Positions 1 through 64,000 of a stretch of 64,000 bases of DNA are shown one piece after another (position 1 is the stretch's first letter; every line of letters begins with the position of its first letter). This DNA comes from Craspedostauros australis (taxonomy: Eukaryota; Bacillariophyta; Bacillariophyceae; Mastogloiales; Achnanthaceae). Where the stretch lies: positions 186,001 through 250,000 of the forward strand of contig JAMXDE010000051.1 of the NCBI GenBank assembly GCA_026770025.1, given 5' to 3'. Made by a program: the position numbers and the translations under genes. Below the pieces are notes generated by a model that was given only the letters and a program-made list of their open reading frames with translations, was not told where the DNA came from and did no database searches.

Positions 1-498
1 AAGAGGTCGTAGGACATGCCATTGGAGACCAGCATCGTGAATGCCTGGCGAGAACAGAGTAGGGCGGGGAAGGGAAGCGAAGCATGAGACGAATGAAGGA
101 TGTGACGAACGGAGGTTGGAAATCGGAGATGAGATGATCATGAACACTCTGGAGTAGAGTGGAGTAGACCAGCGCAGCACCCCCACTGTGGAATAGGAAG
201 AGCATCGACTGTATTGCACCTTCAGCAAGCAACCAAGCAACGCAAGACCACAGAACACTGAAAAAGAACACTGAAGAAGAGCAGAAAATGCCGATCGACT
301 CACCTCCGGGACCGTGATGACCTGAAAGCCAGCCTCCTTGAGGTGATTGGAGATGTGCGCGATGGCCGTGGTCTTGCCTCCGCAGGGTCCACCCGTGATG
401 ACGAACTTGTAGAACTTGCTGCTGCGGTTCTGCAGGTTCCGCTCTGCTTCCGTCAGCAGCATTGGATCGTCGCCTGCGCACATGTTGTCTTCTTTCAT
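1..498 (-). CDS. TTD14-like AAA_28 P-loop ATPase, 3'-partial, two exons visible
   Basis: Exon 1 is 304-498 (65 codons) and exon 2 is 1-44, continuing past the left edge. The ATG at 498-496 is the first in frame; an alternative lies at 483-481. Residues 36-44 are GGPCGGKTT, a Walker A loop preceded by a hydrophobic strand (KFVIT). After splicing, the reading runs VPE-AFTMLVSNG, the same order as VPE-AATLLLSGG in the TTD14/AAA_28 family (a fly homologue acts in TRPL channel trafficking and binds GTP and phosphoinositides). The intron 45-303 has a GTGAGT donor and a CAG acceptor and is in phase 0. An AT-rich TATA-like stretch lies at about 565-585, upstream of the start. The family call rests on about 80 residues, so the P-loop ATPase is well supported and the exact family is likely. 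The cellular role in this organism is unknown. Confidence 0.75.
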   Translation of the reverse strand, partial: MKEDNMCAGDDPMLLTEAERNLQNRSSKFYKFVITGGPCGGKTTAIAHISNHLKEAGFQVITVPEVSRSAFSALLQCSFSVFCGLALLGCLLKVQYSRCSSYSTVGVLRWSTPLYSRVFMIISSPISNLRSSHPSFVSCFASLPRPTLFSPGIHDAGLQWHVLRPL

Positions 499-980
499 TC
501 CGTTGCTTCCTCTCTTTGCTTCTTTGATTGTCTCTTCGGTTGTTGTTGCTCGTTTGGTTTGTATTATATAATTTAGAATAGAATAATAGATTGCTGCCGA
601 TGATGGTTTATGGATGGTCGTTGCCGTTGGGACGGACAGGGAGATTATGGCATGGAGACGAGATCGAGTGCGAGAATGAGTTTGGGCATGTGTGGTGTTG
701 GCTGCACTGGTTGTCGCGTGTTGTGTTGTGTGGTGGTGGTGTACACAGGTATTCCGATTTCTATCAACCGTTTTCGGCGCATCTTTGGTCGCCCCAGCCT
801 CACGTGGTTGGTGGATGATGGCTGACGAGACGAATTTGTCTCGTCACGATGCGTGTCTCAGGGTGCCTTGGGACCAAAACTGCCTCACACAAAAGGAGCT
901 AAGTTAGAACCAGTTTGTCCCTCCGAAGGCTACTGTTGTCCAAGTCCAGAGAGCCAGAGAGACTTCACGAGTACGGCGCA
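499..980. other. Intergenic region between TTD14-like gene and DNMT2
   Basis: This 480-bp stretch separates the start of the TTD14-like gene from the end of DNMT2; both are on the minus strand. It should hold the promoter of the TTD14-like gene. Only an AT-rich patch around 560-590 stands out. The short frames here have no recognisable domain. Confidence 0.5.
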
Positions 981-2264
981 TCAGCATCCACTCCCCACAC
1001 TACTCGACTCTCCCTGCACGAGCTCCCTCACCACATGGGAAACAACCGTCACGTTGATGGAATTCCCAATGAGCTTGTACTGCGTTTCCAGCTTCAACGA
1101 AGACGGCATTGCAAACTCCGCTGGAAATCCGAACAATCGAAGCAGCTCGCTGGGTGAGAACCGTCTCAGACGACCGTGGTACTGTATCATGTCCGTTGGA
1201 TCCTCCAAAGGAACGTCGGCGACAGCGTGGGGATAATCCGCGAGCAGCAAGCTACCGGACGAGGCATGCAAGATACGCCCGTACGCAGCCGTGAAGCATC
1301 GCGTGACGCGGTCGAAAGCTGAAACGACGGGCAGGTCCTTCGCCCACGGTTGCTGCAACGCGGTTTCGGTCACGAAGCATTGCACATCATCGATAGCATG
1401 CGGTTGCAGGTACTCGCTGATGGGACGCACCACATCCATCGCCGGCCGCACCTGATAGTCTCCACGCCGCGTTCCAAATCGTTGCGAATGCAGCTCCGCG
1501 ATCATGTAGTACCGCATGCGGTGGTTGGGAATGCCAAAGTGCATCGGCGTCCACAGGAACTCCTTCCATGCGTACCCGCAGGCCTCCAGGCAGTCGTACC
1601 ATTCCTGGATCATCTGAGACGATGCGAATCCTTGCACGTTTTCCAGCAGCAGCCATTTTGGACGCACGTCTATTGTTCCGCGCGGAAGCGAGTCCTTGCT
1701 CCTCTTCTTCTTCTTGCGTCGTCCTCGTCGTTGCTGTTGCTCTTCTTGTGCTTTTTGCTGCTGCGCTTCATTTTCACAAACGCTCGCGGGAGCGGCATCG
1801 GAACAGCTCTGGCGCAAGAAATGCATGATGGCACGAAATCCAGCGGTCCGTTTATCCTCCCCATCCAACTGCTTGGCCATGCGCGTCTTCGTGAAGGGCT
1901 GGCATGGCGGCGACATGGTCCACAGATCGGCAGGGCGGTGCTCGCCGTTGGGTGTGTGCGCCTCACGGAACATCAAATGCTGCTCGGGTTGCAGCTGCTC
2001 CACAAGTTTGGTGAACGTGGTCGTTTGGGTTGCGGAACAACCGCAGTGCTCGTTGTGCTGATAGACCGAGTTGGCGTGGTTGTTGATTTCGAATGCGCGG
2101 CATTCTGCGATCGCCACGTTGCTCTCCACCGCGAAGCGCATTCCACCGATGCCGGAGAAGAATTCAATCATTCGGATGGGTGCGTGCTGTGGTCGTGATG
2201 CTGTAGTTGATGCCATGGCGTCATTGGTGTCATTGGCGTCGTCATGACAAGTATGGATGGGCAT
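981..2264 (-). CDS. TRDMT1: tRNA (cytosine-5) methyltransferase DNMT2/TRDMT1
   Basis: The product is 427 residues and belongs to the C5-methyltransferase fold; the family methylates C38 of tRNA-Asp and a few other tRNAs using SAM. Motif I is FFSGIGG at about 34-41. Motif IV is SPPCQPFT with the catalytic Cys at 121. Motif VI is LLLENV at about 205-210, and motif VIII is RMRYYMIA at about 249-256. The DNMT2-specific CFT signature is RCFTAAYGR at about 322-330, and motif X is LIGNSINV near the C-terminus. A Gln/Lys/Arg-rich insert at about 168-190, with a run of four Lys, sits between motifs IV and VI and is not typical of the family. Residues 1-30 form a His/Asp/Thr-rich leader; a second Met at residue 17 could be the true start. 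No intron is needed. A TATA-like element (reads ATAAGTATACA on the minus strand) lies just upstream at about 2270-2285. Confidence 0.93.
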   Translation of the reverse strand: MPIHTCHDDANDTNDAMASTTASRPQHAPIRMIEFFSGIGGMRFAVESNVAIAECRAFEINNHANSVYQHNEHCGCSATQTTTFTKLVEQLQPEQHLMFREAHTPNGEHRPADLWTMSPPCQPFTKTRMAKQLDGEDKRTAGFRAIMHFLRQSCSDAAPASVCENEAQQQKAQEEQQQRRGRRKKKKRSKDSLPRGTIDVRPKWLLLENVQGFASSQMIQEWYDCLEACGYAWKEFLWTPMHFGIPNHRMRYYMIAELHSQRFGTRRGDYQVRPAMDVVRPISEYLQPHAIDDVQCFVTETALQQPWAKDLPVVSAFDRVTRCFTAAYGRILHASSGSLLLADYPHAVADVPLEDPTDMIQYHGRLRRFSPSELLRLFGFPAEFAMPSSLKLETQYKLIGNSINVTVVSHVVRELVQGESSSVGSGC

Positions 2265-2987
2265 GTGGCGTGTATACTTATGACAGAAGCTGTCGATTGC
2301 GCTCTTCGTTCCGCATTTAGATCAGTCCTTGGAAATCGATGCCCGCAGGTATGATGCTCCAACACAGGATTGTTTCCGAGGCTGAAGCTGTTGCACCTCT
2401 CCCATCACTCTCACGATGCGTTGTTGTGGACAGAGGCGTCGACATCGAAATCGAACCACGAGACATTTTGTGAGGCGAAAACAGCGTGACAAGACAAAAG
2501 AGCGATGTGACGGACGGACATTACACCTGACATGGAATTGATGACCATGTCTGGAATAATGACCTTCGCTGTGGTCGTTTCGGCTGTTTCTTGTGCAATC
2601 AACACAGACAACCTCCAACAGATTAGCGCAACGATCGACAAGCAACATGACAACGACTCTGATCAGTATGGTGGAGAGCATCAGCAACTATGGCAATAGC
2701 AATAGCAATCACAATCGCAATACCTTGAGATTCACACCCAGCCTCTCCACACTTGATCCGATTGAACGTTCGTGAACAAGCCCAAAGAGTGCTTCGACAG
2801 TATTGTGCAAAGTACTTTACTGGAGCACCCACCGACTGCTCCTGCGACGACTCCGGAGACTTCGCGGGTCGTCCATTGGACAACACTCTCCGACAGGCAG
2901 ATCATCAGTCAGGTGTATCTCCTGAGTATAGAAGTATAATATCATACTGCCAGATTAGGACCTACGAGCGAGAACGAGTGCAAGTTG
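2265..2987. promoter_or_regulatory. Divergent promoter region between DNMT2 and GT92 gene
   Basis: DNMT2 is read leftward and the GT92 gene rightward from this 720-bp region. An AT-rich TATA-like run (GTATAATATCATA) lies at about 2932-2945, 40-150 bp before the two candidate GT92 starts. Small repeats of AGCAAT/AGCAAC occur at 2680-2715. No supported coding sequence was seen. Confidence 0.5.
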
Positions 2988-4577
2988 ATGCAAGCATCGA
3001 CCAACTCTTACTCGCCACTGAATCAGCAGATACGTACAGACAGAGATAGACACGTACGAGTAGAGAGGCAGAGAGGCAGAGAGAGCATGCCTCTCAATCC
3101 TCCCGGCCATGAGGCAGCCCCAAAGTCAGGACCACCAACCACATCGTCACCACCGAAGCCAAATGCAAGGCCGGGCGGATGGAGGAGCATCACCAACATG
3201 AAGGGTAGTGCCTCTGGCGGTGCCAACACTGGCAGCAGGAAGATGTCGTTGTCCACAGTCATCAATCTGCAGCTCGTCATCTTCGCCGTGTGGATCGTCT
3301 TTCAGGTCATACAATTGGAATCATCCATGCTTCGACATTCCAATCACGATGCGAATGGCCACCCCGATGGCCATGCTGCAAGTACTTCCCAAGATCCACA
3401 TCATGTAGGCAACCCAACGTACATCCAGACCTCCCGACAGTTCCAGAACAACGATCGCAACGATGCGAGCGCTCATTCAATTTCAGATGGCAATGCGAAC
3501 GCACTGCCATACACTCACGAAACGTATCTGCATAGGTCACACAAGGCAGGTTTCGGCGCATGCCTCATCCTCATGGACGACAATCATTACCTCAGCGAAT
3601 GGCTTGCCTACCACCACCTAACGCTTCCCCTGCGACGGCTCATCGTTGCCATCGATCCTCGGTCGCAGACGGATCCAACAGAGATTCTGAAGAGGTACCA
3701 ACGCAACGGCCTCATGAACATCACCATCTGGCACGAGGAGGATATAATGCCCCCCGAGGCGCTCTTCATGCACACCACGATTGGGGAACTCAACCACAAC
3801 GACTTGGAGATCCTCTACATCGAGCGACAGAGATTCTTCAACACCCGCTGCATGTCCTGGATGCGTCACGAAGGTTATTCCTGGGTGGCAATGACCGACG
3901 TCGACGAGTTCGTCGATATCAATCCCTATGCCTCCAAGCAGTTCAAGCTCACGCCGCCACCAACTCGCAACTACACCATCCTCGACATCATCCAAAGGAA
4001 CCGTTTCAGCAACGCCATGTTCCGACGCGGTTGCATCAGCATGCACCGATTGCAGATGGGCACCACGGAAAGCGCGCCAGCGCAGGTCCAAAAGCTGGTG
4101 CCGTCCGGATTCAACGGATCCGATTTCCAGACCCTGCGGTTTCGGTACCATTCCGGCATCAAGAACAAACAGTACAACAAGATCGCCAAATGTTTGGTCG
4201 ACGTCCGCAGCGTGCCGGGCCATTGGATTCAGCACGATGAGAACGACGCCCACCGACCCATCAAGAGCATCTGCAAGGATGCCAACAAGCGCATCGAAAG
4301 CGCCATGGCGCCCCTCATGGCGTACCATTATGCCGGGACCTGGGAGGCGTGGAACTTCCGCGTGGACTTTCGGGAGAAGCGCAAGCGGGAGGTCTATGAC
4401 CAGCTGGCCTTCAACAAGTCGCAGAATCAGATCGATCACATTCGACCGTGGTTGCGGGAGTTCGTCGACACGATGGGATACCATCTGGCGGCGGAGCTGC
4501 TCAAGGGCGCGGGGCAAGTGCCACCAAAGCCCAACGTCACGTGGATGCCGGGAGGGTTCGAAAACACAACGCTGTAG
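2988..4577 (+). CDS. Glycosyltransferase family 92 (DUF23)-like type II membrane protein
   Basis: The product is up to 529 residues from the ATG at 2988. A second in-frame ATG at 3087 is at least as plausible, because the TATA-like run at 2932-2945 would leave almost no leader for the first. One membrane segment at about 92-112 (NLQLVIFAVWIVFQVIQL) follows a short Ser/Pro-rich tail, the layout of a Golgi type II enzyme. The catalytic region begins at about 186 with CLILMDDNHYLSEWLAYH, which matches the GT92 opening motif (NE..YL.EWL.YH). The metal-binding acidic motif is TDVDEFVD at about 303-310. Several N-X-S/T sites lie after the membrane segment. The fold is GT-A; the donor and acceptor sugars cannot be told from sequence. 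It is convergent with the TMCO4-like gene. Confidence 0.8.
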   Translation: MQASTNSYSPLNQQIRTDRDRHVRVERQRGRESMPLNPPGHEAAPKSGPPTTSSPPKPNARPGGWRSITNMKGSASGGANTGSRKMSLSTVINLQLVIFAVWIVFQVIQLESSMLRHSNHDANGHPDGHAASTSQDPHHVGNPTYIQTSRQFQNNDRNDASAHSISDGNANALPYTHETYLHRSHKAGFGACLILMDDNHYLSEWLAYHHLTLPLRRLIVAIDPRSQTDPTEILKRYQRNGLMNITIWHEEDIMPPEALFMHTTIGELNHNDLEILYIERQRFFNTRCMSWMRHEGYSWVAMTDVDEFVDINPYASKQFKLTPPPTRNYTILDIIQRNRFSNAMFRRGCISMHRLQMGTTESAPAQVQKLVPSGFNGSDFQTLRFRYHSGIKNKQYNKIAKCLVDVRSVPGHWIQHDENDAHRPIKSICKDANKRIESAMAPLMAYHYAGTWEAWNFRVDFREKRKREVYDQLAFNKSQNQIDHIRPWLREFVDTMGYHLAAELLKGAGQVPPKPNVTWMPGGFENTTL

Positions 4578-4967
4578 AGAACGCTGTAGAGAGAGGGGCA
4601 CCTGCATCCTAGTACTCGTAGCATGCGCTCTCATGGAGAAGTTGCGGAGCCGTCAATGGGGGTATCAACGATTGGCTAAATAGAGTAGAGTACATTAGAC
4701 TAGAGTACCAATAGCATTGGTGTCTGCCCATCTGCCAACTCGATTTGATTGCAGTTGGCAGTCCATGGTGCCTTGAGTTTTATCACCACTTTGGTCACCA
4801 CCGGTCTCATGTACAAAACGAGCTCAAAGTACAAGTGGGGTAAAGCAGAATCATGCAGTGTACTATGACTCGTGGTATTCTATGTTTTATCTTGGACACT
4901 TCATTGCACACTTCGTGGGACACTCCACTAGATTGGCTCTCAGGTGGCACTAATTTCGCCAACTCGT
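4578..4967. other. Convergent 3' intergenic region
   Basis: This 390-bp region lies between two convergent stop codons. It starts with repeated GAGTA words (GTAGAGAACGCTGTAGAGAG, then AGAGTAGAGTACATT at 4683-4697). It must hold the 3' ends of both transcripts. No ORF or RNA gene was recognised. Confidence 0.5.
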
Positions 4968-7900
4968 CTAGCACAACGGACCAACCCGCTTCAAGATCTT
5001 GGGGACGGCATCACCGTACTTCGCATGCGCTTCGACGACATCCGTCACGTTGCAATTTTCAATGCCCGGCACGCCCTCGATGGGATGGGTTCCGCAGGTT
5101 TGCGTCCCCGCGCGCGCGAGGAACATGAGGGAGAGCAACCAGTCCTTGCGAGAGTAGCAGTTCACGAACCGTCCACCGGCCATGTACCGTGCCTTCGCGA
5201 TGGCCTGTGCATCCATGGCGCGAGGGAGACCCATCACGACCACGTCTTGGACGATGCTCGCGGGTTCGCGGATGTAGTCCAAGATCTGACTGTCATCGTT
5301 CATCAGCTTGTGGCGGTTCTCGCGCTTGTACTTGCGCAATTCTTGCGGCGTCAAACTCTGCCGGTATTCCCACAGATCCTGATGACGCGCCAGCTCCGAA
5401 AGACAGGTGAAGATGACTCTGGCACCGAAGGAATATCCGATGAGGGAGACGGGGCGGCGTTCCTCGCTTTGCAGCAGGCACTTGGCCAGCTCCGCACCGG
5501 CCTCGTCAGCACGCAAGATGACGATCTGGTAGGGGTCGTCAATGAGCTGCGATGCGGTGAGCAATGCAGATGGGATGGCGACCGCAGCAAAGATCGCACC
5601 GACGGCCGTTGCTCCGAGCACCTGCTTGGTGGTTTGAGATGTCACCTCTGTCGCCATCGTCGCAACAATGTGCGATAGACCGCTCAGGACTTGGCTTTCC
5701 CACGTCAACGTGTGCAGGTCACCGCCCATGATGGTGTGCCAATCCCAGACGACGCATTCTGCTGCGTTGGCAGCGTCGGCGGTGATATCATCTTCATCCA
5801 ACTCGATGGTGGAGCTGGACATGTTCTGGTGCGCAGCTGCCTCCAATAGCTTTTGCTCAGCCCATTCTCCTTTTTGCCGTTGCATGTCCTGCTCGTCTGC
5901 CTGAGCTTCGAGCTTCTTCAACGACGCGGTCCCCTTCTCGTCGGACCACACGAAGTCGGATGCTTGCAGATTGTTGGTGCTGGCGTTTGCGGGTGCTGCT
6001 GCCGACGCTGCTGTTGGCGTCGGCGACGAGACGGGAGCAAGGCCATCGTTGCTGCAGGAATCAAAGCCCGTGTCATCTGTCGCGATGCTCAGCTCGTCTT
6101 GATCCAGCACAGATCCCGTGACCTGCGACAATTCCTCCGTCTCGCCGTTCGTGACGACGGACATGTCCTTCTGAGACGACGTGATGCTCATCTCCTCGTC
6201 GATCACGCAGATTTCCGCAGGTCCCTCGGAAGGCTTTTCTTCCACCATGTCGAGGTTGTTGAGGTAGATCTTGGAGAGGACGATCTTCTCCAGCACTTCG
6301 CTGACCATGCCCTGCTGTGGTTTGGTTAGTGTGTAGATAGACTCCTGACTTTCTGGCACCTCTATTGGGAGCAGATGCTGCGGGTTGACGCCGTACTGCT
6401 GCTGCAGCTCGCAGTACACTGTCTCCCACGCAAACGACCGCCGTTCCGCTCGCTGACGCTTCTTCATCTCATCCTGGAAGGTGGAGATCCGAGATGGGTC
6501 GTGGACGGTGAAGAACCGTCTCAGAAGGAAGACGGGGTTGTTGATGCATGGGTCCGTCGGCTGGATGCCCCATGGGCGCTGGAAGTCGGAGAGATGTTCC
6601 AACCAACCGCTGACGCAGATGGTCGTGTGCAGCTGCGGTAGGCTGGCCTGGATGCCCCTCCTCAAGATCTGATCCGTGGCTTCCATGTGCGTGGTTTGAT
6701 CGATCTGCTCGCGGCGCAGACGGAATTCTCGCAGCCCGGCGGTCCGTTTGTTCATCTTGTACGCAGCCAATCCACCCCCGCCGAGACCGAAGATGGTGGC
6801 AACGACTTGCGATGTCGTAACGACCGCCACCACTGCCGACGCTGTCGTGCCCGTCGCAAAACCAAAGCCTGCAATCCATGCGGCGATCGCAGGCGCTGCC
6901 AGACCGCCTGTTAACGCAAAGACTGTGCCAGCAACCGCTCCAACGCCCGTGATCTGCAAACCGCGGATAATCTTTTTCTTGTTCTTGAGCAGGACCAGGC
7001 CCATCTGTTCGGTCTGCTTCTTGGCGACGATGGCCATGGTCTGCTTCATTTGGTTGAAGTTGTGGACTGCTGGATTCGCACCACCCGACAGATTGGTGGT
7101 GGCCGTTGCGTTGTTGACGGCTGCTGGGACTGGCAACTTGCTTTGCGCAGCATCATCTGTTGAGAACTCTGGAGTTGGATTCAATGATTGCTGTGCGACG
7201 CCATCGTCGGTTTGCTCGTCGGTTGAATTCGGAGAAGGAACGGTGGTAGCAGTGGGTGCGATAGTGACAGGATCAGACATTGTCTGTTCAGTATTAGAAC
7301 CATTGTGGTCAGTGCCAATGCTGTCGGCAGTTGGAAGACCATTGATACTGCTACTGCTCTCTCGTTGCCAACTGCTTCCACCACTACTAGCAGTGGCAGT
7401 GGCAGCGGCGGCGGCCGTGGCATCGTTGTCCGAGCGCATGCTGGAGATGGACTGTTCACGTTTTTGCTTCATGGTTTCCTCGGGCTTGAAATTGGAGAGC
7501 AAGAGCGCTGCCATTTTGCCGGCGATGGTTTGCTCCATGGCAAGGAATTTCCTGGCCGCCAATCGCCTGAGTAATTTTCGACGATCTCTCCGTGAAAGTC
7601 GCAAGCTTGGTCGTTTGACTGGTTGTAGCTGCTGCGACGACTTGCTGTCAGACTGTTGATCAGTGCTGTTTGGATCATCGGCTGAGAATGTGGGAGACAG
7701 CATGCCTTGCCTCGTGTTGATTGCGTGAAGGGAATCCACCGTTGAGACCGGTGGTGGCATCGTCATGGTGGTTTCCAATGGTAACGGGGCTGCGAAGGGA
7801 TCCATGGGGACCATGAAGCCATTTTCCTCCTCCTCCTCCTCGTCGTCATTGCTGTCATTGGATTGTGGGAAAGAAGACGTTGGTTCCGATTCCGATGTGT

Positions 7901-9260
7901 CCGATGTTGGTGGGGGAGGCGGAGGCTCGGTTGGTTGAGGTGGATACTCTGGTTCGGTTGGTGGAGTTTCGTCGTCGGTGACTTCCGGAGTGGTTTGGTC
8001 GACCGCATCCTCCTCCTGTTTGGCGCCTTCAGCTTGCTTGTCGTTATCATCCTTGCCATCCTTATTTTCTTCTTCCTTTTGATTATCAGTGGCGTTGTCA
8101 TCATCCTTGGTATCAGCGACGGCCACTTCATCCGCGTTGGTAGGATTTGATGCTGTAGCGACAGTCTGGCCATCCTGCTGTTTCTCCATATCCTTATCCG
8201 TGTCTTCATCGTTGTCTTCATCCTTGTCTTCGTCCGTGTCCTTGGCTTTGGCAGTATCTGCTGCGTCTACATCTGCGTCTGCATCTGTATCTGTATCTTC
8301 CGGCGACTCGTCTTGCTCCCCCTTCCCTTCTGCATGCGATTCATAAATCTCAATGGTAGCGGAAGCCTCGTAGAGCACGTCACGCAGCTGCGGATGATAG
8401 GGTGAGAATTGCGGAATCCTATCGTCATCGTCATCATCATGAGCGGCATTGCCATTGTCGTAGTAGTGATGATGGCCTTCAGGCTTGGTGCGTTCCTCGA
8501 CAAGCATGCGCTCCATCCACTCCACGAGCATGGAGGTGCAGGCCCGCTGGATGACATGACGCACCCTGGCATCGTAGCCGCCATGCGTCTCGCCGTAGTG
8601 CAGGACCAGGTTCGAAATGAGGAGCACCATGCACTCGTAGGGATCCTGGATGAGGTAGAGATTCGGATTGAGCATGCTGGCGCCCGCCATGACGTTGCAG
8701 AGCTCGTGCAGGGCCTTGGCCTGCTTCATCGCCTGCTCCAGCTCCAACTCTTGGCTGCGTCGGTGGTCATGCCCGTCCTTGGGTTTGGCGTGACCGTCCT
8801 TCGCGGATTGCTTGTGCGGTGGGTCATCCTTGGGCATGGGATCGCAAAGCAGCAGGGCCGATGCCGCCGCCGGCACCAGCTGCTCCTGCAGGACGGAGTT
8901 GAGACGCTGACGGTACTTCTCCCGCTGCGCCTTCATGATGGGCGTCTCCGTAGTGACAGCAGTGCTGGTGGCAGAGGAGCGCCTGGTGACCTGCAACTCG
9001 GTGCGCTCCTTCTCCACCTGATCCGCCGCCGCTAGAACCGCATGCAGCACGAGCATGCGATCCTGCTTGCTGGGCAGCACGGGCAGCATGCCGATGTCAT
9101 CCGCCGAGAAGTCATGCCCGGAGGGAACGGAGCCATGGCTGTGATGTCGAAAGTTCTCCGCTCGCTGCTGCACATCGCTGGCAGCGTGGATGATCCACTC
9201 CTTGATGTTCTTCACCGTGGATGCTGCCGCTCCCAGCGGTGCCGCGTTGGTGGCGTCCAT
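4968..9260 (-). CDS. TMCO4/DUF726 family membrane-associated alpha/beta hydrolase
   Basis: The product is 1430 residues in one exon, about twice the length of typical TMCO4 proteins. The conserved C-terminal half has the family's hydrophobic Gly/Ala-rich block at about 767-835, ending GGGLAAYKMNKRT. It then has the nucleophile elbow GYSFGA at about 1272-1277 and the family's closing block with NCYSRKDWLL, GIENCNVTD and GDAVPKILKRVG. The family includes yeast Mil1, which binds clathrin-adaptor medium subunits; its enzymatic activity is unproven. The N-terminal half carries a conserved-looking helical region at about 1-290. It is followed by a very acidic low-complexity tract (Asp/Glu/Lys/Thr, about 300-520) and Ser/Thr/Asn/Gln-rich linkers. 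The start is the ATG at 9260. The extra acidic domain is probably disordered. The 3' end is convergent with the GT92 gene. Confidence 0.88.
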   Translation of the reverse strand: MDATNAAPLGAAASTVKNIKEWIIHAASDVQQRAENFRHHSHGSVPSGHDFSADDIGMLPVLPSKQDRMLVLHAVLAAADQVEKERTELQVTRRSSATSTAVTTETPIMKAQREKYRQRLNSVLQEQLVPAAASALLLCDPMPKDDPPHKQSAKDGHAKPKDGHDHRRSQELELEQAMKQAKALHELCNVMAGASMLNPNLYLIQDPYECMVLLISNLVLHYGETHGGYDARVRHVIQRACTSMLVEWMERMLVEERTKPEGHHHYYDNGNAAHDDDDDDRIPQFSPYHPQLRDVLYEASATIEIYESHAEGKGEQDESPEDTDTDADADVDAADTAKAKDTDEDKDEDNDEDTDKDMEKQQDGQTVATASNPTNADEVAVADTKDDDNATDNQKEEENKDGKDDNDKQAEGAKQEEDAVDQTTPEVTDDETPPTEPEYPPQPTEPPPPPPTSDTSESEPTSSFPQSNDSNDDEEEEEENGFMVPMDPFAAPLPLETTMTMPPPVSTVDSLHAINTRQGMLSPTFSADDPNSTDQQSDSKSSQQLQPVKRPSLRLSRRDRRKLLRRLAARKFLAMEQTIAGKMAALLLSNFKPEETMKQKREQSISSMRSDNDATAAAAATATASSGGSSWQRESSSSINGLPTADSIGTDHNGSNTEQTMSDPVTIAPTATTVPSPNSTDEQTDDGVAQQSLNPTPEFSTDDAAQSKLPVPAAVNNATATTNLSGGANPAVHNFNQMKQTMAIVAKKQTEQMGLVLLKNKKKIIRGLQITGVGAVAGTVFALTGGLAAPAIAAWIAGFGFATGTTASAVVAVVTTSQVVATIFGLGGGGLAAYKMNKRTAGLREFRLRREQIDQTTHMEATDQILRRGIQASLPQLHTTICVSGWLEHLSDFQRPWGIQPTDPCINNPVFLLRRFFTVHDPSRISTFQDEMKKRQRAERRSFAWETVYCELQQQYGVNPQHLLPIEVPESQESIYTLTKPQQGMVSEVLEKIVLSKIYLNNLDMVEEKPSEGPAEICVIDEEMSITSSQKDMSVVTNGETEELSQVTGSVLDQDELSIATDDTGFDSCSNDGLAPVSSPTPTAASAAAPANASTNNLQASDFVWSDEKGTASLKKLEAQADEQDMQRQKGEWAEQKLLEAAAHQNMSSSTIELDEDDITADAANAAECVVWDWHTIMGGDLHTLTWESQVLSGLSHIVATMATEVTSQTTKQVLGATAVGAIFAAVAIPSALLTASQLIDDPYQIVILRADEAGAELAKCLLQSEERRPVSLIGYSFGARVIFTCLSELARHQDLWEYRQSLTPQELRKYKRENRHKLMNDDSQILDYIREPASIVQDVVVMGLPRAMDAQAIAKARYMAGGRFVNCYSRKDWLLSLMFLARAGTQTCGTHPIEGVPGIENCNVTDVVEAHAKYGDAVPKILKRVGPLC

Positions 9261-10279
9261 CCTTTCTGTCTCCGTCTTCGTTCACTTATGTGAGGTTGTG
9301 TGAGGTTGCGTCAGATGATGTGAGGTTGTCGAGAGTGAAACAGTGGGGGACACCTATCAAGCTACTTGCAGAGACCGTGTCCTCGCCCCTCACTCGGCTC
9401 GCCGTCTCTCCACTCACCGCATTGGCGCCTCCAGCCCAGATCGTGTTGGTGCTGGTTGTAGGAGTATCCAGCAACGAGCTATTCCACGTTCCGCAACAGG
9501 GCATTGTTGGAGACATCACTGTGTGGAATTCCCACTCCAGAAAATGACCCGTTGGGTTTTGTGTCGTTTCTCGTCACGCGCAACCGATGATGTCGCATGA
9601 GACACACGATTGTGACACTGTTGCGCCATCGTTCTCCGTTTCAAACGGTCATGAAAAGACAGAAGAACAGGCGAATCCGGACGGCGACCAGACAGTGTCA
9701 CGAATCGGTCATTTCGAATTTGGAGTTGGCGGGAGTTGATGTTGTGGATCGTTTGCGCCTTTCTTGTCTTTCGTTCTTTGGTTGTTCGGTTGGCATTGGT
9801 TGTGCATTGATTGTACCATACTCCGCTATACCTACTCTGGTGTGGTCCGACCCATCTCCACAATCACGCACCGGTCCATCCTCGTGCGAGCTGCCAATGG
9901 AAGTGGTGCTGAGGGTCACGTCTCTCTTGGATGCCACTGCCCCTCGTCAGCGTCACTAGCAAACCATACTAGGAGGCCGTACTACCTATTATACTATACA
10001 AGCCGCAATACTATACTATACCAAACAGAGACGCTGCACTCTTGCGATACGTCTACTTCTGTTCACTTGGAGAGTGACGACCGATCAATCTACTCCACCC
10101 AGAGTACGACTGCTATACGAGTACTCACACGAGCTATTGCACGAGCAGACTCGTAATAGTACGTACTCTTCCAGACTCCAACGATCATCAAGTTCGTCCA
10201 GCCCGTCGGCAACATCATCAATAGCAAGAGGAGGGAGCTTTCCAGAGAGAGAGAGTCTGTGCAGCATCACGGCAACACC
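9261..10279. promoter_or_regulatory. Divergent promoter region between TMCO4-like gene and alpha-mannosidase
   Basis: About 1 kb between divergent starts. Near-repeats of GTGAGGTTGTGTGAGGTTGCG flank 9290-9330 on the TMCO4 side. On the mannosidase side a cluster of TATACTATA-like words lies at 9986-10023, followed by GAGTAC/GTACTC words at 10095-10165. No supported coding sequence was seen. Confidence 0.5.
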
Positions 10280-13200
10280 ATGAAGGACAACAGAAGAGCA
10301 GCGAGCGCAAGATGGACCCGCATCCTGTCGGCAGGTCTCTTGTGCGCAATCCCTTTCATCACATCATCATCGTCATCATCGCTCTGCGTTGCTGCGACAA
10401 CATCGACGTCAACGTCAACGTCAACGACAGCGTCCAGCGCCGTGACGATGCATGATGAGGAGAGCAATGGCCACGTTGATGTTGCGTTGGATCAGCTGCG
10501 CTCCCTCCAAGGCGATGGAGGCGATGGCACCAACAGCACGGATGGCAACAGTACCGATACAAATACAAACAGTACAGATGGCAACACTACTGATATTGAT
10601 GGCAGCAGCGATTCCCCAACGCAAACGCCAACATCCCAGCCAACGCAAGCAGGCACCGATGACACCAACGATGGCGATGCAGGAGATGGCAGCGACTTCA
10701 CGTACGATGATACGATCGAACTCGGCCATGCCACCAAGTTTAGCGTCCCGAGCAACGATGATGCGACGAAAGACGATGACAAGACGCTGTACATTCACAT
10801 CGTGCCTCACACGCACGACGACGTCGGCTGGCTCAAGACGGTGGATCAGTACTACCACGGACTCAACAATTCGATCCGGGAGGTCAACGTGCAGGCCATC
10901 CTCACGACCTCCATGGACGCTCTCAAGGAGAATGAAAACAGGACCTTCGTCTACGTGGAGCAAAAGTTCTTCTCGCAGTGGTGGCTCAAGCAGTCCAAGC
11001 TCAAGAAGAAGCTCGTGAGGCGACTCGTCAACACCACCAACCAGCTGTCCTTCGTCAACGGCGCCTGGAGCATGCATGATGAGGCCGCGGCGCATTACCT
11101 CGCCATGATCGATCAGACCACGACGGGACACACCTTCCTCAACCTAGAGCTCGGCGCCATCCCAAAGGTCGGCTGGCAGCTCGACCCCTTCGGCCACTCC
11201 AGCTCCCAGGCATCCTACTTCACCCACAAGATGGGCTTCGACGCCCTCTACATGGGACGCATCGACCACCAGGATCTGGCCCAGCGCCACGACCAACGCC
11301 AATGCGAGGGCTTTTGGAAGGCCTCCCAGGATGGCAACCTGGGCAGCAAGGCGGACACCTCCATCTTCTGGGGGTTGACGGGAAGCTACGGAGGCAACTA
11401 CGGCGCGCCGGACGGTTTTGACTTCCTCACCGGCGTCTCTTCAGCGGATGACGCAGATCCATTGTTGCAGGATCTGACATTGCCAGCCATGCTCACGCGG
11501 CTCGACGAGGTGCTCCTGCCGCAGCTGGTCACGCAGGCAAATCGCACGCAAGGCCACCACATGATGGTCACCATGGGGACGGACTTCCGCTACCAGGACG
11601 CGCCAGCCGCATTCCGCAGCAACGACCTCCTCATCCAGGGCGTCAACGCCATCCAGGACGTCAATCCAGCCCGCATCAAAGCGTTGTTCGGGGATCTAGG
11701 ATTTGACAAGCTCCACATCTTCTACTCCTCGCCGGACTACTACACGGAGTGGAAGTACAAGGAGCTGCAGCAAAAGGCGGATGCGGCCTCGCCGTCCTAC
11801 GATGAGAAGCGGGATGATTTCTTCCCCTACGCCGACAACACAAACGCCTACTGGACGGGATACTTCACGTCACGGCCAGCCCTCAAACGTCTCATCCGAC
11901 AGGCCTCCGCCATCTTCAACTCCGCGCGTCAGATGGAGGCCCTGCTCGGCAAGCTGCGCGAGATCAACCGCCTCGAGCACCATCACAACTCGCCCACCCT
12001 CAGGTGCGACTGCGGCTGGTCCCTCTTCCCCCTCGAGGACGCCCTGGGCATCGCGCAGCATCATGACGCCATCACGGGTACCTCCAAGCAGCACGTCGCC
12101 TACGATTACGCCAAGCGCATCAGCCATGGCATCTCAAAGGCGATGACCATGATCAAGCAACAGCTGCGCCACGTCCTCGTCTTCCAGGACAAGGCATTTC
12201 AGATGAACGACCTCGACTACTGCCAGCTCCTCAACGAGACCAAGTGCGACGTCGCCGTGGCGCAAACTTCCAGCGACGCGACGGATGATGGCAATGATGT
12301 TCTCGCCATCATCGTGTACAACGCCCTGGCCCAAGCACGCAACACCTACGTCCGGCTGCCCGTCGGATCGGAGGGACGGTACCACGTCACGTGCAAGGGA
12401 TGCAATGCGACGAATGACACCACGCTCACCGTGGATTCCATGCCCGTCTCGGCCTCCAAATTTGACGACGGCGCCGGCCAGTACATCACGTGGAATTCGG
12501 GCGAGCTTCCGCCGACCGGGATGGGGGTTTACACCATTGCGAAGGTGCCCCAGACGACCGAGGTGGCCACTGCGGAATCGCCCGCTGTGGAGATCAGCGC
12601 ACCCGCGGCCAGCACGCAGCACCGCACCGTTTCCAACGCGAAATTCCAAGCCGAGTTCGATGACAGCGGCACGCTGCAGTCGATCCAGATGAAAGGAAGC
12701 TCGCACAAGCACGACATGGACGTCAAGCAGCAATGGGGGTATTACGAATCCTACCAGGACGACACCGACGCAACCGATACCACGCCCAACAAGCGGCAAA
12801 ATTCAGGTGCCTACATCTTCCGTCCCAAGGATTCGGGCAAGGACAGCATGGTCCCTCTCAGCGCCAAAGCCGGCGGCGCGGAGTTCGTGGCGTCCTCCAA
12901 CGACGACGTCGTCGAAATCCGATCCAACTTCGACGTGGATTGGCTGTCCCAGGTCATCCGCGTCTACGCCGACAAGGACTACATGGAGGTCGAGTACACC
13001 GTGGGACCCATCGACGTCTCGGATGGTCGTGGCAAGGAAATTGTCTCGCGCTACACGTCGGCTGGCATGAAGTCCGGCACCTGCAAGACGGATTCCAACG
13101 GACGCGAGTTCCTGGAGCGCAAATGGAATCACCGCCCCACGTGGGATCTGGACGTCAGCGAAGAAATTGCCGGCAACTACTACCCCGTCACCGCCGGCAT

Positions 13201-14230
13201 CTCCTTCGAAACATCCGACGAGTTCATGGCGATCGTCACGGACCGGTCCGTCGGTGGGATGTGCATCGATGACGGTGACGACTCCTCAGACAAGGCGCTG
13301 GAGGTCATGGTCCACCGGCGCATGATCAACGACGACAGCCGCGGTGTCGGCGAGGCGCTGGACGAAACCGACCAGGGCATGACGCCGTACCCGCCGTACG
13401 GTGATGCAACACGCGTTGGAGACGGGCTCATCATCCGCGGCACCCACCGCCTCATCTTTGGAAAGGCCAACGACGCCAGCGAATCCATCCGAACGAATAT
13501 GGACGATATCTTCATGGAACCGCTGTTGTTTGCCGGGTCGCTGTTCCAGGACGGGGGCAAACAGCACAGCACGTTCAATGACATTTCTGCAATCTCGCGC
13601 AACAACGCGCTGCCCAAGAACGTGATGCTCATGACGTACACACGGCAGAAGCCCGATCTGTATCTGGTGCGATTGGGTCATCAATTCAGCGTGGGTGAGG
13701 ACGCGACGCTGTCCAAGACAGCGACGGTTGATCTCCAGGTTTTGTTCGACGGATACGCCATCAGCAAAGTGACCGAGATGACGCTGAGCGCCAACCAGAA
13801 GTACGCGGATTGGAATGACCGGCGCATTGATTGGAGAGGCAGCGGTCCGTTGCCGGATCCCATCGCATCAGATGACACGATCGTGTCGCTGGAGCCGATG
13901 GACATCCGCACCTTCCTCGTGAAGGTCGAATTGAACACCAAGGGTTCCCCGTCGCATCCACATTCGTCCGCACCGCACGCGACGCACGTCCCCGCTCCCA
14001 CATCGGCTCCGCATCAGCACTTCGGCACCCCTCAAAAGCAAAGCGAGCGGAAGGAATCGAAGGGATTCCCCATGGGTGTCGTTTACGGTGTACTTGCGAC
14101 GTTGGCAGTGATCGGCGTGGGACTCGTGGTGCGCCGCTTCGGTCGGTACCGCCAGTTCGATCGTGCCGCAGGTACCGACGATTTGGACTTTGAGCTGTCC
14201 GTGCAAGGTTACCAGCCTGGAATGACGTAG
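10280..14230 (+). CDS. Class II (lysosomal-type) alpha-mannosidase, GH38, with C-terminal membrane anchor
   Basis: The product is about 1316 residues. The start is the ATG at 10280 in a good context (ACCATGA); the frame is open a few codons further only by non-ATG triplets. A signal peptide lies at about 10-40 (ILSAGLLCAIPFI), followed by a Ser/Thr/Asp/Asn-rich linker. The GH38 catalytic domain opens at about 175 with VPHTHDDVGW (zinc and substrate ligands). It contains QLDPFGHSS at about 300, where the Asp is the nucleophile. QHHDAITGT at about 593 is also conserved, followed by the GH38 middle and C-terminal beta domains. The family removes alpha-linked mannose from N-glycans in lysosomes or vacuoles. 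Unlike soluble lysosomal enzymes, it has a membrane helix at about 1270-1292 and a short acidic tail ending in DFELSVQGYQ, so it is a type I membrane protein. Multiple N-glycosylation sequons are present. Confidence 0.93.
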   Translation: MKDNRRAASARWTRILSAGLLCAIPFITSSSSSSLCVAATTSTSTSTSTTASSAVTMHDEESNGHVDVALDQLRSLQGDGGDGTNSTDGNSTDTNTNSTDGNTTDIDGSSDSPTQTPTSQPTQAGTDDTNDGDAGDGSDFTYDDTIELGHATKFSVPSNDDATKDDDKTLYIHIVPHTHDDVGWLKTVDQYYHGLNNSIREVNVQAILTTSMDALKENENRTFVYVEQKFFSQWWLKQSKLKKKLVRRLVNTTNQLSFVNGAWSMHDEAAAHYLAMIDQTTTGHTFLNLELGAIPKVGWQLDPFGHSSSQASYFTHKMGFDALYMGRIDHQDLAQRHDQRQCEGFWKASQDGNLGSKADTSIFWGLTGSYGGNYGAPDGFDFLTGVSSADDADPLLQDLTLPAMLTRLDEVLLPQLVTQANRTQGHHMMVTMGTDFRYQDAPAAFRSNDLLIQGVNAIQDVNPARIKALFGDLGFDKLHIFYSSPDYYTEWKYKELQQKADAASPSYDEKRDDFFPYADNTNAYWTGYFTSRPALKRLIRQASAIFNSARQMEALLGKLREINRLEHHHNSPTLRCDCGWSLFPLEDALGIAQHHDAITGTSKQHVAYDYAKRISHGISKAMTMIKQQLRHVLVFQDKAFQMNDLDYCQLLNETKCDVAVAQTSSDATDDGNDVLAIIVYNALAQARNTYVRLPVGSEGRYHVTCKGCNATNDTTLTVDSMPVSASKFDDGAGQYITWNSGELPPTGMGVYTIAKVPQTTEVATAESPAVEISAPAASTQHRTVSNAKFQAEFDDSGTLQSIQMKGSSHKHDMDVKQQWGYYESYQDDTDATDTTPNKRQNSGAYIFRPKDSGKDSMVPLSAKAGGAEFVASSNDDVVEIRSNFDVDWLSQVIRVYADKDYMEVEYTVGPIDVSDGRGKEIVSRYTSAGMKSGTCKTDSNGREFLERKWNHRPTWDLDVSEEIAGNYYPVTAGISFETSDEFMAIVTDRSVGGMCIDDGDDSSDKALEVMVHRRMINDDSRGVGEALDETDQGMTPYPPYGDATRVGDGLIIRGTHRLIFGKANDASESIRTNMDDIFMEPLLFAGSLFQDGGKQHSTFNDISAISRNNALPKNVMLMTYTRQKPDLYLVRLGHQFSVGEDATLSKTATVDLQVLFDGYAISKVTEMTLSANQKYADWNDRRIDWRGSGPLPDPIASDDTIVSLEPMDIRTFLVKVELNTKGSPSHPHSSAPHATHVPAPTSAPHQHFGTPQKQSERKESKGFPMGVVYGVLATLAVIGVGLVVRRFGRYRQFDRAAGTDDLDFELSVQGYQPGMT

Positions 14231-14635
14231 AGTACGCAGAATAGAGTAGACAGCAGTTGAGTGTATTAGCTTGCAGCGTCTGTAACTAGCTATTTGACAA
14301 TATTCTCCAGTCGTCGTATGCACCACTGTATACGTATGATGAGACGGTGGACTAGAATAATGCACTCTGATCATGCGTGCGTGCGTAGAATGGTGCTGCG
14401 ATGTCATCCTCTTGTGCCTGCATGTATTAGTATGAGTGCATTCTGGAGTATCTGACACTGATCAACACATCACGCGTGCAGTTGCGAATTGAGTACAAGC
14501 TCCATACTTGTACGTATTGTAGCAGTAGTGAACGGTTCAAGTCGTCGTTTTTAGAAGATGATTAACGCAAAATGCAGCACGAGGTATTTCCTGCTAGTGT
14601 TGCGTCGTGGTTGTTGTGGCGTGTTGTTTGTTTGT
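14231..14635. other. Convergent 3' intergenic region
   Basis: These 405 bp lie between the stops of the mannosidase and V-ATPase E genes. GAGTA words (GTAGAGTACGCAGAATAGAGTAGAC) begin immediately at the mannosidase stop, as they do after the GT92 gene. No coding sequence was recognised. Confidence 0.5.
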
Positions 14636-16046
14636 TTACTGTGTGGAGTCTGGGAAGAGGATGGCACGGATAGATGGCAAGAGTTCTTCGTAGACGAGGG
14701 AGAGACGGGCGGCCATTGTGTTGTCGCAGACGATCTTTCCTCCGATGGCGGTCATGAGGACGCCGCCGTACGTGGATTCCTGCAGATCGAAGGAGCGGTC
14801 GGCATTGAGGACGACGACTGGCTTGAGCGTGACACCGGACTCACGCTTCATGATATCAACGTACTCGGCGACGGCTGGTTCCAAGATGGTCTGGACTGTG
14901 TCGACATCCTCTCCGCGGCAGAAGACGGTGATCTCGTTCTCCTCCATCTTGATGAGTCCCTGCACGATGAGCTTCTGGAGGAGCTGGGGGTAGTTCTGTC
15001 CGCGGGTGACGACGGCGCACTTGGCTCCGGCCTCCTTGAGGAGGGTCTGGAGGAGCTCGTCACGGAGCTTCATCTTCTTGACGCGGCATGTGCCGACCTC
15101 GGTGGATCGGGCGATGCGCTCCTGGATCTGTCGGTCCTTCTCCTTCTTGGTGAATTCATCCTGGATGTTGAGCTTGGCCTCGTGCACCAGAGTCTGCTTC
15201 TCCAAGTTGAAGTCGTGCTCAGTCTGATGAATGTTTGCGTCATTGAGTTGTGTGATGGTGGTGTCATTGTTGTTGTTGTCGTCATTGGGAGCGCCATCGA
15301 TGGGGGTGGATGGGAAAGAAAATGACATGAATGAGGGTGAGAAATGTGAACGTATTGCGGAAGGCAATGAACTGACGCAAACGCCGTACAGGGCACACCA
15401 AGTATGATTGCACAATGGAAGCAGTATATCGTGCAGTATTGTCGCCGTCATCCACTGATACACTCCGTCATCATGTCGCTCCGATACACTGCGCCTTGCT
15501 TTTGGGCTAGACTGGCACAAGGCGGTTTCTGCGTCTGCGTCTGTGCCAGTTGGCTATGTGGCATTCATCACATCAAGTTCGTCTTCCATTCGCAGCCAGC
15601 GAACCACATCCCACTGAGCCCATCCATTCGTCGCAATTGCTGAAGTCTTCCATTCATCACCACATCCTCATCGTCAGCAGCATCATTAGCATCTTGAGAC
15701 TTGCGCAGAGAACGCCTAGACTCGAGTCATGGCTGCAATTTTCCAACGGCTAGATTTTTGCGAGTTTCGCCGCGCGTCATTGCTCCGCCATTCTCTTGTT
15801 TCGCAGCGAAGTTTGCTGTCGATGCTGTGCTTCAGACGGACGCTGGGATGAGGCTGTGGTTGACTGTCCAGCTGGATCGATGGATGAGCAGCCTGAACGG
15901 ATGGATGGATGGGTGCGGCTGCTTGTGAAAGGAAGACTGATCGCAGCCCGAACGCCCCGACTGACCTTGACGCGGATCTCGTTCGCCTTCTCGTGTGCCT
16001 CCTGAAGGATGAAGTTCACCATCTGTCGGATCTGTTCGGTCGCCAT
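14636..16046 (-). CDS. V-type proton ATPase subunit E, two exons
   Basis: Exon 1 is 15966-16046 (27 codons) and exon 2 is 14636-15223 (195 codons plus stop). The 742-bp intron 15224-15965 has a GTCAGT donor and CAG acceptor and is in phase 0. The spliced product is 222 residues, the usual length for the subunit. Residues 1-40 align well with the family: MATEQIRQMVNFILQEAHEKA, then NEIRVK-TEHDFNLEKQ across the junction (animal form: EEIDAKAEEEFNIEK). The N-terminal half is a long helix that forms the peripheral stalk with subunit G. The C-terminal half (LKPVVVLNADRSFD, then GGKIVCDNTMAARLSLVYEELLPSIRAILF) caps the V1 head. It works in acidification of vacuoles and endosomes. The reading frame of exon 2 is open into the intron, but that part does not align with the family. 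Transcription is convergent with the mannosidase. Confidence 0.95.
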
Positions 16047-16778
16047 GTTGAGATAGGGTATTTGCTGTTGCGTAACGTAGAAGAAGGAGAAGCGCAGTGC
16101 TGGTGTTGTTATCGAACGGAACGATACGGAGCGAAGCAGTTCGGTCTCGTGGGGGTTGGCTTGGGTGTTGTGGTGACAATGATGGGTGGTGGATGCTGCC
16201 AATCCTCGGTTGCGAATGTCGATGCCTCAATGCGCATCGGCAATGCTCGCAAGGAGTGGACGATTCGTTGCCTCCCACGTTGGCGCGAAGGTTTTGCCGT
16301 TCGTGGTCTCTTCCCACCATGTTGCCAGAAGTAGCGGAGAATCTGTCTGGGCGTGCTTACGTGTGCAAGACACGTGGATTTGTCCAAAGCGACACGCAGT
16401 CTCGCAGACTTTGTGCGTGTAATTTGGCGACACCTTCGGTTCCAACGAACACCATCATTTCATTTTATTCAAAGATGAATATCGAAATGAACAGAATTGT
16501 CGGACGTTATTTTGGCGTTTCTGAGGGATGGTTCGTCACGTTGAGAATGGTCGCAGCATGTCGCACAGAACGTCAGACCGTTTCCCTTCGATCGTGTGGG
16601 TGTGTACGCGACACAGTGCGCAGTAACAAGCATTTGAATTTGCCGAGATTGACTTCGCCCTTGTTTTTGCCGAATAACATCGCCTTGTCGTGGTTGCCAA
16701 GAATGCGTCGTTGTTCACCTCTTTTTTCCTTCTTGGCGTGTTTTCTTTCGCTTCTCTGTCTTGGTCTTGTGCTCTTTG

Positions 16779-16872
16779 CTTGACATGCATTGACTTGCAT
16801 TGACTTGTGTCGTCTTGTATATTACTGACTTGTATTGTCTTGTATTGACGTGTGTCGTCTCGGCATGTCAAG
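16779..16872. repeat. Small foldback with internal direct repeats
   Basis: Perfect 10-bp inverted arms (CTTGACATGC at 16779-16788 and GCATGTCAAG at 16863-16872) enclose about 75 bp. The enclosed part is made of reiterated TTGACTTG and TTGTATTG words, including two near copies of TGACTTGTGTCGTCT at about 16801 and 16846. Confidence 0.6.
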
Positions 16873-17060
16873 AGACAAACCAAAGCAAACCAAGTCAAGG
16901 GAGAACGGAAAGCAATCGGAGACAAAGACAAAGCAAACCAGCATCCTCGGACAACCCCAATTGAACCGATCGTCACTCAGTTGATCTCCATTCGGTTGAT
17001 TGGAGTTGCGTTGAGACCAACCTGATCCATCGCATCTATCGCATCCATCACATTCGACCA

Positions 17061-17063
17061 ACA

Positions 17064-17112
<49 letters not shown>

Positions 17113-17140
17113 AAGCAGAAGCAGAAGCATCAGAAGCAAC
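17061..17140 (+). repeat. CAG/AAG trinucleotide tract in a probable 5' leader
   Basis: About 75 bp of CAG with interspersed AAG triplets end a few bases before the ATG at 17147. On the minus strand it reads as a Leu/Ser run, but it has no supporting gene there. Confidence 0.75.
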
Positions 17141-17146
17141 AGCAAG

Positions 17147-18455
17147 ATGGGCCGACCGACGGGACCTTTGGGGGTCGATCCTCTTTACTTCACAGTCTCC
17201 ATCTTCGGATGCCTGCTCTGCTTCGTCTTGTACCTTCTCCTGCCAAGAGCGATGCGCAAGCAGTACTTCGGAGCCTACCCCAAGCGCCATGCCTGGTCGG
17301 CACGATCCAGGAGTCTCAGACGATATGGCGGCGGTGTAAGTTATGTGCTTCATCCTTTCACTTTGTCTGATGGTGTGTGTGTGTCTTTGTTGAATGGTTG
17401 GTCATGTCATTGCTGCTACTGCTGTGCTGCTACTGCTACTATTGGTTGATGCCTCATTGGTACTTCATTGGCACTGCATTGCGTTGCACCATGACCACAT
17501 CTCACGCCTTCTTTCTCTCCATATCCCATCACATCCCATCCGATACCGACAATGATCAACACGCTAACATTGCTCAAATCTGCAGTCACTGGACGGATCG
17601 ATACAATCATCAACCATCGCGACGGGCACAACGGGAACCGGTTCCATGATGCCGGCTCCGCAGAGGCAGATGCACCCCAACGCAATGCCACCGCCTGGCA
17701 CGATGGGACAGGCGGGATACATCCCACCCACCAGAATCGATGAGGAGCAGGTCATCTTCTCGGGTGCCAACCAACAGCACCAGCATCACCAGGCCGGCCT
17801 GGGGGTCGCGGGGCCAGGACAGATGATGGGCCCGCCGGGCGTGCAACCCGGAAGCCTCCAATCGGGATCCGCTCCCAACCAGGAGATGCAGCAGAACGAG
17901 GAGATCGTCATCTCGGCGGCCATGCAGCAGCTGCGGGAGCCAGGCGTCCTCATCGTGGCGCACGGATCGCGCGGCAAGCCAAAGACCGTGCGCCTGCAGC
18001 TCACGGAATCCGCCGTCACATGGAGAACGGAGACGAGGAAGAAGACCTCCAGCGGCATCGACAAGCCAAAGCTGGGAAAGCTGCATCAGGTACCCCTCTC
18101 GCACATCATGTACGTCGATGTCGGCAAGCAGACGACGGCCCTGCGAAGAGTCGAGAACGCCACAGTCAGCGACGCCCTCTGCTTCTCGCTCCTCACCAAG
18201 GAGGGATCGCTCGACCTCGAGGCCAATTCGCCAAGGGAGAGGGATGCCCTCGTCTCATGCTTCTCCCTCGTCCTGGACGAAGTTCACGCGCAGAACTGGC
18301 GCGATATCTACAGAGGACCATCCTCGGACATGCCCTCCAGCTTTGATGAACTTGATCCGAGCCAGCAGCAGATGCATCTCCAGATGCAGCAACAACAGCA
18401 GCAGCAGCAACAGCAACAACAGGGTATGATGCCCGGACCGCCTGGCCGACCGTAG
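17147..18455 (+). CDS. Unrecognised single-pass membrane protein with PH-like region and C-terminal polyQ, two exons
   Basis: Exon 1 is 17147-17335 and exon 2 is 17586-18455. The 250-bp intron has a GTAAGT donor, a CTAAC branch-like motif about 20 bp before the CAG acceptor, and is in phase 0. The product is 352 residues. A membrane helix lies at about 12-33 (LYFTVSIFGCLLCFVLYLLL), followed by a basic stretch, giving a short N-terminus and a large soluble part. A Gly/Pro/Gln/Met-rich linker follows at about 65-155. Residues about 160-290 form a compact region of alternating beta-type segments (VLIVAHGSRGKPKTVRLQL, then DALCFSLLTKEGSLDLEANS) ending in a helix (RERDALVSCFSLVLDEV). That is the order expected of a PH domain. 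The tail has 12 consecutive Gln encoded by mixed CAG/CAA. I do not recognise the family; the PH assignment is a pattern-based guess. Confidence 0.7.
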
Positions 18456-18924
18456 GATTCTACAGTATCACATACAGACTGAACTGGACTATCCAGTGTC
18501 CACGTGGCTGGCGCAGATGCTTGCAGGCCGTCCACTCAGCGCTCACGGCATCATTGCAGGACCCACCAGAGACCATGTATTTTAATCATTTAAATGGGGC
18601 AGCACATCCACAACTTTGCAGTCGACGAGTGCATATAATACGGACGAGTATGGTGGATACACGCACACTCATGTTTTGCTCAGATGTGCACTCGACAATG
18701 TGCCTCCGTGAAAATGATGCAATGCTCCGGAAATACTGCTCTCTCTACATGCGAGTCGAGGCAGAAGCATGTGTGCGTGCGTCGTGACACAATACCTCCC
18801 GACTTTCCAACATCTGGGATCGTTGCTGGTCGAATCGTATATTTGTTCAATATTGCATAATAGTACATTTGTTAGTACTGTACACGATTGGTATTCCACA
18901 TAAAGATCATTCGCTTGCTTTGCT
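18456..18924. other. Convergent 3' intergenic region
   Basis: This 470-bp region lies between the stops of the PH-like gene and the receptor gene. A TTTAATCATTTAAAT palindrome-like AT patch lies near 18580. No gene was seen. Confidence 0.5.
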
Positions 18925-20776
18925 TCAAACACAGTCGGGAACTCCTCCCGAGACGCAATAATCTTCCTCATCCGAATCCTCGACGTCGTCATCATTATCC
19001 TCGATGGCCCCGCTGGAATCGTCGGACAGATCGGACTCGTCCCTCGTCCCATGCTGCCCATCGTCGGAAGGCACTGCCTCATGCACTATGCGCAGCTTCA
19101 CGATGCCACCAACCGGTGTAGTCCTCGCACTCCAACTTGCCGGCGCATCATGGTTGTCATCATGATTGTCATCATCGTTGTCATCATTGTCGTCATCATT
19201 GTCATCCTGGCAACTCCTCTGAAGGGTCGATGTAGGCACCACCGAATCGGTCCGCGTGACAATTTCGTCCAATTGATCCCGCCGTTGCCGCCGCTGCAGT
19301 TGCTTGATCACGGAGACTGGTATCCTGTTCTGTATCAGCGCGGCCTCCGCGCTCAGGGGGCTCTTGCGTTTGCTGGAGCGATTCTTCGTCGTGTTCTCAT
19401 TGTTGTGCGTGGGCGGTCTGGTCGGTGGATTGGACTCCTTCATGGCACAGTGCAACACGTACGTCCATGGCTCATACGGCATGGCCTGACGCCAGAGCTG
19501 GTACTTCGGCGAAATGAAGACCAAGAAGTTGAGCATGCCCTGCAATGGGAAGCACAACATCGCGGCCAAGCGCAAGATGTACAATCCAGGTTCTCCTCGG
19601 CGTCCTTCCGCATCGATGGCGCGAAAGACGATCTGAACGGCGGCTGGCCACAGGATGGTGTTGAGATATGCTCTGCGGAGTGCCATGTTGCATGGAGCGT
19701 GGTAAGAAACAGAATTGGGTGAGAGGGTGCGCAAATGCGATTGATGGTGTCGCGGGGCACTGCATTGGTGAAAAGGCGATCTCTCGCGTGCATTCTCATG
19801 GAGCATGGTTGAGGAATGGCACATCGGTGCATCCATTCGCATGCTCTCCCAAGTCGAAACCGTGCTGCCGAAACCCCGATGACGCCATCAAGTCATGCAT
19901 GTACACCCATAGCAGTATGCTCATATGCGGCTCAGCGACGGAATACAACATCATGTCCACCAAAATCATCACGATTGTCTGCACAAACAGGAGAGTCCAA
20001 GATCGCGACACATCCACTCACAATGCGTACAACGAACACTGACGGGAGACCCTCGACATGCGCTCCTGCTGCCGCTTGTCGATGCCCTGAAATGCCGCAT
20101 CGAGATGTCGCTGGTTGGCAGCGATGGCGCCGCGGACCTTGCAGTAGAGCGCGATCGTGCAGTAAAAGCCTGCCAAACCGAATGCGTAAATCAAGGCCGA
20201 GACGGTCGGGGCCAGGTAGGTGGCGCCAAATTCTCCTCGTTCACATTCCAGGGTGTCATCGTCCGTGCAACCTCTCGGGTACGTCGTCATGAGGCAGAGG
20301 CCGCTTTCGTAGGAAGGCGACATGCTCTGCGTGAACACGCCGATGGTCGGTATCGAGAGGCTGATGAGGAATGCCACGATATGCACGACGAACTCCAGCC
20401 GCTTCGACACCTGCTCATCCGTCCATCGGTGGCGGATCTGGAGGTAGAAGTTGACGGAGATGAAGGCACTGTAGATGGAGACGAAGAGCAGGGATGCGTT
20501 GAGGACGAAGCCCATGACGGAGCAGGTCCCGTCGTTGCCGATGGCGAGCGGGCTGTCGGTCTTGTCCACCGGCAGGAGGAAGCCATGGACGAGGTTGGAG
20601 GTGCTGAGCACCAAGTCGCCGATGGAGATCATGAGCATAATGCGATGGTAGACCTTGTTGCAGTCGTTGAGAATCATGAAGATGATGGTGCTTGATCCGA
20701 TGATGGAGAGCGTGCTGGATGTGGAGACAGCCACGATGAACGTGACGTACTGCCACAGCACCAGGTCGCCGCCCAT
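18925..20776 (-). CDS. cAMP-receptor-like seven-transmembrane GPCR, two exons
   Basis: Exon 1 is 20022-20776 and exon 2 is 18925-19672. The 349-bp intron has a GTGAGT donor and CAG acceptor and is in phase 2. The product is 500 residues. The ATG at 20776 begins MGGDLVLWQYVTF directly at the first helix. TM1 to TM5 are in exon 1 (IGSSTIIFMIL; ISIGDLVLSTSNLVHGF; SIYSAFISVNFYL; HIVAFLISLSIPTIGVF; VSALIYAFGLAGFYCTIALY). TM6 and TM7 are in exon 2 (NTILWPAAVQIVF; FPLQGMLNFLVF). Cysteines at the start of TM3 and in the second outer loop could form the usual disulphide. The short loops and the PLQG-NFLVF seventh helix resemble Dictyostelium cAR/class E receptors. The C-terminal tail of about 190 residues contains Lys/Arg patches and a long Asp/Asn/Glu tract. 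The ligand is unknown. Confidence 0.85.
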
Positions 20777-20875
20777 GATGGTTGCCGTCAACGCCGTTTT
20801 GTGTTGTTGATGATGTTGCTGATGAAGTGGGGGCGGGAATAGCAGCTTCAACTTCTTGTGATTGGTCGTCTGACA

Positions 20876-20942
20876 ATAGTGTTATATAGTGTATACTATA
20901 TAATACAATATATAGCACTATTATAGCATATAATAGTATGAT
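20876..20942 (-). promoter_or_regulatory. Clustered TATA-like elements upstream of the receptor gene
   Basis: Within 67 bp there are at least five TATA-type words (TATATAG, TATACTATATAATAC, TATATAGC, TTATAGCATATAATAG), 100-165 bp upstream of the receptor ATG. The surrounding sequence is not AT-rich, so the block stands out. Confidence 0.5.
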
Positions 20943-23529
20943 ATGCACGCAATGATCGTATTATACTTTCTCTGCTCTTGACTGAAGGTACGTATGATGT
21001 CAAGCTCCTGAACCTGCGAAGGGCGGCAGTGGTGAGCAGAGAGGGCAATGGTGAGCAGAGAGTGCAGAGGAGAGAAGGAAGAGCTGCTGTTGGTGTATCT
21101 CTGCTGGCTGCGTCAACCGCTCAAAGCTGCGGAAGTTGACCAAGCGCGAGATGTTCTTGACCGTTGGCGGCGTTCTTGATTCGAATCCAGAGTCCTCTCT
21201 GTTGGTGTTGACACTGTCGATGCTGTCGTTGCTGATGATGATGGTTCTGACAGAATCGCACCAGTTCCGCAATGTGATGCACGGAGAGCTCTGGAACTGG
21301 GGAGACGAACCAAACGTACGACTATGGAAGGACGCCTTGGCAAGCTGCTCGTGCTTGTTCCGTTTTGCTGGGGTGTGGTAGTCGTACGAGCACGATCTGC
21401 TGATACTCTCCGAGTTGCTCCAAGGCGCAATCGGAAGCAGTGAAGGTTCTGCGGCTGGACGACAAAGCGAAGGAGCGTTTGCGCGTCGGTCGCGAAACCG
21501 CGCCAACATCGTACACGTCCGAATAACAGTGCGAGCTATTGGTGTGGACAGAGAGACTATCAACATGGCTTGAAGAAGACGTGCCGCAACCCGAAAAGCA
21601 ATCCTGTTTTCGGTTGTGAGACAGAGTTTTTGACGACTTCGTGACCAGCGACATTTTAGCGTTGTGTCAATCCGCATTTTGTTCCCCGTGAACAGCGACA
21701 CGGTTCATGACAAAGCGGTTTAAGGCGGTGGAACTAAGTGTTTCCGCATCTTTCTTTTCCTAAGTGTGCAACATAGCGAATACCGAATGGACCAGCGCAA
21801 AAGGACAGTTCATTCCCACGCAACACTTCTTCTTCCACAACACAATTAAGTTGGAGACAGAGCAGAGTATAGCAGAGAGTGGAGCAGAGCAGAGTAGGTG
21901 GAGAGCAGAATAACAGAGCACTCAACGTTATGCGCAGCTCGTATAGCAGTACATGCGCTGGCCTCCTCACTTCCATCGGTGGACGCCAAACGCACCAACC
22001 ACAACGGAGCCCTTGTGTGAAAACGAGAGTGGAGGCGGGACCACAAAACTCCGCCAACCTCCAAGCCGAAACGAGACCAACGAACGACGTCCCCATGTGG
22101 CAGCATCAACTCTCTTGGGAGAGTGCACGGCTCATCATCGCTTCACGAGTTCATAGTTGGCCAAGCAAGCGACCAATTCAAATGAGTCATGGAGAACCCA
22201 TTCACTGGTGGCGTACGAGTGTGAGTGCGAGTACTGGGAGTGGTTGGATACGGGTGGCCAATGCAGTTGAAAAAGAATGGTCTCGTACGAGCGACGGCAC
22301 ATCAGCAAACGTTCAAGGCAAGCACCAGCTGGCTCATTCACGAAGACCACATCTTGGCAGCCGAATGGCATCACACGCCACTCCAAAACCAAGAGTCTGG
22401 TCGAACTCTGTGTGTTGGTGTCTAGTCTCAAAGCCAATGTACTCCTGCTTCGGTTGGCATAGTATATCAAACTAATCATATACGGTACGTATCGTACTGA
22501 AAAGTGCGGCAAAATCAGACAACAAGAGTTTCGGTTGTGGTTCGCCGACTTTGGAGCAGAGAATGTGCTGAACACAGAATGGCACGTCTGTGACTGGTGC
22601 GACATCGTTGACATCTTGTTGGGCGCAGTCTCAGTCTCTCCGAAAAAAAGCGTGTGAACGACCCCTTCGACTTGATGAATACGATTGGCATCAACGCGAC
22701 TGTTGCAGTTGCGTGGAGAAAACGAAGTAGCAACTTTCACGTGTTTGTGCTGTGAATGAGTCATTCTAGTCGATGATTCGTGTGACGTGGATTCTTCTTC
22801 ACGACCACCATCATCTGGCCATTTCGTCGCGTGGAGAGTGTTCTGTCCCACGTGTTTGGGATTTGCGGAGTCGTGTGCGTGTGTGACAGATGCTTGCCAG
22901 TGATTGATTGGTTTTGGGGATGCCGAATTCTGCGAACGAACAGAACAACGAGAAAGTGCCTGATGTGGTGGAATGGATGCGGTGGTTCGCAGTAGTACGC
23001 GCCGCTGGTACGACTGCGCGTAGCCTGTACACTACGGAAAGAAGCAAGACAAGACAAGCAAGCAAGGTGGTTGAACGGAACAGAAGCGGGACGAAGGCAG
23101 GACAAGAAAAGCCAGGACAGTGTGCCATCTGCAAAAACGAACATCAACACGGGAGGGCGCAAAACCTCGACACAGATCGTGGCGCACGAGCCACACAACC
23201 CACACCACAACAGTCACAGCAGTTACAACAGGCAACGCAAGAAGCGACAGAAGGAGGAGAACAAACAAACAAACAGTGGGCAGGGGAAGATCCATCCGCA
23301 ACAGAAGCAAGAATTGCGATTGTCGCCGTCATCCAAGAACGAAGAAGCACAAGCTCCGTGTCGATCATAAACTCCTGCAGACGAGCATTCCACACAGATT
23401 GGCTAGTGTTGGTGCAAGACCAACAGATCGTATTATAGTGGTAGAATAGATCGAAGATCGCACTCTGCTCACCTCTGTTCTCTCTAACAGCACTCTGACA
23501 GTGGCAGTGGCAGCAGCAGAGGCATCATT

Positions 23530-23543
23530 TATATAATATAAAT
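23530..23543 (+). promoter_or_regulatory. TATA-like element near the SAP-HAT gene start
   Basis: ATATAATATAAATT ends about 10 bp before the first in-frame ATG at 23554. If it is a TATA box with normal spacing, transcription would start near or after that ATG. Translation would then begin at a later Met (23581 to about 23610). Confidence 0.45.
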
Positions 23544-23553
23544 TGGACAGACC

Positions 23554-26500
23554 ATGGAACGCCCATCCGTAGTCACCACCATGAGCATGAGCATGAGCAC
23601 GAATGCCAACATGGGTGCATCATCATCCACAACAGAAAGAAGACGGCGACCGCAGAGATGCGCAACACAGTCATCCCCGTCGCCAGCGCCGCTCCAATTC
23701 TTGCTGTGCTTCGTTGCGTTGGCCGCAGTCATCGATCAGACACAAGGCTTCACCACCAGCCTGCAACCTCGGCCGTTCATCCCAGCATCGGCAGCCCATG
23801 ATGCCTCGATTCCCACTTCTCAAGCATCGCCTCGAGTTGGCTATCATTGTCGGCATCAGCAGCTGGCGAGCGGGAGCAGGAGAGATGGAGCCTCTGCTTT
23901 GGCTATGTCACGGACGGCGCAGCATCAGCAGCACAATCAACAGAAGCACTATCAACAGAAGTACCAACGGAAGCACCAACTGCAGCCACTCATGACGATG
24001 CGATCCATCCCCACGTCAGCGTCAGCCTCTCCATCCATCTCAAGTGCCATCTCAAGCTCCATCTCAAGTGCCATCTCAAAGTCCATGGGAACTTCCATCT
24101 CAATACCGCTGCGCAAGTCCACCGTCTCCAGCGACTTCCATTTCGCGCTGCCTATACGTGCCATCGCATCCACAGCAATCGCCACACCGACTGCTACAAC
24201 TGCTACCAATCGCGCTGCCGCAACGAAACGAGATGACGCCTCCATGTTCCTGGCATCGCGCTCTCTGTCGTCAGCAGCGGCGCTCGCGTCATCTCAATCC
24301 CAGAATCCAACCATCCGACAGAGGATACGTCAGCGCAAACACAACCACCAACGCCAAAATACACCCGGCGTTTTGGGATTCGACATCACCAGCTTCGGTC
24401 TTTCGGTCACCAACGGGAACATCGAGATGGACTCTGACACGAATGTAGATGTCAACATCAAAATGAACATGAACACAGACAGCACTTCACGAGCAGGGGC
24501 ATCGGCACGTGACAACGCAGCGCCATCTTGGTTCCCATGGGTGCCCACCAAATCGCAGATATGGTCCATCGGCGCGGTGGCTGAATTGAGGGCCATTTGC
24601 GACCAACGTGGATTGGACAAGGTACGTTCCCCACACTCACATCATCAACCACATTGCAATGCAACGTGTCATCTTGCTTCAGGCGTACTAGAATAGTCTT
24701 GGATGAGGGAAGTTTATTGGCACTACTCGCACCACGCCACCACCTCATCACATCTCACCCATCACCTCCTCTCCCTTACTCTCGCATCATCGATTGCAAA
24801 ATGCAAAATGAAATGCGTAACGTGGAACGCATATGTGGAACGTGGAACGATGATTGACACGACAATGAGAGCAGACCGGCACACGCAATCAACTCCGACA
24901 CACGCTGTGGCAATGGACGATGCTGCAGCAAAAGCAGCAACAGCAAACGAACCAGTTCCTTTCGGAATCGTTCCATGCCATCACAATCAATTCTGCATCC
25001 CAGCCTCAGCCATTCCATCTTGACACAGCTGCCACCACCATTGGCAACAACATTGGCAACAGACCAGACTCCACATACTCAAATGCGAGCACAAGCGCAA
25101 ATGGTCATGACACCTCCATATTCTCGCGCACCGTGGATCGCGACATCAAGCAAAGACCGACCACCATCCCCATACAAACGTCATCCTCGTCGCCCAACTC
25201 GCTTCAGGAGTGGTCCAGAACTGTGGATTTGGATTCCTTCACACGGCGTCGCCGCAAGATTCGACAGCGGCGCATGGATGGCGTGTCCGGAGACAGCGAG
25301 AAAGATGATAACGACGACGACGACGACGACGACGAGGAGGAAGATGACACTTACGATGAAGACAACGATGCACGCAGAATGGGCGGAGGCTTTGGCACTC
25401 ATGCTGGCAAGTACCGACGCAGCGGCGGCGGCGGTCGTCACCAGTCTCGTTCCAAATCAAGAAGCGAAAACAAAACCACCAATCCAACGCAGGCCAAAAA
25501 GGAATACCTCCTCAAGTTGACGCAGGCGCTGGAGGCACCCTCGTCGCCGTACTCCTCCAATGAGAGGGTCAAGGAGCTCTATATGGCATCCAAGCAGGCG
25601 GATCAGCTCGGAGAGCGGGTCATGGCCAAGCAGCTCCTCAACCATCTTCTAGAGCTCACACCCAACGACGGCCGTCTCTACAGACGATTGTCCAGAATGT
25701 CGGCGGAGGAGGGAGATATCCTCGGAGCGAAGAAGATACTGCAACAGGCGACACGCAGATTGCCGGACAATGCATTCCTCTGGCATGGTCTGGGGCAGCT
25801 TGAACTCAAGCATGGTCCCAGCAACGGCAGCATCCAAAACGGTAGAAACAGCAACAAGAGGAAGGCAACAGGTGCGAACAAAGGAGAGGATGGCGACGAG
25901 CACGCAGCGGCGCGCGAATATTTCCGAAAGGCAATCGAAGTTGATCCCACGATGGCGCATTCCTACCATGCGCTGGGCATGCTGGAGTATTCCTGCGGTC
26001 ACGTTGCGAAGGCGGGCAAGATCCTGCAGAAGGGAATCCAGCACTGCCCCACCAACCACAGGCTGCGCCACGCGCTGGGCGATGTGTACCGTGGAGCGAA
26101 GTTGCTCGACGATGCCGAACGCTCCTACCGCCATGTCCTGAAGCATGGCCCAGAGACGGCCCACCCCTTCGCCTACAGCGCCTTGGCTGCTGTGGCCTAC
26201 GAGCGCAACGACATGGAGGAATGTCGACGATGGCTACGGCTCTCAGTGTCTTTGAACGGCGGTCGTCACGCGCAAGGATGGGTCGCGTTGGCGCACATGG
26301 AGGAATCCATCGGCGATATCGAAGCAGCCAGAGCGGTGTCCGCGGAAGCCATCGCGCAGTACGAATTCAGCCTCATCGAGATGAACCAGCACTTCAAGAA
26401 ACGCTTCCAACGCAACAACGACAAGATGCAATCCGCAACCGCCGGTCTGCGCACGAATTCGCGACCATCGTCGAGATCGCCAGACGCACAGAACAAGCCA

Positions 26501-27523
26501 CCCGCCAGACGCACCAAGATATCCTCCTTCGCATCCCTCCGCGATTCCAAGAACTCCGAGACGGAATACCTGGCCATCAAGAACGTTCTCCTGCGTTCCA
26601 TCCCAACCTACCGATCCGGCGACAAGTTCATCCGTGTCTACCGCAACTGGGCTCGGCTGGAGGAGCAGTCCGGCTCCTTGGAGATGGTCAACAACGTCTA
26701 CGCTCGTGCCACAGCTGCCTTCCCAATGGACCACAGGGTCATGTTGGACTGGGCAGAGTACCATGCCACACTCACGAATCTGGACCGAGCGCGGCTCCTG
26801 TTCAACGAGGCCTGCGTCAAGGCAGCATCGGGATACATCAAGTCGGCGGATCCATTCCAAGCCTACGCCGCATTCGAAATGCAGAACAGCAACTACCCGG
26901 AGGCCCGATCCATTCTCTTTTGCGGAGCACGCGTGCTGACGCAGGCATCGCAACAATCCGCGTCGTCCTCCCTCTCCTTGGCCAAGCTCTATCATACGTG
27001 GGCCATCTGCGAATGGCGATTGGACAACATGCCTCGCGCCCTCAAGCTGTTTGATCATACCCTGCGTCTGCTCGACGACAACAACAACAACGACCACGCC
27101 AAAGATGGGCAGAAGCTGCGTGCCTACACCCTCTACTCCATGGCACAAGCGCACTTCGAGACTGAGAAGTACCATCTCTCCCAGCACTGCATCGGACTGT
27201 GCCTCAAGGAGAACAACATGCCCAACGGCAGCAACGCCCTCGTGTGGGGGCTGTGGGCGGAGGTCGCCCAGCACCTGGACAATCCCAAGCTGGAAGAAGA
27301 ATGCCGCCGCATGCAGCTCGCAGAGACGCACAGCGAGAATGCCAACCAGATCTTCAGCAAGGGCTTCGAGGCATCGAACGTGAAGGATTGGATCCGATTC
27401 GATCCGTGGTACCTGAAGCTGTTCGGCGATGAGATAGGGACAGAGTCCAAGTTTTACACCAGCGTCCAACTCCCGCAACGCGCCACCATGAACCTGGCGG
27501 ATATGTACAGCCTGACTGAATGA
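23554..27523 (+). CDS. Plastid-targeted SAP-HAT/TPR RNA-processing factor (HCF107/Mbb1-like), two exons
   Basis: Exon 1 is 23554-24621 and exon 2 is 24875-27523. The 253-bp intron has a GTACGT donor and CAG acceptor and is in phase 0. The product is 1238 residues from the first ATG. A signal peptide at about 50-70 (LQFLLCFVALAAVIDQTQG) is followed at once by FTTSLQPRPF and a Ser/Thr/Ala-rich stretch, as in bipartite plastid presequences with Phe at +1. A SAP domain at about 335-372 is assembled across the junction: IGAVAELRAICDQRGLDK joins TGTRNQLRHTLWQW. An Asp/Glu tract lies near 500. From about 565 to 1190 come at least ten 34-residue HAT/TPR helix pairs (for example YHALGMLEYSCGHVAKAGKIL and YRNWARLEEQSGSLEMVNNVY). 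Land-plant HCF107 and green-algal Mbb1 are HAT proteins that stabilise plastid mRNA 5' ends. The RNA target here is unknown. Confidence 0.85.
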
Positions 27524-28064
27524 CTGTCTGACTGACTGAACGACCAGCGGCAACTATGATGACCATGCCGATGGCGCGTGATGGGATGATGCAGATGCAT
27601 CCATCCGCCCATCGATGGATGGACAGATGGATGGATGGGCGGGTGCATGGTCAATGCGCAGGAGCAACGATCGAGGTTTTGATGATGGGACTTTTGGAAC
27701 AGATGAAGCGAATGCGATCACTTGTCGTGACAAACATCAACTGGACCGGAAGCGAAACGTTGCCGATCGTATGCAACGAGGAGACAAGACTTAAATGAGT
27801 CGAAGCACGACGATGATCATGGCAGAATGTAGGACTACGATAATGGCAGTGCAAAGTTAGAAGAACTTTTAGAAGAGATCCATTCTTCCGAATGTATGAA
27901 GAGTGCGTGTGCTTTAGACGGGTAGGTTCGCCAAAATACTATGGTCTAGTTGAATACTCTTCACCGGTATCTGCTACAGCCCATCCATCATCACCAATCC
28001 GCTTCAGTACGACCTTGGTGTAATAACAAGCACGGCCCGCGATCACGTCCGCATGCGGGGGGCA
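27524..28064. other. Convergent 3' intergenic region with an imperfect inverted repeat
   Basis: The first part has CTGACTGACTGAA repeats around the stop codon. A GATG/CATC-rich imperfect inverted repeat follows at about 27591-27650 (CATCCGCCCATC on one arm and GATGGGCGGGTG on the other). No coding sequence was seen. The region holds the 3' ends of the SAP-HAT and LITAF genes. Confidence 0.5.
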
Positions 28065-28997
28065 TTATGCCATCACGGGCGTCGTATTGATCTTCTGCCC
28101 GCATTCCGCATGGCCGCAGTAGTGAGAGGTGCGCTTGCACATGGGAATGCACAGCGGCAGCCAGCACAGGGGGAAGAAGATGAAGGCCATGATGATGATC
28201 GCAACCACGGTACCAACGCCGATATGATCACGCACCGATGTCACGGTCTGACGTTTGCAGTGTGGACAGACACATCCTGCGACGGTTCGTCCAAACTGGT
28301 ACTTCTGCGGGACGTTCGGGTCCACGAAGTTGCTCATTGGCTTTTGCTGTTGCACAATCATCAGTTGCTGCTGGTTCTGTTGTTGTTGAAATGGTGGCTG
28401 CTGCTGTTGCTGCGGTTGGATTTGCGTGGCATTGTACGGAACGATTTGATTTGGGGATGACGCAACGATCGCTGTGGTTGGCGCAGCATCGACCCTTGCG
28501 TTCTGAATGAATGGAACTGGTGAGAGCTGCGCAGCCACCGGGGCAGGCGATGCCGGAGCCGTCACGGCGACCGCTTGCGTTGGGCCACTTGGTGTGATCG
28601 CTGGTTGGGGGATGGTCCCTGGTGCCGCTGAAGTCACTGCAACCACGCCAGGAGAAACGGCTCTGTTCCTATCCATTTTCGACGTGCCAACCTTGGTCTT
28701 CTTCTCTCTGTAATTGGGATTCATCGCAGGTGGTTTCCATGCGTTTGCTGGGCTGTGACTCTGGCCTTCCTCCATCATCCCTTCCTTGCCTGTTATCGAA
28801 ACGGCATTCTGCACCGGCGCCGATCCATTCACCGGATAGGCCACGGCAGTCCTGCTTGTTGGAGTCGTCGTTCCCCCACGTGCACCGTATTCAATTTCAT
28901 CGCCTGACGTGATTGCCACGGAGTTCGATGCGCACATGCTGTCGAGGCACGCAGCATCGATGATGCGGTCCACCACACCTTCGTTCTTGACTGTCAT
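28065..28997 (-). CDS. LITAF-domain (zinc-ribbon membrane) protein
   Basis: The product is 310 residues from the ATG at 28997 (MTVKNEGVV). The first 230 residues are low-complexity Ala/Pro/Val/Gln/Ser with Gln runs at about 195-225. The C-terminal domain at about 238-306 has the LITAF pattern. It begins with CVCPHC, then a hydrophobic stretch that dips into the membrane (GVGTVVAIIIMAFIFFPLCW, then LPLCIPMC), and ends with HYCGHAECG. The two Cys knuckles bind one zinc, and the domain sits monotopically on the cytosolic face of endosomal membranes. Animal LITAF/SIMPLE works in endosome-lysosome sorting. Domain order and spacing fit the family. The usual PPxY/PSAP sorting motifs were not seen in the N-terminal half. 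Confidence 0.87.
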   Translation of the reverse strand: MTVKNEGVVDRIIDAACLDSMCASNSVAITSGDEIEYGARGGTTTPTSRTAVAYPVNGSAPVQNAVSITGKEGMMEEGQSHSPANAWKPPAMNPNYREKKTKVGTSKMDRNRAVSPGVVAVTSAAPGTIPQPAITPSGPTQAVAVTAPASPAPVAAQLSPVPFIQNARVDAAPTTAIVASSPNQIVPYNATQIQPQQQQQPPFQQQQNQQQLMIVQQQKPMSNFVDPNVPQKYQFGRTVAGCVCPHCKRQTVTSVRDHIGVGTVVAIIIMAFIFFPLCWLPLCIPMCKRTSHYCGHAECGQKINTTPVMA

Positions 28998-29712
28998 CGT
29001 GCTCGTATGGTAACACTGGTATGTGTCTGTTGTTTGTGTGTACTCCACTCGGATGGTATTCCACGGATAGAGAGAGCAATCGTCTGATTAGATCTGTGTG
29101 GGAGTGTTGCGGCCATCCTCGAAGCGATGAAGCAACGAACTTGCGCGTTGAAAGAGAGTTGTTGTTGTGTTTGTTCGATCTCTCGCCACCAAACGGGATT
29201 GGTTTTCTCCGCCAGAAATTGTGAAGAGGAGAAACTGGCACTGTTTGCGCTCATTCATGTCTTATACGACATGAGTCATATATCGAGACGACACGATGTG
29301 ACACCCTTTGGCGATAGCCAGAGTTGTGTCAATAGCACTCAGAAAGTCCTTACTTGCGAGTATCTACAACTCCGGGTCCCTTTTCTTTGCTGTAGAAAAG
29401 CAGCAATGGAGTGCCATGTAGTCGTACTGGCGGGGCAGCTCATAACTCGTAACTCGCAGAGGGGAACCAGAAACATTGCACGATGTGGGACGAGGATGCG
29501 GAGATTTCAAGCGTGTGCTGCTCGTGCTCTCGAAAGTAGTATAGTACCAATGATACGCACCAGGATGGCCAAGTGATCGAGGTATATGTAGTGCATTTCT
29601 CTATTGGAGAGTGGAACATTATCCCGTGTTGTGCTTCGAGCGATCGCATGCAGTGGTGTACGTATTGACACGATGATGCGCTACTCATATGATACGTACG
29701 AGCATGCCACAT
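28998..29712. other. Intergenic region upstream of LITAF gene and downstream of AAA/TPR gene
   Basis: This 715-bp region contains the promoter of the LITAF gene and the 3' end of the next minus-strand gene. No TATA-like cluster close to the start and no coding sequence were recognised. Confidence 0.45.
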
Positions 29713-32700
29713 TTAGACACCGATTGAGGATGTGTCCGTGTTCGTTGCTTCACCGTGTCTCGACCTGGACAGGCTCCTACCACCGGCCAGCTCGTGCAGG
29801 CGGTCCAACGACGCTACCCTGCGAATTGACCTGGATGATGTCGGCTTCGGTTGGCTGGATCCCGCCGGCGGCCCAATGGATGGCAAGCGGGGACGGTGCT
29901 CGTGAGCGCTGCGGTTATGCGACGAGTTCAGCTCCATCACGATGTCATCCACATCAAGCGAACCGCGGCCGGACACGCTCTGCCCATCCGTGGTCGACGT
30001 CGCGGCGTTGCCACCACGTCGCACGTTGAATTCCGACGTCGTTGCTGAGACTGACTTCCAGTCCGTGCTGACGCAGTCCAGGTAGTCGCTGCGCGTCTTT
30101 GACAGGTGCTTGACCTTCGCCTTGGCTCCCCATTCTGCGTACATGCCATGGGCATTCGTCATGTGATACTTTGCAGCCATCAGCGTGAGCTCTTGCGTAG
30201 TTTTGTTCTTGCTCTGACTGCTTGCGCCACAGCAGCAGCAGCAGCAGCTAACGCAGCCCGTGTTCGCTTCGTCGATGGACTTGATGTAGTACTCCGCAAG
30301 CAATTCAGATGCCAGCGCGGCGTCCTGCAGGTGGCCAACCTCGAGCGATGCCTTGATGGCGAGGTCGAAGCTGTCTCTGACCACCGACTCTCTGGCTCCG
30401 ATGGCGGACTTCAGATCCGCTTCCATGATGAGTTCCCGGTGCGTGTCAGTGTGGTCTTTGGATCGATTTGCTGCAATCAGCTGATTCATCCATTTCCTCG
30501 CCACCTGAATGTACCCGCGCATGCCGGTCTGACGGGCCCTTCCCGATGCCGCCAGACCGGCAAAGAAGCACCGTAGAGTGACGACGACGTACGCTGTATC
30601 CCTGGGCAAAACCCTCCACATCCTGCGGGCCATATCGGAGGCGAAGCGGAAGTTGCCAAAGTACACACCGAGCTGGCAACGTGTGATGAACCCAAACAGC
30701 AACCGATATTGCTCAGAATTACCCTGGTGCTGTGCCTGCAACGTCGACAGCTCGTCCCAGTCGATCGTCTCACCTGTCCCCAACACCAGCGCATTGACAC
30801 CGATCATGGACTGATTCAACCGAGCGCCGGTGGAACCGTCTCCGTCGATTCGCATCTTCTCTTGCAACCGATGTCCTGTCATCTCCAACTGTTGCAGGCT
30901 GTATCCGCACAGGTAGGCATGGTGCCATGCGCTGTAGGCATTGAGGAAGGCGTTGTTCATCTCACCGACCTGCATGCCGACCCGCTGCCCGTGCTGGTAC
31001 ATCTGCAAAGTCGCCTCGTGACTCTGCGTCCATGGATCGATCCAATGCGCCATGATGAAGGACGCTATCGACTGGCCATTCTGTGAAGGATATCGCTGGT
31101 AGATGTTCTGCGCCAGCTTTACCATCCGCTTCGCGCCTATCTGGTTGCCGGAGTTGGAAAGGTACATGCCGTACTTGACGAACGCAATCGCCGAGTAACT
31201 GGAATGGCCGTGCTCCAAGGTCAGACGCACCATCTTGAGCATCGAGAGCTGAAATTCAGGAACGTTGTCGCAAAATACGGCCTGTGATGACAGCTCGTTC
31301 AGCAATGCGAGCTTCTGCTCGAGCTTGCTGTCGTCGCTGCATGGGAGCTGCATGACTTTGGCGTTGGACTTCCTCGCCATGTACTGCTTGAGGAACAAGA
31401 GATGGTTGATGATGCGCGGGGCGTAGAATCGCTTCGGGTATGCATCGAGCATCCAAAGGACGTCGCGGTTGAGCTCGATGGCCTCCTCGTGCTCTTCTTC
31501 CTGTCCCAACGCCACTGCCAGGGCGATGTACGTCGGCAGCTTGTCTGCCGTGGTCTTGGCGTTCATCAGCACACGCTCGGCGATTCCGTATCCGATCTCG
31601 AAGTGGCCTTGGTAGAACTCGACGTTCGCAACCATCCTGTACAGACGCAGTGACAAGACATAGTAGTTCTTCCACGGATCATTGAGCCTGAGCAGCATGG
31701 CAAGGCTCATTTGCAGATAATCCGACGCCGTGTCGAAGGCGGCCATGTCGACTGCCTTCTCGGCAACTTGCAGATTCAAGCGCGCGATGAAGACGGGGTC
31801 ATGATGCATCGTTTCATGCGTCGCGTTGAAATGATCCACAGCAGCGTACCACATCCAGCTCCGTTCCTCGGGCGTCAGCTTCAGGGTGCTCTTGGTCCGC
31901 GCCAGCTTCAGCAGGCGGTGGCCCATGTGGTAGCGGAAGGTCTCGCGTTCCTTTCCTTCAGGCACCAGCGACGCCGAGGCCTGCTGGATGCGGTCATGGA
32001 CGAAACGGTATTCCATCGACCCCAAGGCATTCTGCAGTAGACCCTGCTCGATGGCTTCGTCCAGGACTTCTCGGAGCTCGTCTTCCGTGAGCGATATGCC
32101 GTCCATTCCCAGGAGGTGATGTAAGATGTCCATGTGTATCGTCGATGTGTTGGTGTACGAGGCAACCTTGAGGACCGACTGCAACGTCTTGTTCGATATG
32201 TTCTGGATCTTCGACACGATGGCCTCGATGATGTTGTCGGAGAGCACGGCATCCAGATCTACGTTTTCCAAATTCCACTCCCAACAAAACATCATCCTGG
32301 AGAAGTAGACGACGTTGTTGCGGATCAGCTCCTCGAGCATTTGCAGCGTGAAGAAGATGTTGCCGTGTGTCTTGTCATGGATGACCTTCGATAACCCGAG
32401 CAGGTCGTTGGCGGGGGATTGGCTTCCGCTTCGATCGATGTTCATGCCGTCGTCATCGTCGTCGCTCCCGAAAATGTCCTCGTAGGAATCACTGCCTTGG
32501 CTTCCTTCGTCCAGTTTCAGGCAGATGGCAAGGAATTGCTTCGTCTGCTGCAGCGTCAGGTTCTTCAAATCGATCATTTTGAATGGTCTCGTCTTGGACA
32601 ATTCGTGCAAGGACTTTGACAGCGGGTGTCCGAAGCCGCATCGCTCTTCGTGGGCATGGGCTGGGTTGTAGTCGACTTCGTCAGACCGGAAAGAGCCGAT

Positions 32701-34885
32701 GAAGAAGCAGAACTGCAGTTCGGTGTCCAGCAAAAGCGAAGAGAAAAGATTGAGCGAGTCATTGTCCGCCCATTGCAGATCTGGAATTGATATGAATTGG
32801 ATTGAATCGAATCGAAGCAAGCGATGTGACATTGCATGAGGCATCGTATGGAGTATTGTGTGGCGTAGGACAGCATGGCGAGGTATCCATTCCGTGGGTG
32901 TGATTGCCCCGTGTATCCAGCGGAAGGTGTTGAGATGGACCAACGGACCAACACAAGCAGATAGAGAGAGAGAGAGAGAGGTTGCATTGAAGACCATGGG
33001 AGTTAGCGAACCATTGAGGTGGCTTGGGGAAGTCGCATTGAGATGATACAGGAATCGCGTCATCTTCATTTCTGGAATCAAGCGTGGTGCGATGCATGTA
33101 AACCACAAAGACAGACTCAAACACACAGAATACATTTGGGTCCGCACATGTATATGCGCATGCGCATGCGTATGTATTCGCACACACAGTTGCATAAATG
33201 CATTACTCACCATCAATGTGCACGACCAACGGACGATCCTTCGTTGCGACAGCCTTGCAAACCGACAGGATAGTGTACTTCATTTGATTCCATGCGTTGC
33301 CTGCTATGCTTGTCCCACGATCGCTGTGATGACTGCGGCCATGCCCAGAATGGAACGGCTTCTGTTGCTCGTGCTGCGGCAGATGTGAATGACCAGCTCC
33401 GGTCGCGCTGGAAGCTTCGTCGTCCATCTTGAGGGATTGCGAGGTCGATGCAAGCGCACGGAGGATTTCGACGCTGACTTCTGATTGTCGGTTGATCACG
33501 CTGGATCGTCGGCTTCCGCGTTTCATTCCACCGAGGATCATGCTGCGCCGTTTGAGCCTGCCAGTGGGAGGCTCTCCGGCAGAAGCAGATATCTTGCGTG
33601 CTTTCTCCAACGACTTCGCCTGCTTCTTGAGCTGGTGCTTCTGCAGGAGCTGCTGCGGAATGTTGCCAAACAGCTGCTCCAGCGCAGGATTCAGCATGCG
33701 AAGGTACTGACGTATTTGGCGTGAGTCCTGACCGAAATGATCGTGCAAGAATAGACGTATTCGGTTCAGCTCCGCGTCTCGCTGTTCCGCGTCGGTGGCA
33801 GCTGCCGCAGCAGCCTTGGAATTGTGGGACGACACGCTGGGTCGCTTGCCTGCGCCATCAAAGTATGAAACCAGACCCGAGAAGGCTTCCCCGAACGCTG
33901 ACAATGGATTGGCGACGTTGCTCTGATCAAACTTGCCCCTCAGAACGTACGGCTTGGTCGCCGTTTGCATGGCCGCGAAACGCGAAACCAACGATGACTT
34001 GCCGCAACCAGACACCCCTCGTATTATGCAGGCGTTGGGAGGAAGGGGCGGCTTGTTGGCGCTGCTCCTCTTCGATTTGGTCTTGCCTGGCTTGGTCGGC
34101 GATGGTGGTGCCCCGTCGGGCGATTTGGTGATCTTCCAGTAGCTCATGAGCCGATCGTACGTCATCTGCATGACCCTCAACTCCTTCTGGCGACCATGAA
34201 ACCGCAGCTTCTTGAAGTCGATCGTGTCCTCGACACTCACGATGTCATCCTGTTCATTGTACCCATCGTCGTAGAAGTCGCGGCCCACGCAGTAGTAGCT
34301 GGTTTCGTTATGGAATTCTCCGTCGCCTGTGCGAGACATCTCCATGTTCGTCTGCGTCTGCGTCTGTGCCTGCGCCTGCATTGACTGTTGTGACTGTTGT
34401 GGCTGTTGTGGATGTGCTTGCACTTGCTGCTGTGCCACCGCCCCGTGTGGCTTAGACTGTACCACCAAATCCATGTCCAGGCTGTTCGCTCGATGCAACT
34501 CATTTGTGCTTGTGTCAGAACTAGTGCCGAGTGTATGAGCGGTACTGCCAGCACCCGAACTCACTTTCGACTGTTCCAGCGGATGTTCCTTGACACTGTC
34601 TCCTTGCGCATCATTTGCACCAACGATTGGTTCCACCGCAGCACCCTGAGCATCATTTTGGAACGATCGTGATATCTGTGGCTGCGGTTGCTGCGATTGT
34701 GATTGTTGCTGATGCAGAGATGAAACTCCCATATGCAGGCTCTGAATTAGTTTGATATCGATCGGATCCGAGACGATGCTCGACTCTCCCGAGAAAATGG
34801 AATCCGTGGAGTGCTTCGAATGGGAGAGCTCGGAGGCGGGCACCGCCCCTGTAGATCTTGGGCCTGCTGGTGCCATGTTTACCAT
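29713..34885 (-). CDS. Large AAA-ATPase (COG3899-like 'predicted ATPase') with TPR region, no kinase domain, two exons
   Basis: Exon 1 is 33211-34885 and exon 2 is 29713-32780. The 430-bp intron has a GTGAGT donor and CAG acceptor and is in phase 1. The product is 1580 residues. A Ser/Gln-rich leader (1-220) precedes FHGRQKELRVM at about 232, the usual entry to this ATPase family. Walker A is GVSGCGKSS at about 288-296. Walker B is VVHIDDLQWAD at about 554-564 and is rebuilt exactly by splicing (HID from exon 1, D encoded across the junction, LQWAD from exon 2). The FIGSFRSDEV sensor segment follows. From about 750 to 1450 the protein is helical with TPR-like pairs. It ends with the WGAKAKVKHL motif that closes the ATPase-TPR module in bacterial and protist multi-domain signalling kinases. 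The kinase, GAF and histidine-kinase domains usually attached to it are absent. A Ser/Arg-rich tail follows. Function unknown; signalling scaffold is inferred. Confidence 0.83.
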
Positions 34886-35029
34886 ATGAGTACTCTACTC
34901 TACACAACAAGACGCGCTGGCGTGCCGAATGTCGTGCTCCCAACAATCCTGCTCTGCGAGTATGTACAGTATTGGTACCAATGGAGTTTTCTGCCCTCTT
35001 TGGATCGTGAGGATGATGCTACGCCAGAG

Positions 35030-35051
35030 AGAGAGAGAGAGAGAGAGAGAG
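35030..35051. repeat. (GA)n microsatellite
   Basis: An uninterrupted run of GA dinucleotides lies about 150 bp upstream of the AAA/TPR gene start. A shorter run lies inside that gene's intron at 32962-32981. Confidence 0.85.
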
Positions 35052-35500
35052 TCAGGCTGCTCACTTGCTGGTCCTTGGAGAGGTGTAGCGGCACGCGTAT
35101 TGGTGCTTGTGCTCGTATTGGTACCTGTAGTCGTACGACCTATTCTATAATATGATGCAGCCGAGGATGGTATTGTTCGTCTCCTCGCTTGCGTCGTCAA
35201 CCAAGAATCGCAGCGTTGTTTGTGGAATGTGGGTAGTCTCTCTCGTCAATTGTTGATTGTCAATTGGCGGTCACCAGTTGCTGAATGCAGACGGCAAGCT
35301 GCTTCGATGTCCGAGAGTTCGCAGCAACCTTTCTGCACGAGAAACAGCAATGGATTTGGTCGAAAACGTTGTTCGATTCGTTGTCGCGAAGTTGCTGCGT
35401 TGTTGCCTCTGTTGCGTCCTCCTGGAATGTGTTTGTGTTGGTTGTTGCAGTAGTGCGAGTGGAGTCCGAGTTACTTGAGGAACGCTCCGATCGTCCATGA

Positions 35501-35549
35501 GCATCAATGGGCATCAATGGGCATCAATGGGCATCAATGGGCATCAATG
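35501..35549. repeat. Five-copy 10-bp tandem repeat
   Basis: The unit GCATCAATGG is repeated five times head to tail with only the final base changed in the last copy. The period is close to one helical turn. Confidence 0.9.
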
Positions 35550-38500
35550 AACAGCGGAGAGCAACGATGAGCCTTCTTGGTTGTTGGATCGGTCCTCGTT
35601 TGGCCTCTCGTGGTGTATAGCCTGAAGTATGGTACTACTATGACGATGGCAGAGATTGGCGGTGATGGTGATGGTGGTGGCGACAGTCCTGATTGCGGAT
35701 GGCACGACCTATGGCACCATGCGAGCTGTGGATGTCTGTCTGGGCTTGCAAAGGACGAGAACCGTACTGATAGCGCAGTGGTGCGAGCGAGGATAGGTGG
35801 ATTACGGTCGACGAGCACGAGCTGTGAGTGGTTGAATGAGTGTGTCGCTGGATTTGTAAAGTGCAGGCAACAGTTGTGATGAATCAGCAGGGGGATCGGT
35901 CGGTGGCAGACTTTCTCACACTGTTGCTTCTTCCCTTCCTTGCGGCTGGTGTTGTCGGATACGGTAACATGAGCGACACAGAACCAAAGAGGGGAACAGC
36001 ACGTGGTGCCGTTGTTGATGGCGCGAGTAGGCAGATAGATCGTAGTTACAAGTTCGCACAACGCGTCAGCCAAGACAACACAAGAGGGGGCTGTGGTCAT
36101 CATCGTTGTTCTGTTTGTCGAAGAGAAACGCGCACAAACACTGCGGGAACCAGGCCTGCCACGCTCAAATTCGAGGCATCTCTTCGTTGTTCCATGAGAC
36201 GAAACAGTTGTTGATGTGTTGAACAGGTGATAGAAAGCGCGTTTAGGCTTTAACAAAATCCTCCCGTCAGACGCGAGCCGGCTTTATGATTCGTGACCAG
36301 CCATTGAATGCATGCTTCGCTCCGTGTCGTATTGCACAGCCCACACGACACCTCGTGGAACAACAGAAACCCAATGGTCATTGTGAGGTAGCCACAAACA
36401 AGCCTTTTGCGCGCTCATGTCCGACTGTCCGGGCGTGCGGTACCCTTTCGGTATTGCTCTGTCAGCAGCACCACTAATACCCATAACAAACGCTGTCTGT
36501 GTGTCTGTGCATCCATTCCGCTTGGGAACTCGTTCACCCTCACATTTTGGGCCAACGAGTGGACTGAGGAGAAAAAATGGGCTGAAGAAACACACAAACG
36601 AGGCACTCTGCTCTCCGCTCCCCGCTCCCCAAAGAGAACGACGCAGAGCGGACAAGATGTCCAAACCCGCAGCGAACACACCAAACCAACACAAATATTG
36701 GCAGAACGCGTCCCTTTGGCGCGAGCTACTACACGTATGGTGCACCATACAATACGAGGTGCTCGCGCTATCATGGACTCACAGATGGAGGAACGAACCA
36801 AACCAGAGACGGATGCACAACCGGAGACGCCTTTGACCAACCCTTGCAGCCACCACAAGAGTGGAGTACGAACAAGAGGTCCTCCGATGCCATCCCAGCA
36901 CGTCACAAGACTGTCTACTTCTTCTTCTGATTCTTCTTCTGCTTCTCTGATGGAGAACCAAGCACGGAGACGGTGCCTCCCATCATGAGTATGTATGGTA
37001 TTATACTTTGTCTTTGAGAAGTGAAGTTGGCTACGAACCTGGTCTCGCTCATTCGCTCTCTCCGCCGAGACACGCGTGTGAATCCAACGTCCCGAAGATG
37101 TCGCTGTTGCTCTCCTATTGCTGCTGCGTTGCTGCTCTCGGTGATAACGACTGTGCCAACGACGACGACGATGACGATGCGCTGATGTTCGCAAGCGCCG
37201 ACAATGCGAGGGTCCACACTTCTTCCGTCAGAACCGAAAACAGAAATCCAAATACTGGAGTCACAACAAGACAGGAAGGAGACCTCATGGGCCTTCGGAG
37301 GCTTCGGCATATCATCAAGAGCGTGGCGGGTTCAAGATGCCAGAACCATCCAGCAAAATTCAATCAACGCTGATGGGATTGATGCTCGATGCACCCTCCC
37401 GCATGGCACATGGCGCATGAGATCATTGTGGAAGATCATTCTTGTTCGTAGCTCGTGCTCGTGCTCATGCCCACACAAGTGAAGGATGCTGCACATCCAT
37501 TTCCAAACTCGAGTGATATTCAATGCCGCTGTGGTAAGGCGGGATTGGTAAAGCACCACTGCTGCTGTTGGTGTTCCGACGCAATGCCGTTTCCCTTTCT
37601 TGCTGGAGATTGCTCGAGTTGCCTGTGGGAGTTTGTCGTTCTGTGTTGCGTGACTTTGGAAATTGTGGGTGCGAGTGCAAGTCCTACCATGGTGTCTGGG
37701 CCGCACTGTCTGTCCTGTCCGACGCCGTGTTCTGTATCCTGTTCCGCATCCTGTTCTGCACATTGCGCTGTGTCCTTTGTAGCTTACATGCTCTGTTGGT
37801 ACGCTACGAGTACAGGGATGCATGGTACTCAACAAGAAGCGCGATCTGCGTGCCCTCTGTTCCACAGCGCCTTTCGTGCTTTTACTCCAGTGTTTGAAGT
37901 CATCCCGATAGCGATTGCTGACAAATTCTGCAAGCATACAACTTGCTTCACTGCAAGTAGAGTGCGCGTATGTAATATTACCACGCATCATGCTACCATG
38001 CAACTGGCGTGCAATACCCTGCATACGCGTACCATAGCTCATACACGTACGATAATACGAACGATGTGCAAAGATCCAAGGAAAAGAATGCGCTGTCGAC
38101 TCAGATGTGGACAGCACTTTCACCCACTGAAGGGACCTGCGCGCTTAACCCATATAATAGCTCTCACATATAGTACGTGCCTGGGCAACATAGAGTTTGC
38201 GCCCTGAGATGTGGTGGCTCGTACGGATGCGGAGAGAGCATTCTTTTCAACATGAATGCATACTATACAAGCCGAGAGTGGACTATTAGTGGAAAGGAGA
38301 TGAGAGGAGAATACTCCACTTGATTCTACGCTTGGTGGGATGGCTCCAACACGGCCTATCAGCATGGGTTTTGTGGACGAAACAATATGCACAGAAGTCG
38401 GATTCCCTAACATGGCAACACGCGGCACGTTTTCGTCTGACCATCGCTCGTGTCTGATCATCGAAACGTGCATTATGATTCGCTTTCTGATTTAGTGAAT

Positions 38501-39079
38501 CCCTCCTTTATTCATCATCTCTCGTCACCTAATATGGAGGCCACGGCACAAAGTCAAATTAACTTAGTTATTAGGATACATGAAAATAACATTATTATTC
38601 GTATTTGAACCAGTCGATTCTGATCACGAGTGTATTTGTCCGAATGCGCAATCCCGAACCTGCCATGTTCCCGTTGCGAAGCGGACGTACAGAAGGACAG
38701 ATGAGCGCCAAAAAGAGAAAAGGCGACGAAAGCTGCCTTCCGCAAACACGATCTCACCCTCCACTTCTTCCACAAATTGCTTCGGCACCAACCACAACAA
38801 AGAGCATTCGCGAAGCACCACGTTCCTTTCTCTGCTCAGCTCTGTTGTGTTGTGCTGTGCTCTCCTCTGCCTTCCTGGAACTCAATACCTACCCTCGATT
38901 CAGCTCAATCACGAGCTCGTGGAGTCGTGAGTGGACAAATTACCGTGTTCCCCAGCGACTTCGACTCCTCCGCTCCCACACAGCAGGCTGGAGTGCGACG
39001 AGCACAATCAATCACTGGCCAGGCCGGCATTGTGGCTGCGATCCCCACGCAAACGACTGACCAGGACCACAAAACCACA

Positions 39080-42000
39080 ATGTCGCCCAGCAGCTCGGGA
39101 TTTTTCGGCAGAATGTTCTCGCGTTCCAGCTCCGACCGACAGCTCTCGCGGAAGAACAGCGGCTCGAAGGGCGGCCTTGACAGCACGTTGCGGCGGGGAC
39201 ACACAAAGTCGTACTCGGTCAGTTCGAATGCGTTAGCCTCAGCGGCCCAGCCCAATGACATCCAATCGGCACCATCCACTCCATTACATACTACGAGTAT
39301 GAGTACGAGCGCGAGTAATGCATCACCAAGCGCCGCCGATGAGGCATCGCAATCTCATCCGTTGGATCGGCAAGATCCCCAAGACACGGTGACACCAACT
39401 TCGGCAGCACCTTTGCCACGCATGTATTCCAACACAGCTCCACCAAATCGTGTCGCGGCCGGACAAGGGTATGGGTATGGGTATGGGTATGCCACTAGTA
39501 TGGACCGAGGAGAAAGGTCAGAGCATCCAATTGTTGTCGATCCCAACACCCGCACAGAAGATGCAGCCGATGATGACATCCTCGCCAACGCAACTGTGAG
39601 CACGGCCGGTGGGTTGGGGCTGTCACTATCGGCAACCTCGCTATCCTCGTCGTATCTGAACCAATTCGTGCAGCAGCAGCAGCAATATGCAGTTCACCAT
39701 GGTTCGCAACCACACTACCACCGAACGGCGACAGACTATCTGTATGATCCAACTGCTGAAGCGTATGGTACCAATGCACCTGGTCAGGACATGTCATCGA
39801 TGTACGATCCAACCATATCACCGCAGCACAGCGAGTTGGGGCTCGTGTTGGAAAGCTGCGAGCTGTCAGAATTCGACAGCAAGTCACCGTCCACTCGATT
39901 CCATGCCCACCAACAACAGCAGCACCAATTACTCAGCACGCACAACCTGCCCCGGCTGCCCCAGATCAACACCTCGGGACATCCCACCAACATCACTGCC
40001 ACCAATGTTCAGGATCCCTCGTTGGACCAGCAGTTCTCGCATACTCTTCCCGCCGTGCGTCGAACCACCCAAGGAGGGTCTTTGCTTGCCTCGCAGATTG
40101 ACATGTACAACAGCACGCAGGCTCAACATGGATACCCGCAATCCCCGACGCGTCAATACAACCCGAACCAGCAACAACTCCAACAGCAGCAGCTATTCCA
40201 GCAAACGGGAAACCTCTCAATCCCCAGCAGTCTGAGCAGCAGCATGGATACGACCGATTTGGACACAAAACGTGCCTTCACGCAGTTCCACAACATGCCC
40301 CAGTACGCAATAGATTCCACCAGCCCATTCCTTGGTGAGGAAGGCAACGTCAGCAGTTATGGTGGCCACCCCATGTCCATGATGCATATTCCAATGACCG
40401 CATCAGCGAGCGTCGGAGCCCTGTCCGGATCTCGGCATGGTACGTCAGGCGTCCTTGTACGATGTAAACAAGCGTGCCTCCCCGTGTTCGTTGCTGTACC
40501 GTATTGACAGGGCGAGTGTTGGATTGTGCAACTGCTCCGACTACTACTACTACGCATGCTCTCATCCATCCCTTCATTCTGCCTTGCAATCAACCATGCA
40601 ATCGATGCCGTTGATTCCACCAATCGGTCGAAATGTGAACGCTGCATCCATCCATCGGTCTACCTCTCTATCTATCTGCCATTTGTGGGAAACAGCTCTG
40701 TCAGATCGAATAACCGGCGTGCCAGCATCAACTCTGCTATCATCGGCATCCTTTCAAACGATGGATGAGCATCATATTTCCATCAACAGCTCGATGCGAT
40801 TGCTCAAGCCTGTGGAAGGTACTGACAAATGGCAGGAGGGGCGCCGCTATTTGATTGCTCCAGCTGCGTTGGCAGCGTGTCCATTGTCGGTCGTTTCCAC
40901 GTTGGCTGGACCGCAAGCGGAAACACTGCACGCAGCAACGAGCGATGATGCGCCGCACCTGTTCGGGATGATCGATCTTGGGGAAGCATTAATGACATAC
41001 ATCGGCGAAAAACACCATCTGAGCTTGGGAAAATGGTCAAGATGCCGTCTCGTTCTGCAGCAGAACTATCTGCTGGAGTATGACTTGTCAACACCCGTTC
41101 CGGGAGGGCGACCTCGGGGATTTGCACATTTGGAATGCGCCGTGGCCTATCCGCATGACAAGTTCGCAGATTCATTCGAATTGAACTTCTACGCAAGTCC
41201 TTGCGCCAAGGCGGATCAACGTGTGGTGAGTTGGGATGGTGTACAGAGAACGGAGAGCGAGAAGAACCAATTCAACTTGATACATTTCTGTCCAACTTTT
41301 TTGCTGCTTTTTTGTTCTTCGGTCACACGCAGCGCGCACCATGTTGCCAAAACCTTTCTCTCTCACTTTCGTTCACTTCCCAACTGTTTTTCTTCCTGTT
41401 CTTCTCTGTGTGGTCGTGGTTCCTTCTTCACTCTATGCAACTGGGATTACTCATATTCACACATGTGGTATGTACGAACTACGGCGCTGCCCTCTGGCGA
41501 TGCTTCGAAAAATGGAACCATTTCGATCCTGAACGATCATTGCAGCTCATGATCCGCGTGCCGAAACGAGAGGATCGAGATAGGTGGATACAATGCCTCA
41601 ATGATGCGGCGCAGCTCCGAATCGCGGACCTCTACGACTACGACGAGCGCCTCATGCTAGGCAATGGGAGATACGCCAACATCTTCCCAGCCAGGAGGAA
41701 AACGAACCGCTTTCATGGCAACGACCGTGATGAACTGTCTTCGATGGACCTGACTTCTGATGACAGGCAAAAGATACAGCAACATTGTGATTGTGCGCTG
41801 AAGATTGTCGACAAGAGCCAGTTTTGGAAACGCGTCGTGCAGGGACGGGAGCGAGCAGATACGCTCGTGCGAGAAGTTTCCGTGCAGGCGACGCTTACCG
41901 CCAAGGCCAGGAATGACTCCATGCGAACGCCCACCTTCCTCAAGATCATGGGGGTCGTCGAAACGTCCCAAAACCTTGTGATCGAGCTGGAGCTGTTGGA

Positions 42001-42970
42001 AGGGACGGATCTCTTCCAGCACATATTCGAGAAGCGATCGATTGCGGAACAGGAGGCAGCGCGAATCATGGAAGATATTCTCAGCAGCGTTGCCATCATG
42101 AGCCGAGCTGGGCTTGCTCACCGCGATATCAAACCGGCCAACATACTGATGTGCGACCGTACCGGTATCGGAGAGGTTCCGAATACTGGTGGATCGACGG
42201 TGAAAGTTGGGGACTTCGGCATGTCGACCTTCGTCGGCGTTGATGGGTTGGTTCGAGGCCGCTGCGGCACGCCCGGATACGTTGCACCAGAGATCTTCAC
42301 CACAGGGACAAGGGCTGGGTACGGCAACAAGGTGGATGTGTTCTCCAGCGGTGTCACCCTCTACATCCTCCTGTGTGGCTACGAGCCATTCTATGGTGAG
42401 ACCGAAGAGGCCCTGATCGAAGCAAATAAACGAGGGAAGATCAAGTTCCACGGTAATGAATGGAAGCAAGGTGAGACACAGAAACAGCGCAGACACCTTT
42501 GTGCATACGAGGAGATAACAGCACTCATGGGCAGAGCCCCTTGTTGAATCTGTCCTTGCTGTGATCGCGACATCTCCCCTTTCCCTCACACCAACGCTTT
42601 GCTCATACTTGTCGCCTGTCAATCTATCTATCTATTGTATTTGTTTAACGGAATGGATCATACTTGAATGCATTGCCTCATGATAAACGGATACGATCTG
42701 GTCCGATGCACACACATATATACATGCATACCATACTCCACTGAACTTTGATGTTCAGTGTCGGATGAGGCAAAGGCATTGATCAAATCAATGTGCCAGC
42801 CAGACCCTGCAAAGCGTTGCAGCGCCGTCGAGGCTTTGTCTCATCCTTGGATGATGAGACATCGTCAAGGCGAGCAGAACCCGATGCAACGAGTGGTGCA
42901 GCAAGGCAAGTCTGGAACGGACGAGAGAAGCAACGGCACAGCACCATCCGCTGCATGTTGCATATCGTAA
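39080..42970 (+). CDS. PH-domain CAMK-type serine/threonine protein kinase, four exons
   Basis: Exons are 39080-40439, 40696-41225, 41546-42470 and 42759-42970. Donors are GTACGT, GTGAGT and GTGAGA and all acceptors are CAG. Exon 2 could instead begin at 40705. The product is about 1008 residues. The ATG at 39080 is the first in frame (the frame is open upstream only from non-ATG codons). Residues 1-530 are Ser/Gln/Thr-rich, with a GYGYGYGY run. A PH domain at about 549-655 is built from exons 2 and 3 (LGKWSRCRLVLQQNYLLEYD; REDRDRWIQCLNDA). The kinase domain runs from about 665 to 960: GNGRYANI loop, ALKIVDK lysine, HRDIKPAN, DFGMS, GTPGYVAPE. The last exon joins as EWKQ-VSDEAKALI and ends DPAKRCSAVEALSHPW, the standard CAMK lobe end. 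All catalytic residues are present. No calmodulin-binding or EF-hand segment was seen. Lipid-controlled localisation is inferred. Confidence 0.9.
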
Positions 42971-43267
42971 CTCTGGAGCGCACCTGTTATTGTAAATGTG
43001 CGAGTAGATGTGACGAAGGGCAGTCCTCACTCTTCGTACCGTTGTGGTTGGTCCATGCTCTAGTGGAATACATCGTTGGACCGATCAGTTAAACTAGTCG
43101 AACCATCAATTTTGTTATCTTGCCACCACTGTGCGGTTGCCCCTCGAAACTATTTGAGCAGCATGCGACATTTCCGGCACACGAAATGCGTCAGTCGTCC
43201 GAGTACGTACCACACGTGTGTATTCGAACAGGCCGACCGCCAAGTATCAGTGCACAAACGGATTTCT

Positions 43268-45922
43268 TTACTTCTTTGGATTCTTGTCTGTGTCTTCGTC
43301 TGCCTCCAGCGTCTTGTCGGCCAGGATGACCTCCTTGTTGCCTTCGTACGCCTGGCCGATGTAGGTCTTCCCCTCCTTGTACTTGAACAAGGCCTCACGT
43401 GGATCCTGCCCGGCCATGGCGCGTTGCTTGCCGGACTTGGCGACGGTGGACTCGTACACGTACTGCTGGAATGTCGATGTGGTGGCACCTGACGCACCGG
43501 TGGCCTTCATTCCCTTGGCCGGTGCCTGCGGTAGATTTCTAAGATGATCCGTGTCGGCCTGCTCCTTCTTCAGCTTGCGACGTTTGGAATGGTTGTAGGC
43601 GTCGTTGTCCTGGAACATAGGCAACGCGTTGGGCGTGACAATATCCTGCTCGCGAATGGCAGCTGACGATCCTGGCGCAGGGGCTCTGGATTCGTACAGC
43701 TGCTGCAGATCGTCCTCGCCGCGTTTCTTCTTGTTGGTCGTCATCCGCTTGCGCTTGCCATCCCCCAGGAGGGTGATCGCCCGCAACAGAACCCCCTTCT
43801 TGGAGTATTGGCCATGATACAAGATGTAGACATGCGTCGTAGTGGCCACCAGCAATTGATTCAGCTTGGCCTGCCATTGCATGGACACGATGCCGTTTCC
43901 GCCACTGCTTGGCGCCGCCGTGGGCAACTTCATCTTGAGCTGCAGCTTGGTGGGGGGCTTGCTACCATCTGTGATGAACATCTTGACACAGGTGGAGCCG
44001 TCGGGAAGGTTGCAACCGATGCAGACGTTGGAGCCGTTCTTGGAGAATGCCATGGTGCGATGAATTTCGGTGGGGAATTTGGTGTTGAGTTTGCTGCTCG
44101 CCGCACCGTCAGCGTGCTTTTTGGTGGGCATCAAATCGCACTGCGTCATGGGCTGGGAGGACGATTTGAGCTTCTTGCCGTCCCAGACCTGCACGAAACT
44201 CGCGGACTCATCTTTGCCTCCTTCCGTCTTGGCTTGACTGGCGATCAAAAATGTGCCATCTCGGGAGGACACATGCAAACGCAACGAGGTGACTGGTATC
44301 GCCTGCTGATCGGGGGCTTTGATGCCGTAGACGGCGCGTTGCGGGCGATTGGGGGATTGCTTGAGGTTCCATATCTGAATCGACCCGCAGACGGTGCCAA
44401 CGACGATTGTGGCGTACGTGCCGCCACTTCCAGTGGGGATCGTCGCCAATGCCGTGACGGCCGTCTTTCGGCCCTTCTCGTTCTTGATCATGACGACCTT
44501 CTTGCAGGTGAGCATGTGGAATTGCAGCTTGCCCTTCTCGACATCCCAAAATCGGATGGATCCGTCCATGCTGGCCGTGACGGCGAGATGGTGCTCGATC
44601 GGGTGCCAGGTGACGGCCGTGACAGGCCCCGTGTGACCAACCGTCTTGGTCGGATCCGACACGTACATGTCCCCGCGCATGAATTTGTACATCTCGTTGC
44701 CATCGCGATCCAAGAGTTTGGGCTGCAGACTCCCTGTCGTGACCAGCAGCTTGTCGCCGTTGCTGGAGTACGCCATGTCCAAGACACGATGGTTGCCTTC
44801 CTCCTCGACCCGAATGGTGGCGAAGGGACGTGGCAAGGCCTCCGACAATCCTGCAAAGTCGAAGAGCCGGATGCATCCGTCGGACCCGCCCACCGCGAAC
44901 CGAGCGCCGCTTGGGTCCATCGCCGTGCAAGTGACGTGGATGGAGGAGACGGAAGTGTAGGAGGAATCGATCATCTGGGAGCAATCCATCTGGAAGTAAT
45001 CCTGAAATGGCAGCCGGTATTTGTCGATGCGCGCAGTCTGCTTGTCGGAAAATTCGAAGCCAGTGTCGGCCGTGCCGTTGGATTGCCCGTTCTCCGTCTT
45101 CTGCCGTTGCTGCTGCTGCTGCTGAATGCGCTCCATCATGGAGGGCTCGGCTTGGCCAGAGGCCGCCGATGAAGACATGTCGGGCGCAACAGTGACCGTG
45201 GGATCCGCCTCCAGACTCTTCATCATGGCCTCGATCTCCGCCTGGCGTTTGGCACGCCCGGTCAATCCTGCGCCTGCATGTTCCATTGCCGCCGCTGACG
45301 CATTGTCGCCCTCCACCACGGCAGCCTTTTGTACCGCGGAGTCTTTTTGCTCAGAATCGGTCGCGTGGTTGGCAGAGCTGACATCATCACCGCCTGCTTG
45401 CTCCTCCCCCTTCCCTTCATCTTTTGAATCTCCACCAGCCTGGCCGTTCGATGGCATCGTAACTTTGAACACCGGCTGCGCAACACCGAACTGCACAGCA
45501 TCGCCGTGCTGGAGCGCCACGGGTGTTCTGTGCGGGATCTTCCTTCCGTTGACTTTGGTCCCCTTCTTGGTCTTGCAGTCCATGATCTGCAGCACGTGCG
45601 TCCGTGCATTGGCATCGCTCGCTTTGTTGCTGGGGACGTAGTAAAGCACCGCATGCTTGCGAGAGATGGACTTGTGATCGACGCGGATGTCAGCCACCGC
45701 CATCTGCCGTCCCACGATGAGGAACGGGCGCTTGTCATCGTGCGAACAGCTGGAGCGATCCACGCTGAGCGTGACGACGCTGGATGCCAACTTGGCAGCG
45801 GAATCCGATGCGGAATCCGATGCGGAATCAGAAGTGAGGGTGAGAGTCGCCCGCTTGGGAACGCCAAGCTCCTCGCGAAGTTCCTCAGACGTTGGGGAAG
45901 CTGGCTGTTCTGCTCCCGTCAT
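43268..45922 (-). CDS. WDR70-like WD40 protein with N-terminal FHA domain
   Basis: The product is 884 residues from the ATG at 45922 (MTGAEQPASP); the frame is open further only without ATG. An FHA domain lies at about 65-147: IVGRQ, then HKSISRKHAVLYY and GTKVNGRKI, the phospho-threonine-binding motifs. After a charged linker, the WD40 part starts at about 327 (CTAMDPSGARFAVGGSDG) and matches WDR70/gastrulation-defective: LLDRDGNEMYKFMRGDMY, HTGPVTAVTWHP, then ITPNALPMF-type (IVTPNALPMF). It ends with the family's C-terminal signature DPREALFKYKEG. WDR70 in yeast and animals acts in the nucleus with the CUL4-DDB1 ligase in histone H2B ubiquitylation and DNA repair. The animal and yeast forms that I know lack an FHA domain, so the fusion is unusual. 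A short hydrophilic repeat (SDSASDSASDS) lies near the N-terminus. The gene is convergent with the PH-CAMK kinase, with under 300 bp between the stops. Confidence 0.87.
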   Translation of the reverse strand: MTGAEQPASPTSEELREELGVPKRATLTLTSDSASDSASDSAAKLASSVVTLSVDRSSCSHDDKRPFLIVGRQMAVADIRVDHKSISRKHAVLYYVPSNKASDANARTHVLQIMDCKTKKGTKVNGRKIPHRTPVALQHGDAVQFGVAQPVFKVTMPSNGQAGGDSKDEGKGEEQAGGDDVSSANHATDSEQKDSAVQKAAVVEGDNASAAAMEHAGAGLTGRAKRQAEIEAMMKSLEADPTVTVAPDMSSSAASGQAEPSMMERIQQQQQQRQKTENGQSNGTADTGFEFSDKQTARIDKYRLPFQDYFQMDCSQMIDSSYTSVSSIHVTCTAMDPSGARFAVGGSDGCIRLFDFAGLSEALPRPFATIRVEEEGNHRVLDMAYSSNGDKLLVTTGSLQPKLLDRDGNEMYKFMRGDMYVSDPTKTVGHTGPVTAVTWHPIEHHLAVTASMDGSIRFWDVEKGKLQFHMLTCKKVVMIKNEKGRKTAVTALATIPTGSGGTYATIVVGTVCGSIQIWNLKQSPNRPQRAVYGIKAPDQQAIPVTSLRLHVSSRDGTFLIASQAKTEGGKDESASFVQVWDGKKLKSSSQPMTQCDLMPTKKHADGAASSKLNTKFPTEIHRTMAFSKNGSNVCIGCNLPDGSTCVKMFITDGSKPPTKLQLKMKLPTAAPSSGGNGIVSMQWQAKLNQLLVATTTHVYILYHGQYSKKGVLLRAITLLGDGKRKRMTTNKKKRGEDDLQQLYESRAPAPGSSAAIREQDIVTPNALPMFQDNDAYNHSKRRKLKKEQADTDHLRNLPQAPAKGMKATGASGATTSTFQQYVYESTVAKSGKQRAMAGQDPREALFKYKEGKTYIGQAYEGNKEVILADKTLEADEDTDKNPKK

Positions 45923-47356
45923 TGTTGGTTTTGCAGTGGGAAGGGGCACTCCAAGAGAGAGTTCTATTGGGATGGCAGAGTACGGTGGAGCACAGTGGAG
46001 GAGAGTGTTGCAAGTCGCTATAGTACTTGCAGTGGAGCCATTCGGACATCTCCTTGCGCACGGGTATGGCACAGGGTACTCTACCGCTGTACCTATTCCA
46101 TGCGTCCATGTCGGTGTGGACTGGTTACTCTGTTCTTTCCGGTTGATGTGTGGGTTGCTTTGTCTCTTCGTTTTCGCGCCAGAAAATGATTGGTGGTTTG
46201 GTTGCTCGATCCCTTCGATCCATCGACATGTCCGATTCAACGGGCCAACATGACATTTGACACGTGGCTATTGTTTCAGTCCCACATAGAATGCTGACGT
46301 CAGAATGTGAACGAAAATCGATTTCTGTCGAACAATTCATGATGGTTTGGTGTTTCGTGTGCGAGGAACTGGGAACGATTCGCTCGACCACTCAGCACCG
46401 ACAATGGGGTTCTCAATCGTCCACGGGGACATCAGTAGTGAAATCTACGAAGATGATACAACACGGTGCATCGTGGGGGCCATTCCAACAACAGACATGC
46501 AACAACGAGAAAACAGCGTGCACGCGGAACAACGTGGACAACAACACGACAAAACGACGACGACACGACGACAACGCAGCACAGACCAGTGCTGACCGAC
46601 AGCGACCAACACCGACCAACACAGACCCCTCTTCGCAAAAACAACCCAAAGGAGGTGACATCCAACGCGTATTTGTGCGTGTCTGCACGTGTCTGATGCC
46701 CTCGATTTTCTCCCAAACCAGACATCGCACACCGCGCGCCCTCTTTCCGTGTTATTTCGCTTTGGTCTACTGTGTTTTGGGATATCTGGTTGCTCTGCCT
46801 CAGATTTGCGCCAAAAGATCATTTGAACGAAACAAGCAAGCGGAGTTAGCAAGCCCCCACCTTCGTCGAAGATCCACCTCCACATCCCCTTGCATCCAAG
46901 GTGATCTTCATCCACCCGTTCAAGCGCGCTTCGTTGTGTGCCTGTGCCATTGGTTAGAGATCATCGTCGATCATTGATCGTCCATCAATCGATTCAACGT
47001 TCCAAACCATCGACTCTGAGAGTGCGAGCACTCCGTTAGTCCTCCATCATTTGCCACCAGTGCGAGCTATCCCTCTTCGGTTGACATACATCCTCGTATC
47101 ATACCATACCCTCTCTCCACGTGCATAGCATACGAGCTGCTCGGAAAAGAGCGGAGAAGTGTACCACACTCTGGAGAGAGCACTAGAGAGTACGATAGAG
47201 TGCGATAGAGTATCCCACAGGTGCTCTACTACAATATTCTATTCCAGTTGCAGCACGCCCCTGAACGCTGCACTTCAACCTCCCAACGTTTGGGCGAGTC
47301 CATCCCTGACAACATCCACCAGGCATCAAGTAGCATACGAGCAGGTGCAGAGACCG
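45923..47356. promoter_or_regulatory. Divergent promoter region between FHA-WDR70 and RRM genes
   Basis: These are 1.4 kb between divergent starts. ACA/ACGA-rich sequence lies at 46490-46640. GAGTA/GATAGAGT words are clustered at 47175-47215, followed by a TATTCTATTCC patch near 47235 on the RRM side. Short frames have no domain support. Confidence 0.5.
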
Positions 47357-49717
47357 ATGGAGACGGACAAGAGATCTGCTCATGAACTCCTGCAAAGTCC
47401 ATCGTTGAGCGCTCCGCCGACGAACGACAACTCCAATCCCCAACAGGGAACTGGGAACCTCAACGCAAGAGTGCAATCTCGTACCAAGTCTCAAACTCAG
47501 ACAAAGGCCAAGACCACGAGTGCAAGCGCAAGTGCAAGTGGAACTGCAACAAAGCGCATGCAAGACGCACACCAACAGCACCAACCAAGCAACACAGCCG
47601 TCGTCATTGCCACTTCTCCCTCCAAGTCAAACGCGGCGAACAGCGATGGTGCCAACGACGGAAACATCAGTGCCAGTGGAAGCGCCAGTGCCAGCGGTAG
47701 TAGCAGCGGAAACAAAACCGGCAAGAATCATCACCATCGCAACAAGTCCGTTCAAAGCAAGATCCCTCCAACCAAGAAGGATGAGCGCAAGCTCTTCGTG
47801 GGTGGATTGCCACAGGATGGTGAGTTTTTGCGACTTGGCTCTTGCCTGGAAAGCAGAGCAGTGTATGATACATGTCAGCTCTGCTGTCTGCCCCTTCTCT
47901 GCCTGATTGCCAACAATTGGTCCAACTTCATCTCACCCCCACCCCCACGATCGATTGCCGCCATCAACTTCTTGTATTTGTGCATTCCCCAGTGACGGCG
48001 GAAGAATTCCGGGTCTTCTTTGCCCAGTTCGGCACGCTGATGGATGCCGTCGTCATGTTCGACCGTGACACTCATCGATCCCGCGGATTCGGCTTTGTCA
48101 CCTACGTGGACCCGGTAAGTGCGATTATTCCGATACGCTGTGCTTTGAGATCGTCTCATGTCCGTGAATATGCCCAGTGCGCTCCAGTACAACTAGTGTT
48201 GTGCGCCACCCCAGAAACGTAGAGTGAACCGAAACAGCATGCACAGCATGAATTGCAGGGTGTCATGGAATCTCTAATTGCATGCCAACGAATGCACTCC
48301 ACGTGCGCCGCTGTTTCAATCAGCAGTCTTCGTTCGTTGCGACCAAGCTGCTGCCAACTTGCGCAGCACATCACTTGCGAGGGCCCCCAGGTCCTCCATG
48401 CGCTTTTACACAGTCTTTGTTCGTTTGTCCAATCCCCATACATCCCACTCCACCATCAGCGCTTTTGGAATTGAGAATTGAGACGCACTTTCTCACCGTT
48501 GGGGACTGTTATACTTTCCATCCGACTCGCATGAATGCACACCATACTTCCACTTTGGCACATCGCGCCTATTTGATTGATTCTTTTGGCCTCAAAACCC
48601 TCAACAAACAAACAAATGATAGAACGTATCCAAGATGTTGCTTGATATGCAACTCAATGACGACGACACCAAAGGTGACGGTGACGGCGATGGCATGAAT
48701 GGTGGGGTTGGAAACGAGAACGCCAGAGATGGCGCCAGTCCCAAAGACGAGGCGCCCCAGAACACGAATGGAACTAGCGCCGCGTCAGGTCCAAGCGCCG
48801 CAAAGGCATCTGCCTCCAAAGATGCAAAAAATGACTCCAATGTCAAGATTGGGCGTCTTCGCATGCGCGGCAAGGTGTGCGAGATCAAGGCCGCGCAGCC
48901 AAAGCAAGGATCCGGCAGCGCCGTTTCGCCAAGCCACGTTGGGAGCAAGCAGAACACCAGCCAGGCACGCGGTCGAGCCAAAGGATCTGTGCACCCATTG
49001 GTGGACCAGGTATCGCGAATGAGCATCGGTGGAGGCAACGCAGGAATGCTCCCTCCCCCTGCATTTGCTCACGGACACGTGCCAGGAGTGCCCAACGGTG
49101 TGGATATCTACGAATACCCTCCCATCCACCGTCCGCAGTTGGACGAAGTTATGGGGTTCGGTACAGAACACGTCGTGGGTCATGTGGGCCATGTGGCTCC
49201 CGTGTTACCGGTCGGTCATGCGTATCCATCCCCGACCGTGGGCTTGCCAGCATATGAAGGCTACGCTTTGCCGCATGCGGACGGCCTGCAGATGCCTCCA
49301 TTCGCGCAGGTCCCGATGCCTGTTCCGCTTCCAATCCCAGGACAACTGCACGCAGCAACCCAGTTGGCAACCCCGGTGACGGCAACAGCAGACCCAGGAG
49401 CAATACCGATGGCCACAGGCCCCATGCTGGCACAAGCTCCGCCCCCAGCCATGATGATGCCTCTCTACGGGCACTACTACCCGGCACCTTCCCATTGGAT
49501 TCCGTCCCCTGCCCAACCTCCTGTCGTGATCAGTCCTGCGGCTGCTGCGACTGGATATGCTGTGGGGCAACCTGCGGTACTCCCACCAACGGTCAACATT
49601 GCGCATGGCCCAACCGTCGGTCAGCACGGATACAACGATCTGCATGATCATGGGGCGCCCATGACAGACGTGACAGAACCAGTGACCGAGAATCGCGAGC
49701 GCGATGGCAGCTTGTAG
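47357..49717 (+). CDS. Single-RRM RNA-binding protein with acidic insert in the RRM, three exons
   Basis: Exons are 47357-47819, 47993-48114 and 48623-49717. Donors are GTGAGT and GTAAGT; acceptors are CAG and TAG. The product is 559 residues from the ATG at 47357 (METDKRSAHEL). A Ser/Ala/Gln-rich leader precedes one RRM. RNP2 is KLFVGGLPQD at about 145-154. Exon 2 supplies VTAEEFRVFFAQFG and RNP1 RGFGFVTY at about 184-191. Exon 3 supplies NVSKMLLDMQ. A Gly/Asp/Asn/Ala-rich insert of about 60 residues follows. The last strand, GRLRMRGKVCEIKAAQPK, is typical of hnRNP A/Musashi/DAZAP RRMs. The rest is Pro/Ala/Gly/His/Met-rich low complexity (many GH, PP and YG pairs), like the tails of hnRNPs that phase-separate. 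RNA binding is well supported; target unknown. Earlier exon 3 starts are excluded by stop codons or loss of RRM continuity. Confidence 0.87.
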
Positions 49718-50081
49718 TCAGATTCTTCATCGACAAATCCGATGCATGCGAATGCTTGCTCTGTCCCTCTGGAGAGTAGTAATACCCCCCTCTACTCCAC
49801 TCTCCGAGCATGGGAACACATTACAGTAACGTCACAGCGATGGTGTTTCGTCGCCAATTTATCCTCTATCATAGGTCCCAACTGTTAGTGTTGCATTCGT
49901 ATGACTTTTATGGACAAGCATGTAACATGACAGCACTCTTCATCCACTGGGATAGCACAGACACAGAGCTAGTATGGTATGTTGTTGATGTTTTGAGTCG
50001 CATGAGTCGAGTATTGAGCCCGGTTAGCGAGTCGCGCCAAAAAGGAGCCGTTGAGTTCATCTTGAATGAGCTCATCGACAC
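49718..50081. other. Intergenic region between RRM and GT61 genes
   Basis: This 364-bp region lies between two plus-strand genes. A CCCCCCTCTACTCCACTCTCC pyrimidine patch and AT-rich words lie at 49785-49870. No coding sequence was seen; it must hold the RRM gene's 3' end and the GT61 promoter. Confidence 0.45.
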
Positions 50082-51761
50082 ATGAAACAAGAGCTCAAGA
50101 GAGGCGAAAAGCACGATGATCTGATGGCGACTTCATTATTCCTGAAACAGAGTGGGTATCAACGAATGCAACCGAAAGATTCAGAGATGAAGCGAAGATG
50201 GCAGAACGATGCAAGGGCGAGGCAACGCAATGGGAATGGGAATGGCGGTGGCACTAGCGGCAGCAGCGCCATGGCACCGTTGGCTGCGTTGATCTCTAGT
50301 TCTATCACCGCTGTTCTCAGCAGCAACAGATCCAGGCACATCGGCGGCGCTCATCTCAGGAACCGCCAGTCATCCGTGGCGACTCCGTCATCGGTCTCAA
50401 GATCACGCAAGGTCATGTTTATGATGATGTGTCTAATGTGCCTGGGACTGATCCAACACCTGAGAACGTCCACGAGGTCGCTGAATTCCATGGAACGTTC
50501 GTTGGATGTCGCCGTTGCGCAGGACAAGTCGCCCAAATCCTCCAATCCGAAGCCCGCAGCGAAGCCAGAGCAGCAGCAGCAAGGGCCGGCGGCGAGCAAA
50601 GCGGCACCGAAAGTTTGCAACGGAACAGATCCCTCAACTCCGGGACTGTACGGCACAACTCCATTCCCCAAGACCTACCCTTGGAACATCTTCCTCAGGC
50701 CCATGCACGGCGACTTGGCAGAGCTGTGGAAAGCCAGCGAAGAACGGAATCAGGATGATCCAGCCGGAGCACGAGCACCTTCCGACGCCAGCCCCGATCC
50801 AGTCGACGGCATTGATACCGTTGCTTGCGCGGTCACCAACTTCGAGCTCTTCATCCATTTCCCCCACACCCTGCAGCGCATCCTCTCGTGCTGGTCGCTG
50901 TGGCAGCAGTTTCCGTCCGCCAGGAATCATGTCTACGTCATGCAACCGGACTGGTATGCGAGATTGCTCAATCAGAGTCCCTTCAACAAGGGAATCTTCG
51001 ACATGCTCGAAAAGGCGGGGATTCAATTCATCAAGGCCACGCCGGAAGAGTACATCCGCGAGTACGCATCCAACCCTGCCACCTTGCTCGTGGCGGAGTA
51101 CAAATATGTCACTTCGTTCCGAATGGCAAATGGGATGCACACGGCGGCCTTCCGAGAGAAAACCTACGAGTCCGTCGGCCTGACCAACAGCGACACCACC
51201 AAGTCACTTCCATACTGCTCGCCGGTCGCGTCATCACCATCGTCGACATCGACGTCGACGTTGCTTCCGCCAGGACCCATGCCCAGAATAACCATCCTCA
51301 ATCGCGATGGCAGCAGAAGGCTCATGGATGCGGCGGAGATTTCATTCGCGTTGAAGGAACGGCTCAACTTGCCGGAAGCACCACCGGTCAAGTACACCGA
51401 ATGGGCCACCTTCTCGCAGCAGGTTGAGCTGTTCGCCACGAGCGACATTCTCATCTCGCCGCATGGGGCGCAGACGGCAGGGCTCATCTTCCTTCCCAAA
51501 TGCGCCTCGCTGATTGAAGTATTTCCATTCGGTTACGGCATCCCGTTCTACTTTGGTTCGCTCAGCCACGTCGCCGGTTACAACTATTCCCACGTCTACG
51601 CTGGGAAGACCAACCTCACGGAGGACTACAAGATCCATTCTGCCACCTATGAGGACCGCTTGAGGATCCGCAGCCAGAAGGTGTGCGTGTCGGTTGACAG
51701 CGTCGTGGAAGCCGTCGCAGATCAGATCCAAAACTGGCGGCAGTGTTGTGGACTGTCATGA
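50082..51761 (+). CDS. Glycosyltransferase family 61 (DUF563)-like type II membrane protein
   Basis: The product is 559 residues in one exon from the ATG at 50082; later Mets (for example residue 36) are possible starts. A basic N-terminal tail precedes one membrane helix at about 109-122 (VMFMMMCLMCLGLIQHL), then a Lys/Pro/Gln-rich stem. The catalytic region at about 205-540 ends with the GT61 signature. ITILNRDGSRRLMDA at about 403, then VELFATSDILISPHGAQTAGLIFLPKCASLIEVFP at about 448-482, match the family's conserved R-x-I-x-N and HGAGLTN-type blocks. Plant members add beta-1,2-xylose to N-glycans or xylose to cell-wall xylan. Animal EOGT/POMGNT2 are relatives. Donor and acceptor here are unknown. 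It follows the RRM gene on the same strand with about 360 bp between them. Confidence 0.82.
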   Translation: MKQELKRGEKHDDLMATSLFLKQSGYQRMQPKDSEMKRRWQNDARARQRNGNGNGGGTSGSSAMAPLAALISSSITAVLSSNRSRHIGGAHLRNRQSSVATPSSVSRSRKVMFMMMCLMCLGLIQHLRTSTRSLNSMERSLDVAVAQDKSPKSSNPKPAAKPEQQQQGPAASKAAPKVCNGTDPSTPGLYGTTPFPKTYPWNIFLRPMHGDLAELWKASEERNQDDPAGARAPSDASPDPVDGIDTVACAVTNFELFIHFPHTLQRILSCWSLWQQFPSARNHVYVMQPDWYARLLNQSPFNKGIFDMLEKAGIQFIKATPEEYIREYASNPATLLVAEYKYVTSFRMANGMHTAAFREKTYESVGLTNSDTTKSLPYCSPVASSPSSTSTSTLLPPGPMPRITILNRDGSRRLMDAAEISFALKERLNLPEAPPVKYTEWATFSQQVELFATSDILISPHGAQTAGLIFLPKCASLIEVFPFGYGIPFYFGSLSHVAGYNYSHVYAGKTNLTEDYKIHSATYEDRLRIRSQKVCVSVDSVVEAVADQIQNWRQCCGLS

Positions 51762-53197
51762 GCCGCGAGGACGAGGACTGCGAATGGTAGTCGTGGACTA
51801 AACGTGAGGTTTTAACATGCATATTAGTACACTCTCTATTACAATATATACAATATGATATAATTGAATAGTATTTTATGAGATGCCATGCTTCCCGCGC
51901 TCAGCGGAATGTTCTCAGTCGTTGACACCATCCCCGTTCCAACGCCGAGCTTGCATGTGTTGGTATGCATGGTACATGGTGGAAGTGATGCGCCTGTGTG
52001 TGTCCCGTTGAAGCCGCAACGGAGGCCTTCATCTCACCGACTGTCTCTTTTTCTAAAGGTGCTGGACCACTGAGCCGGCATCCCACTCCGCGCACAACCG
52101 AATACTGTCATCTTACGCAATGTATGGTGGCATAGATGCAGTCGCCTCTCCCCGCATGGAAGGCGGCGTCCCGTTCATTCCCAAGTGCCCCGTCGCGGAG
52201 AAATTCACCAGCGTTGGCCAGCTGGATGGATTCATGGGAGTACTTGCTGACCTTTCCACCTTGCTTCCGAAGGTGCTCGTTTTCGGCATGTGGCAAGGCC
52301 ACGAAATGGCCGCAATTGCGGTTGCCATTCCTTTGCCATTCCTTCAATTTCGAATGGCATAGACTCATTTTTTTCTCCCTACGTTCTCCACACAACAAGT
52401 CAACCACCACACAAAGTTATGGCGCGAAAGAAGGAAAGGATCCACGACTACGCAAAATCGATGGTCAGGTTTGACTTGTTCCTGTCCCGATTTCGATTCC
52501 CGAATAGTAACTGCGTGGGAATGGAATGGACATAGTGAAACACGAACGCGATCGCCAAAATCTCTGTCGGCACACAAAGCGCAACGAATCGAATGAAGGT
52601 GGACAAGTACGTTGGTTGTGTGGCGAAATCAAATGTGATGCAGGAAGTTATTGTTCTGTGTGCTCCTTCTGTTCTCATCCCACCAACAATACGAGCTCCA
52701 GATCGCAGTTGATGCACTCGCGATAACACTAGTTGTGGAGTTTTGGCCCCTTGTTGCCACTGGTTTGCTTGCTTTTGGGAGAATCGGCGATTGGATATTT
52801 AGGAGCCCATTCAGTCACAAACCAACGAGTCGCGGGGGGAGACATTTTTTGGCCAGTTGGTCCGTCCTTCCGAGGCTCTCGCAGTGCGCCGTGTTGTAGC
52901 AATGCTCCGTCGGTCCGACTTTTTGACGAGAACCGTCAATCTTCCGTCAATGCCGGTTCAACAAAAACGGGTTGCAGCAAGACTTCGTGTTGAGGGTCCA
53001 CCCAACATTTCCACCCAATTTGGGCCATGTTTTCGTTGTTCTCGTCCGGCACGTCGCGGAGTTGTGTTGTGCAAGCGGGCATGCTCGTTTTGGCGAGAAC
53101 CATCGCCATCGCCCGTGGATTTCGTACTGGGTGTTTTTATCGCACATCCGAGCCGTCGCTGCCTGAGCCTTCGCGTATGTTGGCGATCGTGTCGACA
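51762..53197. other. Intergenic region left of the foldback element
   Basis: These 1.4 kb contain an AT-rich patch at 51830-51885 (TATTACAATATATACAATATG) just after the GT61 gene. No recognisable gene or RNA was seen. The sequence from about 52740 onward has the same texture as the outer flanks of the foldback element and could belong to a larger, decayed repeat. Confidence 0.4.
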
Positions 53198-53355
53198 GGG
53201 GCTTCCGGTAAACTGCCGGATATGGTGGTCCGAGTGAATTTTAACGGACTGACGAACAATGTTAGTCGTGAACGAGATTTTATTAGTCTTGGTTGCCATG
53301 TCCTTCAGACATTGTCGTCGCCACTCGCGACTCGTATCTGTGCGATGTCAAAAGA

Positions 53356-53518
53356 TGCCCTAAAATAGGGCACGTTCTCAAACCATGCCCTAAATTAGGG
53401 CACCTTTTCAAAACGTGCCTTATATAGGGCATCTTTTGAAAACGTGCCTTATATAGGGCACCTTTTCAAAACGTGCCTTAAATAGGGCATGTTTTCAAAA
53501 CGTGCCCTAAATAGGGCA
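53356..53518. repeat. Palindrome array 1 (six units)
   Basis: Six near-palindromes of the form TGCCYTAAATAGGGCA are spaced by 12-13 bp of CTTTTCAAAACG-like sequence, giving a period of about 28-29 bp. The core varies (AAAATA, AAATTA, TATATA twice, AAATA twice). Units with CCTT on the left arm are all in the same orientation. Confidence 0.92.
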
Positions 53519-53748
53519 CCTTTTCTCCCTCATCCACACGTCGCTGTTCGCAGCCGATTGGACGACAGAAAGAGCAAGAGCAAATCCCGCGCAACAACGC
53601 GACGACAGAGGATTATCAAAGTCATGTCACGCCAAGATGACGATAAGTATTAGTGTTCTGATTCGTCATTCGGTGACGTCCACATCGTTCCCCGTTGATG
53701 GTTTTGTGGAATGTGCCCATCGTGGCTGGGCTGTTGTGAAACAAAACG

Positions 53749-53910
53749 TGCCCTATTTAGGGCATCTTTTCAAAACGTGCCCTATTTAGGGCATCTTTTC
53801 AAAACGTGCCTTATATAGGGCATCTTTTCAAAACGTGCCTTAAATAGGGCATCTTTTCAAAACGTGCCCTAAATAGGGCATCTTTTCAAAACGTGCCCTA
53901 TTTTAGGGCA
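53749..53910. repeat. Palindrome array 2 (six units)
   Basis: Six units of TGCCYTATTTAGGGCA type with the spacer TCTTTTCAAAACG and the same period as array 1. Spacer and asymmetric units run in the same direction as in array 1, so the two arrays are direct, not inverted, copies although the element's ends are inverted. Confidence 0.92.
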
Positions 53911-54082
53911 TCTTTTTTTCACTGCAGGCTAGAGACAATTCAATCACGGATTGATATAACCAAAAATGCCAAGTACGACATTCCAACCAGGACTAAGAAT
54001 TTCGCATTCACGACTAATATGGTCCGTTAACCAAATCATGATGCTGTTCGTTAGTCCGATAGTCCGTTTTACCGGAAGCCCC

Positions 54083-55198
54083 AGACAAACATATGTGTTG
54101 CGCTTTTGACTACTGTCGGTGCGGAAGAGTCGTTTTGCTTCGGTGATTTTTTCAGTCTGTTCAGGTGATCGTCGTGTTCGACATCACAGCACTGTTGTGT
54201 CACAGAATGCGATTACTGGCGACTCGACTTGCACTCTCGACAGGAACGGAACAGGAACAACAAAATTCCGTCTGCTTTGTCTGGTCAACCAGGGCCACAG
54301 GTGATCACCATCATCATCATCATCATCATCACCATCATCATCACCATCATCACCATCATCAATCATAATAATAATAATACTAAACATGATAATAATAATA
54401 ATAGCAACAGCAATGTGGCCTCCACTGGCCATGTCAATTGTGAGGATGAATGTGGCTTAGAGATCTGCTGTCACTGAGGATTTGCATGTGTCTCTGGTTT
54501 CTCTACTCTGCACCACATCCGAGGCGCAGCGGATGAATTGGCTCATGAACAAAGCGAGAGATTTTTCTCCTCGAGCGCTTGTGTTCTGAAATGGCGCGAA
54601 GTGCGATGGCTATTGCGCAGTCGTTTTGTGTTGCTCACTGCTGCAACATGATCGTTTCTTTTTCGACCGCGTCACTCTACTACTGGCTGTCAGATGCATA
54701 CGAACACTTTTGTATTCGTCAATCCGTGTTTTGATGGTTTGGGACCCCGTAGGATCCCTGCGGACGTGTCTGTGGAGGTGGTGCTTCACGTCGTTGTTGT
54801 GGTGGTGGTTCCGAACTCTTGTGTCCAGCAACCAGCACTTCATGCATCACTGTTCCCATACGCACCAATGCGATACCCCTTGCAATTCTGTTGCGCAACT
54901 GCTGGTTCTCAATGACTGTTTCCCCGAAACCATGGGGCTTCGCTTTGCTTCATGCGCAACACCAGGGGCATCCGTTCACCTCCGACCTGCCTTGATTTTG
55001 CCCCTCCTGTTGCCACAGTGACACCCACCTCCTCCATCATCCTCCACAAAGGATATCATCTCTGCAAAAAGACTCCAGACCCATTCTTTCAGCAAAGACT
55101 GTTTGCTGTGTGGCTCATTGGACCAACCACAACCAGCTTCACTCTATTGTTGTGTATCACAGCCTGCCAAAAAGAGCAACCCACCAGCATTTCCAACC
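54083..55198. other. Region between foldback element and unassigned ORF
   Basis: Apart from the compound microsatellite, this 1.1 kb has no recognisable gene. Base composition shifts to a CA/TG-rich texture from about 54740 onward, continuing through the next ORF. Confidence 0.4.
54303..54412. repeat. CAT/CAC and AAT compound microsatellite
   Basis: About 60 bp of ATC/CACC triplets pass into AATAAT-type triplets and end in ATAATAATAATAGC. It lies 220 bp outside the foldback element. Confidence 0.92.
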
Positions 55199-55945
55199 AT
55201 GACAAGCTCAAAGCCTCCACCAATTGATGGGCACCAGCAATCACTGGCAACAACACCTCCAAGGCCTGGGAATGAGGATGAAGCAAACATCCCCCCAGTT
55301 TGCCACTGCCATGCTGCCAGCTCTGATCAAGACTTCCCCCCACAACAGAGAGCACACAGTGGTGCTGCTGTCAATGGTGGTTCACCAATTAACTATCACA
55401 TCATTGACTACCTTCGTAGCTACCAATTTGGTGGCTCCTCAATCCACAGATGTCATGCTTGGAGCGTCCTCCACATGAACCAAAACCACACACTCAATCA
55501 TGACAGCACCAAGCCGGAGGGTCCAGTAGCAAGCTATCTGCGTGCTTGTAAATTGCACACTCCAAAATTCAACCAGCCTCACCCTCCCAATCAAACGGGA
55601 CTTGTTGATATCTTAACCCCACCTACATTGCTGGAGTCTCCCTGGAATACATTCATCTGCCACAATCAACTTCAGCCTCTCTCCAATGACATGCATCATG
55701 CTGTCCGCTTCCCAGAGAGTATGCCCATCACCCACCACATGGCTCTCCATGGTGATAACAGTGCCAATGATCTGCCAGGCAATGGCACCAGCACCAGTGA
55801 CGATGATGGGTCCGATCCTGCTTTTGAACCACCGGATGACAGTGACAGCGACATAGAATCGATCAACAATTCTAATGTGCCCATGGCAACCACTCAGTTA
55901 GGATTCGTGCGTAGGCGTCGCGAATCGGTGGAGAATGCCTCGTGA
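55199..55945 (+). CDS. Unassigned ORF of 248 codons, possibly a repeat-borne gene or gene fragment
   Basis: The ORF starts at the ATG at 55199 (MTSSKPPPIDGHQQ) and the frame is open for another 32 codons upstream. The product is rich in Pro, His, Asn and Ser. It has a middle part with aromatic residues and spaced His/Cys (INYHIIDYLRSYQFGG, then HRCHAWSVLH) and an acidic tail (SDDDGSDPAFEPPDDSDSD) ending in a basic patch. No domain was recognised. Codon choice differs from the host genes: more A/T in third positions and many CAC/CCA runs. It lies beside the copia element and the foldback repeat. It may be an exon of a transposon gene, a captured fragment, or chance. Confidence 0.3.
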   Translation: MTSSKPPPIDGHQQSLATTPPRPGNEDEANIPPVCHCHAASSDQDFPPQQRAHSGAAVNGGSPINYHIIDYLRSYQFGGSSIHRCHAWSVLHMNQNHTLNHDSTKPEGPVASYLRACKLHTPKFNQPHPPNQTGLVDILTPPTLLESPWNTFICHNQLQPLSNDMHHAVRFPESMPITHHMALHGDNSANDLPGNGTSTSDDDGSDPAFEPPDDSDSDIESINNSNVPMATTQLGFVRRRRESVENAS

Positions 55946-56580
55946 ATCTGCCGGCTTCGGGATAGCCGTGTGATGCAGTTCAAGAGAGGTGTGCTGTTTG
56001 AATAGTTATAACTTGTAACGATGAGAAGTAGAGTGCTTTGTAGCTAATCCTAGTCCGTTATTATGAGTTAGCTTATTGGTGTTAGTAGGGTGAAGAAACG
56101 ATGCCACACAACTTGGCGAGACCCTGCACTGATGCACTTGATTCAGTGCAACAGAGTAGACAGTCAATACAGTACCTTGCTCTCCGCACATGTAGTTACA
56201 CTGCAGTGTAGGTCATGACAATCAGTGGTGACGGTCATGAAGCAGTGGCTGTGGCTGAAGCTGACACTCGGATTCCATTGCTTGAGTTGAAGCAAGTTGG
56301 ATACGCATGCTGAGACCACGGTGGTAGTGTGGTGGTCATCAGCAATGAAGGAATCGAGATAAGTTTTAGTAAGGAGGATCTGAAGAGCATATAGTTCCCA
56401 GGTGGGGTGTGAGTCAGGTCGGTCAGGTTTGAGTCATGATGGATTCGTGAATGGAGGAGAGAAAGGAGGAGAAAAAGGTTTGGTGGTCAATCAAGTCGGA
56501 AGATTTCGCGCCAAAACAGGAATTTCTCCCATCGGGTTGATACCGTGTTCGGTACTAGTCTGTCCCTCATTGAATCTCAA
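55946..56580 (-). other. Probable 3' LTR region of the copia element, outer boundary unresolved
   Basis: On the minus strand this non-coding stretch directly follows the polyprotein stop and the purine-rich tract. The 3' LTR of a copia element should lie here. The other LTR is outside the window, so its ends cannot be set by comparison. Inverted TG..CA termini were not identified with confidence. Confidence 0.4.
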
Positions 56581-56595
56581 CTCTCCCTCTCAGTG
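56581..56595 (-). other. Candidate polypurine tract of the copia element
   Basis: On the minus strand the sequence reads CTGAGAGGGAGAG, about 70 bp after the polyprotein stop, where the plus-strand primer of a copia element is expected. Confidence 0.45.
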
Positions 56596-56665
56596 TTGGG
56601 TCGTGATTGGAGTTGTGGTATCGATGAAAACTTCATCCTTCGTTGTTGTTTGTTGTTGTTGGTTA

Positions 56666-59600
56666 TTACCAACCCATGATCTTGAATCGCAGGTATTCGA
56701 AGACTGCGATGGACAGTCCTTTGGTGAAGATGTCGGCCAGTTGCTCCGGTGTTGCGATGTGCTGGATGTAGATGAACCCTGCCTTGACCCAGTACCAAAA
56801 GAAGTGCCACTTAGTCAGGAAGTGCTTGGTGCGCGCGGTTGGTTGATGATTGGTAGCAAGGGAAATGCAGGCTTGGTTGTCCTCAAACACCGTGCACTGG
56901 AGGTTGGTGTGCAGTGGCATGGTGGTGCCGGCATTGTTGATGACTTGGCGGATGAGCTGTTGAATGGGAATCAGCGTGCGCATTGCGAGAGAGAGAGCGG
57001 CGTACTCGGACTCCATCGTAGATAGAGCAATCTCAGTTTGGAGTTTGGACTTCCAAATGAGGGGGCACCCTCCCAGCGTAATGAGGTAGCCAGTGCGCGA
57101 CTTGACTGAGACGGGGTCCTTGCTGTCTTCTCGTCCGTAGAGTCCTGCGAAGTCTGCATCCACGTAGCACTTGAGATCAAGCTGCCCGGTGGGACGCACG
57201 ATGGTACCCTTGTCCTCAGTGTGCTTGAGATAGCGCATGATGCGCTTGACGGCCTTGGCGTGTGAGCGGCGAGGGTCACTTCCGAAGCGAGCGACTTGGG
57301 AGACTGCGAATGCCAGGTCGGGGCGAGTGTTGGTCGTGAGATACAACAGCATGCCGACGACGGAGCGGTAGTTCCATGGTTCGTTCATGGGAGGCTCATG
57401 CTTGCATTGTCCCAGTGCGAGCTGCGTAGTTGGTACGGGGCACGGACTGCAGTTCGTCATCTTCGTAGTGGCGAGGATCTTCTTGATTAGTCCTGGTTGG
57501 CGGAGATGGACCGTGTCTGCTTTTGGATCACGGCTGAGCTCGATTCCCAGGAACTCGGTGAAGCTTCCTTCTTGGGTGAGCTCAAAGCCGAGGTCGCGCA
57601 TTGATTTGATGAAGTCGTCGGCGGCTTGCTTGGTCTTGGAGGCGATGCCCGCATCGTCAACGTAGAGGACGATCATGATGTCCTTCTTGATGAACAAGCA
57701 CTGCTCTTGGTCGCAGGCCTTGAAGCCGATCGTAGTGAGGGCTCGGATGAGGTGTTCATACCAGAGGCGAGGAGCAATCGTCAAGCCGTACAGGCTCTTG
57801 CGGAGCTTGAGGCAGGTGTCGGGACCCTTCGTTGATTTGAATCCACGAGGGAGATGAAGGTAGACTGGCTTGTGGATGGATGCTTGCACGAAAGCGTTCG
57901 TGAAGTCGATGGACGTTGTTGTCCAACCCATGACGATGGAAGTGCTGAGGAAGATGCGGACGGATGACCATGCGACGACTGGTGCGTAGGTGGAGGAGTC
58001 CTCTTGCATGAGGTCTCCACGGCAACACCAGCGTCCCTTGTATTTCTTGATGGTTCCGTCGGGGAGGCGCTTGCGGCGAAAGACCCAGGTTCCTGGAAAG
58101 ATGCGATCGTTCTTGATGTCGATCTTCTTCACTTCCTCCCACGTGCCCTTTTCCGTGAGATCTCGAATCTCCTTTTCGGCGGCTTGCATCCACTCGTCTT
58201 TGTTGTCGTCGCGAATGGCTTCGTCGAAGGAGAGAGTATCCGGGTCGGTGTTGGATGCCTTGTACACCGAGGTGCGTTCGGCGATCTCCAAGTCGCCACC
58301 TGCGGCAAAGTAGCTGATCATGCGATTATCGACGTAGGTGGGGTAGTTTGTTGCATCCTTCTGTGGCTCGATGATTGCGACAGAGTAGGCATGCTGTTCG
58401 ATGTTCGCCCATGTAGTTGGTGGAATGCACTTCGCTGTGTCGAGGATGAACGACGGGTTGATGTCGAGCGTGGATGACGAGTCGATGTCGAGCATGGATC
58501 CTTTGTTGGCGGAGCGAGTCGCTGGGGCCGAAGTGAGTGGCGCCGTGTTCGACTCAATCATGCCTTGGACGAATTGCTCAATCTCGTATTCGCTTGGAAG
58601 TGGCCACGGTCCTGGTCGGATCGTCGTCACTTGGCGACGGAGTAGCTCGAATGCGAGACGGTAATGATGATTTTCGATCATCGCATTCCACACGGAGCGA
58701 GTCCTTTGGACGAACGCTTCTGCGTTGTACGCAGATTTGGGTGGAAGGTACCCTTGGTTCATCAAATGTTCGGGGTCTTGGTAGTACCATGGCCCTGATT
58801 TGGCCTTGGACATGAAGTCGAGAGCGTCGAAGTGGGGTTCCATCGTGCCAGTACTGATGAAGGTGCTCAGCTTCTCCACGAATTGCTCGACGGCGTGGTC
58901 AGTGGCCAGTCGGAGGAGGTCTTCGTTGAGAAAGACGCTGTTGAGGTCTTTCTCGAAATGGTCCTCCATGTCCGAGTGAAAGTTGTTGTACGTCTCCTGA
59001 AATGGAGTCGCTCCTTCCTCGGTCATGTTGTCGGGGTCCGGTTGCCACCAGTCAGCCATGTTGATGCTTGCTTCTTCTACTTCAGCCGCCTTTGGAGCGA
59101 ACGTTGGGAGGACGACGTTGGTTGGCTGTGGATTCAAGGTGTTGAATCGACCTCGGAGTCTGCGCAACAAGTAGTGAGCGTCCACCTTGAATTGGTGTAG
59201 ATCGATGGAGAGAGAGTCGCTACCTTTGCGTTGGAGAGGTTCGATTGTATGTAAGCAATCGACGATAGCTTGTGAGAATGTGATGATCGATGATGAGTCG
59301 GGGTGCAGTTCCCTGGGTGTTGCGGCCTGTTCGATCTCTTCCAAGGTAGCTACTGCAGGGCAGAAGTAGTAATCATCGGTGTCTTCGTCGTCCAGCCAGG
59401 CTGCTTTGCCTCCCATACGTGCGTACGTGAATCGCTTTGGTTGTTTGCGAATTCTCGTGCTTTGAGGTCTTTCTGGCGTTGGCTCAGACTTAGGTATCAT
59501 GGGTGGCGTGGAGCTCGTCTGAATTGGCGTCGGAGCTGGAAGTGGTAATGGAGTTGCTAATTCCAATGTTGGTGATTCTCGGAGAGGTGAGCTCAATTGC

Positions 59601-62600
59601 GGTTGAAGTGTTCGCTGATCCGGTGACTCTATAGTAGAGTCAGGTACCGGGGACTCATCGGGAGCTCCCTCTGTCGAGGACATTTGCCTGTTGGCTCCCT
59701 CTGAAACTGGCATCGGAGGGGCGAGAGCTTCACTCATGAGATCGGGGATCTGTTGTGTCATTGGTTGCGACCCTTTCGCCAATACCTGTGGCGTTCTTTC
59801 ACGGATGGTTTGTTGGTTTCGCGTATCAAAACTCGGTGGTGGAGTGTTATCGTCGTTGCGTTGTAACCGGTTGTGGTCTCGCGTGTCTGATGCGAAGATG
59901 TCGTCCTGCTCCATTGATTCCACATCGTCGTCATCGAATGGATATTGGAAGGTGGTGTCACCAAACATGCGAGTCCATTCTTCCGATTGATAGCTTGGAA
60001 GTTGCTTCAAGTCGGTAGCAATCGTTGCGAACCAGTCATCGAACACGACGTGGAACTGAGGGGTGATTGAACCTGTCCGTGGTGATAGGACTAGAGGTAC
60101 GGTTGAAGCATGCTTCGTAGAGAGACCCATGTTCACGTATCTCTCTCCTCTTGGTTCCCATCGGGGTATCTTGCGTCCATCGGCCAGCGCTTTGTTAAGG
60201 ACATAGACTGGACTGCCCCATACGTGCAGGTTATGAAGTTGCTTGAGGGGAAGACGGATGCGTGATAGAACATCGTAGGGTGTGAGACCGGTGGCGGGAT
60301 TAGGCACGCGATTGTAGATGTACGCGGCGTGTACGACGGCCATTGGCCATAGTTGAGCATCAAACATCGTTGGCCAGTGGATGCTTTGATGCATCATCAT
60401 GGTTCGGGCCATTGAGACAATTGTTCGAATGCTTCGCTCGGCTATTCCGTTGTGGTGATGTGCGCCGACACCTGCGAATCGATGGACTTGATGGAAGATT
60501 TCAAGGTGTTTGGAGTATTCGGGTGAGGTGAAGGTGGTGGCGTTGTCTGATAGATACGATCGTACGGGGACTCCAACATCACGACACATCAGTTCGAACC
60601 GTTCCTTGGCTTCGAGGGTGGCGTGCGTGGTTAGCGCTGCCACAGGTTCCACGTGAATGTATCCTGATGCGTGATCGACAAAGATGGCTCCGCCTTTGTA
60701 CATTTCGTTTGGATCGCCTTTGCCTCGTCCTGAGAAGAGGCGTCCTGGCGTTCGACCGACGAAGTGGTCCACTGATACTTGTTGTCCAGGGAACAAGTGA
60801 TCGGTGCGCAAAACTCCTTGTTTGTCACGGACGACATGTTGAGTTATTCCTGGGGAAGGGCGACGGTGCAGCTTTCCGAATTGGCATGCAGCGCAAAGCG
60901 GGAGGCTTGTGACCCTTGCCGCAGCTGTGTGCATCTTTCTAGACGATTCTGACCCGGTGAGAGTACCCGAACGCAGCAGGAACTTCACTCGACTGAAGGA
61001 TAAATGTCCGAGACGATAGTGCCACCGAAGAAGTTCCTTTTGCGGTTGGGTGAGGTTCACGTTGTGGTCCGACACGGTGGAGACGATGGAAGTTAGTGCA
61101 GCTGGCACGTCATGGATGTTGTTGGCACTGTAGCCGACTGATGTTGGTAGCCTTGTGGACTTCTTGTAATTCGCTACGATTGCGTTGCGATCGTCGTTTC
61201 CCAGGATTCCGCTGAGTTTGCAGGAGGATTTGTTGAAAACGATCGTTTCGCCCTGATACTCTTCAAGGAGACTGGAAGTGCTGATTAGCTTGACCTTTGA
61301 TTCGGGAACATGGAAAGCAGGCAGTCGCAATTTGCGAGGGCTTCCAGTTACATCAAGGACATACCATTCGACGGTTCCCAACGCATTCACTTGGATTTTC
61401 TTGAGGAATCCGTTGAGAAAGGTCGGTCTTGGTGGAGGACTTGGAGTAGAACTGAAATCGTTGAGGTCATTTGTCACAGAAATTGATGCTCCGCTGTCCC
61501 AAACGAGTTCGAATGGAGCATCGGGTGAGAGATAACTCTCAGCTTTAGCTGGAGATGCGAAAGCATTGCGATTGGAGAAGAAGGAGGCTAGACCTTGCAG
61601 AGTGAGTAGTGCGGGCATGTCATTGTCACATTGTTGCTTTTGACTTCGATCATACATCAAGTCAATTCCGCGAGTTGGGTACAGGCTCCAGAGATTTCGT
61701 GAGATGGATGAGGTGCGACCTTCTTGGCGGGGCAATTTTGCTGTCGTGGGTGTTTGGTTTTTACCATAAGTGGAATTTTTCGATTGGTTCCAGTGACGAC
61801 GTTTTGATCTGTGATTGCGAGTTTTGGTCCGAGCCTGGGGACGCCACACACGTTTTGTTCGTGGGGAGTTTCCTTTCGACACGTTCACGGGTTTGGGTCC
61901 ATCTGGGTCGAGACTTTCCATTACGAGATCGTAGAGACTGCGTTTCACGGCTCCATTGAAGTGTGTTGGACGTTTATGCACTTGCTTGTACCGTTCTTTG
62001 ACTCGTGCCTTGTTGTAGACTAGATCAGCAGAGTTGATTGAGTCAGGTCTTCGTGGTACGTTCGTGTGGAGGAGTAGTAGAGTTACGGCAATTAGCATCC
62101 AGGCATTTGCTGCCGCGATGTACCACCCATACTCTACTCCGATAGTGATGACTTGGAGTGAGGCGAAGAGGAGAACCATTCCAACGATGCTACCGAAGTA
62201 GTTGAAGGAGGTGAAGAGGTTCCAGACGAGAGACCACCAGGTGTCTTCGTCTTGACTGGAGGCGGCTGTGAAGCATGTCCACGCAGCCATGTCAATGGAG
62301 AGGTTGTCCTGTTTGGGAGCTTGCTTGCCCTTTGCCTTCGCCTTGAACTTGAAGTTGTCCTGATGACTCTCAGTGTTGTGCGAGAGACGCCAGCGGCGGC
62401 ACTTGGCGCACCACATGAAAGTCTTGTCGTTGACAAGCTTGCGCTGTGGTTCACCGGGCTTGGGAGCTTTGGACGACCAGCCCTGGCTGGCGTTGCGTTT
62501 GGCGTCGCGTTCCTTGGGCTTCTTGAAGTTGTTTCTCCTTCCGTCGTTCTTGGAGAAACCCTTGTGTTGCTCGAGAACGTTGGCGCTTGGATTCTGGACG

Positions 62601-63931
62601 GCGTTGTTGGCGTACGAGTACCTGGGCACGTTGCTGTCTCTGGTACGCCTGATGGCATGCCAGCGATTTCCGCGCACTTCGTTTTCGTACGACGCCTCGG
62701 CCTTGTTGCAGATTGCCATCCATGTGAGATCTTTTGCGGCAAGCTGGGGGCGAGCGTACTCGTACGTGAAGACGGGGAGACGCATGAGGATTTCCTCAAG
62801 GTTATCCTTCATCACATAGAGAGGACGTCGGTACTGTTCACCAGACCGGATCTGTCCTCCAGCCTGCAGGAAGGCGTCGAGGATCGTTCGGAGGAGACGA
62901 AGGTCGAAGCGACCGGCGTCGTCGAGGCGCTTGCAAAGAGCACGGAGGTGGACTGCCATGAGACCAACGTTCTCGTTTGGAAAACGTCTGCAGTTGACTT
63001 CGCGGATCTTGGCTGCGAGGGCGTCTTGTTCATCCAAGGAGTTGGCCGAGTTGCTGTTCATGAACTCAACGAAGAGAGTGATGAAGTTATCGTGGAACTT
63101 CGGCTCGATTCGGTTCATGAGTTGGTCTTCGAGGGCTGGATCAAGACTGTCACGGAAGAACGCTGAGGCTGTCTCGTTGTTCTGGACGTCGTAGTGATCC
63201 CACTTCAGATGGAACTCGTCGAAGTGCTTGGTGGCATCTTCAAGAGTGAAGGCGGCTGGTGAGTCCAAGACGCAAGTCATTCCTGACTCTGCGTTGGCGT
63301 CAGCGATGTACGCCATGGTGAGGAGTCCGGTTCTTGCCATGTGGTTTCGCACCAGGCGAATGAACTGCTGGATGTTCCCTCCTTTCTTGAACTTGTCGGT
63401 GAGTCCTTGCTCTCGCTTGGACTGGTTGGTTGAGTCAGCACCGTTATGGAGGATTCTCTGTTGTTGAGAGTTGGTCCACCTGGTGTGTGACTCGTCTTGG
63501 AGGCCCGTCCAATGCCCGTTCGGCGCGCCTGCGGTCCAGGGCACCCAGTTGCGTCCTTGCTTGAGGATACCTCCCATGATGGGAACGGTTGGTTTCCCAG
63601 AGAGGTCGTGGTCGTCGTCTTCGCTGTCCTCTTCTGACTTTCTGCTCTTCTTGGGCATGGGGGTTTCCATGTCGAAGATGCTGTCGCCGAGGAAGGACTG
63701 TTCCGTTCGAGGTCTTGTGTCGCCAGCGGAGCGGCTGCGCTCGAGACCGGGACGGCTTGGGGTCGTGGTGGCTGTCGCCGCTGCTTGGGCAGTGGCTATG
63801 GCCGCGTTTGCTGCTTCTGCAGCGGCTTCGGCCGCCAACGTCGCCTGTGTGAGGCGAGCGTTCTCGACCGTGATCGCTTCGAGCTGCGCTTGCAGCTCTT
63901 CCAGCGTGGCAGGAGTTGTCTCTTCCGCCAT
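56666..63931 (-). mobile_element. Ty1/copia LTR retrotransposon, gag-pol coding region in one frame
   Basis: One frame of 2421 codons begins at the ATG at 63931 and looks whole. A coiled-coil-like Ala/Glu-rich segment lies at about 5-55. A gag region follows at about 170-460, then a short Cys/His cluster (MWCAKCRRWRLSHNTESH) near 500. Two hydrophobic, membrane-type segments lie at about 570-625. The aspartic protease (WDSGAS) is at about 812. The integrase has its HHCC part (WHYRLGHL to CAACQFGK) at about 970-1015, followed by the DDE core. A long Ser/Pro linker follows. Reverse transcriptase, with LYVDDAG, is at about 2090, and RNase H with TMESEYAAL and DNQACISL at about 2305-2370. The order protease-integrase-RT-RNase H is that of copia. 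The 5' LTR lies beyond the right edge, so LTR divergence and age cannot be judged. The open frame suggests a young copy. Confidence 0.95.
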
Positions 63932-64000
63932 GATGGATGACGGGGACTTCTCGAATAGTCTTCGGACTTCGAGGGGATCGATCTGTTTGCCTTCTCTTGC

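Follow-up and report, generated by a model that had tools for sequence, protein, structure and literature searches.

An 883-bp element at positions 53199-54081 of the window (the whole 64,000-bp stretch that was analysed, C49:186001-250000 in a genome of 74.8 Mb and 90 contigs) is almost certainly a cut-and-paste DNA transposon in the PIF/Harbinger (PHIS) superfamily, miniature and non-autonomous. Its target-site duplication is CWG, and it is best explained as an internally deleted descendant of an element resembling the 5.6-kb copies found elsewhere in the genome. It was probably moved by such a larger, transposase-encoding relative. Each half of the element holds six short palindromes in tandem, and we predict from their sequence and from known systems that these two arrays are, rather probably, binding sites for an element-encoded protein.

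The element and its copies

The element is flanked by CAG on both sides (53196-53198 and 54082-54084), recognised as target-site duplications through flank comparison, and the CWG type was confirmed by the empty site of a related copy. The terminal inverted repeats, GGGCTTCCGGTAAA at 53199-53212 (+ strand) and TTTACCGGAAGCCC at 54068-54081 (- strand), pair perfectly over 14 bp. Inside them lies a 51-bp subterminal inverted block, of which the left copy (53252-53302, +) has 78% identity to the reverse complement of the right copy (53977-54027, -); its score was 47, against a best score of 23 among 200 shuffles. The left array (53356-53518, +) is composed of six 16-17-bp palindromes of the TGCCYTAWWTAGGGCA type with a period of 29-30 bp, and the right array (53749-53910, +) of six palindromes with a period of 29 bp, in the direction of the left one. 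The spacer between the arrays (53525-53742) is free of overlap with ORFs of at least 200 aa, and the 5.6-kb relative matches it at 71% over about 100 bp.

The preliminary description was right about the six palindromes in each half and about their common direction: left and right arrays are 92% identical directly over 143 bp, versus 83% inverted over 167 bp. The element that it placed at 53198-54082 is real, with exact bounds of 53199-54081. Instead of the single inverted end repeat of about 115 bp that it proposed, we found the perfect 14-bp terminal repeat and the separate block at 78%. The helical register suggested for the palindromes was not borne out, as 29 bp correspond to 2.76 turns at 10.5 bp per turn. 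The label of foldback element was also given up. In that class, long and internally repetitive inverted repeats make up most of the element; here the inverted parts outside the arrays are 14 and 51 bp, and the arrays are direct. Local pairing of the outer ends gives the 51-bp block as the best result for the window element. For the long element it gives the 14-bp repeat and, more weakly, a pairing of 47 bp at 81%.

In the window, no Rfam match was found at gathering thresholds, and the tRNA search found none. ATC and AAT microsatellites are located at 54304-54403, about 220 bp past the element. Three ORFs of the window we take, by eye, to encode a DNMT2-type methyltransferase (981-2321, - strand), a GH38 alpha-mannosidase (10160-14230, +) and a GT61-like glycosyltransferase (50070-51761, +).

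For a mobile element, the preliminary description had expected dispersed copies with shared ends, variable unit numbers and short target duplications, or a related element that encodes a transposase, and all of these were found. The left end has at least 37 matches in the genome and the right end at least 34. Thirty-six stretches around end matches were fetched and the flanks of 29 copies were examined, with the partial copies L014, L016, L027, L030, L031, L032, L039 and L044 excluded from the flank count. Through comparison of 300 bp on each side, 16 copies were unrelated to any other and 13 fell into two groups. In each of the 16 copies with unrelated flanks the element is preceded by C-W and followed by W-G, and the two W are identical. 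The 13 copies with shared flanks (C41, C60, C64, C66; C1, C7, C14) kept the CWG flanks in 4 of 9 copies of one cluster and 0 of 4 of the other; they are short with few units, some have damaged ends, and they were not counted as independent insertions. The degenerate copies on C41, C60, C64 and C66 (384-651 bp) have common flanking sequence, and therefore these insertions multiplied along with their surroundings.

On C1, one 5.6-kb copy is nested within another, and the outer copy, which stood outside the flank relatedness test, has the C-W and W-G flanks too. The uninterrupted copy on C5 contains the empty site GGCCAGCTC, compared with GGCCA-element-AGCTC at the nested site on C1, and this fits a CAG duplication.

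The copies look recently mobile. The copy on C9 and seven others at unrelated sites show no difference over the 828 aligned bases, apart from one extra base in two of them, and the window copy is identical to the copy on C38 over 885 of 885 bases. The copy on C73 is without 88 bp of the 828-bp copies and otherwise identical, having two left units and not five; unit number varies from 2 to 6 per array across the miniature copies.

Two outcomes would have spoken against a mobile element, namely ends that occur only here or arrays that occur genome-wide without them, and neither was seen. Palindromes were counted at 330 places, and among the matches listed 100 of 100 fall inside copies of the element (one of these a partial copy). 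At least one place of the array search has no end match (C66:93444, L032; the search gives a lower bound), and a satellite independent of the element was rejected. In viral contigs, 0 relatives were found for the unit pattern and 0 for the transposase.

Long coding relatives and classification

Four long copies of about 5.59 kb were found, one each on C5 and C21 and two on C1 (the inner copy, and the outer one minus its insert), with 99.9-100% identity to the C5 copy over the aligned parts. Their terminal repeat is that of the miniature at both ends, and the three copies counted (C5, C21 and C1 inner) contain seven plus six array units. The window copy shows 86% identity with the long element over its first 330 bp and 82% over its last 374 bp, as expected of an internal-deletion derivative from a sister element.

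The transposase frame of the long element (535-1524) matches DDE_Tnp_4 (E 1.6e-14) over positions 1-158 of the 158 in the profile. It is open and 100% identical in the C5, C21 and C1 inner copies, and is broken in the C1 outer copy by the insertion of the inner one. A search of the transposase against solved structures gave 0 matches. A second frame of 374 aa, ORF2 (3829-4953), is present in all four long copies. On the opposite strand, three open frames at 1682-3552 (L009:3521-5391) are a probable third gene, which had no Pfam match over the cut-off; two of the frames were searched for, and both recur in the sister elements on C21, C6 and C27.

Relatives of ORF2 were found near transposases of other families, and six were placed in one alignment. 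The two halves of this alignment match each other with 95% probability and 18% identity, while 30 column shuffles gave at most 2.9%; ORF2 therefore looks like two tandem copies of one module. ORF2 had no Pfam match below E 0.05, and no Myb/SANT match was found in ORF2 and three relatives taken from the six aligned. Weak CUT and HTH_71 matches (E 0.11) among the relatives were not counted as evidence. The ORF2 profile gave seven matches with solved structures (best E 0.018), none of which is a DNA-binding protein. An assignment of ORF2 to Myb/SANT by sequence found support in neither Pfam nor the seven structure matches.

The autonomous partner encodes a DDE_Tnp_4-type transposase, and the terminal inverted repeats are short with a 3-bp duplication, both as in the PHIS superfamily. 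Since the first base of the element is G and the last is C, the sequence by itself can equally be read as showing a 1-bp duplication. The element is also a MITE, being short and non-coding, with ends common to an autonomous element, target duplications and several copies.

To our knowledge, PIF/Harbinger elements with their Tourist-like MITEs carry no comparable arrays. Their duplication, and that of PIF/Harbinger in the strict sense, is TWA (PMC4482050), in contrast to CWG here. The closer resemblance is with NuwaI, which was described in 2015 from 16 animal genomes ("mainly animals" in the abstract) and has CWG duplications, terminal repeats of 12-61 bp starting with GGG, a DDE transposase and a second protein (PMC4482050). 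The present element has CWG duplications and a 14-bp terminal repeat, GGGCTTCCGGTAAA, that starts with GGG. However, the second protein reported for NuwaI has a Myb/SANT domain, whereas here it would be a tandem module without a Pfam match and a third gene is probable; and NuwaI was published from animals, whereas this element comes from a diatom and carries palindrome arrays (PMC4482050). As the resemblance rests on two features, CWG and the GGG start, the element is better regarded as NuwaI-like than as NuwaI. Harbinger-like elements were already reported from the diatom T. pseudonana (PMC2806351).

With mPing/Ping and Harbinger3_DR, the element shares a two-protein system and miniatures that have the ends of the coding element; in Harbinger3_DR the second protein is reported to bind a subterminal motif (PMC9710019, PMC2836001). 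Muta1 and other Mutator-like elements of Aedes also have short subterminal tandem repeats, with numbers varying in non-autonomous copies, but Muta1 has a Mutator transposase and 8-9-bp duplications, and its 12-bp repeats lie within long inverted repeats and hence are inverted, whereas the repeats here are direct (PMC5225508). Galileo/Foldback elements likewise have tandem repeats near the ends, and those of Galileo hold tested binding sites of its THAP-domain transposase; yet Galileo belongs to the P-element superfamily, with inverted repeats of 0.5-1.2 kb and inverted arrays (PMC3688188). The words "subterminal" and "palindrom" are absent from the main text of the PHIS survey (PMC4482050). 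The statement in the preliminary description that no named element has this layout stands in part: the element does fit the PHIS superfamily with NuwaI-type duplications, but in the literature covered, most subscription papers aside, no paired direct palindrome arrays are described in that superfamily.

The palindrome arrays and their predicted role

When at most 2 mismatches are allowed, the 16-bp consensus matches the window 18 times (nine places, both strands), always within the two arrays; 0.06 were expected, and 18 were reached in 0 of 100 shuffles. In the long element, left and right arrays are 94% identical directly and 79% inverted. The arrays of the window also pair with each other in inverted orientation at about 81%, because the units are palindromic.

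The two arms of the unit differ in conservation. All 53 units of the five cleanest elements have an intact right arm, TAGGGCA, and 27 of them an intact left arm, TGCCCTA. These five belong to 16 copies picked to avoid identical ones, whose 87 units are not independent of each other; the right arm is intact in 78 and the left in 36 of the 87, and therefore degenerate copies do alter the right arm. In a different set of 16 intact copies, no unit has its better arm on the left. With the right arm kept and the left drifting, the units have a polarity, which is identical in both arrays.

The inter-unit spacers are TTTTCAA in 39 of 40 cases, left and right arrays together. The spacer in its usual form, TTTTCAAAA, is itself nearly palindromic, so that the tested array stretches are predicted to form a single long hairpin on each strand. 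Such folding follows from the sequence and is no proof of function. The arrays might act as RNA if, once transcribed, each formed a long hairpin that supplied small-RNA silencing or made a transcript more stable. Stretches of 146-149 nt from both arrays do have much stronger folds than shuffled sequences, on the + and the - strand alike (z -9.8 to -16.2), and the left-arm changes in clean copies (C to T, A to G) preserve G-U pairs on the + strand. However, any tandem palindrome would fold likewise, the wobble was kept in three of three transition types, for which we estimate a chance of about 1 in 8, and the degenerate left arms TGCCATA and TGCACTA do not keep wobble pairs. A function as RNA would also not need an array at each end, and we consider this reading very unlikely.

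Both arrays of the long element contain the variant TGCTCTA, and both arrays of the miniature copies contain TGCCTTA, except for the shortened left array on C73. Such lineage-specific variants suggest that units were copied between the two arrays within each lineage, and we infer that this copying would most simply explain the direct orientation. The sharing of variants, together with the variation of unit number (as in the C73 deletion), is also what would be seen if the arrays were functionless, that is, slippage-prone passengers of the transposon that unequal exchange and conversion keep homogeneous. Against this, all 16 intact copies keep two arrays, with a minimum of 2 units on the left and 4 on the right. 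The arrays are also better conserved between the miniature and the long element (87-92% in four comparisons, figures flattered by picking the best repeat register) than the outer ends (84% and 77%). Arrays on both sides occur in other families as well, and drift in the clean copies is confined to the left arm. Arrays without a function are thus quite unlikely, although homogenisation instead of selection could account for their persistence.

A host DNA-binding factor may be considered as the reader of the arrays, exploited either for targeting or to transcribe the transposase. The CArG consensus of MADS-box proteins is matched by CCTAWWTAGG, and the site of telomere-repeat Myb proteins by the TAGGG arms; CC(W)6GG occurs in those 16-bp units that have CCC, and the left array (element positions 160-350) sits between the end and the transposase frame (535-1524). 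But the CArG consensus does not hold for units that contain TGCCTTA or TGCTCTA, and a 3-nt centre raises the number of W to seven. The right array is located past ORF2 instead of at its start, and both arrays persist in the miniature copies. The listed palindrome places, 100 of the 330, are confined to element copies as given above, and the unrelated arrays of other families suit element-specific binders better. A host factor is therefore rather unlikely.

In the preferred reading, binding by an element-encoded protein, the transposase of the long element would cut at the 14-bp ends, and the ORF2 protein would load along the paired arrays at both ends. Bound there, it may recruit and concentrate the transposase and help to pair the ends. 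A preferred half-site, TAGGGCA, would give each unit its polarity, and the common direction of the arrays would come from unit copying between them. We infer array binding by ORF2 from the second, DNA-binding protein of PIF/Harbinger, the motif of Harbinger3_DR, the multi-site binding of Galileo and the conservation of the arrays here. PIF/Harbinger transposition is reported to require a second, DNA-binding protein, which in Harbinger3_DR recognises a 9-bp subterminal motif (PMC9710019, PMC2836001), and the tested THAP-domain sites in the end repeats of Galileo support a multi-site model (PMC3688188). Against it, the authors of work on mPing, the best-studied relative, doubt a sequence-specific action of internal sequences (PMC9921582). 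A Harbinger-derived protein bound its own promoter in cells, yet a similar motif was reported not to be bound in gel shift (PMC11893794).

More tentatively, a CWG-type Harbinger lineage outside animals may have replaced single subterminal sites by paired direct arrays with several sites at each end, read by a second protein that would have two DNA-binding modules in tandem. Every family would have evolved an array of its own, palindromic or not, with array and binder co-evolving, and the shared direction would give the two ends different polarity in the synaptic complex. We regard this as possible, though less likely than not.

Arrays in other Harbinger-like families

Paired subterminal arrays are a repeated theme in this genome, with unrelated motifs and not always in direct orientation. 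A second Harbinger-like family (family B; seven copies, transposase 37-38% identical) has the 21-bp unit CCCGACATTCCCGACAAAGCA. Its arrays are on both sides and direct in six of seven copies, with the copy on C4 having the right side only, and CWG flanks were found in 5 of 5 copies in which both ends were seen. The units of family B are non-palindromic, and therefore palindromy is no shared need. In a third family (transposase 39% identical), direct arrays on both sides are built from a 20-bp unit with TTTAGACGTCATT, as known from one merged copy whose left end lies outside what was identified.

A sister group with transposases 55-57% identical was found at C21:35989-43023, C6:340253-347359 and C27:28489-35593 (L049/L083, L050/L081 and L080/L051). 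It has inverted repeats of 1.0-1.45 kb that hold simple repeats, as measured within fetched DNA that stops short of the true ends. Arrays of the 11-bp GGGGGACAC type are on both sides and inverted in the C21 element and on one side in the C27 element. For two further families, a single end was seen.

Little is known of the way in which a PIF/Harbinger element recognises its own ends. The second protein was needed in yeast and human-cell assays (PMC2836001), and its function was still called unknown in the 2015 PHIS survey (PMC4482050). Several families in one genome, with distinct arrays and diverging second proteins, offer a natural experiment in which binders can be matched with their sites, and the signs of recent mobility suggest that the system is open to assay. 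With this CWG duplication, a type that the 2015 survey placed in animals (PMC4482050) is extended to a diatom.

Some minor observations were made beside these families. A 20-bp array around ATGCAT/TGCATT at L088:740-926 (C4) adjoins a family B copy at its truncated left end, and is probably another transposon with its own array. At L063:3176-3473, about 23 copies of the 13-bp unit ATGCGATCATAGC are located about 250 bases past the end of a family B copy. The silicon-transporter family PF03842 had 88 matches in the genome, which points to a diatom host and is a large number for one; 32 are near full length, 28 of these without internal stops, and such genes occur in other silica-forming algae too.
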